This document shows, in pieces, positions 1 to 37,044 of a DNA stretch of 37,044 nucleotides (position 1 is the stretch's first letter; the number at the start of each line of letters is the position of its first letter). A program made the position numbers and the translations under genes. Origin of the DNA: Clostridia bacterium (GTDB lineage Bacteria > Bacillota > Clostridia > Oscillospirales > Acutalibacteraceae); assembly GCA_017474125.1 (NCBI GenBank), contig JAFVIF010000007.1:1-37044 (forward strand), in the 5' to 3' direction. Under the pieces are notes generated by a model. It was given only the letters and a program-made list of their open reading frames with translations. It was not told the DNA's origin and searched no databases.

Positions 1-96
1 ATCAAGTCTGTCGCCCGGTCTAACTACGCCTTTAAATCTTACGTTGTCAATTCCTGCGAACAAGGCAAGCTTGTCTTTGAATTTATCAAGAGTTAA
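1..96 (+). CDS. C-terminal end of an unrecognised protein (partial at the window edge)
   Basis: An open frame enters from the left edge and ends at the TAA at 94-96, giving about 31 residues that finish in VFEFIKS. The composition is protein-like, but I do not recognise the family from so short a tail. It lies in the same frame as the four-helix-bundle gene that starts at 115, separated from it only by this stop codon. The two genes are probably transcribed together. Function is unknown. Confidence 0.45.
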   Translation: MKSVARSNYAFKSYVVNSCEQGKLVFEFIKS

Positions 97-114
97 CAAA
101 ATCGGCTTGCGGAT

Positions 115-438
115 ATGTCAACAGAATTTGCAATTCAAATATTGAAGCTGACCGATAACATCAAGGGACACTATTCCTTATCTAATCAGCTTGAAAGAAG
201 CGGCACGAGTATCGGAGCAAATATCCGTGAAGCGAAATACGCGCACAGCCGTCCCGATTTTATCGCTAAATTGCAGATTGCCTTAAAAGAGTGCTACGAA
301 ACAGAATACTGGATTGAAATCGCACAAAAAGCGAGCATTATCTCTGATGATGTCGCAAAAACTGTATTGCACGATTGCGGATCGATTCGCAGAATGCTCA
401 TCTCCTCCATCAACACCGCAAAGGAGAACACGAAATGA
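115..438 (+). CDS. Four-helix-bundle protein (S23 / 23S rRNA intervening-sequence family)
   Basis: This 107-residue all-helical protein carries the family signature: LERSGTSIGANIREA around residues 26-40, then DFIAKLQIALKECYETEYW around 48-66. The family is named after proteins encoded in 23S rRNA intervening sequences and also includes the Avd accessory proteins of diversity-generating retroelements. Most members have no known activity. The first ATG (115) corresponds to a position several residues inside the usual family N-terminus. The codons just before it (NRLAD) still look like family sequence, yet a TAA at 94-96 blocks any longer ATG start, and there is no clear ribosome site before 115. 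The gene may therefore be slightly N-truncated, or translated by coupling to the upstream gene. It overlaps the NUDIX gene by 4 bases (ATGA). No reverse transcriptase or template repeat is visible, so a retroelement role is not supported. Confidence 0.8.
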   Translation: MSTEFAIQILKLTDNIKGHYSLSNQLERSGTSIGANIREAKYAHSRPDFIAKLQIALKECYETEYWIEIAQKASIISDDVAKTVLHDCGSIRRMLISSINTAKENTK

Positions 439-851
439 TAACAGAAAAATCCTGCGGTGCCATTGTTTACAAATGCGAGAACAGTACAATAAAATATGTA
501 ATTATCCGTTCCAATGAAGGAATATACGGATTCCCTAAAGGTCATATAGAAGGAACAGAAAGTGAAACAGAAACCGCTTTACGCGAAATCTCAGAGGAAA
601 CAGGCTTGACTGTCCGGTTGATCGACGGTTTTAGAACTGAGGATACGCACAGCTTTATGCGTAATGGTGAAGCAAGGTTGAAGCATATAGTATACTTTTT
701 AGCTGAATATTCCGACCAAGTACCAACTGCACAGGAGGCAGAGTTAAGTAGTGTGCATTTAATGGATTATGAAACTGCTATATCAGTGTTTCAGTTCGAG
801 AGTTCAAAAAGGCTGCTGACTGAAGCTCACAATTTTCTGATGCGACAGTAG
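435..851 (+). CDS. NUDIX hydrolase (diadenosine-polyphosphate type)
   Basis: This 138-residue protein has a perfect NUDIX box, G-x5-E-x7-RE-I-x-EE-x-GL, running from residue 38 (GHIEGTE) to about residue 60 (SEETGL). The box binds Mg2+ and hydrolyses a nucleoside diphosphate linked to another group. Small size and the GFPKGHIE lead-in resemble bis(5'-nucleosyl)-tetraphosphatases, but the substrate cannot be fixed from sequence. I chose the ATG at 435 because AAGGAG lies 8 bases upstream and because the protein then begins directly with the NUDIX beta strand. A longer in-frame start at 375 would run inside the preceding gene. The 4-base overlap with the four-helix-bundle gene implies translational coupling. 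Confidence 0.88.
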   Translation: MITEKSCGAIVYKCENSTIKYVIIRSNEGIYGFPKGHIEGTESETETALREISEETGLTVRLIDGFRTEDTHSFMRNGEARLKHIVYFLAEYSDQVPTAQEAELSSVHLMDYETAISVFQFESSKRLLTEAHNFLMRQ

Positions 852-915
852 GTTTACACTACTTTTAGTCTTTTTTACCCCAACTTATACTACTTTTGGT
901 TAGTCTTTCGCATAA

Positions 916-950
916 AAACAACACCCCGACGAGCGGGGTGTTGTTTTTTA
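916..950. terminator. Bidirectional intrinsic terminator
   Basis: A 13-bp perfect stem (AAACAACACCCCG with its complement) has a 5-base loop and a T tract on either strand. It can end the NUDIX transcript on the plus strand and, after the hairpin array, the spoIIID transcript on the minus strand. Confidence 0.85.
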
Positions 951-952
951 TC

Positions 953-1074
953 CAAGCCGCAGGCTTGGCATATCATCACGCGGTACGCGTGTATATCATC
1001 GCCGTAGGCGCATATCATCAGCCCCTTTGGGGCTGTATCTCATCACGCGCCAGCGTGTATTTTCCTGCGGCTTG
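953..1074. repeat. Hairpin array A: short stem-loops joined by TATCATC linkers
   Basis: Five or so mini-hairpins follow one another at roughly 20-base intervals. They are AAGCC-GCA-GGCTT, ACGCG-TAC region, GCC-GTA-GGC, AGCCCC-TTT-GGGGCT and ACGC-GCCA-GCGT. Each is followed by a near-constant linker, (G/C)(T/A)TATCATC or its variant TATCTCATC. The stems differ from one another while the linker is kept. The whole array sits inside an 11-bp perfect inverted repeat (953-963 with 1064-1074). It lies between the NUDIX terminator and the spoIIID stop codon. No coding potential is supported. The linker is the complement of that in array D at 16031-16202. Confidence 0.75.
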
Positions 1075-1079
1075 CTTTT

Positions 1080-1337
1080 TTATTGCTTTTTACCCAATAA
1101 ATATTTTTGCTTTGTTGCTATACCGCCGCGGATGTGTCTTTCATCCTTGTTTTTCTGAAGAACAATTCGCACCTCGTTATAAAGGCTGGGCACAGAGTGT
1201 TTCAGCCTATCGGTTACGTCCTTATGTACCGTTGATTTACTTACGTTGAAAACCTTTGCCGCCTTTCTTACCGTTGCGCCCGTTTCAACAATGTATTCGC
1301 CCAGCATAACCGCCCTGTCGCGGGAAGTAATTTTCAT
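1080..1337 (-). CDS. spoIIID: Sporulation transcriptional regulator SpoIIID
   Basis: This 85-residue DNA-binding protein of the mother-cell sporulation programme modulates sigma-E and sigma-K regulons. The diagnostic stretch YIVETGATVRKAAKVFNVSK (about residues 14-33), then STVHKDVTDRL, matches the SpoIIID helix-turn-helix closely. The RHIRGGIATKQKY tail matches the conserved basic C-terminal extension (RHLRGGEATKLKY type). I start at the ATG at 1337 because GGGAG lies 8 bases upstream. A TTG at 1352 would overlap that ribosome site. The gene is monocistronic and divergent from the giant TIR-SecA gene, with about 280 bases between them. Its presence indicates a spore-forming lineage. Confidence 0.93.
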   Translation of the reverse strand: MKITSRDRAVMLGEYIVETGATVRKAAKVFNVSKSTVHKDVTDRLKHSVPSLYNEVRIVLQKNKDERHIRGGIATKQKYLLGKKQ

Positions 1338-1456
1338 ACAATCAACTCCCAAGAGTTTTATAATAGTTGTTGTGCAAAATCAAATCGGAAAATTTAATTT
1401 TGCCGAGTCCGCTTGAAAAGCAGACGGACGAAGCGCTTTTATCGGCTTCAACAAAC

Positions 1457-1586
1457 TACAATCATTGTTAAATTGTATGAATATAAACCTTTTTTTATTC
1501 GCTGATTATTCGTGTTTGCTTATGGCGTGCAGAGTACAATATTGTTGAAAAAAACTGTTTTTTATGATACTATACAATATATTGTA
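1457..1586. promoter_or_regulatory. Cluster of TACAAT / ATTGTA palindromes (candidate operators)
   Basis: Three related dyads lie within 130 bases: TACAAT-CA-TTGTTA at 1457-1470 (imperfect), ACAATATTGT at 1536-1545 (perfect 10-mer), and TACAATATATTGTA at 1573-1586 (perfect 14-mer). The second abuts the -35 element and the third overlaps the end of the -10 and the expected start site of the promoter at 1545-1573. This is the geometry of a repressor operator set. A cognate regulator is not identified. The XRE protein at 7263-8153 is one local candidate. Confidence 0.55.
1545..1573 (+). promoter_or_regulatory. Sigma-A-type promoter of the TIR-SecA gene
   Basis: TTGAAA (1545-1550), a 17-base spacer and TACTAT (1568-1573) preceded by TGA, giving an extended -10. 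Transcription would begin near 1580, so the ATG at 1564 cannot be the start codon. The GTG at 1621 then has a leader of about 40 bases. Confidence 0.6.
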
Positions 1587-1620
1587 CAGTAAAATGAAAA
1601 ACCGAAGGAGAAAAGGAAAA

Positions 1621-4600
1621 GTGGAAGCTTTTGTAAGTTGGACGGGTGCAGACCGAGACGTAAAAAATGCATTGGTGGAAAAATTGCAGGAGGCAGGTAT
1701 TAACTGCTGGGATTCTGATGAAAATTGTGTTTCCGATTTTTCTTCCGAGTGTATTGAAGCCATAAAATGCTGCGAGGTTTTTATCGTTATAATCAGTGAA
1801 AGTTCAATGAAAAAGGGGTACGTAAAAAACGAGGTTATTACCGCGCGAGCTCTTGAGGATGAAGGAAAGCTTAATATTTTGGTATATAAAATTACCGATA
1901 AGCCATATACAAGCGGGTTTGAGTTTTTAATCAATCACGTTTCCTTTGCATTCGGAAATTTAATAGAAAGAAAAGAATCCTTTGTTGAGGAAAGCGGCAT
2001 TGACACCGTTGTAAAAAGAGCAACCATTCTTTTGCAAAAGAGAAGAGAGGGCAATCCGGAAAAGCCCTTCGACGTTAATATTCCGCAAATTGACGGACTG
2101 AAAATTGCCAAAACCGGCTTTTTTGTAGAAAACAGCCGAAACGAGATTTTGGAAAGCATTGACCAAAAGCTTAGGGAAAACAACGTTATTATTCTTAAGG
2201 AGCTTTTTGGTTTCGGTAAAAAAAGCACCATAAAAAAGTTTGCCGAGCTGCACAGCTACGAAAACGTTGTTGTAGTTGACAACGAAACAAACGGTTTGAG
2301 AGATTTTATACTGTCAGAGCTTGAATTTCGAAACGTTAACCAAAAGGTGTTTGAAGCTTTAGAGGGTAACGAGCTTATTAAGGAAAAATTCCGCCTGCTT
2401 CAAAAGTTGGATGAAAAAAATCTGTTAATTGTTCCCGATGTGAAATTTGAAGCGGCTCCCGATGAATTTATTTGTCAAAATTTATTATCTTTAAGCTGTA
2501 AAATTGTACTTATTACGCAGGAGGAGGCAGGAGGTTATTCCGAATATTTCCCTGTAATTAATTTGGGAAGAATGAAGGACGAGCATCTTTTAGAGCTTTT
2601 TTATCATTACTACCCCTATGCTTATGAAGAAGACAAGGAGCTTCTTTATCCGCATTTAATCAATTTCTTTTCCGGAATCGGCGGTCACACCAAAACAATC
2701 GAGCTTACGGCGTCGGTTTTATCGCGTGAAATGGGTGTTCATCCCGAAGAAATACCGCAGTATCTTTCCTTGCGCGGCAATGAAGGAATGCAGCTAAAGG
2801 ACAAAATAATGAGCCAAATTTCATACCTGTTCAGTATGGAAAGCCTGAGTGAGGAGGAAATCAAGATTTTATTGGTTGCCTCTTATATTGCCGTGCCCAG
2901 AATATCGGAGGGTAATTTTCGCAAGGCTCTTAAAAGCTGTGGTATTAATGACTGGTCCCTCGTAATGAAGCTTGATAAGCTTCGTTGGTTAGACGTGGAT
3001 ATTATGTCACGAAGCGTAAGCGTAGAGCCTCTTATTGCTAAAATTGTTACGAGCACCTATCCCGAAAATTACTTTATTATATATAATTGCCTCAGCGTCG
3101 TATTGGAAAACGTAGCCAAAATTTGTGTAAACAGCCATACCTATTCAAAGCTTTGCTGCAGTATTGAGACGGCGTTAAACAATATGGGCTTCTGCGAGGC
3201 GGCGCAGATTATTGCTGTTTTAAGACAGTATTCCAACGACAAAGAAAATTTTGATTTAGATATAATAAAGCAGGCCTTGGCCAACTATGAAAGTAAGTAT
3301 TCCACGGAATACTGCTCCGAAGCTGTTGAGGATATGGTTTCTGAGGACGATTATACCCTTTGCTTGTGTGAAGAGTATATTAAAACTGCCATGACCGCCT
3401 TTATCACCTTAACAAAGCTGGTGGCAAGCAACGTGGAAACGGAATTGCTTTATAATTTTTCGCAAGAAAGCCAGAGTATGTTTCTGAGCGGCGTCGGAAG
3501 CGGAGAACGGTTTTTTGATATTGAGCAGCTTCTGGGCCTTTCCAAAGAGGACCTTTACGGATTTCTTGAAACCTTTCGCGCCGAAAAGGAGCAAGAGGGA
3601 GGCTTCGATGAAGAGGATGAGGAATCCTATTTATTATTGCAGGCTTTGGCGGCAACGGATGCTTTTTACAATCGTGATATTGCTGAATTTATGCGGATTT
3701 TTGAGTCTATGAACGACCTTATCGACCAAGCTCCGATTTTTGAAAACGACGATAACGAGGTCTTCGTTTACAGCATTTATTTTATTGTGGCAACAATATA
3801 TATGAATATGAAGGCGTACCGTTCGGTAATAAGCCTTTGCGAGAGAGTGATGAAACGTGCGAGGCTGCCTCTTGTCAGGACCTTTATTCTGAACGCGTAT
3901 ATTGAAGCGTTGCAGCATTTAAACGAATACGGTGAAAAGCTGTACGCTTCCTATGAAGAAGTTTTAAAGTGTTTTAACGAAACCTCGGGAGATGCCTTTG
4001 AGAGCCGAGATGAAGCTAATGCTGAGAAAAAAATACGAGTTTTGAATTATGCAAGGGATTTGGCTAAGGGCGAGCAAGGCGAGAGGGCGGTTTATTGGTT
4101 TAAAGAGGCGCAGAAGCTGGGCAAAATGCATCAGCCCACACAAACGGTCAGAACGGCTAAAAAAATTGCGGAGCTTCTTTTTGCGACCTGCGACTTTAGC
4201 GTTGTTACCGAGTTTATAAACACATATTTTTCTTGTGAATATATAGAGGCGTTAAGAGCTGTCGTGGATGAATATGACGGCGCAACGCTTGACGAATTTA
4301 CGGCGTATAAAAAAATGATGGATACGAAGGGAGAAGAAGGGGCAGAGGAAGACGAAACAAGATATATAAGCTATTATCATCAATATTCGCGCGAAAACAA
4401 CAGCCTACAGGAAAGGGCCTACCGTTCGGTTGCCGAAAGGGTGTCGGCCTTCGATTTCAGTCAGCTTACAAACGCGGAAATAAAGGAGCACGCTTTATCG
4501 CTTAAAGCGAGAGCAAAAAGAGAAAAGCTTTTGGCCTTGGCCAGTGAATGCTTTGCGCTTGCAAGCGAGGCGGGCTTCAGGGTTTTGGGATATAGGCATC

Positions 4601-6816
4601 ATTACGTTCAGTATATGGGCGCCGCGGCTATGGCCGACGGTAAGGTTGCCGAAATTTTAAACGGAGAAGGCAAAACCTATACTATCGTTCTTGTGGCGTT
4701 TTTAAACTATATTTTCGGCCGTAAGGTTTTTGTGCTTGACAGCTCACCCTTCCTTACAAAACGTAACCATGAATGGATGCACGGTGTATACAGCCTTTTA
4801 GGTATGAGCAGTGAGCATATTGAATATTTTGAGCAGTTTTATAAAAGAAACGGAAAGCAGCAGGCTGACGTTACCTATATTACGGTAAGACAATTAATAT
4901 TCGGACAGCTTGAAAGCGAATTGGAGGTTGATTTCAAGAGGGAGGATATGAAGCTCGGCTGTGCAATTATAGATGAAATAGACAGCGTTATTGTTGATGA
5001 GGCCGTCAGACCCTACGATTTGGTTAAGAATACGGGTGATAGCACTGTTGTAGAAATTTGTGAAATTGCGTACCGCCTTGCACAGGAGCTTGCGTTTGAT
5101 GAAGATTGCTATTCGTATGAATCGAAAAGGATCGATTTAAAGCAGGGTGTATGCAGGTATATTGAAAGGGCCTTCGGAGTTTCCTATGATTCGCCTGCCG
5201 ACATTGAAAAAATCGGCAAGATAGAGGAGGCTCTGACGGTTGCGCTTCTTTGCTGTAACCATTTTGAAAGAGGTGTTGATTACCACCTTCAAAAGGGAGT
5301 ACCCGTATATGAAAATACACAAAACGGTATCTTTGCGGATTTTTCGCCGATGTACGAGTACTTTTTGGCAAGGCTTAACGATTTAAGCGTTTCGCGAGCT
5401 CAAAAGGAGCTTTCAACAGGTCGTACTGTACTTAATTCTACCTGTGTAAAGGATTTAATTAACAGATTTGACCGAGTTTGCGGAACTACGGCTACGGCGG
5501 CAAGCTTTAAGAAAGAGTTTAAAGAAATTTACGATTTGGATTACGTAGCAATACCGCCCTTTGCTCCCTGCATAAGAGAAAATTTGCAGTCCCCCGTATT
5601 TATGAACGAGGAAGCCAAGAAGGCGGCCATTCTTGAAACGGTTGTTGAAAAGCACCAAAAGGGGCAGCCCATACTTATAATTACTCAAACTGTTGAAGAA
5701 TCGGAGGAATATTCACGGCGTCTTAAGGCGGTTGGTATTGAACACAAGGTGCTTAACGCAAAAAACAGTGACGATTCAACCGATATAATTGCTCTTTCGG
5801 GCGAAATGAATTCCGTTCTTGTTGCAACCTTTATAATTAATCGCGGTACTGACATTAAATTGGGCGGCAATGCTGAGATTAAAACGAGAAGAGAGCTTGT
5901 AAATATGGGTGTTGACGTAACGGGACTTGAGGAGCTTATTTATGCCGTTCCCACCGAGGAACAGAAGGAATCTCCGCTTTACAAAAAATACTATGCTCTT
6001 CTTGAGAAAAACAGGCTTTTGGTTGAAATGGAAAAGGAGAAGGTTGTTGCTTCGGGCGGTCTTTGTGTTATAGGCACCAGCTTTTTCTTGGAGCTGAGAA
6101 CCGAACAACAAACCCGAGGCAGAAGCGGAAGACAGGGTGAGGTTGGCGAAAGCATTGTTTTCCGTTCCATAGAGGATGGAATTATACGCCGTTCCATAGG
6201 TGAGGGCTTTGTTGAAAGATTGCAAAGTATGGCAACCGATGATATGGCGATACATTCAAATATTTTAAATAAGGCTTTACAGAATTTGCGTCAAAGAATC
6301 CACGATAAGCATTTTTCGGATATCAGAGCAAAAAATAAGCGTTCCGCCTTTATAGATGCAGGCAGAAGAAGCTTTCTTGAAGTAAAGAACGAGCTTTACG
6401 AAGGAAAGGCGACCGTTGTAGACATAATTCACCAATGGTCGCAAAACGAATCGGTTAAAAAAGAAATTCTTCTTTTCCAAAAAGGCATTAAAAACAATCA
6501 AAGGTTAGCTCTTTACAAATTATATTTGCGGCATAAGGATAGGCTTTCGGCGGCAAAGGGCATTAATTTGGAACGAAGACTTTTTGATGCTTTTATGAGT
6601 GAAACCGAGGAGCTTTTTGCTAAAGAAGGCGACAATAAAGAAATTATGATTGTTCATTTCCTTTTAAAGGAAGGGTTTGAAAGGTATATTGAAACTGTGG
6701 ACAAAACTCTTAAAAACGTTGAAGCCTCCGACCGTTCCCTTGAACGTTTTTTCCGACAGGAGAGAAACCGCTTATTTGCTTCTTCTGTTGAAAGATTGCT
6801 GAAAATGAAGGCTTAG
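1621..6816 (+). CDS. Giant TIR - NB-ARC/STAND-like NTPase - helical - SecA-motor fusion protein
   Basis: About 1731 residues from the GTG at 1621, which has AAGGAG 10 bases upstream. Numbering uses that start. Residues 1-135 are a TIR domain: FVSWTGAD near the start, and SESSMKKGYVKNEV with Glu71 in the position of the NAD-hydrolase catalytic Glu. Residues about 155-480 resemble NB-ARC plus winged helix: a degenerate P-loop GFGKKST (197-203), a Walker-B-like LLIVPD (268-273), and LSEEEIKILL at 409. Residues 480-925 are alpha-helical and possibly TPR-like. Residues 926-1731 are a SecA homologue of near-normal length. It has LGYRHHYVQYMG, Walker A GEGKT (1015-1019), DEID (1118-1121), GTTATA (1288-1293), RGTD (1408-1411), QQTRGRSGRQG (1496-1506) and a helical-scaffold-like segment. 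The SecA zinc tail is absent. It has its own promoter and terminator. Function is unknown; an NLR-like immune role is inferred. Confidence 0.9.
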   Translation: MEAFVSWTGADRDVKNALVEKLQEAGINCWDSDENCVSDFSSECIEAIKCCEVFIVIISESSMKKGYVKNEVITARALEDEGKLNILVYKITDKPYTSGFEFLINHVSFAFGNLIERKESFVEESGIDTVVKRATILLQKRREGNPEKPFDVNIPQIDGLKIAKTGFFVENSRNEILESIDQKLRENNVIILKELFGFGKKSTIKKFAELHSYENVVVVDNETNGLRDFILSELEFRNVNQKVFEALEGNELIKEKFRLLQKLDEKNLLIVPDVKFEAAPDEFICQNLLSLSCKIVLITQEEAGGYSEYFPVINLGRMKDEHLLELFYHYYPYAYEEDKELLYPHLINFFSGIGGHTKTIELTASVLSREMGVHPEEIPQYLSLRGNEGMQLKDKIMSQISYLFSMESLSEEEIKILLVASYIAVPRISEGNFRKALKSCGINDWSLVMKLDKLRWLDVDIMSRSVSVEPLIAKIVTSTYPENYFIIYNCLSVVLENVAKICVNSHTYSKLCCSIETALNNMGFCEAAQIIAVLRQYSNDKENFDLDIIKQALANYESKYSTEYCSEAVEDMVSEDDYTLCLCEEYIKTAMTAFITLTKLVASNVETELLYNFSQESQSMFLSGVGSGERFFDIEQLLGLSKEDLYGFLETFRAEKEQEGGFDEEDEESYLLLQALAATDAFYNRDIAEFMRIFESMNDLIDQAPIFENDDNEVFVYSIYFIVATIYMNMKAYRSVISLCERVMKRARLPLVRTFILNAYIEALQHLNEYGEKLYASYEEVLKCFNETSGDAFESRDEANAEKKIRVLNYARDLAKGEQGERAVYWFKEAQKLGKMHQPTQTVRTAKKIAELLFATCDFSVVTEFINTYFSCEYIEALRAVVDEYDGATLDEFTAYKKMMDTKGEEGAEEDETRYISYYHQYSRENNSLQERAYRSVAERVSAFDFSQLTNAEIKEHALSLKARAKREKLLALASECFALASEAGFRVLGYRHHYVQYMGAAAMADGKVAEILNGEGKTYTIVLVAFLNYIFGRKVFVLDSSPFLTKRNHEWMHGVYSLLGMSSEHIEYFEQFYKRNGKQQADVTYITVRQLIFGQLESELEVDFKREDMKLGCAIIDEIDSVIVDEAVRPYDLVKNTGDSTVVEICEIAYRLAQELAFDEDCYSYESKRIDLKQGVCRYIERAFGVSYDSPADIEKIGKIEEALTVALLCCNHFERGVDYHLQKGVPVYENTQNGIFADFSPMYEYFLARLNDLSVSRAQKELSTGRTVLNSTCVKDLINRFDRVCGTTATAASFKKEFKEIYDLDYVAIPPFAPCIRENLQSPVFMNEEAKKAAILETVVEKHQKGQPILIITQTVEESEEYSRRLKAVGIEHKVLNAKNSDDSTDIIALSGEMNSVLVATFIINRGTDIKLGGNAEIKTRRELVNMGVDVTGLEELIYAVPTEEQKESPLYKKYYALLEKNRLLVEMEKEKVVASGGLCVIGTSFFLELRTEQQTRGRSGRQGEVGESIVFRSIEDGIIRRSIGEGFVERLQSMATDDMAIHSNILNKALQNLRQRIHDKHFSDIRAKNKRSAFIDAGRRSFLEVKNELYEGKATVVDIIHQWSQNESVKKEILLFQKGIKNNQRLALYKLYLRHKDRLSAAKGINLERRLFDAFMSETEELFAKEGDNKEIMIVHFLLKEGFERYIETVDKTLKNVEASDRSLERFFRQERNRLFASSVERLLKMKA

Positions 6817-6900
6817 CCCAAAAGAAGACGAGTTGCGTATGAACCGTAATTACGTTTAAGAAAAAAATCCGTTGCAAGGCGTAGAGTTGCTAAGGACAGA

Positions 6901-6937
6901 AAAAGATGCACGAAAATTTCGTGCATCTTTTATTTTT
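6901..6937 (+). terminator. Intrinsic terminator after the TIR-SecA gene
   Basis: AAAAGATGCACG and CGTGCATCTTTT pair around a short A/T loop and are followed by ATTTTT, 85 bases after the stop codon. It closes a one-gene transcription unit. Confidence 0.8.
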
Positions 6938-7022
6938 GTCTTATACCGGAACAAGCAGGGAACTTGTACGGCAGTTCCCACTTGTTAGGAGAACCTAAAA
7001 CCCTTTTACCTATCTCAAAGAA

Positions 7023-7162
7023 AGTGATATTCTTTTAGAATACCTCGCCAACAGCGAGATATTTCTAAAAGAGTGATATTAAAACCTTACGGTTTTAGTG
7101 ATATTTTATTCGCCCCAAAACTGCCGAAGGCAATACCACTCGGCTTTTAGCCGAATATCACT
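7023..7162. repeat. Hairpin array B: stem-loops joined by AGTGATATT linkers
   Basis: Stem-loops alternate with the linker AGTGATATT or its complement AATATCACT. They are a 17-bp imperfect stem (TTTTAGAA..CTCGC, loop CAACA, GCGAG..TTCTAAAA), AAAACC-TTAC-GGTTTT, TGCC-GAA-GGCA, and CGGC-TTTTA-GCCG. The first 92 bases (7023-7114) are identical to 8369-8460 except for one base. Between the terminator at 6937 and this array lies another imperfect hairpin (AACAAG..GGGAACT with AGTTCCC..CTTGTT, about 6950-6989). I see no gene between 6817 and 7262. Confidence 0.75.
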
Positions 7163-7262
7163 GCGAAGGCATATGCTCCGGGTGAATAGAATATCAAACT
7201 TATCACTATTTAATTCATATTAATTGAAATTGAGGCAAGGATATTTTCCTTGCCTCAATTTT

Positions 7263-8153
7263 TTAATATACAAATGGATAATATTCTTGATGGAAATATA
7301 GTTGCACCTGATCTTCAATTTGGAGTTGAAGTCTTTCAATAGTTCCGTCTTTATGTGCTAAATTCATTTCCTTTATTACGTAATCAGGAAATATAGTTTT
7401 AATATCTTCTGAATAGTAAGAACCGTCACGAGGATGATTAGAATCTACAACAGAATAAGCATCATAGGATTCGTTTTTTTGCAATGTGAATTTATATGGA
7501 GCGGAGAAGCTGCTATAATTCATAATATCATTAATTTCAAGGTAACACTGTTCTTGTAATACCCATGCATATACAGAGTACTCATTACTTTTTTCCTCAA
7601 TAAGATATGTCTTAAATGCAACGAAAGTCTTAACGTTCTTATCGTCCTTTTGCTCAGTATCTCCTATTGATATTAGGTAATCCTTTATAGCATATTCCAA
7701 TTTTTCTTGTTTAAGGTCTACTGGGGGCGCATAATCAAAACCCCACGTACTAAAAACTACAGGTTTGTTATCTCTCATTCTTCCGACATCAACAGAAAAA
7801 CAAATGACCAAAATGGCTAATATAGAAATAACACCAAATAAAGTCAAGAAGAAAATTATTTTTGTATGCTTGATTTTATTTTTTGTATAGTTAAGAGTAT
7901 TGATAACATTTTCGTCTGTCTTATTACAAACTTCGTCTTCAGTTATTTTTTCGCTGCTTAATAGTTCATTGATTGATATAGATAGTTCTGAACATAGAGG
8001 CTTCATTAAGGATAAATCAGGAAGACCTCTGCCATTCTCCCACTTAGATATTGTTCGATCTGATATACCTAATTTGTTTGCTAAATCAAGTTGCGTCATA
8101 TTCTTTTCTTTTCTTAGCGAGGCAATAAAACTTCCGATTTTAATTTGATCCAT
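7263..8153 (-). CDS. Membrane-anchored XRE-family regulator with an extracytoplasmic domain
   Basis: This 296-residue protein has an N-terminal XRE helix-turn-helix at residues about 5-62 (MTQLDLANKLGISDRTISKWENGRG). A charged linker follows, then one transmembrane helix at about 98-120, and about 175 residues predicted outside. The outer part ends with PRDGSYYSEDIKTIFPDYV, a pattern I associate with the sensor-like C-terminal domains of clostridial BlaR1/M56-type membrane proteins. That link is from memory and uncertain. A DNA-binding domain tethered to a periplasmic or extracellular-side domain suggests direct one-component signalling from the envelope. AAGGAG lies 10 bases before the ATG. 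A 10-bp inverted repeat spans its promoter, suggesting autoregulation. The gene is more AT-rich than the core genes to its right and is bracketed by duplicated hairpin arrays, which hints at acquisition as a unit. Confidence 0.85.
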   Translation of the reverse strand: MDQIKIGSFIASLRKEKNMTQLDLANKLGISDRTISKWENGRGLPDLSLMKPLCSELSISINELLSSEKITEDEVCNKTDENVINTLNYTKNKIKHTKIIFFLTLFGVISILAILVICFSVDVGRMRDNKPVVFSTWGFDYAPPVDLKQEKLEYAIKDYLISIGDTEQKDDKNVKTFVAFKTYLIEEKSNEYSVYAWVLQEQCYLEINDIMNYSSFSAPYKFTLQKNESYDAYSVVDSNHPRDGSYYSEDIKTIFPDYVIKEMNLAHKDGTIERLQLQIEDQVQLYFHQEYYPFVY

Positions 8154-8167
8154 AATTAATCAGCTCC

Positions 8168-8206
8168 TTTCAAAGTTATTATAATTTACATGGTGAAACT
8201 TTGAAA
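8168..8206 (-). promoter_or_regulatory. XRE-gene promoter with overlapping inverted repeat
   Basis: On the minus strand, TTTCAA (8201-8206), a 17-base spacer and a perfect TATAAT (8178-8183). TTTCAAAGTT at 8168-8177 and AACTTTGAAA at 8197-8206 form a perfect 10-bp inverted repeat that brackets the -10, as expected for an autoregulatory operator. Confidence 0.6.
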
Positions 8207-8346
8207 CAAACGAAGCGTAGAGTCGTGCTTTTTTACGGAAATATTATAATATAATTTATTTAACACTTCAATTTCATCTAAATAACAAAAAACAATTAAT
8301 ATTATTACATAGAATACCATTATACATAAAAAATGATAGTCTTTCA

Positions 8347-8508
8347 AGTGATATTCCGACTCTGTCGGAGTGATATTCTTTTAGAATACCTCGCCAACAG
8401 CGAGATATTTCTAAAAGAGTGATATTAAAACCTTACGGTTTCAGTGATATTTTATTCGCCTACAAAACTTGCGAAGCAAATACCACTCGGCATTAGCCGA
8501 ATATCACT
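8347..8508. repeat. Hairpin array C: near-duplicate of array B
   Basis: It begins with an extra unit (AGTGATATT, then CCGAC-TCT-GTCGG) and then repeats array B for 92 bases with one mismatch (8369-8460 versus 7023-7114). After that the stems diverge in a compensated way: TGCC-GAA-GGCA in B is TTGC-GAA-GCAA in C, so both arms changed together. The linkers stay unchanged. Between it and the XRE gene (8210-8340) is AT-rich sequence with no visible gene. Two further mini-hairpins follow up to 8540. Confidence 0.8.
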
Positions 8509-8545
8509 GCTTTAGCAATAGAACTCGCCGCAAGGCGAATAAAAC

Positions 8546-8574
8546 TGCGAGACTTCCTTATAAGAAGTCTCGCA
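8546..8574. terminator. Terminator-like hairpin
   Basis: An 11-bp perfect stem (TGCGAGACTTC with its complement) has a 7-base loop, located just beyond the stop codon of the minus-strand hydrolase gene. The T run is stronger on the plus side (TTTTTTT at 8583-8590) than on the minus side (AGTTTT), so its direction of action is uncertain. Confidence 0.6.
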
Positions 8575-8596
8575 TTGCAACGGTTTTTTTATTGTT

Positions 8597-9568
8597 TTAA
8601 TCGTAGGCTTTAAAGAATTTTGTTACTGCTTTTTCGTAGCCAGCCTTGTCTATGAGGTAGCTTGTGCCGTGCTCTGCGCCCGGGACGACGAAAAGGTGCT
8701 TTTCGCTGACACAGGACTTATAGTTTTCGTAGGTCATTTCAATAGGCACGAAGTTATCGTCGGTGCCGTGAATAAACAGCACGGGAACCTTACAGCTTTG
8801 AAGGGAAAGCAGGGTGGAATAGGAATCGGACGGGATTTGTACCCTGTCCTCGAAAATATCCTTTGCAGCACGACTGTATAAGCCGAAGGGGAGCTTTAGG
8901 TTGTTTTCAACTACGTGCTCCCATATTGCGTGGGGAGAGGTGAAGCCGCAGTCGGCAATAATGCCCTTTAGATTATCGGGAAGAGCAAAGCCTGCGGTCA
9001 TAAGCACGGTGGTTGCTCCCATTGAAAGGCCTGCAAGATAAAGGGGGAGACCTTCCTCTGTCAGCTCGTTTACCTTGTTTACCCAATCCCTGCAATCAAA
9101 ACGCTCCAAAAGACCGAAGCCCATATACTCGCCGCCGCTGTTACCCTGACCGCGCTGTTCGGCAAAAAGCACCGAGCAATCATTGCTCAGCCAAAAGGGC
9201 GCAATGGTACCGAAATCCCGTGACCAGTTAGAGCGCCAGCCGTGCATTGCGACTATTGCCCGTTTGTCGGTTTCTTTATGGAACCAATGGCCAACGAGTA
9301 CGGTGCCGTCGTCGGCGGTGATTTCAATTGTTTCGTGCTCTATTTCCTCTAATGCCTTGGCGGCATCCATAAGCTTTTCAAGGGTTTGGGATAAATCGCC
9401 CGACGACATTATTTTTTCGGCGCGCTCTACGGTGGCCTTGGGGCCCTCGCGGTTAAGAGCAAGCTTCATTAAATATTTGGTGGTATAATGGTGAACCACT
9501 CCGATTACGGCGGCACCTGCCACCGCAATACCTGCGCCAATTAAAACGTTTCTGGTAGTTTTGTTCAT
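8597..9568 (-). CDS. Membrane-anchored alpha/beta hydrolase
   Basis: This 323-residue serine hydrolase has an N-terminal hydrophobic segment (residues about 8-26) that probably anchors it in the membrane. The alpha/beta-hydrolase core has the oxyanion-hole motif MHGW (108-111), the nucleophile elbow GLSMGA (Ser182), the acid in HGTDDNFVP (Asp271) and the catalytic His300 in GAEHG. The triad is complete. The family includes esterases, lipases and peptidases, and the substrate cannot be told from sequence. It lies 18 bases downstream of the alarmone-synthetase gene on the same strand, so the two are very likely co-transcribed, which may link its expression to stress. Confidence 0.88.
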   Translation of the reverse strand: MNKTTRNVLIGAGIAVAGAAVIGVVHHYTTKYLMKLALNREGPKATVERAEKIMSSGDLSQTLEKLMDAAKALEEIEHETIEITADDGTVLVGHWFHKETDKRAIVAMHGWRSNWSRDFGTIAPFWLSNDCSVLFAEQRGQGNSGGEYMGFGLLERFDCRDWVNKVNELTEEGLPLYLAGLSMGATTVLMTAGFALPDNLKGIIADCGFTSPHAIWEHVVENNLKLPFGLYSRAAKDIFEDRVQIPSDSYSTLLSLQSCKVPVLFIHGTDDNFVPIEMTYENYKSCVSEKHLFVVPGAEHGTSYLIDKAGYEKAVTKFFKAYD

Positions 9569-9586
9569 AAAGACACTTCCGTTATT

Positions 9587-10282
9587 TTAATCTGTTTTGT
9601 CATATATACGCTTTTGAATGCTTTCCATTTTTTTGTCCAGCGTTGCCGCTGCCTCGGCGCATTCCCTTAATTCCGCTGCAATGCCGTCGGTAACGGTTAC
9701 GTCCTTTTTGTATCGTATTTTATGTTCAAGGCTTGCCCACCAGTCCATGGAAATCGTTCTAAACTGTACTTCAACCCGCATATGCTTTTTCTCGTCGTGG
9801 AGAAAAATGGGGATTTCGACAATAAGGTGCAGACTTCTGTAGCCGTTTTCCTTGGGATTTTCAATATAATCCTTTCTGGCGATAAGGGTAATATCGTCCT
9901 GACGTAAAAAGGCATCGGCAAGTGTGTAAATATCCGACGGGAAGCCGCAAATTACCCTGACGCCTGCAACGTCGTTAAGGTTTTGCTCAATGCTTTGGAC
10001 GGTAATGGGCAGGTTTAGGTTGCTGAGCTTATCGCCTATGCTTTCCACCGACTTAAGACGGGTTTTAATGGTTTCGATGGGGTTGCGGTCGTATTCCAGC
10101 GACAGTTCCTCGCTAAGCACGCGGAATTTGGTTTCAACCTCCATCATAGCGCATTTATAGTAGGACATAAGCTCCTTAAAGGGGGCAACGTTGGTGCTTA
10201 CCCAGTTTTTGATTTCGGATTTGGGCAGGGGGAGGGCGGAAAAAAGGCGTGCCCAATATTCCTTGGTGTCAAATTGTTCCAT
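9587..10282 (-). CDS. Small alarmone synthetase, GTP pyrophosphokinase family (RelQ/RelP-like)
   Basis: At 231 residues this is the length of a stand-alone RelA/SpoT synthetase domain without the hydrolase, TGS and ACT domains of long RSH proteins. It would transfer pyrophosphate from ATP to GDP or GTP, making (p)ppGpp. Visible motifs are the substrate-binding region IKTRLKSVESIGDKL (72-86), NDVAGVR with Asp104 in the metal-binding position, YIENPKENGYRSLH (139-152, GTP-binding tyrosine) and VEVQFRT followed by MDWWASLEHKIRYK (170-192). The ATG has an ideal ribosome site (AAGGAG, 6 bases). Its promoter lies at 10332-10360 in the region shared with pckA. RelQ versus RelP cannot be settled by eye. 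Confidence 0.9.
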   Translation of the reverse strand: MEQFDTKEYWARLFSALPLPKSEIKNWVSTNVAPFKELMSYYKCAMMEVETKFRVLSEELSLEYDRNPIETIKTRLKSVESIGDKLSNLNLPITVQSIEQNLNDVAGVRVICGFPSDIYTLADAFLRQDDITLIARKDYIENPKENGYRSLHLIVEIPIFLHDEKKHMRVEVQFRTISMDWWASLEHKIRYKKDVTVTDGIAAELRECAEAAATLDKKMESIQKRIYDKTD

Positions 10283-10331
10283 TTTTCGCTCCTTGATTAA
10301 TTATTAATTTAATTACAAATATATTAAATAT

Positions 10332-10360
10332 ATTATCCGTCTTTTATGCTTTAAGGTCAA
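10332..10360 (-). promoter_or_regulatory. Promoter of the alarmone synthetase-hydrolase operon
   Basis: Read on the minus strand: TTGACC (10355-10360), a 17-base spacer and GATAAT (10332-10337). The start site would be about 45 bases before the ATG. Confidence 0.55.
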
Positions 10361-10483
10361 GGGTTTTTATGTTAATATTTTGTAAAGGTATGAATATAAT
10401 TGTGATTTTTTTGTAAAGGAATAAAGGTTTTTAAGCCGCTTTAGTGTATTCCGCCGATTTTAAGGTTTGTTAAATAAATATCG

Positions 10484-10512
10484 TTGATTTTTTATTCTCT
10501 CTATGTTATAAT
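10484..10512 (+). promoter_or_regulatory. pckA promoter and 5' leader
   Basis: TTGATT (10484-10489), 17 bases and a perfect TATAAT (10507-10512). The leader is about 105 bases and contains an 8-bp stem-loop (TTGCCGAA..TTCGGCAA, about 10560-10582). Upstream, TTTTGTAAAGG occurs twice about 33 bases apart (near 10378 and 10410), a possible regulator site. The rest of 10283-10625 shows no gene. Confidence 0.65.
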
Positions 10513-10625
10513 TGGCTCATAATTAGGGAGAATTTGGCTTTTGTGTAAGCTTTTCCCCGTTGCCGAAGGAATTTTTCGGCAAAATTATGATAAAATAATG
10601 TAAACAAAGGAAAAGAGGTAGTTTT

Positions 10626-12230
10626 ATGAAAAACTTAGATTTAAGTAAGTACGGCATTACCGGTGTGAAGGAAATTATTCACAATCCTTCCTATGAAGAG
10701 CTTTTTGCTGCTGAAACCGATCCTTCTCTTGAGGGCTTCGAAAAGGGTCAGGTTACCGAGCTTGGCGCCGTAAACGTTATGACAGGTATTTATACCGGTC
10801 GTTCTCCTAAGGATAAGTTTATCGTTATGGACGAAAATTCCAAGGACACCGTTTGGTGGACCAGTGATGAGTTCAAGAACGACAACCATCCCTGCAGCGA
10901 GGAAGCTTGGGCTGTATTAAAGGATATTGCTACTAAGCAGCTTTCGGGTAAGAAGCTTTACGTTGTAGACGTATTCTGCGGCGCAAATGCTGACTCCAGA
11001 ATGGCTATACGTTTCATTATGGAGGTTGCTTGGCAGGCTCATTTTGTAAAGAATATGTTTATTAATCCTACCGCTGAGGAGCTTGAGAATTTCGAGCCCG
11101 ACTTTATTTCCTACAACGCTTCCAAGGCTAAGGTTGAAAACTATAAGGAATTAGGTCTTAACAGCGAAACCGCTTCGGTATTTAACATTTCCTCCCGCGA
11201 GCAGGTTATTCTTAACACCTGGTACGGCGGCGAAATGAAAAAGGGTATGTTCTCTATGATGAACTACTACCTCCCCCTTAACGGTATGGCTTCTATGCAC
11301 TGCTCCGCCAATACCGATATGGAGGGCAAGAATACCGCATTGTTCTTCGGTCTTTCAGGTACAGGTAAAACCACCCTTTCCACCGACCCCAAGCGTCTCC
11401 TTATCGGTGACGACGAGCACGGCTGGGATGACAACGGCGTATTCAACTTTGAAGGCGGCTGTTATGCTAAGGTTATTAACCTTGACAAGGAATCTGAGCC
11501 CGACATTTACGCTGCTATCCGCAGAAACGCACTTCTTGAGAACGTAACCGTTGATGAAAACGGCGTGTGCGATTTCGCTGACGATTCCGTAACCGAGAAC
11601 ACCCGTGTTTCTTACCCCATTGACCATATTGAGAAGATTGTTCGTCCCGTTTCCGCAGCACCCGATGCTAAGAACGTTATCTTCCTTTCTGCCGATGCTT
11701 TCGGCGTTCTTCCTCCCGTTTCCATTCTTACCGCTGAGCAGGCACAGTACTACTTCCTCTCGGGCTTTACCTCTAAGCTTGCAGGTACCGAGCGCGGAAT
11801 TACCGAGCCTACTCCTACCTTCTCTGCTTGCTTCGGTCAGGCCTTCTTAGAGCTTCACCCCACCAAGTATGCTGAAGAGTTAGTGAAGAAGATGGAAAAG
11901 AGCGGCGCTAAGGCTTACCTTGTAAATACCGGCTGGAACGGTACCGGTAAGCGTATTTCCATTAAGGATACCAGAGGTATTATCGATGCTATCCTTGACG
12001 GCTCTATTCTTAAGGCTGAAACCAAGACCATTCCTTACTTCAACCTTTCTGTTCCTACCGCACTTCCCGGTGTTGACTCCGGTATTCTCGATCCCAGAGA
12101 CACCTATGCCGATGCTGCAGAATGGGATAAGAAGGCTAAGGACCTTGCAGGTCGTTTCGTTAAAAACTTTGACAAGTACACCGGCAACGATGCAGGTAAG
12201 GCACTTGTTAAGGCAGGCCCCGAGCTTTAA
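10626..12230 (+). CDS. pckA: Phosphoenolpyruvate carboxykinase (ATP)
   Basis: This 534-residue enzyme interconverts oxaloacetate + ATP and phosphoenolpyruvate + ADP + CO2. In anaerobic gut Clostridia it commonly runs towards oxaloacetate as well as in gluconeogenesis. Visible motifs are [10 protein letters not shown] with Arg59 (substrate binding), the P-loop GLSGTGKTT (242-250, Lys248), the kinase-2 region IGDDEHGW (260-267) and FEGGCYAK (275-282). Length and motif order are those of the ATP-dependent, not the GTP-dependent, class. Codon use is strongly biased (AAG, CTT, GGT, ACC), as for a highly expressed protein. The gene is monocistronic with its own promoter and a strong terminator. The ribosome site is AAGAGG. 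Confidence 0.96.
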
Positions 12231-12253
12231 TTTCTAATCACCTTTTATATTTG

Positions 12254-12289
12254 AAAAGCCCAAGTGATTTTTCACTTGGGCTTTTTTTT
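12254..12289. terminator. Intrinsic terminator after pckA
   Basis: AAAAGCCCAAGTG and CACTTGGGCTTTT pair around ATTTTT, followed by a long T run. The A tract on the left lets it also serve the convergent phosphoesterase gene. Confidence 0.9.
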
Positions 12290-12343
12290 AAGCAAACACG
12301 AATAATCCGAACCTGATTTTAAAGGGAGGTTTTTCGTCTTTGC

Positions 12344-12820
12344 TTATATAAATACGGTTTTGGTGCAAATTCCCTGCGGTGTAAGGTCGATAATTGCGTA
12401 GGAGGGTCTTCTTCCGTCGCGGGAGGAGCAAAGGGAGCCGGGATTAACAATATAAAGCCCGTCGTCATATGCTTCTAATGAGCAATGGGTGTGTCCGAAC
12501 AGCGCAAGGGTACAGTTTTGCTCACGGGCGGCTTCCTTTATTTTTTCCAAGCCGTATTTTACGTTCAAACGGTGGCCGTGACAGTAAAAAATTCGTATAT
12601 TTTCTATTGTTTCGGTGCCAAAGGTGGGGTAGGAGGCTGAAAAATCACAGTTGCCCGAAACAATATGGAAAATTTTATCGGGGAAATTGCACCGCACGTC
12701 CTCGGCATCGCTTACAATATCACCAAGGAAAAATATATGGCGTATATCGGGATAACGGGAAATTTCCTTTTCAAGGCGCAATACAGCCCTGTGTGTATCG
12801 GAAAAAACAAGAATTCGCAT
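12344..12820 (-). CDS. YfcE/MJ0936-family metallophosphoesterase
   Basis: This 158-residue calcineurin-like phosphoesterase has a complete metal-binding set. It comprises SDTH (Asp8, His10), FLGDIVSD (Asp34), GNCD (Asn57, with the following Asp), the FYCHGH histidines, and GFGHTH-type FGHTH near residue 109 followed by NPGS. YfcE-type proteins are Mn-dependent phosphodiesterases with poorly defined natural substrates. AAGGAG lies 12 bases before the ATG. The gene is convergent with pckA and divergent from the small-protein operon that starts at 12870, only 49 bases away, so the two promoters must be compact. Confidence 0.88.
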   Translation of the reverse strand: MRILVFSDTHRAVLRLEKEISRYPDIRHIFFLGDIVSDAEDVRCNFPDKIFHIVSGNCDFSASYPTFGTETIENIRIFYCHGHRLNVKYGLEKIKEAAREQNCTLALFGHTHCSLEAYDDGLYIVNPGSLCSSRDGRRPSYAIIDLTPQGICTKTVFI

Positions 12821-12869
12821 AGGTTATAAACTCTCCTTATTTTTCATATTTTTTAGGGGGTGAATTGTT

Positions 12870-13070
12870 ATGGAATATAATATAGATACGATTATTGAAA
12901 AAGCTCGCAGCGGTAACGCTCAGGAGCTTATGAAAAGCTTAAAGGAGGAGGACGTGAAAAGAATAAAGGGACTGTTGCAAAACGAGGAGGCCTGCAAACA
13001 GCTTTTAAAGAGCGAGCAGGCGAAAAAGTTAATGGAAATGCTGAAAAGGGGCGGAATGATAGGTGGATGA
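12870..13070 (+). CDS. Small helical protein of unknown function (first of three)
   Basis: This 66-residue, highly charged helical protein has an AGGGGG ribosome site 9 bases before the ATG. The middle reads as a repeated leucine-lysine-glutamate helix and the end is the flexible GGMIGG. No catalytic or metal motif is present. Similar short proteins, which track leftover segments 'removed' one after another (NEEACKQLLKSEQAKKLME), recur in Clostridia ahead of a second protein like the next gene. That is my recollection, not a search result. Its last 8 bases overlap the GTG start of the next gene. Confidence 0.75.
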   Translation: MEYNIDTIIEKARSGNAQELMKSLKEEDVKRIKGLLQNEEACKQLLKSEQAKKLMEMLKRGGMIGG

Positions 13071-13383
13071 GCTGTCGGAAAAGCTTAACGAAATACTCAG
13101 CGACCCTCAAAGTATGAATCGTATAGGGGAAATGGCAAAAAGCCTTTTTGGGGAGGCTGCGGAGGAGCCTAAAAAGGAGGCGCCCGATATAGCCAAAATA
13201 ACGTCGCTTATAAACAGATTTAAAAATTCGGGTGTGAGTGAAAATCAACGTCTGCTTTTGGCGCTGAAGCCTCATTTAAGTCCGCCGCGACAGAAAAAGG
13301 TGGATACCGCCGTAAAAATACTGAAGCTTTTGGAAATAGCGCCCTATCTTACCGACAGCGGCTTGCTCGACGGATTTCTTTAA
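13063..13383 (+). CDS. Helical protein of unknown function (second of three)
   Basis: This 106-residue protein starts at GTG 13063, overlapping the previous stop by 8 bases, with AAGGGGCGG upstream. The N-terminal helix is MDELSEKLNEILSDPQSM. It is followed by an acidic linker containing EEPKKEAPD and then a conserved-looking C-terminal half: NQRLLLALKPHLSP, then RQKKVDTAVKILKLLEIAPYL. That C-terminal pattern recurs in uncharacterised clostridial proteins I have seen. There is no signal peptide or membrane helix. Coupling to its neighbours suggests one complex or process. Function is unknown. Confidence 0.78.
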   Translation: MDELSEKLNEILSDPQSMNRIGEMAKSLFGEAAEEPKKEAPDIAKITSLINRFKNSGVSENQRLLLALKPHLSPPRQKKVDTAVKILKLLEIAPYLTDSGLLDGFL

Positions 13384-13394
13384 GGAGGTATAAT

Positions 13395-13655
13395 ATGACC
13401 GATTTTGAAAAACAAAAGCAGGATGCCGTTGAGCGGGTCAGAAAAATGAACGAGGTATACAGAAAAAAGGCGGCGCAGCAGGGCACCAAAAGGGAGGATG
13501 TGGCAGAATCGCCTATTGACGTAATGAAGCTTATACGCTTTGATGCGGTGAAAAACGACCCCGACCGTTTACTGCTTTTAGGGGTTTTGCTTTTGCTTGC
13601 AGGGGAGAAAACCGACCCAAAGCTTTTGTATGCGTTGCTTTATATTATGATTTGA
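13395..13655 (+). CDS. Small protein with hydrophobic C-terminus, unknown function (third of three)
   Basis: This 86-residue protein has an AAGGAGG site before the ATG, 11 bases after the previous gene. The N-terminal half is charged and helical (EKQKQDAVERVRKMNEVYRK). The C-terminal 30 residues are strongly hydrophobic (DPDRLLLLGVLLLLAGEKTD, then LLYALLYIMI), with a break that suggests two short helices rather than one membrane span. The DRLLLLG-LLLL pattern recurs in clostridial gene clusters of this layout, from memory. A peripheral membrane or assembly role is possible but unproven. Confidence 0.78.
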   Translation: MTDFEKQKQDAVERVRKMNEVYRKKAAQQGTKREDVAESPIDVMKLIRFDAVKNDPDRLLLLGVLLLLAGEKTDPKLLYALLYIMI

Positions 13656-13719
13656 GTTATTTAAGACTTGTCAAGTAAAAAAAGGTTACAGATTTATTAC
13701 AAAATTGATGAAAAATGGA

Positions 13720-13894
13720 GTTATGTAAACCTTGTAACCGAAAAAGTTATTAAAGTTATGAACATACTTTTTAACAAAATTAATTAAAAATCACGAAAAA
13801 CGCGATGAAATCGTTGGTTAAATGTTCATAACACGGTTCATAACTTGAATAACGCCGTTGAAAACAATAATCTGTTAACAATGTTATGTAAACC
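13720..13894. promoter_or_regulatory. Five copies of a GTTATG(A/T)A box in a gene-free region
   Basis: The 355 bases between 13656 and 14011 contain no gene but a motif repeated on both strands: GTTATGTAAACC at 13720-13731 (+) and 13883-13894 (+), GTTATGAACAT at 13755-13765 (+) and 13822-13832 (-), and GTTATGAACC at 13835-13844 (-). The two minus-strand copies are 2 bases apart. Further partial matches (GGTTACA, TTGTAACC, GTTAACAATG) lie between them. It reads as a multi-site binding region. The binding protein is unknown. Confidence 0.5.
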
Positions 13895-13944
13895 AAAAGG
13901 CGAGACTTTCGAAAAATTTTTCACACAAAATAACTGTTTTTTTG

Positions 13945-13973
13945 TTTACTTTCTACAAAAGATGTGTTAGAAT
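13945..13973 (+). promoter_or_regulatory. Promoter of the lipoprotein gene at 14012
   Basis: TTTACT (13945-13950), a 17-base spacer and TAGAAT (13968-13973). The ribosome site is GGGAG. It lies just downstream of the GTTATG-box cluster. Confidence 0.6.
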
Positions 13974-14011
13974 GATTCCAACAAAAGCAAAAATTTTGGG
14001 AGTAGATAACC

Positions 14012-14494
14012 ATGAAGGTAATAAAAACAGTTGCCCTGATGCTTGTCGCACTGCTTATTCTTTTTTCCCTTAACGGCTGTAAAAACGAAAAAGCGCTGAC
14101 GGTGTCAGAAATAAGCGAGCATCTGTCGGGGCTGTGTTTACAAAATGCCGAAACCTACGAGGTAAGCAAGGGCGATATCGAAAATCGCTTTAATTTTGAC
14201 GGAAATTTACTTGACGAATGCTCGGTAAGGCTTTGCGATACAGAAGAAAAGTATTTGTGCGTTGCCGTGTTTACCTTAAAGGATAACGCAAATAAGCAAA
14301 CGGTTATCGACGGCATAAGCTCTGCCGTGAAGACGGCTGCCGCTTCCTTCGGAATGCTTTATAATTCCGAATACAATAAAATTCAGCACCGACTGTTTTA
14401 TGAGTATAACGATATTATTATATTTGTTGTAGCTGATGATTATAAGCAAAGCGAGGCTTATTTAAAAAAAATCGGCGCTTCACCCATAGCATAA
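14012..14494 (+). CDS. DUF4358-like lipoprotein
   Basis: This 160-residue protein has a lipoprotein signal peptide: MKVIK, a hydrophobic run, then LNGC with Cys23 as the lipidation site. The mature part has alternating strands and helices, with SVRLCDTEEKYLCVAVFTLKD and a late FYEYNDIIIFVVAD strand. This fits the DUF4358 pattern of clostridial lipoproteins (position-specific recall, not a search). It would face the outside of the membrane, and no catalytic residues are evident. It is monocistronic, with its own promoter and a terminator shared with rsmI. Confidence 0.75.
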   Translation: MKVIKTVALMLVALLILFSLNGCKNEKALTVSEISEHLSGLCLQNAETYEVSKGDIENRFNFDGNLLDECSVRLCDTEEKYLCVAVFTLKDNANKQTVIDGISSAVKTAAASFGMLYNSEYNKIQHRLFYEYNDIIIFVVADDYKQSEAYLKKIGASPIA

Positions 14495-14506
14495 ATTAAA
14501 CGGCTG

Positions 14507-14567
14507 ACGGTATTAAGAAAAAAACGGATGCTTCTTCGGAGCGTCCGTTTTATTTTTTCAATACCGT
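14507..14567. terminator. Nested bidirectional terminator
   Basis: The inner hairpin AAACGGA-TGCT..AGCG-TCCGTTT, with A and T tracts, lies inside an outer inverted repeat ACGGTATT/AATACCGT. It serves the convergent lipoprotein and rsmI genes. Confidence 0.8.
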
Positions 14568-14573
14568 TATTTT

Positions 14574-15395
14574 TTAATTTAACATACCTTTATATATATC
14601 GCCTTTTTTAAGGCCTGTGATTTCAGCCGCCTTTTTTGCCGCAACAGAAGGGGCGTCGCCCTCCTCGCAGAACTGTTTTGCAAGGAGTATTGCCTCATCG
14701 GGGGTGTAAACACGTTCTTCTGCTTCTGCTCCCGTAACGATTATTACAAATTCGCCCTTGGGAGGGGTTTCGGTATATTTTTCAATAGCGGCGGAAAGGG
14801 TGGTATGGATAACCTCCTCGTGAATTTTGGTGAGCTCCCTGACAAGGGCAATAGCTCTGTCTCCGAAGGTGTTCAGCATATCCTTCAGGGTGTTAAGCAG
14901 CTTGTGGGGGGCTTCGTAAAATATCATGGTTCGTTTTTCGGTTTTTAATTCGCTTAAGTGAGCGCGTCTGCCCGGCTTATTCATTGTAAGGAAGCCCTCA
15001 AAGGTAAATCTGCCGCTTGGCATTCCCGAAACGGCAAGGGCGGTTATTACGGCGCTGGGGCCAGGAACCGATTCAACGGCAATACCGTTTTCATAGGCAA
15101 GCCTTACCATATCCTCTCCGGGGTCGGAAATAGCAGGCATACCCGCATCGGTAACAAGGGCACAGCTTTCTCCGTTTAACAGTCGGGTAATAATTTCGCC
15201 GCCGCGCTCCTTTTTGTTATGCTCGTAATAAGAAAGCATAGGCTTTTTTATGCCTAAATGATTGAGCAGCTTTACGGTTACCCTTGTATCCTCGGCGGCA
15301 ATAAAGTCTACCTCGGTAAGGGTTTTGGCTGCTCTCGGAGATAAATCGCCTAAATTTCCTATGGGAGTTCCCACTAAATAAAGCTTTCCGCTCAT
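14574..15395 (-). CDS. rsmI: 16S rRNA (cytidine(1402)-2'-O)-methyltransferase RsmI
   Basis: This 273-residue SAM-dependent enzyme 2'-O-methylates C1402 in the ribosomal decoding centre. The tetrapyrrole-methylase fold motifs are clear: LYLVGTPIGNLGDLSPRA at the start (residues 5-22), AAEDTR (33-38), LVTDAGMPAISDPG (80-93) and VPGPSA (109-114). Length is typical. The protein is complete, including the small C-terminal domain with SVAAKKAAEITGLKKGDIY. It is monocistronic on the minus strand. The promoter is at 15433-15461, and the gene is divergent from the lipoprotein gene at 15541. Confidence 0.95.
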   Translation of the reverse strand: MSGKLYLVGTPIGNLGDLSPRAAKTLTEVDFIAAEDTRVTVKLLNHLGIKKPMLSYYEHNKKERGGEIITRLLNGESCALVTDAGMPAISDPGEDMVRLAYENGIAVESVPGPSAVITALAVSGMPSGRFTFEGFLTMNKPGRRAHLSELKTEKRTMIFYEAPHKLLNTLKDMLNTFGDRAIALVRELTKIHEEVIHTTLSAAIEKYTETPPKGEFVIIVTGAEAEERVYTPDEAILLAKQFCEEGDAPSVAAKKAAEITGLKKGDIYKGMLN

Positions 15396-15432
15396 AATAC
15401 ACCTCTAAGCTTAAACGTATAATCTAAAACTG

Positions 15433-15461
15433 ATTTTAACATATAAATTGCAATTTTACAA
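15433..15461 (-). promoter_or_regulatory. rsmI promoter
   Basis: On the minus strand: TTGTAA (15456-15461), a 17-base spacer and TAAAAT (15433-15438). Confidence 0.55.
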
Positions 15462-15481
15462 CAATGCAAATTAAGTTTGAG

Positions 15482-15510
15482 TTGATTTGTTTTTTTAGAT
15501 ATGCTATATA
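15482..15510 (+). promoter_or_regulatory. Promoter of the small lipoprotein gene
   Basis: TTGATT (15482-15487), 17 bases and TATATA (15505-15510), about 25 bases before the GGAGG ribosome site. Confidence 0.5.
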
Positions 15511-15540
15511 TTATGATGTAAAGAAAATTTGGAGGAAACT

Positions 15541-15933
15541 ATGAAGCGCATAATTCTGTTACTTCTTGCTTTAATAACGGTACTGTCCCTTTGCGCCTGC
15601 GGTAAAAGGGTTAACCCTGCCGATTTTGACGAGGGCCCCGATATTGATGCGGGGATATCCTCTGAAACCGACGATACTCTTGAAGGCGACCCATACGGTA
15701 ATTCTGAAATAGGCTTAACAAGGGCTTATCATAATTTAATAAACGCTTTTGGTGACTACGACGAGCATTTAAAGCTTTATACACGCTACAGCTATCAAAG
15801 AGACGACGTATATAACGGCGCTCCCTGTTATATTTATTCGAGAATGGTTAGCAAAACCGAAAACGGTGAATACAAGCACCTCGACTACGTAGCCGTGTAC
15901 AAGGACGGCTCAAGGGTGGAAATATGTAAATAA
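15541..15933 (+). CDS. Small secreted lipoprotein of unknown function
   Basis: 130 residues from the ATG at 15541, with GGAGG 5 bases upstream. A TTG at 15529 would lie inside that ribosome site. The signal peptide ends in SLCAC, so the lipidated Cys is near residue 20. A very acidic linker (DEGPDIDAGISSETDD) follows, then a domain rich in tyrosine: LYTRYSYQRDDVYNGAPCYI and DYVAVYKDGSRVEI. No enzyme motif is present. Function is unknown. The stop codon TAA lies within the A tract of its terminator. Confidence 0.75.
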   Translation: MKRIILLLLALITVLSLCACGKRVNPADFDEGPDIDAGISSETDDTLEGDPYGNSEIGLTRAYHNLINAFGDYDEHLKLYTRYSYQRDDVYNGAPCYIYSRMVSKTENGEYKHLDYVAVYKDGSRVEICK

Positions 15934-15959
15934 AAAACGAGTCGAAAGACTCGTTTTTT
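15932..15959 (+). terminator. Intrinsic terminator of the lipoprotein gene
   Basis: AAAAAACGAGTC-GAAA-GACTCGTTTTTT: a 12-bp stem with a GNRA-type tetraloop, overlapping the stop codon. It is effectively bidirectional. Confidence 0.9.
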
Positions 15960-16030
15960 GTTGGAATCTCGCTTCTGCGAAAGACAACCTAAACGGAGCA
16001 AAATTTAGGGAAGAAAGACTAAAAGTATGC

Positions 16031-16202
16031 AATGATGCATCGCCTGCGGCGATATGATGCATTTGCTTTGCAAATATGATGTTGCTCCACTGCGTTCCGC
16101 AATGATGCGATGTTTGCCACAAAACATTAGGCGAAGCCGACATCATTAGCGTAAGCGGCATCATTAGTAAAACGACATCATTTGCCGAAGGCAAACATCA
16201 TT
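16031..16202. repeat. Hairpin array D: stem-loops with ATGATG then CATCAT linkers
   Basis: Left half: mini-hairpins CATCGCC-TGC-GGCGATA, CATTTGC-TTT-GCAAATA and TTGC..GCAA joined by ATGATG. Right half: GGC-GAA-GCC, GC-GTAA-GC and TTTGCC-GAA-GGCAAA joined by CATCATT, the complement of the first linker. So the array changes orientation near 16120. GATGTTTGCC (16109-16118) and GGCAAACATC (16190-16199) form a 10-bp inverted repeat across the right half. It lies between two terminators and has no coding signal. Confidence 0.75.
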
Positions 16203-16203
16203 C

Positions 16204-16242
16204 AAAAAACGCACCTTTGTCGTAGACAAAAGTGCGTTTTTT
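16204..16242 (-). terminator. Terminator of the tRNA operon
   Basis: A long stem (AAAAAACGCAC, one mismatch, TTTGTC, loop GTA) with A/T tracts on both sides, 3 bases past the CCA end of tRNA-Glu. It works in the minus direction for the tRNA genes. Confidence 0.85.
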
Positions 16243-16244
16243 GT

Positions 16245-16320
16245 TGGTGACCCGGACGAGATTCGAACTCGTGTTACCGCCGTGAAAGGGCGGTGTCTTA
16301 GGCCTCTTGACCACCGGGCC
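16245..16320 (-). tRNA. tRNA-Glu (anticodon TTC)
   Basis: A 76-base cloverleaf. The acceptor stem is GGCCCGG/CCGGGTC, the anticodon stem CCGCC/GGCGG with loop CTTTCAC (anticodon TTC), and the T arm contains TTCGAATC. The 3' CCA is encoded. It is second in a two-tRNA operon behind tRNA-Met, 5 bases apart. Confidence 0.96.
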
Positions 16321-16325
16321 GAATA

Positions 16326-16402
16326 TGGTGGCGATAGTGGGACTTGAACCTACGACACCGCGGGTATGAACCGCGTGCTCTAGCCAACTGAGCTATATCG
16401 CC
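16326..16402 (-). tRNA. tRNA-Met (anticodon CAT, elongator type)
   Basis: A 77-base cloverleaf. The acceptor stem is GGCGATA/TATCGCC, the D arm contains AGCTCAGTTGG, and the anticodon loop is TTCATAC within stem CGCGG/CCGCG. The 3' CCA is encoded. The G1-C72 pair and the absence of three consecutive G-C pairs in the anticodon stem argue against the initiator. The stem sequence resembles elongator Met more than Ile2 (CAT read with lysidine), but Ile2 is not fully excluded. Confidence 0.9.
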
Positions 16403-16431
16403 ATTTTTTCGTCACTTATCGCGACTTTGAT

Positions 16432-16460
16432 ATTATAACAACAAGATTTAAGGTTGTCAA
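16432..16460 (-). promoter_or_regulatory. tRNA operon promoter
   Basis: On the minus strand: TTGACA (16455-16460), 17 bases and TATAAT (16432-16437). Both hexamers match the consensus perfectly, as expected for a stable-RNA promoter. Confidence 0.85.
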
Positions 16461-16488
16461 GTGTTTTTTTATTTGATTTTAAAAATAC

Positions 16489-16517
16489 TTGCTATTCGCG
16501 AGCAAATAATATATAAT
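16489..16517 (+). promoter_or_regulatory. Promoter of the Gld-type ABC operon
   Basis: TTGCTA (16489-16494), 17 bases and TATAAT (16512-16517). The leader is about 85 bases. It lies 30 bases from the divergent tRNA promoter. Confidence 0.65.
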
Positions 16518-16609
16518 ACTTCCGTATAACAATTTATAGTTTGTTTACAATTGTCGTTAATTTGTATAGTAAACTGTAAAGGATTAAAAAAACAGAGGAG
16601 TGTCCCTAA

Positions 16610-17644
16610 ATGATTAAAGTTTCCGGACTCAGCAAAAGGTACGGTACTCATCTTGCAGTCAAGGACGCCAGCTTCCACATCAGCAAGGGAGAGGTCGTAG
16701 GCTTCTTGGGCCCCAACGGCGCCGGTAAATCTACCATTATGAATATTCTTACCGGATATCTTTCTCTTACTCAGGGAAGTGTAGAAATTGACGGTTACAA
16801 TATTATGAGTGACCCTGAGCTTGCCAAAAAGAGAATCGGCTATCTTCCCGAAATTCCGCCCCTTTATCTTGATATGACGGTAAGGGAATATCTTTACTTT
16901 ATTTATAACCTTAAAAAGGTGCGTTTCCCCAAAAAGGCGCACATTGATGAGATTATAAAGCTTGTTCGCATTACCGAGGTTTCCGAAAGGCTTATTAAAA
17001 ACCTTTCCAAGGGCTTCCGTCAGCGTGTAGGCATTGCCGCCGCCCTTGTCGGCAACCCCGACGTACTTATTTTGGACGAGCCTACCGTTGGTCTTGACCC
17101 CAAGCAGATTATTGAAATCCGCGACCTTATTACTAAGCTGGGCAAAAACCACACCATTATTCTTTCTTCTCACATTTTGTCGGAGGTACAAGCTGTTTGT
17201 AAGCGTGTTATTATTATTAACCGCGGTCACATTATTGCCGACGATACTGCCGAAAATTTATCCAAAAATCTTTCCGACGACCATTCGCTTGTTGCGAGAA
17301 TTATAGGCAGAGAGGACGACGTTATCGCTGTGCTTAACAGCGTTAAGGACGTAAAGAGCGTTTCCTGCTTAGGTGAGCTTGAAACGGGCAGCAGGGATTA
17401 TCACATTGAGCCGAGTGAGGGCTGTGATATACGAGCTGAGGTTTCAAAGCGCCTTGCAGAGCGAGGAAAGGTTATTCTTTCCCTTCGCAGTAACGAGCTT
17501 ACCCTTGAGCAGATATTCCTTCGCCTTACGGGTGAGGACGATATGCGCCGATATTTTGAGGCTCCCGTTAATAAAACGGAAGAGTCGGATGTAGCCGAGG
17601 ATGCGGCCGCTTCTGATGATAATGAAGATAAGGAGGAAATATAA
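16610..17644 (+). CDS. ABC transporter ATP-binding protein (GldA-like)
   Basis: This 344-residue ATPase has Walker A GPNGAGKST (34-42), the Q-loop region near YLPEIPPL, the signature LSKGFRQR (133-140), Walker B LILDEP (154-159), the D-loop GLD and the H-loop His189. The C-terminal 120 residues form the extension seen in gliding-type and NatA/GldA ABC-2 ATPases and end in an acidic tail. It powers the permease encoded next, with Gldg and DUF4340 partners: an ABC-2 type exporter set related to Bacteroidetes GldAFG. In Firmicutes the set does not imply gliding and its substrate is unknown. The ribosome site is GAGGAG. The stop codon directly abuts the next ATG. Confidence 0.92.
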   Translation: MIKVSGLSKRYGTHLAVKDASFHISKGEVVGFLGPNGAGKSTIMNILTGYLSLTQGSVEIDGYNIMSDPELAKKRIGYLPEIPPLYLDMTVREYLYFIYNLKKVRFPKKAHIDEIIKLVRITEVSERLIKNLSKGFRQRVGIAAALVGNPDVLILDEPTVGLDPKQIIEIRDLITKLGKNHTIILSSHILSEVQAVCKRVIIINRGHIIADDTAENLSKNLSDDHSLVARIIGREDDVIAVLNSVKDVKSVSCLGELETGSRDYHIEPSEGCDIRAEVSKRLAERGKVILSLRSNELTLEQIFLRLTGEDDMRRYFEAPVNKTEESDVAEDAAASDDNEDKEEI

Positions 17645-18349
17645 ATGGGTGCAATTTATAAAAGAGAAATGAGAGCCTACTTTACCTCTCTTATTTCCTA
17701 CGTATTCTTCGCCGCCTTTTTTGCTATTGAGGGCCTTATGTTTGCCGCCGTTTACGAGGCGGGCAGTACCACCGTATATGCAATTCCCTTTATGTATCCT
17801 CTTTATTTAACCGTTTTCCTTATTCCGCTTCTTACCATGCGTACCATAAGCGAGGATAAGCGCCAAAAGGTTGATCAGGTGCTTCTTACCGCTCCTATTT
17901 CGGTAACGAGCCTTATTATGGGTAAGTTCTGGGCCTGTCTTTCCATTTATGCCATAGCAAACGCCCCCTTACTTATTTTCCAGATTATTGTTTCCTATCA
18001 CGCAAGCGTTAACTGGCTGTTATTCCTTTACGCTATTTTGGGAACAATGCTTTTGGGCGCTACCCTTATTGCTATAGGAATTTTCATTTCCTCTCTTACC
18101 GAAAGCACCGCCCTTGCCGCTGTTCTTTCCATTGTTGCAAACATTGTTATAATGTTTGTTTCGTCCATTTTTGAGCTTATCGGTATTGAGGCGCTTACCA
18201 AGGCTGCTTCGGCCTTTGCTTTACTTGACAGATATACCTCTTTTTCCGACAGTATTTTGAAGTTAGAGGATATAGTATACTACGTTACCGTTATTGCGGT
18301 ATTCATATTCCTTTCTGTGCGCTCGGTAGAGAAGCGCAGATGGGCTTAA
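17645..18349 (+). CDS. ABC-2 type permease (GldF-like)
   Basis: This 234-residue membrane protein has about six hydrophobic helices. It begins MGAIYKREMRAYFTSLISYVF, the classical ABC-2 N-terminus with an amphipathic interface helix, and contains the intracellular stretch LTMRTISEDKRQKVDQVLLTAPIS, which is conserved in ABC-2/GldF permeases. It is the transmembrane partner of the ATPase at 16610. The start overlaps the upstream ribosome site AAGGAGG in the end of the ATPase gene, showing tight coupling. Confidence 0.92.
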   Translation: MGAIYKREMRAYFTSLISYVFFAAFFAIEGLMFAAVYEAGSTTVYAIPFMYPLYLTVFLIPLLTMRTISEDKRQKVDQVLLTAPISVTSLIMGKFWACLSIYAIANAPLLIFQIIVSYHASVNWLLFLYAILGTMLLGATLIAIGIFISSLTESTALAAVLSIVANIVIMFVSSIFELIGIEALTKAASAFALLDRYTSFSDSILKLEDIVYYVTVIAVFIFLSVRSVEKRRWA

Positions 18350-18362
18350 GGAGGCGGAAAAA

Positions 18363-20003
18363 ATGAACGGCTTTTTAAATATTTTAAAGGCAGTCCTTGC
18401 ATTCTTCCCCCGCCTTTTTAAGGCTGTTTTCGGAAGCAAAAAGGATAGGCTGAAAAACAAGTTTTTATTTAAGCGCGGCGGCTATGCCGTTGCAGTAATT
18501 GCTCTTGTAATTGCAGGTGCAATAGTTCTTAACCTTCTTGTCGGCGCCCTTGCTGACAGATTTGACCTTGAATACGACCTTACCACAGACAAAAAGCACT
18601 CCATCAGTGAGGAAAACAAGGAGTATATTAAAACGGTGGATAAAAAGGTTACCATTTACGTAATTGCCAGCTCGCCCAGCGAATACTACGGCGGCTATAT
18701 GGAATATTACGCAAACCAAATGAGCTATTCCGCATCTACCTCGGATTATTATGCTCAAACCACTCGCTTTTTAGAGCTTTATGCTGAATTAAACGATAAT
18801 ATTTCGGTTGTGTATATGGACCCTTACGGTACCCAAATGGCTGAAATAGTGTCTAAATATCCCGAGTCCTTTAACTACGGTGATATACTCGTAACCAGCA
18901 CCTTTACCACTAAGGAGGGGGTTACTCTTGATAACTACCGCCTTTTAACCATTGCCGATATTTATACCGTTGAGGACACCTCGGGTATGGCGGCATACGG
19001 CTACGATTATTACTATATTACGGGCTCCAGCCTTGAAACCTCCCTGACCAGCGCCGTTGCTTCGGTAATAAGCGAGGAAACCAAAAAGGTTGCCTTTATT
19101 GCTTCCCACAGCAAGGCAGCCGCCTTTGATTATTACAGAGGTGTATTAAAGCTTAATAACTTTATTGTTGAGGATATTAACGAGGATATACTTCATACCA
19201 TACCCAATGAGTACGACGCAGTTATTATCTGCGCTCCTCAAAAGGACTTTACGAAGGACGAGCTCAGCGCACTCAGCGAATTCCTTGACAACGGCGGAAA
19301 GCTGGGTAAAACCCTTATTTTCTACGGAGACACGGGCTATCAGAATCTTCCTAACTTCTATAACTTCCTTGGAGAATGGGGCATTGCCGCCGAAAGCGGA
19401 ATTGTAATGGAAAGCAACCCCGAGGCTCATTTACCCAAGGACCACGCTACCTATATTTCCTACGGTCAAACCTCTTCTCCCGTAAAGGTTAGCGAGGCTT
19501 ATATGAGCGGCTACAACATTCCTATGTATGAAAACGGTCAGACCTATGCAGGCAGAACCGCGCAAACCATTATAGGAACAAACGGCACCTCGGTAATCGT
19601 TCCGATTACTACCGATGCCTCCAAGGAGCTTCCCGAAAGTCTTGAAAAGCGCAAGCTTTCAGGTGCTATTATTTCTACCGAGGAGGATTTCGACAACGAA
19701 GCCAAGAAGAGCATTTTCAGCCGCGTTATTGCATTCTCCAGCATTGACTTTATTTCTAAGGAATATGTTGAGCGCTACGCCACCGTTGACTATACCGGCA
19801 CAAGCCTTAACGCGTTGCGTTTTGCTACGGGTATGAACGAGGTTGAGCTTATTTTCGAAAACAAGACCATTGATGCAACCAAGGAGCTTTACGTTATTTC
19901 CAGCGCCTCGGCTACCGCTGTAAGATGGATATTTATAGGCGTTATTCCCGTAGCTGTATTGGTATTGGCCTTCGTTATATTCTTTAAAAGGAGAAACAAA
20001 TAA
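18363..20003 (+). CDS. Gldg-family ABC transporter auxiliary protein
   Basis: This 546-residue protein has one N-terminal membrane helix (about 38-58), a large extracytoplasmic domain and a C-terminal membrane helix (about 516-537) followed by a short basic tail. The outer domain starts with FDLEYDLTTDKKHSISEENKEYI, the conserved opening of the ABC_transp_aux/GldG domain (D-T-x-x-K-x-x-S-L type). It continues with an IF90-like fold: IYVIASSPSEYYGG, YMDPYG and AVIICAPQKDFTKDEL. It probably works with the permease as a substrate-binding or assembly subunit. The ribosome site AAGGAGG overlaps the end of the permease region, and the stop overlaps the next ATG by one base. Confidence 0.9.
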   Translation: MNGFLNILKAVLAFFPRLFKAVFGSKKDRLKNKFLFKRGGYAVAVIALVIAGAIVLNLLVGALADRFDLEYDLTTDKKHSISEENKEYIKTVDKKVTIYVIASSPSEYYGGYMEYYANQMSYSASTSDYYAQTTRFLELYAELNDNISVVYMDPYGTQMAEIVSKYPESFNYGDILVTSTFTTKEGVTLDNYRLLTIADIYTVEDTSGMAAYGYDYYYITGSSLETSLTSAVASVISEETKKVAFIASHSKAAAFDYYRGVLKLNNFIVEDINEDILHTIPNEYDAVIICAPQKDFTKDELSALSEFLDNGGKLGKTLIFYGDTGYQNLPNFYNFLGEWGIAAESGIVMESNPEAHLPKDHATYISYGQTSSPVKVSEAYMSGYNIPMYENGQTYAGRTAQTIIGTNGTSVIVPITTDASKELPESLEKRKLSGAIISTEEDFDNEAKKSIFSRVIAFSSIDFISKEYVERYATVDYTGTSLNALRFATGMNEVELIFENKTIDATKELYVISSASATAVRWIFIGVIPVAVLVLAFVIFFKRRNK

Positions 20004-21559
20004 TGTCGGAAAATCCAAAGGATTTATTACCCACCGAGCCCGAAAACAACGAGCTTGCTTCATCTACCGTGTTTTCGGCTCCCGTGGAGCATAAGGATAA
20101 GAAAAAAACGGGCAAATTTTCTTTGCTCAAAAAGATAATTGCCGCCATTCTTTGCGTTGCTGTATTGGTGGGCTCCACCGTTTTGGTGGTGAAGCTTATT
20201 CCCGAGCTTACCGAAGATAAGCCGGAGGTTTTTGAGCCTAAGCAGGTAATGGCCCTTGACGTTAATACCTTTAAAAAGCTTACAATAAAGCACCCCGGCG
20301 CCACCTTGGTTATTACCTCCTCCATTGAGGATAACAAGGGAGAGGCAAAGCAGGTGTGGACTCTTGAGGGGTATGACAAAAGCCTTATAGATGCAACCTC
20401 TTTGTCTCAGCTTGCCTCCTATGCCGCAAGCTTTACCGCTTTTAACGAATATGAGTACAGTGAGGATACCGCAGAGCAGTACGGACTTAAGGATTCCGGC
20501 CTTATAGTTGAGGTCGAAACCACCGATGCGGTTATGGGTAACTTCACCCTTACCGTGGGTAAGGCAGACCCAAGCGGCCAGTACGCTTATTTGCACATTT
20601 CCACCGTGCCTAAAAAGATTTATCTTGTAAACCGAGGCACCTTAAGCGGCTTCCTTGTAGAGCCTCTTGACCTTGCTGTAAGCACGGCTATTCCCGCCGT
20701 AGAGAAAAACGAGCAAAACAAGCGCTATTTCGATGCAGATGGCAAGCTTGCCGATTTTGATTCCATTACAGTTTCGGGCAATAACTTTAAAACTCCCTTA
20801 GTATTTGTTCCAAACAAGGACAACCGCTTCAGCACCTATGCAACCTATATTTGCACCTCTCCGAAGGTGAGAATAGCTGACGGTGTTATTGAGGATATGA
20901 GAAACGTTTTCCGCGACGGCGTTTCGGCTTCAGGCGTGGTTTCCTTTGATAAGTCGTCCAAGAGCATTAAGGAGTTCGGTCTTGATAAGCCCGATATCGT
21001 TATTACAATTAAGCTGGGCGGTGAAAAGCACAGCTACTCCTTTAAGGCAACCGATAAATCGAAGACCGGCTTCTACACCATTTCCGACACCGACCGTATG
21101 ATTCGTACCGTTACCATTTCCAATATGGCCTTCCTTAATAATGAGGAAAAGGATTTCTATTTAGGCTTTATGGCTCTTGAATCCATAGGTGACGTAAGTG
21201 AATTTAACCTTAAAGGCGAGGTGGACGCTTCCTTTAGCCTTAAGAAGGATGAGGAAAACGACGAGGGCTATATTATTAAGTGCAACGGTAAAGAGGTAGA
21301 GTCTGAGGAATTCCAAAGCTTCTACGCCGCATTTATTGCTACTACCGCCCTTGACTACAACACCGTTAAGGTTTCGGGGGCTCCCGAGCTTACCGTTACT
21401 ATGAAGCATCATGACGGCTCCGCTGCTACGGTGCTTACCTTCTACCAGATAAGCGATTCACGCTATCAGTACGGTGTGGGCGGTATCCCCATGGGACAAA
21501 TTTCCTCCTCGGCTTATTCAAAGCTTGTAAAGGAAATTAAGTCTATTATTCCCGCATAA
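20003..21559 (+). CDS. DUF4340 domain-containing membrane protein
   Basis: This 518-residue protein has a cytoplasmic N-terminal 45 residues, one membrane helix (about 46-66) and a long outer domain. The outer domain contains the repeated features of DUF4340 (TLEGYDKSLIDATSLSQLAS, EYGL-type QYGLKDSGLIVEV, and YLVNRGTLSGFL). DUF4340 proteins usually follow Gldg genes and are thought to be part of the same exporter. Position and single-base overlap with the Gldg gene support that. It is the last gene of the operon and is followed by a terminator. Confidence 0.88.
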   Translation: MSENPKDLLPTEPENNELASSTVFSAPVEHKDKKKTGKFSLLKKIIAAILCVAVLVGSTVLVVKLIPELTEDKPEVFEPKQVMALDVNTFKKLTIKHPGATLVITSSIEDNKGEAKQVWTLEGYDKSLIDATSLSQLASYAASFTAFNEYEYSEDTAEQYGLKDSGLIVEVETTDAVMGNFTLTVGKADPSGQYAYLHISTVPKKIYLVNRGTLSGFLVEPLDLAVSTAIPAVEKNEQNKRYFDADGKLADFDSITVSGNNFKTPLVFVPNKDNRFSTYATYICTSPKVRIADGVIEDMRNVFRDGVSASGVVSFDKSSKSIKEFGLDKPDIVITIKLGGEKHSYSFKATDKSKTGFYTISDTDRMIRTVTISNMAFLNNEEKDFYLGFMALESIGDVSEFNLKGEVDASFSLKKDEENDEGYIIKCNGKEVESEEFQSFYAAFIATTALDYNTVKVSGAPELTVTMKHHDGSAATVLTFYQISDSRYQYGVGGIPMGQISSSAYSKLVKEIKSIIPA

Positions 21560-21567
21560 AATCTGTT

Positions 21568-21608
21568 AAGCTTCCTGCAAATCGGTCTTGCAGGAGGCTT
21601 TTATTTTT
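21568..21608 (+). terminator. Terminator of the Gld-type ABC operon
   Basis: AAGC-TTCCTGCAA and TTGCAGGAGGCTT pair around ATCGGTC, followed by TTATTTTT, 8 bases past the DUF4340 stop codon. Confidence 0.88.
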
Positions 21609-21746
21609 CTATATATTAATTAATTTTTAATTTTTTTAAATTTTAAAAATAATTGTTTTCATTTTGATAATATCGTGGTATAATGCTATATGTATAAATA
21701 TATTATAATCGGATAACTGTGCAATACTGAAAAAGGAGTGAGCAGA

Positions 21747-23066
21747 ATGAAAAAAGCAATTAAGACCCTTTTAGTAATATTATGCCTTTTTATCTGCGTT
21801 ACTCTTTGCGGCTGCAGTCCCTTTTGGGGCGATGCCGACTCACTGCTTAAGGCCCCTAAGCTTACGGGTGAGCTACAGCCCGTGCAGGAGGCACTTGAAA
21901 AGGCGGTGGGTGGAAAGTATTCCTTAAAATTCCCTGCTTCGGGAGAAACCAAGGCCGCCATTACCCTTGTTGACCTTGACGGGGACAGCCAAAACGAGGC
22001 GGTTGCCTTTTACAGCACCAGCGAGGACAATACCGTAACCATGCACGTTGCCGTGCTCGGTGTTAATGACGGTGTCTGGCAAAGAACGGCCGAGGGCAAA
22101 ATTGTTGCAGGCGGCGTGGAGAGGGTACATTTTACCGATATGGATTCCGACGGCGTTAAGGAAATAATAGTGGGCTGGAACGTTTACGGTGCCGTTGAAA
22201 AAACAGTTTCGGTTTACGAGTATACCGGCAACGCGCTTATGGGTCTTATAGAGGAGCCCTACACCGCATTTTTACTTTGCGACCTTGATAACGGCTTTTC
22301 CTCCGACCTTTTAACGGTTTATCTTGATTTGTCGGCCAGCAGCGCAACGGCTAAGTACTTTGACGTAACACCCCGCGGTGTGTCGCAGCTTGCCGCCCGA
22401 CCCATTGACGGTAACGTTACTGCATATTACGACCCCGTGCTTGTTAAAATGCAAAACGGCGGCTATTGTGTTTACCTTGACTGTGTTAAGGGTGCAGGCC
22501 TTGTGACCGAGGTGCTTTACGTTAAGGAAAACCGGCTTGTTGCTCCCTTCCACGACGACGTAGCCAAGGAAACAATTTTGACCTACCGTCCCGCCCTTGT
22601 GCCCTGTATCGACTACGACGGCGACGGCAATTTGGAAATCCCCATAATGACAGAACAGCCTACCGAAGGCGACGTTGCGGCTTCGGCGGCTTATCTTACG
22701 GTATGGCACAGCGTACAGGGTCATGAGCTGCTGCCTAAGGCCTATACCCTTATGAATTATTCCGACGGTTATACCATAACCCTTACCCGCGAGCTTGCCG
22801 AAAAGGTGGCAACGGTGCGAAACCTTGAAAACCGCGAGCGTATCGTTTACGATTACGATTATGAAAAGGACCGCTTTTTAGGGGAGCTTTTCAGAATAAG
22901 AGTTGTTTCAAAAACCGCCTATGACAGCGGTATTTATAACGACACCTACACCGTGCTGAGCAGTAACGAGACTCAGGTTTGGCTTGCTAAGGTAAGCGCC
23001 GATGCCAAAAAGTACGGTATAGACGAAAACAAGGTCAGAGAAATGTTTAATATTATATCCAACTGA
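21747..23066 (+). CDS. Lipoprotein with FG-GAP/VCBS-like repeats, upstream of a two-component system
   Basis: 439 residues from the ATG at 21747, with AAGGAG 8 bases upstream. The GTG at 21738 lies within that site. The signal peptide ends in LCGC (Cys23). The mature part has calcium-binding-like Asp-rich loops typical of FG-GAP/VCBS blades: LVDLDGDSQNEAVAFY, FTDMDSDGVKEIIVGW and DYDGDGNLEIPI. This suggests a beta-propeller-like extracellular protein. It lies 17 bases ahead of the response regulator gene, with no terminator between, so it may feed the kinase or be controlled by it. An extended -10 (TGG-TATAAT, about 21674-21682) may drive it. Confidence 0.82.
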   Translation: MKKAIKTLLVILCLFICVTLCGCSPFWGDADSLLKAPKLTGELQPVQEALEKAVGGKYSLKFPASGETKAAITLVDLDGDSQNEAVAFYSTSEDNTVTMHVAVLGVNDGVWQRTAEGKIVAGGVERVHFTDMDSDGVKEIIVGWNVYGAVEKTVSVYEYTGNALMGLIEEPYTAFLLCDLDNGFSSDLLTVYLDLSASSATAKYFDVTPRGVSQLAARPIDGNVTAYYDPVLVKMQNGGYCVYLDCVKGAGLVTEVLYVKENRLVAPFHDDVAKETILTYRPALVPCIDYDGDGNLEIPIMTEQPTEGDVAASAAYLTVWHSVQGHELLPKAYTLMNYSDGYTITLTRELAEKVATVRNLENRERIVYDYDYEKDRFLGELFRIRVVSKTAYDSGIYNDTYTVLSSNETQVWLAKVSADAKKYGIDENKVREMFNIISN

Positions 23067-23083
23067 GGTACGGAGGAGAAAAA

Positions 23084-23791
23084 ATGAAAAAACTTCTTTT
23101 AGTTGAGGATGAGGTTGCCATTCGCGAGTTTGAGGCTATTAACCTTCAGCGCGCCGGCTATACTACCGTGGAGGCAGGAAGCGGAGAAGAGGCTCTGGAG
23201 CTTTACGACTGTGACCCTGCAGGCTTTGATATTGCCCTTCTTGATATTTCAATGCCCGGTATGGACGGCTTTTCCCTTTGTAAGGAGCTTCGCCGCCGCA
23301 GTCCTTCCCTTGGTATAATAATGCTTACTGCACACACTCAGGAAATGGACAAGGTCAGCGGACTTATGCTTGGTGCCGACGATTACATTACCAAGCCCTT
23401 CAGTCCCAGTGAGCTGCTTGCCAGAGTTGATTCCCTTTACAGAAGGGTTGAAATGAACAAAAATTCCGCTTCACCCGGTCAGAGCGAGGAAATTAAGTTA
23501 GACGAGTTTACCTTAAACCTTCGCCGCCGCACCCTTTTAAAGGGCGATAAGAACATTGAGCTTACTCAGGTGGAATTCCAAATTATCGAATACTTTTTCT
23601 TAAACCCCGACACCGCTCTTGACCGTAGCGATATACTTACCAAGGTTTGGGGCGCAGGCTACTTTGGTGAAGAAAAAATAGTTGATGTTAACATAAGAAG
23701 GCTTCGTATGAAAATAGAGGATGACCCCTCCAACCCTAAGCGCCTTGTTACGGTATGGGGCATGGGCTACAAGTGGAGCACTAACGTCTGA
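23084..23791 (+). CDS. OmpR/PhoB-family response regulator
   Basis: This 235-residue protein has a receiver domain (1-120) with acidic residues at 8-10, phospho-acceptor Asp54 in ALLDISMPGMDG, Thr82 and Lys104 (TKPF). It is followed by a winged-helix DNA-binding domain (about 135-232) with LTQVEFQIIEYF and VDVNIRRLRMKIEDDP, the OmpR recognition-helix region. The GTVWGMGYKW-type ending is typical. The cognate kinase is the next gene, 17 bases downstream. The ribosome site is GGAGG. The target genes are unknown; the lipoprotein just upstream is the first candidate. Confidence 0.95.
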   Translation: MKKLLLVEDEVAIREFEAINLQRAGYTTVEAGSGEEALELYDCDPAGFDIALLDISMPGMDGFSLCKELRRRSPSLGIIMLTAHTQEMDKVSGLMLGADDYITKPFSPSELLARVDSLYRRVEMNKNSASPGQSEEIKLDEFTLNLRRRTLLKGDKNIELTQVEFQIIEYFFLNPDTALDRSDILTKVWGAGYFGEEKIVDVNIRRLRMKIEDDPSNPKRLVTVWGMGYKWSTNV

Positions 23792-23808
23792 AAGGAAACA
23801 ATGCAACC

Positions 23809-25284
23809 ATGGAGGTTGAAGTTCGTTATAAAAGTATTATCCGTCGGTGGATAAAAAGCGTTTATTTGCCGGTGGTAGTAATAGTTGTTATACTTGCAAC
23901 GGTAGTATGCTTGGTTGTGCGTAATTCTTATTTGAACAACCTGCGCGATGCCGCTGAGGAATACGCAAAAAGCTTTTCTCAGCTTGCTGCAATGGACAGC
24001 GACTTTTACGTGCGCGCCGCAAAGGAATATTGCGAGTCCTTTGAGGCTAAGGAAAAAATTGAAATAATGGTGCTTAACAGCAATGGCGATATTATTGTCA
24101 GCACCAGCGGCTTTGAGCGCAGAGACCTTGTCATGCCCGATTACAAGCGGGCCTGTCAAAGTGAAACGGGTAAGGCTGTGTGGATGGGAAAAAGCTCCGC
24201 AGGGGAGCACGTGCTTGCCGGCACCTATATTTTAGAGGATTTCGGTAGCGGCTCTAACGGTGCCGTAAGGTATGCGGTATCGTTAAATATGTGCAACCGC
24301 CGTATTATAAGCACCAATTTGCTTATTTGTCTTATTGCCGTGTTTATTCTCGCCTTTTCGGCAGTTACGGGCCTGTTTTTCGTTAAGTCGATTATCCGCC
24401 CCGTGCGTGAGGTTTCCTCTGCTGCAAGAAAAATTGCCGCAGGCGAATATAAGGAACAGCTAAAGGCTACCCGTACCGATGAAATAGGTGAGCTTTGCGA
24501 TTCTATTAACTATATGCAGTCGGAGCTAAAAAACGCCGAAAAGCTTAAAAATGATTTTATTTCCTCAGTTTCTCACGAATTGAGAACACCCCTTACCGCC
24601 ATTCGCGGCTGGGCCGAAACGGCTAAAATGTCGTTGGACAGCGACAGCGGCCTTGTGGAAAGGGGCTTAGACGTCGTTCTCAGCGAGGCCGACAGATTAT
24701 CCGGTCTTGTTGAAGAGCTGCTTGACTTTTCCCGTATTCAAAGCGGTCGCTTTACCATAAATGAGCAGCCCTTTAACGTTTCGCAAATATTGCTCCTTGC
24801 GTCTGATATGTACGTTGAGCTTGCAGGCAAGCGCAATATTGAGATTTCCTATAACGTACCTAAGGGTGAGGTGCTGGTAAACGGCGACCCCGACAGAATA
24901 AAGCAGGTATTTATTAATATAATTGACAACGCGGTGAAATACACCGAGGACAAGGGTCAGGTGCTTATTCAGCAGGTAGAAGAGGAAGGCTGTGTAAGAA
25001 TAACCGTTAAGGATACCGGTGTGGGTATTCCTGCTCAGGATATTGACCGAGTAAAGGAAAAATTCTATAAGGCTAACAACAACGTGAGAGGAAGCGGCAT
25101 AGGACTTGCCGTAGCCGATGAAATAGTTAAACAGCACCACGGTCTTTTATTCCTTGAAAGCACCGAGGGCGTAGGCACTACCGTAACGGTTGTGTTACCC
25201 GTGTTTGTTCCTCCCGTTGAAGAAACCGAGAAAATTTTACCCCCCGAAGGGGATTCAATAAAGGACGAAAATAATGAAGAATAA
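23809..25284 (+). CDS. Sensor histidine kinase
   Basis: This 491-residue kinase has membrane helices at about 17-37 and 168-192 enclosing a sensor domain of about 130 residues. A HAMP domain (193-245) is followed by the HisKA motif SVSHELRTPL (His256), the N box INIIDNAVKY (Asn374), the G1 box DTGVGIP (402-408) and the G2 box GSGIGLAVA (428-436). The arrangement is that of a WalK/PhoR-like kinase without a PAS domain. An AAAGGA site lies about 10 bases before the chosen ATG, and an overlapping ATG at 23801 is in another frame. The 3' end overlaps DUF1385 by 11 bases. Confidence 0.94.
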   Translation: MEVEVRYKSIIRRWIKSVYLPVVVIVVILATVVCLVVRNSYLNNLRDAAEEYAKSFSQLAAMDSDFYVRAAKEYCESFEAKEKIEIMVLNSNGDIIVSTSGFERRDLVMPDYKRACQSETGKAVWMGKSSAGEHVLAGTYILEDFGSGSNGAVRYAVSLNMCNRRIISTNLLICLIAVFILAFSAVTGLFFVKSIIRPVREVSSAARKIAAGEYKEQLKATRTDEIGELCDSINYMQSELKNAEKLKNDFISSVSHELRTPLTAIRGWAETAKMSLDSDSGLVERGLDVVLSEADRLSGLVEELLDFSRIQSGRFTINEQPFNVSQILLLASDMYVELAGKRNIEISYNVPKGEVLVNGDPDRIKQVFINIIDNAVKYTEDKGQVLIQQVEEEGCVRITVKDTGVGIPAQDIDRVKEKFYKANNNVRGSGIGLAVADEIVKQHHGLLFLESTEGVGTTVTVVLPVFVPPVEETEKILPPEGDSIKDENNEE

Positions 25285-26284
25285 GTGTAAATGCAAATAT
25301 ACCTCAATAGGCGGTCAGGCCCTTATTGAAGGAATTATGATGAAGTCGCCCGACAAGGGCAGTGCCCTTGCGGTAAGGCTTCCGGACGGCAGTATTGATA
25401 TTACCCATATGGCTGACAAATCTATTAAGGATAAATACAAAATTTTGGCTATTCCCGTTGTGCGCGGTGTGGTAGGCTTCGTGGAATCTATGATATCGGG
25501 TTATAAGGCTATGATGCTTTCAGCCGATAAATCGGGCTATGCCGACACCGTTGACGAGGAAACGGGCAAAACCGAAAAGCTCAGCAGTAAGGCCTGGACG
25601 GCTATAATGGGCGTTGCGGTGGTGCTTGCCTTTATACTTTGCTTTTTGCTGTTTATGCTTTTGCCCAAATATGCGGTTGAAGGCTTGCAATGGCTGTTTA
25701 AAACCACCTTCCCCGAGGGTGTAGGCCCCCTTATTGAGCAGGTTATAAAGCTTATTATTTTCCTTTGTTACATTGTGGGCGTTTCCTTTATGAAGGATAT
25801 AAGGCGCGTTTTTCAGTACCACGGCGCCGAGCATAAAACTATTTTTTGCTACGAAGCAGGATTGCCCTTAACGGTAGAAAACGCTAAAAAGCAAAAGCGC
25901 TTCCATCCCCGTTGCGGCACCTCTTTTATGATACTTATGATAATTATAAGTGTGTTCTTTTCCACCGTTGTACAGCTCCTTTTTAAGGGCGTTTACGAAA
26001 ACAGTATCGTTTGGGCGCTTATTAAGGTTGCTATGGTACCCATTATTTGCGGTACGGGCTACGAGGTTTTGCGCCTTTGCGGAAGATACGACAATCTTTT
26101 AACCCGTATTATTTCCGCCCCCGGTGTATGGATGCAACGCATTACCACCAAGGAGCCCGACGATTCTATGCTGGAAATTGCCATTGCCGCGCTAAGCGAG
26201 GTGCTGGGCGATGAGGATAAAGAACGTCTTTTACCAAAAGCACAGGAAGAAACAGAGGAAACTGAAAACAATGACGATATTTGA
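25274..26284 (+). CDS. DUF1385 domain-containing membrane protein
   Basis: This 336-residue protein starts with the family signature YTSIGGQALIEGIMMKSPDK (about 9-28). It has about four membrane helices (near 112-135, 152-173, 218-240 and 246-268) and the conserved central YHGAEHKTIFCYE and HPRCGTSF segments, whose His, Glu and Cys residues could form a metal or active site. The biochemical function is unknown. It commonly precedes prmC and prfA in Clostridia, as here with prmC, whose start lies inside its 3' end (14-base overlap). A cytoplasmic acidic tail rich in Glu ends the protein. Confidence 0.92.
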   Translation: MKNKCKCKYTSIGGQALIEGIMMKSPDKGSALAVRLPDGSIDITHMADKSIKDKYKILAIPVVRGVVGFVESMISGYKAMMLSADKSGYADTVDEETGKTEKLSSKAWTAIMGVAVVLAFILCFLLFMLLPKYAVEGLQWLFKTTFPEGVGPLIEQVIKLIIFLCYIVGVSFMKDIRRVFQYHGAEHKTIFCYEAGLPLTVENAKKQKRFHPRCGTSFMILMIIISVFFSTVVQLLFKGVYENSIVWALIKVAMVPIICGTGYEVLRLCGRYDNLLTRIISAPGVWMQRITTKEPDDSMLEIAIAALSEVLGDEDKERLLPKAQEETEETENNDDI

Positions 26285-27119
26285 GTGTTATCAGCACACA
26301 AAAAAGCTTTTAAGGGATGCAGGAATTGAAGACAGCTCCTTTGAAGCGCGACAAATAATCAGGTATATTACCAAGCTTTCCAATAACGAAATTATTACCC
26401 ATTATAATGATAAATTGGATATGCTTCAGGAAACCATGTGGCAATCGGTGGTTAGCCAAAGAATAAAGCATTATCCGCTTCAGTACATACTTGGAGAATG
26501 GAGCTTTTATGGGCTTAGCTTTTATGTGGGCGAAGGCTGTCTTATTCCCCGCGCCGACACCGAAACCTTGGTTGATACCGCCTTTGAGTTTATGAAGAGC
26601 CATAACAATGCCAAGGTTTTAGACCTTTGTGCAGGCAGTGGCTGTGTGGGTATAACCATAGCCAACCGCTATAAGGAAAGCACCGTTACTTTAGTAGAAA
26701 AATACGACGTGCCATTTTCCTATTGCGAAAAAAATTTACACCGAAACCCCAGCGAAACGCTTTTCGCCGTAAAGGCCGATATATTTGATTGGACACCCGA
26801 CGAAAAGGTTGATTTAATAGTAAGCAATCCTCCTTATATAAATGCTCGCGATATGGATAATTTGAGCGAGGAGGTTTTAAACGAGCCCGACAGCGCTCTT
26901 TACGGCGGTGAGGACGGACTTGATTTTTACAGGGTTATACTAAAACGCTTTACCCCGTTTGTTAATAACGGCGGTATGATAGCCGTTGAGGTAGGCTACG
27001 ACCAAAGCGAGGCGGTAAAAAGCCTTATGCAGCAGGCAGGGCTTGTTGATATAAAGGCCGCCGCCGATTTAAACGGTATACAAAGGGTCGTTTATGGTAC
27101 AGTAAATGGTGTAGAATAA
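26271..27119 (+). CDS. prmC: Peptide chain release factor N5-glutamine methyltransferase
   Basis: This 282-residue SAM-dependent enzyme methylates the GGQ glutamine of release factors RF1/RF2. An N-terminal helical domain (1-85) precedes the Rossmann domain. The motifs are PLQYILGEWSFYGLSFYV (69-86), LIPRADTETLV (91-101), SAM-binding LDLCAGSGCVG (117-127) and the catalytic NPPY (186-189). I chose the ATG at 26271, which aligns with the family N-terminus. An upstream in-frame start at 26211 would add a basic stretch from inside DUF1385. It is in one operon with DUF1385 and probably recA, 29 bases downstream. prfA is not adjacent in this window. Confidence 0.93.
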   Translation: MTIFECYQHTKKLLRDAGIEDSSFEARQIIRYITKLSNNEIITHYNDKLDMLQETMWQSVVSQRIKHYPLQYILGEWSFYGLSFYVGEGCLIPRADTETLVDTAFEFMKSHNNAKVLDLCAGSGCVGITIANRYKESTVTLVEKYDVPFSYCEKNLHRNPSETLFAVKADIFDWTPDEKVDLIVSNPPYINARDMDNLSEEVLNEPDSALYGGEDGLDFYRVILKRFTPFVNNGGMIAVEVGYDQSEAVKSLMQQAGLVDIKAAADLNGIQRVVYGTVNGVE

Positions 27120-27148
27120 AGAAAACAAATAAAAGGAGAAAATAAAAA

Positions 27149-28246
27149 ATGGCAGAAGACAGAAAAAAAGCGTTAGAAACTGCAATGGCGAATATTGAAA
27201 AGCTATACGGTAAGGGCGCAATTATGCGACTTGGCGAAAACGTTAATATGAAGGTAGACCATATTCCCACAGGCTCCTTAGGGTTAGACCTTGCGCTGGG
27301 TATAGGCGGTGTGCCCAAGGGACGAATCGTTGAAATTTACGGTCCTGAATCCTCGGGTAAAACCACCCTTGCGCTTCACGTTGTTGCCGAGGCTCAAAAA
27401 ATGGGCGGTACTGCCGCTTTTATCGACGTTGAGCATGCCCTTGACCCCGAATATTCCAAAAACTTAGGCGTTGATATTGATTCCCTGCTCGTTTCTCAGC
27501 CCGACACGGGTGAGCAGGCCCTCGAAATTGCCGAAGCTCTCGTAAGAAGTGCGGCGGTAGACGTCATTATTATTGACTCGGTAGCGGCGCTTGTTCCGAA
27601 GGCTGAGCTTGAGGGCGATATGGGTGACAATCACGTTGGCTTGCACGCCCGTCTTATGTCACAGTCCTTAAGAAAATTAACGGGCGCTCTTTCCAAATCT
27701 AACTGTACCGCAATTTTCATTAACCAGCTTCGTGAAAAAATCGGCGTTATGTACGGCCCCACCGAAACCACTACGGGCGGACGCGCTCTTAAGTTCTACG
27801 CTTCGGTACGTATCGACGTAAGAAGGGTAGAGGCCCTAAAGGTTGGCGGCGAGGTTGTGGGTAACCGCACGAGAGCTAAAATTGTTAAGAATAAAATCGC
27901 TCCTCCCTTCAAGGAGGCCGAGTTTGATATTATGTACGGCAAGGGCATTTCCAAGGAGGGCGAAATTGTTGATACAGGCTTAAAGCTTGGTATCCTTTCC
28001 CGTAGCGGCGCTTGGTTCTATTACGGCGAAACAAGAATCGGTCAGGGCAGAGACAACGTTAAGCTGTTGCTCCTTGACAATCCCGAGCTTAAAGCAGAGC
28101 TTGAGGAAAAGATAACTGCGGCCATGACCAATAAAAAGCAGGACGAGGCCGCCGCCAATAATGCTCCTGCCGCACCTGCTCCTAACGAAGAGGAAACGGT
28201 ACGCAAGCGCAAAAAGGTTAATATTGATATAGCCGTTGACGAATAA
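27149..28246 (+). CDS. recA: Recombinase RecA
   Basis: This 365-residue strand-exchange protein of homologous recombination and the SOS response has Walker A GPESSGKT (65-72), [20 protein letters not shown], the L1/L2 loop region around [20 protein letters not shown], and a long acidic/proline-rich C-terminal tail ending in [11 protein letters not shown]. The ribosome site is AAAAGGAG. No intein is present. It lies 29 bases after prmC with no visible promoter or LexA-type box, so it may depend on read-through. The stop overlaps the recX start by one base. Confidence 0.98.
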
Positions 28247-28875
28247 TGATAATTACTGAAATAATCGGTAGACGGGGAAGAATATGGGAGGTCCGTTTTG
28301 ACGACGGCACCTATATTAACCTTGACAAAGGCTATGCCGAGCCCTTTAATTTAAAGGCAGGTATGAACATAAGTGAAGAAAAAGCCGATAAAATGGAGGA
28401 TGAATCCGACATCCTTCGCTGTAAAAACCGCGCCTTTTATTATCTTTCTAAAGGTGATTTAAGTGAAAAAAAGCTTAAGGAAAAGCTTATTAAGGCAGGC
28501 CATGAGCTTCGGTTTGTGCAAATTACCCTTGAGCGCCTTAAGGAGCTTTCCTATATAGACGATGCTCGTTTCGCCAACCGTTTTTACGAGAAATGCCGCC
28601 AGTCGGGGTTATCCAGCCGACAGTCGGTGGAAAAAATGGTGGCGGCAGGAATAAAAAGGCAAACGGCAAGGGAAATATGCGAATATTCGTCGCTTGACGA
28701 ACGTGAAAGCATAAAACGGCTTATAGACAAAAAATACCGCAATATAATTTGCGGTGAGGACGGAATAAAAAAGACCACGGCGGCATTAGTCCGCCGCGGC
28801 TTTGCCTTTTCCGATATACGTGCCGTCATTAAGGAATTCAGCAGTGTTCTTGACGGAGTAAACGAGGAGTTATAA
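28246..28875 (+). CDS. recX: Regulatory protein RecX
   Basis: This 209-residue, helical, three-helix-repeat protein caps and modulates RecA filaments. The RecX repeats are visible as ALRAL-like units: CKNRAFYYLSKGDLSEKKLKEKL (about 60-82), LERLKELSYIDDARFANRFY (about 98-118) and a third unit near SSLDERESIKRLIDKKY. The start ATG overlaps the recA stop (TAATG), the usual recA-recX arrangement. The 3' end abuts rimO with no gap. Confidence 0.9.
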   Translation: MIITEIIGRRGRIWEVRFDDGTYINLDKGYAEPFNLKAGMNISEEKADKMEDESDILRCKNRAFYYLSKGDLSEKKLKEKLIKAGHELRFVQITLERLKELSYIDDARFANRFYEKCRQSGLSSRQSVEKMVAAGIKRQTAREICEYSSLDERESIKRLIDKKYRNIICGEDGIKKTTAALVRRGFAFSDIRAVIKEFSSVLDGVNEEL

Positions 28876-30216
28876 ATGAGTAAAAAAATAGCAATGGTAT
28901 CGCTTGGCTGTCCCAAAAATCAGGTTGATGCCGAGGTGATGCTTAAAAGCCTTAGCGATAAGGGCTTTATAATAGGCGTGGAGGAGTCCGAGGCCGACGT
29001 AATAATTATTAACACCTGCGGCTTTATTGAAAGTGCCAAGGAGGAGGCTATCGAGAATATTCTTGAGGCGGCCGCCTATAAGGTTAACGGAAGCTGTAAG
29101 GCGCTTATTGTAACGGGCTGCTTGGCTGAAAGGTACAAGGATGATATTACCGAGGAAATTCCCGAGGTTGATGTTGTCGTGGGTATAGGCTCCAATAAAA
29201 ATATTGCCGAAATCGTTGAAAAGGCTATTAACGGCAATATGGAAAATGCCTACGGTGAAAAAAGTGAGCTTTGTCTTGACGGCGAAAGAATTTTGGGCGG
29301 ATATCCTTTTTCTACATATCTAAAAATATCCGACGGCTGTAATAATTGCTGTACCTATTGCGCCATTCCCTTAATAAGAGGTAAAATGCGCAGTCGTACT
29401 ATGGAAAGCTGTATAGAGGAAGCGAAACGGCTCGTGGACGGCGGCGTAAGGGAAATTGTTGTGGTTGCTCAGGACACCACCGCCTACGGCGAGGATATTT
29501 ACGGTGAAAGCAAGCTCCCCGAATTACTCCAAAGGCTTTGCGAAATTGAAAAGCTTCATTGGATAAGGGTGCTGTATACCTATCCCGAGCGTATAACCGA
29601 CCAGCTTTTAAGGGTTATTGCAAATAATGAAAAAATCGTTAAATATCTTGATATACCCCTTCAGCACGTTAACGGAAATATTCTTAAACGAATGAACCGT
29701 AAGGGAAATAGAGAAAGCCTAACCGCCCTTATTAAAAAAATAAGAAAAATGGTTCCGGGCGTAACGCTTCGCACTACCTTTATTACGGGCTTCCCCGGAG
29801 AGAGCGAGGAGCAATTTGCCGAGCTTCACGAGTTTATTAAGGAAGCGCGCTTCGAAAGGCTTGGCTGTTTTACCTATTCTCCCGAAGAGGATACCATAGC
29901 GGCAACCTTTAGTGACCAAATAGACGAGCAAACCAAGGAAGACCGTATGAGCCTTATTATGGATGACCAAATGGTTATTTCCGCCCAAAAGAACGAGGAA
30001 AAAATCGGCAGTATAGCAGAGGTTTTGGTTGAAGGCTACGACGATTATTTAAAATGCTACTTTGGCAGAACACCTGCCGATGCTCCCGAGGTTGACGGTA
30101 AAATTTTCTTTTACGCAACCCGACCCCTTACCTTTGGAGAATTCGTTACCGTACAGGTTAACGACTCAATAGAATATGATTTATTAGGAGAAATGTGTGA
30201 TGAATATACCAAATAA
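28876..30216 (+). CDS. rimO: Ribosomal protein S12 methylthiotransferase RimO
   Basis: This 446-residue radical-SAM enzyme carries two iron-sulfur clusters and methylthiolates Asp-88 of ribosomal protein S12. The N-terminal MTTase domain has three cluster cysteines (C12, C48, C82). The radical-SAM cluster is CNNCCTYC (C155, C159, C162). TFITGFPGE and a C-terminal TRAM domain (from about 375) follow. The start MVSLGCPKNQVDAE is typical of RimO rather than MiaB. The ribosome site GAGGAG lies inside recX. The last 17 bases overlap pgsA. Confidence 0.95.
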   Translation: MSKKIAMVSLGCPKNQVDAEVMLKSLSDKGFIIGVEESEADVIIINTCGFIESAKEEAIENILEAAAYKVNGSCKALIVTGCLAERYKDDITEEIPEVDVVVGIGSNKNIAEIVEKAINGNMENAYGEKSELCLDGERILGGYPFSTYLKISDGCNNCCTYCAIPLIRGKMRSRTMESCIEEAKRLVDGGVREIVVVAQDTTAYGEDIYGESKLPELLQRLCEIEKLHWIRVLYTYPERITDQLLRVIANNEKIVKYLDIPLQHVNGNILKRMNRKGNRESLTALIKKIRKMVPGVTLRTTFITGFPGESEEQFAELHEFIKEARFERLGCFTYSPEEDTIAATFSDQIDEQTKEDRMSLIMDDQMVISAQKNEEKIGSIAEVLVEGYDDYLKCYFGRTPADAPEVDGKIFFYATRPLTFGEFVTVQVNDSIEYDLLGEMCDEYTK

Positions 30217-30784
30217 GCTTACAGTTTTACGAATTATTTTGACACCGATTTTTATGGCCTTAATGCTTATAGAATTTCCTTGTCATTACCTTTTGGCTCT
30301 TATAGTTTTTGCTGTGGCCGCTTTTACCGATATGCTTGACGGTAAAATTGCAAGGGCAAGAAATCTTGTTACCTCCTTCGGTAAATTCCTTGACCCTCTT
30401 GCCGATAAAATGCTCACCACCTCTGCTTTTTTGGGCTTTATTGCTCACGGTATCGGTTGGCAGATTACCTGGGTGGTTTTTATCGTGCTCTTTAGAGAAT
30501 TCCTCATTTCTTCCCTTCGTCTTATTGTTGTAAGCAGTGCAGGTAACAAGGTAATTGCCGCCAATATCTGGGGGAAACTGAAAACCGTTACTCAAATTGC
30601 CGCAATCGTTTTGGGTATTGCCTTCGCTCAGGTAAAGGAATGGTTCTTTGTTGACGGCGGACTTATTGAAAAGGGACTCGATATAGGCTTTAACGTTGTT
30701 CTTTGGGCAAGCACTGTGCTTTGTGTAATTTCGGGCATAATTTACTTAATGCAGAACAAAGAATTTGTTAATACTACCAAGTAA
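30200..30784 (+). CDS. pgsA: CDP-diacylglycerol--glycerol-3-phosphate 3-phosphatidyltransferase
   Basis: This 194-residue integral membrane enzyme of phosphatidylglycerol synthesis has the CDP-alcohol phosphotransferase signature DG-x2-AR-x8-G-x3-D-x3-D, visible as DGKIARARN through FLDPLADK (about 47-68). I prefer the ATG at 30200, 9 bases after AGGAG, to the GTG at 30197. The rimO-pgsA overlap is the usual clostridial order (recA-recX-rimO-pgsA). Transcription probably ends at the hairpin at 30798-30842. Confidence 0.95.
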   Translation: MNIPNKLTVLRIILTPIFMALMLIEFPCHYLLALIVFAVAAFTDMLDGKIARARNLVTSFGKFLDPLADKMLTTSAFLGFIAHGIGWQITWVVFIVLFREFLISSLRLIVVSSAGNKVIAANIWGKLKTVTQIAAIVLGIAFAQVKEWFFVDGGLIEKGLDIGFNVVLWASTVLCVISGIIYLMQNKEFVNTTK

Positions 30785-30791
30785 ATTTTAC

Positions 30792-30842
30792 TTACATTCA
30801 CCTCTTACTTTGTGTTAAAATAAAGGTAAGAGGTGATTTTTT
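30792..30842 (+). promoter_or_regulatory. Terminator hairpin nested with carD promoter and ribosome site
   Basis: TCACCTCTTAC (30798-30808) and GTAAGAGGTGA (30826-30836) form an 11-bp perfect stem followed by TTTTTT, which directly precedes the carD ATG. The 3' arm carries the carD ribosome site (AGAGG). TTACAT (30792-30797), 18 bases and TAAAAT (30816-30821) form a plausible promoter whose -10 lies in the loop. Transcripts from it would start inside the 3' arm and lack the 5' arm. Confidence 0.65.
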
Positions 30843-31343
30843 ATGTATAAAGCAGGGGACAACGTCAGCTATAGTACTACCGGCATTTGTGAAATAGCGG
30901 AGATTAAAAAAATGGGTGCGGCAGGAAAAGAGAAGGAATACTACGTGCTAAAGCCGATTTATCAAAAAAGCGCTACGGTTTACGTGCCGCTTAATAATTC
31001 TCTGCTTATAGAAAAAATGCGACCGGTTATAAACAAGACGGAAGCGGATGAAATTATTTTAAAGCTAAAAAACGATCCTCTCGGTTGGATAAACGACGAT
31101 GTAAAACGAAACGTGGCTTTTAAGGAAATTTTACATTCGGGAGATTTATACCAAATGCTTCGGCTTGTGGCCTGTATTTATCTTCAGGGAGAGGAATTAA
31201 GCAGTAATAAGCATAAGCTTAAAACTGCAGATTCCATAATTTTCGCCAATGCCGAAGCCTACGTTTATAACGAGCTTGCCTTTGTGCTTAAAATAAATTC
31301 CAATGAGGTTATAGAATATATTAAAGGTAAATTGGAAGAATAA
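30843..31343 (+). CDS. CarD-family transcriptional regulator
   Basis: This 166-residue protein has an N-terminal CarD/TRCF RNA-polymerase-interaction domain (about 1-60). It starts MYKAGDNVSYSTTGICEIAEI, followed by YYVLKPIYQKSATVYVPLNN, and the C-terminal part is helical. CarD/CdnL proteins bind the RNA polymerase beta subunit and stabilise open complexes at promoters. Here the gene sits between pgsA and the cysteine operon. Its ribosome site is buried in the upstream terminator stem, so read-through messages from pgsA should translate it poorly. Targets are unknown. Confidence 0.9.
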   Translation: MYKAGDNVSYSTTGICEIAEIKKMGAAGKEKEYYVLKPIYQKSATVYVPLNNSLLIEKMRPVINKTEADEIILKLKNDPLGWINDDVKRNVAFKEILHSGDLYQMLRLVACIYLQGEELSSNKHKLKTADSIIFANAEAYVYNELAFVLKINSNEVIEYIKGKLEE

Positions 31344-31353
31344 AGAGTAGGTA

Positions 31354-31382
31354 TTGACAAATACCTGTTTAGTGAATATAAT
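31354..31382 (+). promoter_or_regulatory. Promoter of the cysE-cysS operon
   Basis: TTGACA (31354-31359), a 17-base spacer and TATAAT (31377-31382): perfect consensus. The T-box leader starts about 8 bases later. Confidence 0.9.
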
Positions 31383-31388
31383 AGAGTA

Positions 31389-31626
31389 ACAAGTAAAAGC
31401 GATAATGCGGGAATCAGTAGTTTTCTGAAGCGCCGTCAGGGAGCGGACCCCACCGACTGAAAGGGTTTGCAGGTAAGCACTTAAAATGAATTGCACCCGT
31501 TAGCTCCTTCGGGGAAATTAAGTATACGAAGGCGTAGCCGCTGCGTTAAAGCGTAGAGTTATAAAACGGAGTGGAACCGCGAGCTGTCGCCTCCGATATT
31601 GCTTTGCAATATCGGGGCGTTTTTTA
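31389..31626 (+). promoter_or_regulatory. T-box riboswitch (tRNA-Cys sensing)
   Basis: The leader has the T-box sequence TGGAACCGCG at 31572-31581 and a specifier-loop candidate TGAAT-TGC-A, with the cysteine codon TGC at 31492-31494 followed by the conserved purine. The terminator stem is CGCC..CCGATATTGC with its complement and T6 (31588-31625), and the antiterminator is ACGGAG..CTCCG. Uncharged tRNA-Cys pairs with the specifier and the T-box to allow read-through, so cysE and cysS are induced when cysteine is short. The specifier agrees with the downstream genes. Confidence 0.93.
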
Positions 31627-31646
31627 TATTAAAGGAGAGATATATA

Positions 31647-32273
31647 TTGCTTTTTAAACGAACTTTAGAAGACATTAAAGCTGTTAAAGAGCGTGACCCT
31701 GCGGCAAGAAGCAGCTTGGAAATATTTTTCTTATATCCCGGTGTAAAGGCTATAAGAATGCACCGCTGGGCTCATTTTTTCTATAAACACGGGTTTAAAT
31801 TTATTGCAAGGTGGATATCTCAGGACTGTGTGAGAAAAACGGGAATAGAAATTCATCCCGGAGCAACCATTGGAAGACGTCTTGTTATTGACCACGGAAT
31901 GGGAATAGTAATAGGTGAAACCGCAGAAATCGGAGACGACGTGCTTATTTATCAGGGCGTTACACTTGGTGGTACGGGCAAGGACACAGGCAAGCGCCAC
32001 CCCACCATAGGTAATAACGTTATGATAAGCGCAGGCGCAAAGGTGCTCGGCCCCTTTAAGGTTGGGGATAATTCACGTATTGCGGCAGGCGCCGTTGTTC
32101 TCGAGGAGGTACCGCCCGACTGTACCGTTGTTGGTATTCCTGCAAGGATTGTCCGTCAAAACGGTGAAAAGGTTAAGCCTCTTGACCAAATACACGTACC
32201 CGACCCTGTTGCTCAGGAAATATGCCGTTTAGAGCAAAGGATTAAAGAGCTTGAAGAGAAAGGAATAAGATAA
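31647..32273 (+). CDS. cysE: Serine O-acetyltransferase
   Basis: This 208-residue enzyme acetylates serine with acetyl-CoA, the first step of cysteine synthesis. An N-terminal helical part precedes the left-handed beta-helix of hexapeptide repeats: IEIHPGATIGRRLVIDHGMG (68-87) with catalytic His83, IGETAEIGDDVLIYQGVTLGG, and GKRHPTIGNNVMISAGAKVLG. It starts at TTG 31647, the only start placed correctly (9 bases) behind AAAGGAG. A more upstream ATG at 31599 lies inside the T-box terminator and is excluded. The short form lacks the long N-terminal domain of E. coli CysE, as usual in Firmicutes. Confidence 0.94.
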   Translation: MLFKRTLEDIKAVKERDPAARSSLEIFFLYPGVKAIRMHRWAHFFYKHGFKFIARWISQDCVRKTGIEIHPGATIGRRLVIDHGMGIVIGETAEIGDDVLIYQGVTLGGTGKDTGKRHPTIGNNVMISAGAKVLGPFKVGDNSRIAAGAVVLEEVPPDCTVVGIPARIVRQNGEKVKPLDQIHVPDPVAQEICRLEQRIKELEEKGIR

Positions 32274-32274
32274 T

Positions 32275-33654
32275 ATGAAAATTTTTAACACCTTAACAAG
32301 AGAAAAGCAGGAGTTTGTTCCTATTGATGAAAACGAGGTTAAAATTTATGCCTGCGGCCCTACCGTTTATAACTATATTCATATAGGTAACGCGCGTCCC
32401 CTTTGTGTTTTCGACGTTTTGCGTCGTTATCTTGAATGGCGCGGAATTAACGTAAGGTTTGTGCAAAACTTTACCGATATCGACGATAAGCTTATTAAAA
32501 AGGCAAACGAGGAAGGTATAACCGTACCCGAGGTTGCCGAAAGATATATTAAGGAATTCCGTGTCGATTCCGACGGACTTAACGTAAAGCCTGCCACAGT
32601 ACATCCAAGAGCTACCGAAAATATTGACGAAATAATTTCTATTATTGAAACCCTTATTGAAAAGGGATTTGCCTATGAATCGGGCGGCGACGTTTATTAC
32701 AGAGCCAAAATGTTTAAGGAATACGGCAAGCTTTCCCATCAGCCCCTTGAGGATTTGGAATCGGGCGCAAGAATAGCCGTTGGAGAAATTAAGGAAGATC
32801 CTATGGACTTCTGCCTTTGGAAGGGCGCTAAGCCGGGCGAGCCTAAATGGAGCTCTCCTTGGGGCGACGGCAGACCGGGCTGGCATATTGAATGCTCGGC
32901 TATGTCCTGCAGATATTTAGGCAAAACCATTGATATCCACTGCGGCGGTCAAGACCTTATTTTCCCACACCACGAAAACGAAATCGCACAGAGTGAAGCC
33001 GCAAACGGACAGGAATTTGCCCGTTTTTGGATGCATAACGGCTTTATTAACGTAGATAACCGTAAAATGAGTAAATCTCTCGGTAACTTCTTTACCGTGC
33101 GCGACGTTGCCGAAAAGTTCGGCTACGAGCCTATACGTTATCTTATGATTTCCTCCCACTACAGAAGCCCCATTAACTATTCTATAGATATTATTGAGCA
33201 GGGAAAGAGCGCCCTTGAGCGTCTTTATAACTGCCGCGACAGAATAGATTTTGCTGTTAATCACGCAGAAGAGGGCGGCGTTGCTCCCGAGTTTATCGAG
33301 GCAAGGAAAAACGAGTTTATTGCCGCTATGGAGGATGACCTGAATACCGCCGATGCTCTTGCTGCTGTATTTACCTTAGCTAAGGATATTAATATGGCTA
33401 TTGATGCAGGCGCCAAAAAGGGCGAGCTTACCGCTATGGCCGAGGCAATGGATGAATTAACGGGAGTATTGGGCTTCCTGTATAACCGCAAAAACGACAG
33501 TATAGATGCCGAAATTGAGGAGCTTATCGCAAAGAGAACCGAGGCGAGAAAGGCTAAAAATTTTGCTGAGGCCGATGCTATCAGAGATAAGCTTAAGGAA
33601 ATGGGTATTATATTGGAAGATACCCCTCAGGGTGTAAAATGGACCAGAGCATAA
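32275..33654 (+). CDS. cysS: Cysteinyl-tRNA synthetase
   Basis: This 459-residue class I synthetase has YACGPTVYNYIHIGNARP (25-42), with zinc ligand Cys27 and the HIGH-type HIGN motif, and further zinc ligands in the CSAMS and GGQDLIFPHHENE region. NRKMSKSLGNF carries KMSKS (264-268). The C-terminal anticodon-binding helices include EARKAKNFAEADAIRDKLKE. The full length is normal. It is co-transcribed with cysE (1 base between genes) under the T-box, and its 3' end overlaps the methyltransferase gene by 16 bases. Confidence 0.97.
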   Translation: MKIFNTLTREKQEFVPIDENEVKIYACGPTVYNYIHIGNARPLCVFDVLRRYLEWRGINVRFVQNFTDIDDKLIKKANEEGITVPEVAERYIKEFRVDSDGLNVKPATVHPRATENIDEIISIIETLIEKGFAYESGGDVYYRAKMFKEYGKLSHQPLEDLESGARIAVGEIKEDPMDFCLWKGAKPGEPKWSSPWGDGRPGWHIECSAMSCRYLGKTIDIHCGGQDLIFPHHENEIAQSEAANGQEFARFWMHNGFINVDNRKMSKSLGNFFTVRDVAEKFGYEPIRYLMISSHYRSPINYSIDIIEQGKSALERLYNCRDRIDFAVNHAEEGGVAPEFIEARKNEFIAAMEDDLNTADALAAVFTLAKDINMAIDAGAKKGELTAMAEAMDELTGVLGFLYNRKNDSIDAEIEELIAKRTEARKAKNFAEADAIRDKLKEMGIILEDTPQGVKWTRA

Positions 33655-34379
33655 GTATTAAAAAGGAGCCTCTTAACAGAAAAGGGGCTTTCCTTTACGT
33701 TTCAAAGCATCACGCCTTTGGCACCGATGGGTTGCTCCTTGCTCATTTTGCCAATGCTAAGCATAAGGACAGCTACGTTGACCTTGGTACAGGCTGCGGC
33801 ATAATCCCCTACGTTTTATTAAGGGATAATAGGGTGGACAAGGCGATAGGCGTTGATATAAGCGAGGAAGCAATATTCTTGGCTCAAAAAACCGCCGAGG
33901 AAAGAGGCCTTTCCCACCGCTTCAAGGCCATAAAGGGCGATATTAAGGAGCTTCCTGCCGAAATAGGCTTCGGCTGTCATAATCTTGTTACCTGCAATCC
34001 GCCGTATTTTGCCAACGGAACGGGTATTAAAAACCCCGACGGCACCGAAGCCGTTGCCCGTCATGAGGTTGATTGCAGTCTTGACGACGTGCTCAGCGCG
34101 GCATTTAGGCTTCTTAATACCTCGGGCAGATTTTGTATGTGCCACCGCCCCGACAGGCTTAGTGAAATTTTAAGTAAAATGAGCGCGCATAAATTAGAGC
34201 CAAAACGCATACAGCTTGTTTGTCAGCGCTATTCCTTGCCGCCGTTTTTGGTGCTCGTTGAGGGCAAAAAATGCTCAAAAACGGGACTTACCGTAATGCC
34301 TACACTGTCTCTCACCGAAAGTGTGGACGAAATGTTAAAAATCTACGGCGATTACAAGGAAGGCTATAATTTGTATTGA
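33639..34379 (+). CDS. TrmN6-like tRNA1(Val) (adenine-N6)-methyltransferase family protein
   Basis: This 246-residue SAM-dependent N6-adenine methyltransferase has the motif I DLGTGCGIIPYVL (48-60), GVDIS, and the catalytic NPPYF (120-124). This is the architecture of E. coli TrmN6 (YfiC), which modifies A37 of tRNA1-Val. In Firmicutes the homologue is widespread, but its target tRNA is less certain. It overlaps cysS by 16 bases and is the last gene of the T-box operon. The stop codon TGA lies inside the -35 hexamer of the greA promoter. Confidence 0.88.
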   Translation: MDQSISIKKEPLNRKGAFLYVSKHHAFGTDGLLLAHFANAKHKDSYVDLGTGCGIIPYVLLRDNRVDKAIGVDISEEAIFLAQKTAEERGLSHRFKAIKGDIKELPAEIGFGCHNLVTCNPPYFANGTGIKNPDGTEAVARHEVDCSLDDVLSAAFRLLNTSGRFCMCHRPDRLSEILSKMSAHKLEPKRIQLVCQRYSLPPFLVLVEGKKCSKTGLTVMPTLSLTESVDEMLKIYGDYKEGYNLY

Positions 34380-34404
34380 CTTTTTGGGCATAAAAATATA
34401 TAAT
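34376..34404 (+). promoter_or_regulatory. greA-lysS promoter
   Basis: TTGACT (34376-34381), overlapping the stop codon of the methyltransferase gene, then a 17-base spacer and TATAAT (34399-34404). Confidence 0.8.
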
Positions 34405-34461
34405 AGATAGGTATGTAAATTTGTGACTCAAGCATAAAAATAATTTTAAGAGGTGTTTCCC

Positions 34462-34935
34462 ATGGCTAAAGCAATTAAACTTACCGAGGACGGTCTTAAA
34501 AAATTACAGGACGAGTTGGAAACCTTAAAAACTCAGGGCAGAACCGACATTGCAGAAAAAATTAAGGTTGCTCGCGGTTACGGTGATTTGTCTGAAAACA
34601 GCGAGTACGATGAGGCAAAAAACGAGCAGGCTAAAATTGAAGCAAGAATCGTAGAGCTTGAAACCATGCTCAAAAACGTTGAGCTTATTGCAGAGAAAAA
34701 GAGTGCGGGTAAAACCGTAACTGTCGGCAGTAAGGTAAAGGTATTGGATACCGAGTTTGACGAGGAAATGGAATTCCGTGTTGTCGGCAGTGCCGAGGCT
34801 GACCCCGGCAACGGTCTTATTTCCGATGAATCTCCCGTTGGCAAGGCTCTCCTTGGCAAAAAGGTTGGCGAGGTGGTTAAGGCCGAAGCTCCCGACGGAG
34901 AAATTGAATTTAAAATCATTGCTATTTCTAAATAA
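34462..34935 (+). CDS. greA: Transcription elongation factor GreA
   Basis: This 157-residue factor rescues backtracked RNA polymerase by stimulating transcript cleavage. The N-terminal coiled coil includes [20 protein letters not shown] and the conserved acidic tip [13 protein letters not shown] (about 39-51). The C-terminal FKBP-like domain has [34 protein letters not shown] chose the ATG at 34462, after AGAGG. A GTG at 34453 lies closer to the ribosome site. It is the first gene of an operon with lysS. Confidence 0.97.
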
Positions 34936-34952
34936 GACAGGACTGACGAAAA

Positions 34953-36458
34953 ATGGCAGAAAATAACGTACAGGCTCCCGAAACACAGGAGCAGGATTTA
35001 AATGAAATATTAAAGGTTCGCCGCGAAAAGCTTGCCGCCTTGCAGGAGCAGGGAAAGGACCCGTTCACCGTTACTAAGTATGATGTTACGGGCAGCTCTG
35101 CCGAAATTAAGGCGCAGTTTGTTGAGGGTGAGGAAAAAACCTACCGTATTGCAGGCCGTATTATGAGCCGCCGCATTATGGGTAAGGCAAGCTTTTTCCA
35201 CGTTGCCGATGCAACCGGCCTTATTCAGTGCTATATTAAGCGCGACGACGTAGGCGAGGACGACTACGCAGGCTTCAAGAAAATGGATATCGGCGATATA
35301 GTTGGTGTTGAAGGCTTCTCTTTTGTTACCAGAACGGGCGAGGTTTCGGTTCATACCCAAAAAATAGAGCTTCTTGCTAAGTCTCTTTTACCCCTTCCCG
35401 AAAAGTTCCACGGCCTTAAGGATAATGATTTACGCTTCCGTCAACGCTACGTTGACCTTATTATGAATCCCGACGTAAAGCGTAACTTTATTATTCGTTC
35501 TCAGTTTATTAAGTTTATGCGCAAATACCTTGACGATATGAACTACGTTGAGGTTGAAACACCCGTACTTAATACTATTGTAGGCGGAGCGGCCGCACGT
35601 CCCTTCATAACCCATCACAATACCCTTAATATCCCTATGTATATGCGTATTGCTACCGAGCTTCCCTTAAAGCGTCTTATTGTAGGCGGTATGGACAGGG
35701 TTTATGAAATCGGCAGAATTTTCCGTAACGAGGGTATGGACCCTAAGCACAATCCCGAGTTTACTACAGTTGAGCTTTATCAGGCGTATGCTGATTTCCA
35801 CGATATGATGGATATTGCCGAGGGTATTATTTCGGGCGCCGCTAAGGAAATTCACGGCACCTACGAGGTTGAGTGGTTGGGCGAAAAAATCGACCTTACC
35901 CCCGGCTGGCGCAGACTTACTATGGTTGATGCCGTTAAGGAATATGCAGGTGTTGATTTCGGTGCCATTACCGATGATGCCGAGGCTGTCAAGGCCGCTG
36001 AGGCTATCGGTGTAGAATTAGCCGAAACCGCAGACAAAACCTGGGGTAACGCGCTTTACGCTTGCTTTGACCAAAGGGTTGAGGAAAAGCTTATTCAGCC
36101 TACCTTTATTACAATGTACCCTGTAGAGGTTTCGCCTTTAACCAAGGCTTCCCCCGAAGACCCGAGACTTACCGAGCGTTTCGAGCTCTTTATTTGTCAT
36201 AGTGAGCTTGCTAACGCTTATTCCGAGCTTAACGACCCCATTGTTCAGCGTCAGCGCTTTGAAAAGCAGTTAGAGCTCAGAGAACGCGGCGATGACGAAG
36301 CCGAGATGCTTGACGAGGATTTCTTAAATGCAATGGAATACGGTATGCCCCCAACAGGCGGAATGGGCATCGGTATCGACCGCGCCGTAATGCTCCTCAC
36401 CAACTCCGACTCCATCCGCGAAGTAATCCTCTTCCCCACAATGAAACCTCTGGACTAA
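34953..36458 (+). CDS. lysS: Lysyl-tRNA synthetase (class II)
   Basis: This 501-residue class II synthetase has an OB-fold anticodon-binding domain (about 55-150: YRIAGRIMSRRIMGKASFFHVAD). The motif 2 region is IFRNEGMDPKHNPEFTTVELY and motif 3 is GGMGIGIDRAVMLLTNSDSIREVILFP. Length is typical. Codon use changes in the last 35 or so codons: before about 36345 Ile is mostly ATT and Leu CTT or TTA, whereas the end uses ATC, CTC, TTC and CCC. This fits replacement of the 3' end by the arm of an integrated element that restores the reading frame. Confidence 0.97.
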   Translation: MAENNVQAPETQEQDLNEILKVRREKLAALQEQGKDPFTVTKYDVTGSSAEIKAQFVEGEEKTYRIAGRIMSRRIMGKASFFHVADATGLIQCYIKRDDVGEDDYAGFKKMDIGDIVGVEGFSFVTRTGEVSVHTQKIELLAKSLLPLPEKFHGLKDNDLRFRQRYVDLIMNPDVKRNFIIRSQFIKFMRKYLDDMNYVEVETPVLNTIVGGAAARPFITHHNTLNIPMYMRIATELPLKRLIVGGMDRVYEIGRIFRNEGMDPKHNPEFTTVELYQAYADFHDMMDIAEGIISGAAKEIHGTYEVEWLGEKIDLTPGWRRLTMVDAVKEYAGVDFGAITDDAEAVKAAEAIGVELAETADKTWGNALYACFDQRVEEKLIQPTFITMYPVEVSPLTKASPEDPRLTERFELFICHSELANAYSELNDPIVQRQRFEKQLELRERGDDEAEMLDEDFLNAMEYGMPPTGGMGIGIDRAVMLLTNSDSIREVILFPTMKPLD

Positions 36459-36522
36459 AAAACCCAGTAAAATCAAGGGTTTTCGGCATCTCAAATCCGA
36501 GTTGACAACAAATTGACAACAA
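36345..36522 (+). other. Candidate attachment region of an integrative element at the 3' end of lysS
   Basis: This region spans the codon-use switch in lysS, a hairpin AAAACCC..GGGTTTT directly after its stop (36459-36487, possibly the lysS terminator) and then a tandem repeat: TTGACAACAA at 36502-36511 and 36513-36522. Such short direct repeats resemble integrase arm-type sites. The gene that follows (DUF6462-like) is typical of integrative elements. The other end and the integrase are outside the window, so the exact core is not defined. Confidence 0.5.
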
Positions 36523-36600
36523 TCTTTCATATTATTTTGAAGGATTGTAACGCAGTATGAATAGTTGACAGGACAAAACACAATATAGCACTTGCTATTT

Positions 36601-36647
36601 AGAGAACACTTTTTTGAAAGAAATTTCAAGAGGTGTTCTCTTTTTTT
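36601..36647 (+). terminator. Intrinsic terminator or attenuator before the DUF6462-like gene
   Basis: AGAGAACAC and GTGTTCTCT, with an inner TTGAAA/TTTCAA stem, are followed by a run of 7 T. It would stop read-through from lysS into the element, or act as a leader attenuator if the element promoter lies near 36565. Confidence 0.8.
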
Positions 36648-36702
36648 CGTTGGGTTTGCTTTTGTCATGACAGCCAATATTATCTGAAAGGGACTGAATA
36701 CC

Positions 36703-36975
36703 ATGATTAGTGATGAGACAAGAGCATACTACGACCTCAAGAAGAGAAACGACGTTAGAGAGAGCGCCAAACGACTCCGCAGGCAGTTTTTGCGTTATAA
36801 GGATGCGGAGATCGTCTATAGTTTGCAGCACAAGAAACTGTTAGAACTTGCCAGTGAAGCCGGTGCAATTTACCGTATGGATGGTACGGTTTTGATTAAC
36901 CGTGATATTTTCGATGAATACCTGGAGAGATTTCACGAGCCGAGTACCCTTCTTTCAAAGGAGGACCAAGAATGA
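36703..36975 (+). CDS. DUF6462-like small protein of an integrative element
   Basis: This 90-residue protein is basic in its first half (MISDETRAYYDLKKRNDVRESAKRLRRQ is split into helices) and ends in an acidic segment. The pattern RYKDAEIVYSLQHKKLLELA-x-EAGAIYRMDG-x-VLINRDIFDEYLERF is what I remember for DUF6462 proteins of clostridial integrative elements. It resembles a winged-helix excisionase: recognition helix, then a hairpin, then 'INRDIFDEYLE'. A DNA-binding role in excision is likely but unproven. It overlaps the next gene (ATGA). Confidence 0.78.
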   Translation: MISDETRAYYDLKKRNDVRESAKRLRRQFLRYKDAEIVYSLQHKKLLELASEAGAIYRMDGTVLINRDIFDEYLERFHEPSTLLSKEDQE

Positions 36976-37044
36976 GTGGAAATCTATGGATGTTTTCTGA
37001 TATGCTCGACGATGAAGATATCGAAATGCAGAAACACGATTTTA
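36972..37044 (+). CDS. Start of an unrecognised element protein (partial at the window edge)
   Basis: It starts at ATG 36972, overlapping the previous stop, with AAAGGAGG 9 bases upstream. Only the first 24 residues are present (MSGNLWMFSDMLDDEDIEMQ and a few more), an acidic N-terminus. I cannot assign a family. The coupling shows it belongs to the same operon as the DUF6462-like gene. Confidence 0.65.
   Translation, partial: MSGNLWMFSDMLDDEDIEMQKHDF

What the first reader, a model, noticed from the sequence alone, without database searches (positions are those of the whole stretch)
1621..6816. A single protein joins TIR, NLR-like NTPase, helical region and a SecA motor
The sequence shows an N-terminal TIR domain with a Glu in the NADase position, an NB-ARC-like module, about 450 helical residues and an ~800-residue SecA homologue with its DEAD-motor motifs intact. 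In known bacterial STAND/NLR immune proteins the order is effector, NTPase, sensor. Here a SecA takes the sensor place. Inference: it could be a SecA decoy that detects phage or toxin attack on protein export, in the manner of plant NLR integrated decoys, or a motor whose stalled state triggers NAD depletion. I know of no characterised system with this architecture.
Basis: partly seen in the sequence, partly recalled or inferred. Interest (0 to 1): 0.93.

Follow-up and report, generated by a model that had tools for sequence, protein, structure and literature searches.

The report
Immune-like receptor with SecA motor
A bacterium carries one giant protein that joins an immune-type domain of the NAD-cutting kind, a worn-out NLR-type switch and an intact-looking motor derived from the protein-export ATPase SecA, and the same rare combination is kept in related bacteria, which suggests a defence receptor run by a borrowed motor.

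Summary
One uninterrupted gene (likely start GTG 1621, stop 6816) encodes a 1731-residue protein: TIR domain, NB-ARC-like module, about 445 poorly characterised residues, SecA-derived ATPase. It is no artefact: eight genomes (Clostridia where titled) carry the same single-ORF architecture, the seven relatives 30-44% identical, each with a separate ordinary SecA elsewhere. In 8 of 8 the TIR Glu71 and the SecA motor motifs are kept while the NB-ARC nucleotide motifs are broken (GK[T/S] to GKK/GKR/GRK, sensor Arg to Gln); related NB-ARC-TPR proteins keep them. The SecA part is no copy of host SecA (23-28% identity) and has lost its clamp and two-helix-finger signatures, and in seven of eight its tail. 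Best reading: a STAND/NLR-like NADase receptor whose own NTPase is dead and whose ATP-driven part is a SecA-derived motor; trigger unknown. The decoy idea is weakened, not excluded. Defence is inferred: one of six loci scanned has other TIR genes beside it; no phage or plasmid relative was found. A NACHT-TPR-SecA protein was noted in print in 2015 (Treponema), so this is a new variant of a known kind.

The parts
1621..6816 (+). whole gene, GTG start, 1731 aa: TIR / NB-ARC-like / middle region / SecA-derived motor
   Evidence: open frame; start by alignment to relatives
1545..1573 (+). promoter-like site TTGAAA-17-TACTAT with TG before the second hexamer; weak evidence only
   Evidence: 14 sites found in the stretch, 11.5 expected
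1605..1610 (+). AAGGAG, ribosome-binding-like sequence 10 nt before GTG 1621
   Evidence: read directly from sequence
1621..2055 (+). TIR domain (residues 1-145; Pfam TIR_2 4-92)
   Evidence: profile matches Cat1 (E 2.6e-4), SNC1, RPS4 and other TIR structures more weakly
1831..1833 (+). codon of Glu71, the presumed NADase glutamate, in Y67-x-x-N70-E71
   Evidence: invariant in 8 of 8; HMMER aligns it with a Glu of Cat1 and of SNC1; that these are the catalytic ones is recalled
2068..3060 (+). NB-ARC-like (STAND) module, residues 150-480, nucleotide motifs degenerate
   Evidence: hhalign 99.9% to eight bacterial NB-ARC sequences; motifs
2206..2226 (+). degenerate P-loop FGFGKKS (residues 196-202)
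   Evidence: GK[ST] missing in 8 of 8
3061..4395 (+). fast-evolving middle region (residues 481-925), perhaps helical, TPR-like only in a short part
   Evidence: 13-28% identity to the window in seven relatives; designed-TPR match E 0.0028
4396..6813 (+). SecA-derived ATPase module (residues 926-1731)
   Evidence: SecA_DEAD and P-loop_SecA; PDB SecA E 7.5e-74
4660..4680 (+). SecA Walker A NGEGKTY (residues 1014-1020)
   Evidence: invariant in 8 of 8
4969..4983 (+). SecA DEAD-type motif IDEID (residues 1117-1121)
   Evidence: DE.D in 8 of 8
5842..5868 (+). SecA motif V RGTDIKLGG (residues 1408-1416)
   Evidence: RG.DI in 8 of 8
6118..6138 (+). SecA motif VI GRSGRQG (residues 1500-1506)
   Evidence: GR..RQG in 8 of 8
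6901..6931 (+). terminator-like hairpin, 14 pairs, T-rich tail; suggests a one-gene transcript
   Evidence: 9 such sites found in the stretch, 6.3 expected; this is the longest stem

Best explanation
A stand-alone STAND/NLR-like receptor that kills or arrests its own cell by NAD+ cleavage. Shown: a TIR domain with Glu in the catalytic position, an NB-ARC-like module without intact nucleotide motifs, a variable middle region and a SecA-derived module with its ATPase motifs, in one conserved protein. Inferred: the inactive NB-ARC module serves as scaffold and relay, not as switch; ATP binding and hydrolysis by the SecA-derived motor sets the resting or armed state; engagement of the variable middle plus the remodelled SecA clamp by an intruder's or damaged polypeptide changes the motor's state; this lets TIR domains come together and cleave NAD+, as abortive infection. 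The trigger is not known.
For: Same single-ORF architecture in 8 genomes. TIR Y67/N70/E71 and SecA NGEGKTY, DE.D, RG.DI, GR..RQG kept in 8 of 8; NB-ARC GK[ST] lost and sensor Arg replaced by Gln in 8 of 8; eight P-loops of related NB-ARC-TPR proteins intact. NB-ARC homology 99.9%. Median identity over 28 pairs: TIR 55%, NB-ARC-like 45%, middle 20%, SecA 37%, SecA NBD core 50%: conserved effector, platform and motor, variable middle. Fusion SecA modules are more diverged than the host SecAs in 21 of 21 pairs of seven genomes. Rare: 2 of 300, 2 of 394 and 1 of 391 genomes at family, order and class level, own included. TIR profile matches TIR structures, best Cat1 E 2.6e-4. Precedent for an N-terminal TIR on an inactive STAND that works with a separate active ATPase: iSTAND/MoxR systems (PMC7159879 passages).
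Against: No experiment. PADLOC gives no defence family for it beyond weak Cas3-helicase matches; the eighth member adds only weak matches through its tail. Neighbours are mostly housekeeping-type genes; of six fusion loci with some neighbours scanned against PADLOC (window, L014, L020-L023) one has other TIR proteins, and three window neighbours match candidate models that I read as generic domains: HTH (best E 5.2e-12), Nudix (PDC-S07, 6.1e-07), RelA/SpoT-type (PDC-S33, 5.9e-23). No relatives of residues 1-925 in plasmids; none in viral contigs by peptide patterns; in phage records only partial matches to the SecA module. ATP hydrolysis, NADase activity, oligomerisation and the fold of the middle region are untested; no model could be made. 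Some TIRs are scaffolds rather than enzymes (PMC8494770, listing).
Confidence: 0.5

Rival explanations
1. Integrated SecA decoy: the SecA part imitates the export motor, and a phage or toxin factor that attacks SecA is caught and sets off the TIR.
For: SecA sits in the sensor position; the nucleotide-binding domains are partly SecA-like: 37 of 73 near-invariant NBD2 columns kept in at least 6 of 7; host SecA present as a separate gene in 8 of 8 genomes; one member keeps the SEC-C tail.
Against: Only 23.4-28.1% identity to 38 canonical SecAs; 99 of 253 near-invariant SecA columns absent in 7 of 7; clamp region (PPXD) 5 of 37, HSD/HWD/two-helix finger 2 of 28, tail 0 of 6 kept. A decoy need not keep ATPase motifs (inference).
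Confidence: 0.15
2. Not immune: a signalling or quality-control ATPase, in which a SecA-derived unfoldase or export motor handles proteins and TIR/NB-ARC regulates it or signals envelope or secretion stress.
For: Chromosomal single genes, in the window among housekeeping genes, no mobile-element link found, intact motor motifs.
Against: Rare and patchy, fast divergence, loss of channel- and substrate-contact signatures, conserved TIR Glu.
Confidence: 0.25
3. The TIR makes a signal nucleotide for an unlinked effector, or is a protein-binding scaffold, rather than depleting NAD.
For: TIRs that make cADPR isomers exist (PMC10022894, search listing and start of abstract only). The own genome holds one further TIR_2 match elsewhere, a possible partner.
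Against: No recognised effector among six window neighbours scanned; terminator-like hairpin after the gene.
Confidence: 0.1

Closest known systems
Secondary SecA with NACHT and TPR domains of Treponema azotonutricium ZAS-9 (Kamneva 2015, PMC4452313; abstract, section 14 and passages read)
   Same: STAND-type NTPase, helical repeats and SecA_DEAD in one protein, beside a normal SecA
   Different: NACHT, not NB-ARC-like; retains SecA_SW; no N-terminal TIR mentioned in what I read; one protein in another phylum; state of its NTPase motifs not described; its sequence was not compared here
Bacterial TIR-NB-ARC-TPR and kinase-NB-ARC-TPR STAND proteins (e.g. L066, L064, L015; L063, L008)
   Same: N-terminal effector, homologous NB-ARC module, found in genomes of the same class
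   Different: intact NB-ARC motifs, TPR C-terminus, no SecA
iSTAND-MoxR-vWA ternary conflict systems (PMC7159879, passages read)
   Same: inactive STAND module with N-terminal effectors such as TIR, and a separate active NTPase
   Different: there the active ATPase is an AAA+ MoxR on another protein with a vWA partner; here it is a SecA-derived motor in cis
Canonical SecA and SecA2
   Same: ATPase core NBD1-NBD2 with Walker A, DEAD, motifs V and VI
   Different: below every NCBIfam SecA and SecA2 cut-off listed; clamp, two-helix-finger and mostly tail signatures lost
Plant TIR-NLRs with integrated domains (recalled; titles and abstract starts)
   Same: TIR, NB-ARC and a foreign domain in one receptor
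   Different: the added domain here is an active-looking motor, and the NB-ARC switch is degenerate

Membership tests
STAND/NLR immune receptor (TIR-NB-ARC type) | N-terminal TIR with Glu in the catalytic position | tested here: met
   TIR_2 in 7 of 7 (E at most 0.1, best 1.5e-12) and in the eighth just over the cut-off (28.4 against 28 bits); E71 in 8 of 8
STAND/NLR immune receptor (TIR-NB-ARC type) | NB-ARC homology | tested here: met
   hhalign 99.9%, 304 columns, against eight NB-ARC sequences; no direct Pfam NB-ARC hit
STAND/NLR immune receptor (TIR-NB-ARC type) | intact nucleotide motifs (GK[ST], hhhhD, sensor Arg) | tested here: not met
   GK[ST] and sensor Arg absent in 8 of 8; Walker B acid D in 6, N in 1, E in 1
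STAND/NLR immune receptor (TIR-NB-ARC type) | C-terminal repeat sensor | tested here: inconclusive
   weak, short TPR match only
STAND/NLR immune receptor (TIR-NB-ARC type) | anti-phage or cell-death activity | not testable with these tools
   needs experiment
SecA preprotein translocase | DEAD-motor ATPase motifs | tested here: met
   8 of 8
SecA preprotein translocase | score above the curated SecA cut-off | tested here: not met
   TIGR00963 350.5 bits, cut-off 800
SecA preprotein translocase | substrate-clamp (TGR), two-helix-finger (GLRAYGQ.DP; motif names recalled) and C-tail signatures | tested here: not met
   not intact in any of 7 aligned nor, for the first two, in L088; SEC-C tail only in L088
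SecA2 accessory translocase | score above a curated SecA2 cut-off | tested here: not met
   best 304.9 bits, cut-off 725
iSTAND ternary conflict system | inactive STAND with N-terminal effector | tested here: met
   inactive by motif only; membership of the published iSTAND sequence family was not tested
iSTAND ternary conflict system | MoxR and vWA partner genes alongside | tested here: inconclusive
   none among 16 window proteins given to Pfam, but not every window ORF was scanned; a MoxR-type gene stands 2.3 kb after the fusion in L021 (by eye)

The most novel reading that the evidence does not exclude
An NLR whose switch has changed hands: the NB-ARC NTPase has died and become a scaffold, and a protein-translocase motor has taken over as the ATP-driven sensor, so that gripping or failing to move a polypeptide is what releases the TIR NADase. 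This would be a mechanical, motor-gated immune receptor.
Probability: 0.3. Interest if true: 0.92.

Novelty: new variant of a known kind. Interest (0 to 1): 0.78.

Why it matters
STAND/NLR receptors are thought to be switched by their own nucleotide-binding module. A conserved family in which that module looks dead while a SecA-derived motor stays intact would show that the switch can be handed to another ATPase, and that the protein-export motor has been recruited into what looks like immunity. It makes testable whether an immune receptor can sense by pulling on, or being stalled by, a polypeptide.

Tried and rejected
Rejected: two genes behind a hidden frameshift, or a misassembly (single ORFs in eight genomes). 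Rejected: SecA2 or ordinary SecA with an N-terminal addition (cut-offs; separate canonical SecA in all eight genomes). Weakened: faithful SecA decoy.

Led nowhere: genome-contig scan with the single protein (14 pattern matches, no relative); viral contigs (pattern matches, no relative; peptide patterns can miss relatives); plasmids, residues 1-925 only (none); phage records, SecA module only (23 records, none covering 80% of the query; of 15 listed, three are annotated as SecA and twelve carry no annotation). Class-wide SecA-module scan: 282 of 391 genomes matched; apart from the own fusion the listed matches had frames of 802-1014 aa, but at most two candidates per genome were scored and further matches were not listed, so other SecA fusions could be missed. 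PDB search with the NB-ARC-like profile (only a chance-level match). TPR signature scan of the middle region (no window in 5 of 8, one each in 3, shuffled means 0.04-0.12) and hhalign against TPRs of relatives (1.7%). The tree of 45 SecA modules puts the seven fusions on one side of a branch (SH-aLRT 100), but with long branches and odd composition in five, so their origin within SecA is not resolved. Distances between fusions and between host SecAs correlate moderately (r 0.56, Mantel p 0.03), which fits partly shared descent with the host. Literature: ten searches; PMC5062602 passages list SecA and NACHT as separate domain types of phage WO, no fusion in what I saw.

Rows left out: the SecA column counts and host-pair distances use seven fusions; the eighth (L088) was found later and enters, there one residue short of its end. 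The P-loop comparison scanned nine loci; a strict pattern matched eight P-loops in seven of them; L017 did not match although one search shows GIAGIGKS there, and L018 did not match and was not looked at further.

Full report
Setting. Genes downstream are of the chromosomal housekeeping kind: PEP carboxykinase, PrmC-type methyltransferase, radical-SAM/TRAM protein, Cys-type and class-II (D/K/N) tRNA synthetases, an RsmI-like gene (by eye). The gene lies 1.6 kb from the contig start, after a four-helix-bundle gene, a Nudix gene and a SpoIIID-type gene, and before an HTH regulator, an alpha/beta hydrolase and a RelA/SpoT-type gene.

The observation. The frame is open from 1564 to 6816. A 14-pair hairpin with a T-rich tail at 6901-6931 suggests a one-gene transcript. 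Pfam finds TIR_2 (residues 4-92), SecA_DEAD (926-1301) and P-loop_SecA (1316-1538). The PDB sequence matches are SecAs (24 listed, best E 7.5e-74). NCBIfam SecA models match far below their cut-offs (350.5 bits against 800; best SecA2 304.9 against 725). The own genome has a separate SecA of ordinary size on C27; a third, sub-threshold match is a RecG-like helicase by eye.

A family. Family-level search: 3 of 300 genomes, namely the own, the full-length relative G289, and G270, whose protein is kinase-NB-ARC-TPR. Order-level search: 7 of 394 genomes, namely the own, the full-length G315, and five that match the NB-ARC part only. A peptide-pattern scan of 84,980 species genomes (number from the tool's description) gave five full-length relatives, L019-L023, titled Oscillospiraceae (three) or Clostridia (two); two titles name water buffalo cecum and yak colon. 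L022 has the contig length and the protein of G289. Relatives of G1030: 4 of 169; of G1031: 3 of 166; of G315: 1 of 166; these added one new member, G1216/L088. A class-level search with the NB-ARC+middle profile matched 8 of 391 genomes, of which only the own is full-length. That makes eight distinct genomes, each with one ORF, 1728-1803 aa from the aligned start, the seven relatives 30-44% identical to the window protein, and each with one canonical SecA frame of 913-935 aa besides.

What is kept and lost. In 8 of 8: TIR Y67, N70 and E71; SecA Walker A NGEGKTY, DE.D, RG.DI and GR..RQG. HMMER aligns Glu71 with a Glu of the Cat1 and SNC1 TIR domains; that these are the catalytic ones is recalled. 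The NB-ARC module is clearly homologous to bacterial NB-ARC (hhalign 99.9%, 304 columns; of six such relatives scanned, five carry Pfam NB-ARC), and one relative, L066, matches the plant TIR-NLR Roq1 over TIR and NB-ARC (E 2.3e-4). But the fusions read GKK or GKR (7) or GRK (1) where GK[ST] is expected, Gln in place of the sensor Arg (8 of 8), and D (6), N (1) or E (1) at the Walker B acid. Eight P-loops from seven relative loci keep G.GG.GK[ST] and TTR. That the fusions' NB-ARC no longer hydrolyses nucleotide is inference; residual binding is not excluded.

The SecA part. Against 38 canonical SecAs, 253 columns are near-invariant; 79 are kept in at least 6 of 7 fusions and 99 are absent in 7 of 7. 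By region, kept/total: N-term 0/7, NBD1a 18/38, NBD1b 8/39, PPXD 5/37, NBD1c 9/25, NBD2 37/73, HSD/HWD/two-helix finger 2/28, C-tail 0/6 (region borders set by me from recalled SecA anatomy). Identity to canonical SecA is 23.4-28.1%, among fusions 30.2-50.9%, among the matching host SecAs 54.0-75.3%; the fusion value is the lower in 21 of 21 host pairs. One member, L088, ends in a SEC-C motif like the SecA tail. So the module derives from SecA, kept the motor motifs and gave up most signatures of preprotein export.

Domain tempo. Median identity over 28 pairs: TIR 55%, NB-ARC-like 45%, middle 20%, SecA 37%, SecA NBD core 50%. A conserved effector, platform and motor with a variable middle is what a receptor would show, but fast change alone does not prove immunity.

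Context. PADLOC scans of some neighbours at six of eight fusion loci (window, L014, L020-L023): two TIR-TPR proteins beside the fusion in L020, and in the window matches of an HTH gene (best E 5.2e-12), the Nudix gene (PDC-S07, 6.1e-07) and the RelA/SpoT-type gene (PDC-S33, 5.9e-23), which I read as generic domains but which are candidate-defence models. Plasmids: none for residues 1-925; viral contigs: none by peptide patterns; phage records: 23 with partial SecA-module matches, three of the 15 listed annotated as SecA, the rest unannotated. This speaks against a gene that moves on mobile elements, though not against a chromosomal defence gene.

Mechanism. From the literature seen: inactive STAND versions (iSTAND) in conflict systems carry N-terminal TIR and other effectors and occur with a separate AAA+ MoxR (PMC7159879 passages); eroded STANDs beside active ones also occur (PMC8195603 passages). 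DUF4062 TIR-like NADases act in phage defence (PMC13174449 abstract, section 8 and passages). I propose that here the SecA-derived motor plays the active-NTPase part in cis: its nucleotide state, altered by a bound polypeptide, is relayed through the middle region and the dead NB-ARC scaffold to the TIR. Shown: parts, motif states, conservation. Inferred: NADase activity, ATP hydrolysis, sensing, oligomerisation, defence.

Known or new. A second SecA with TPR and NACHT domains in Treponema azotonutricium ZAS-9 was reported in 2015, with the remark that a DUF4062/NACHT/TPR protein is encoded in the same genome (PMC4452313 section 14). I found no report of TIR-NB-ARC-SecA in ten searches of the held library; most papers of subscription journals are not in it. 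Hence: new variant of a known kind.

Noticed in passing
L022:15509-16192 and L020:17373-18059; L017:7255-8228: A sigma-K-like sporulation sigma factor gene (by eye) lies next to, or about 2 kb after, the fusion in two of eight loci, and a sigma-K-like gene split over two frames lies about 0.5 kb from an NB-ARC STAND gene in L017; in the window the neighbour is a SpoIIID-type gene. Possibly an insertion hotspot.
   Followed up: no
L020:739-9925: Before the fusion: ADP-ribosylglycohydrolase, two tandem TIR-TPR proteins of 896 and 844 aa, and a BspA-type leucine-rich-repeat protein.
   Followed up: partly
L088:3644-8944: The most divergent fusion keeps a C-terminal SEC-C zinc motif (PF02810, E 2.5e-7), a relic of the SecA tail; its NB-ARC P-loop reads GFGRKS.
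   Followed up: yes
L008:395-10945: G270's kinase-NB-ARC-TPR protein lies about 4 kb from a type I restriction enzyme-like gene.
   Followed up: no
window 14574-15395 and L023:15535-16401: An RsmI-like gene (by eye) lies 7.8 kb after the fusion in the window and directly after it in L023, a hint at a shared ancestral position.
   Followed up: no
L021:17519-21523: MoxR-type ATPase, DUF58-type and transglutaminase-type genes (by eye) about 2.3 kb after the fusion; MoxR is the active partner in iSTAND systems, but this trio is common in bacteria (recalled).
   Followed up: no
G000:C72:3631-3921: The own genome holds one further TIR_2 match (41.6 bits) in a 442-aa frame.
   Followed up: no
window 9587-10282: The RelA/SpoT-type gene near the fusion matches the PADLOC candidate model PDC-S33 (E 5.9e-23) and GTP diphosphokinase models below their cut-offs.
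   Followed up: no
window 115-851: A 23S-rRNA-intervening-sequence-type four-helix protein gene and a Nudix gene sit at the very start of the contig.
   Followed up: no
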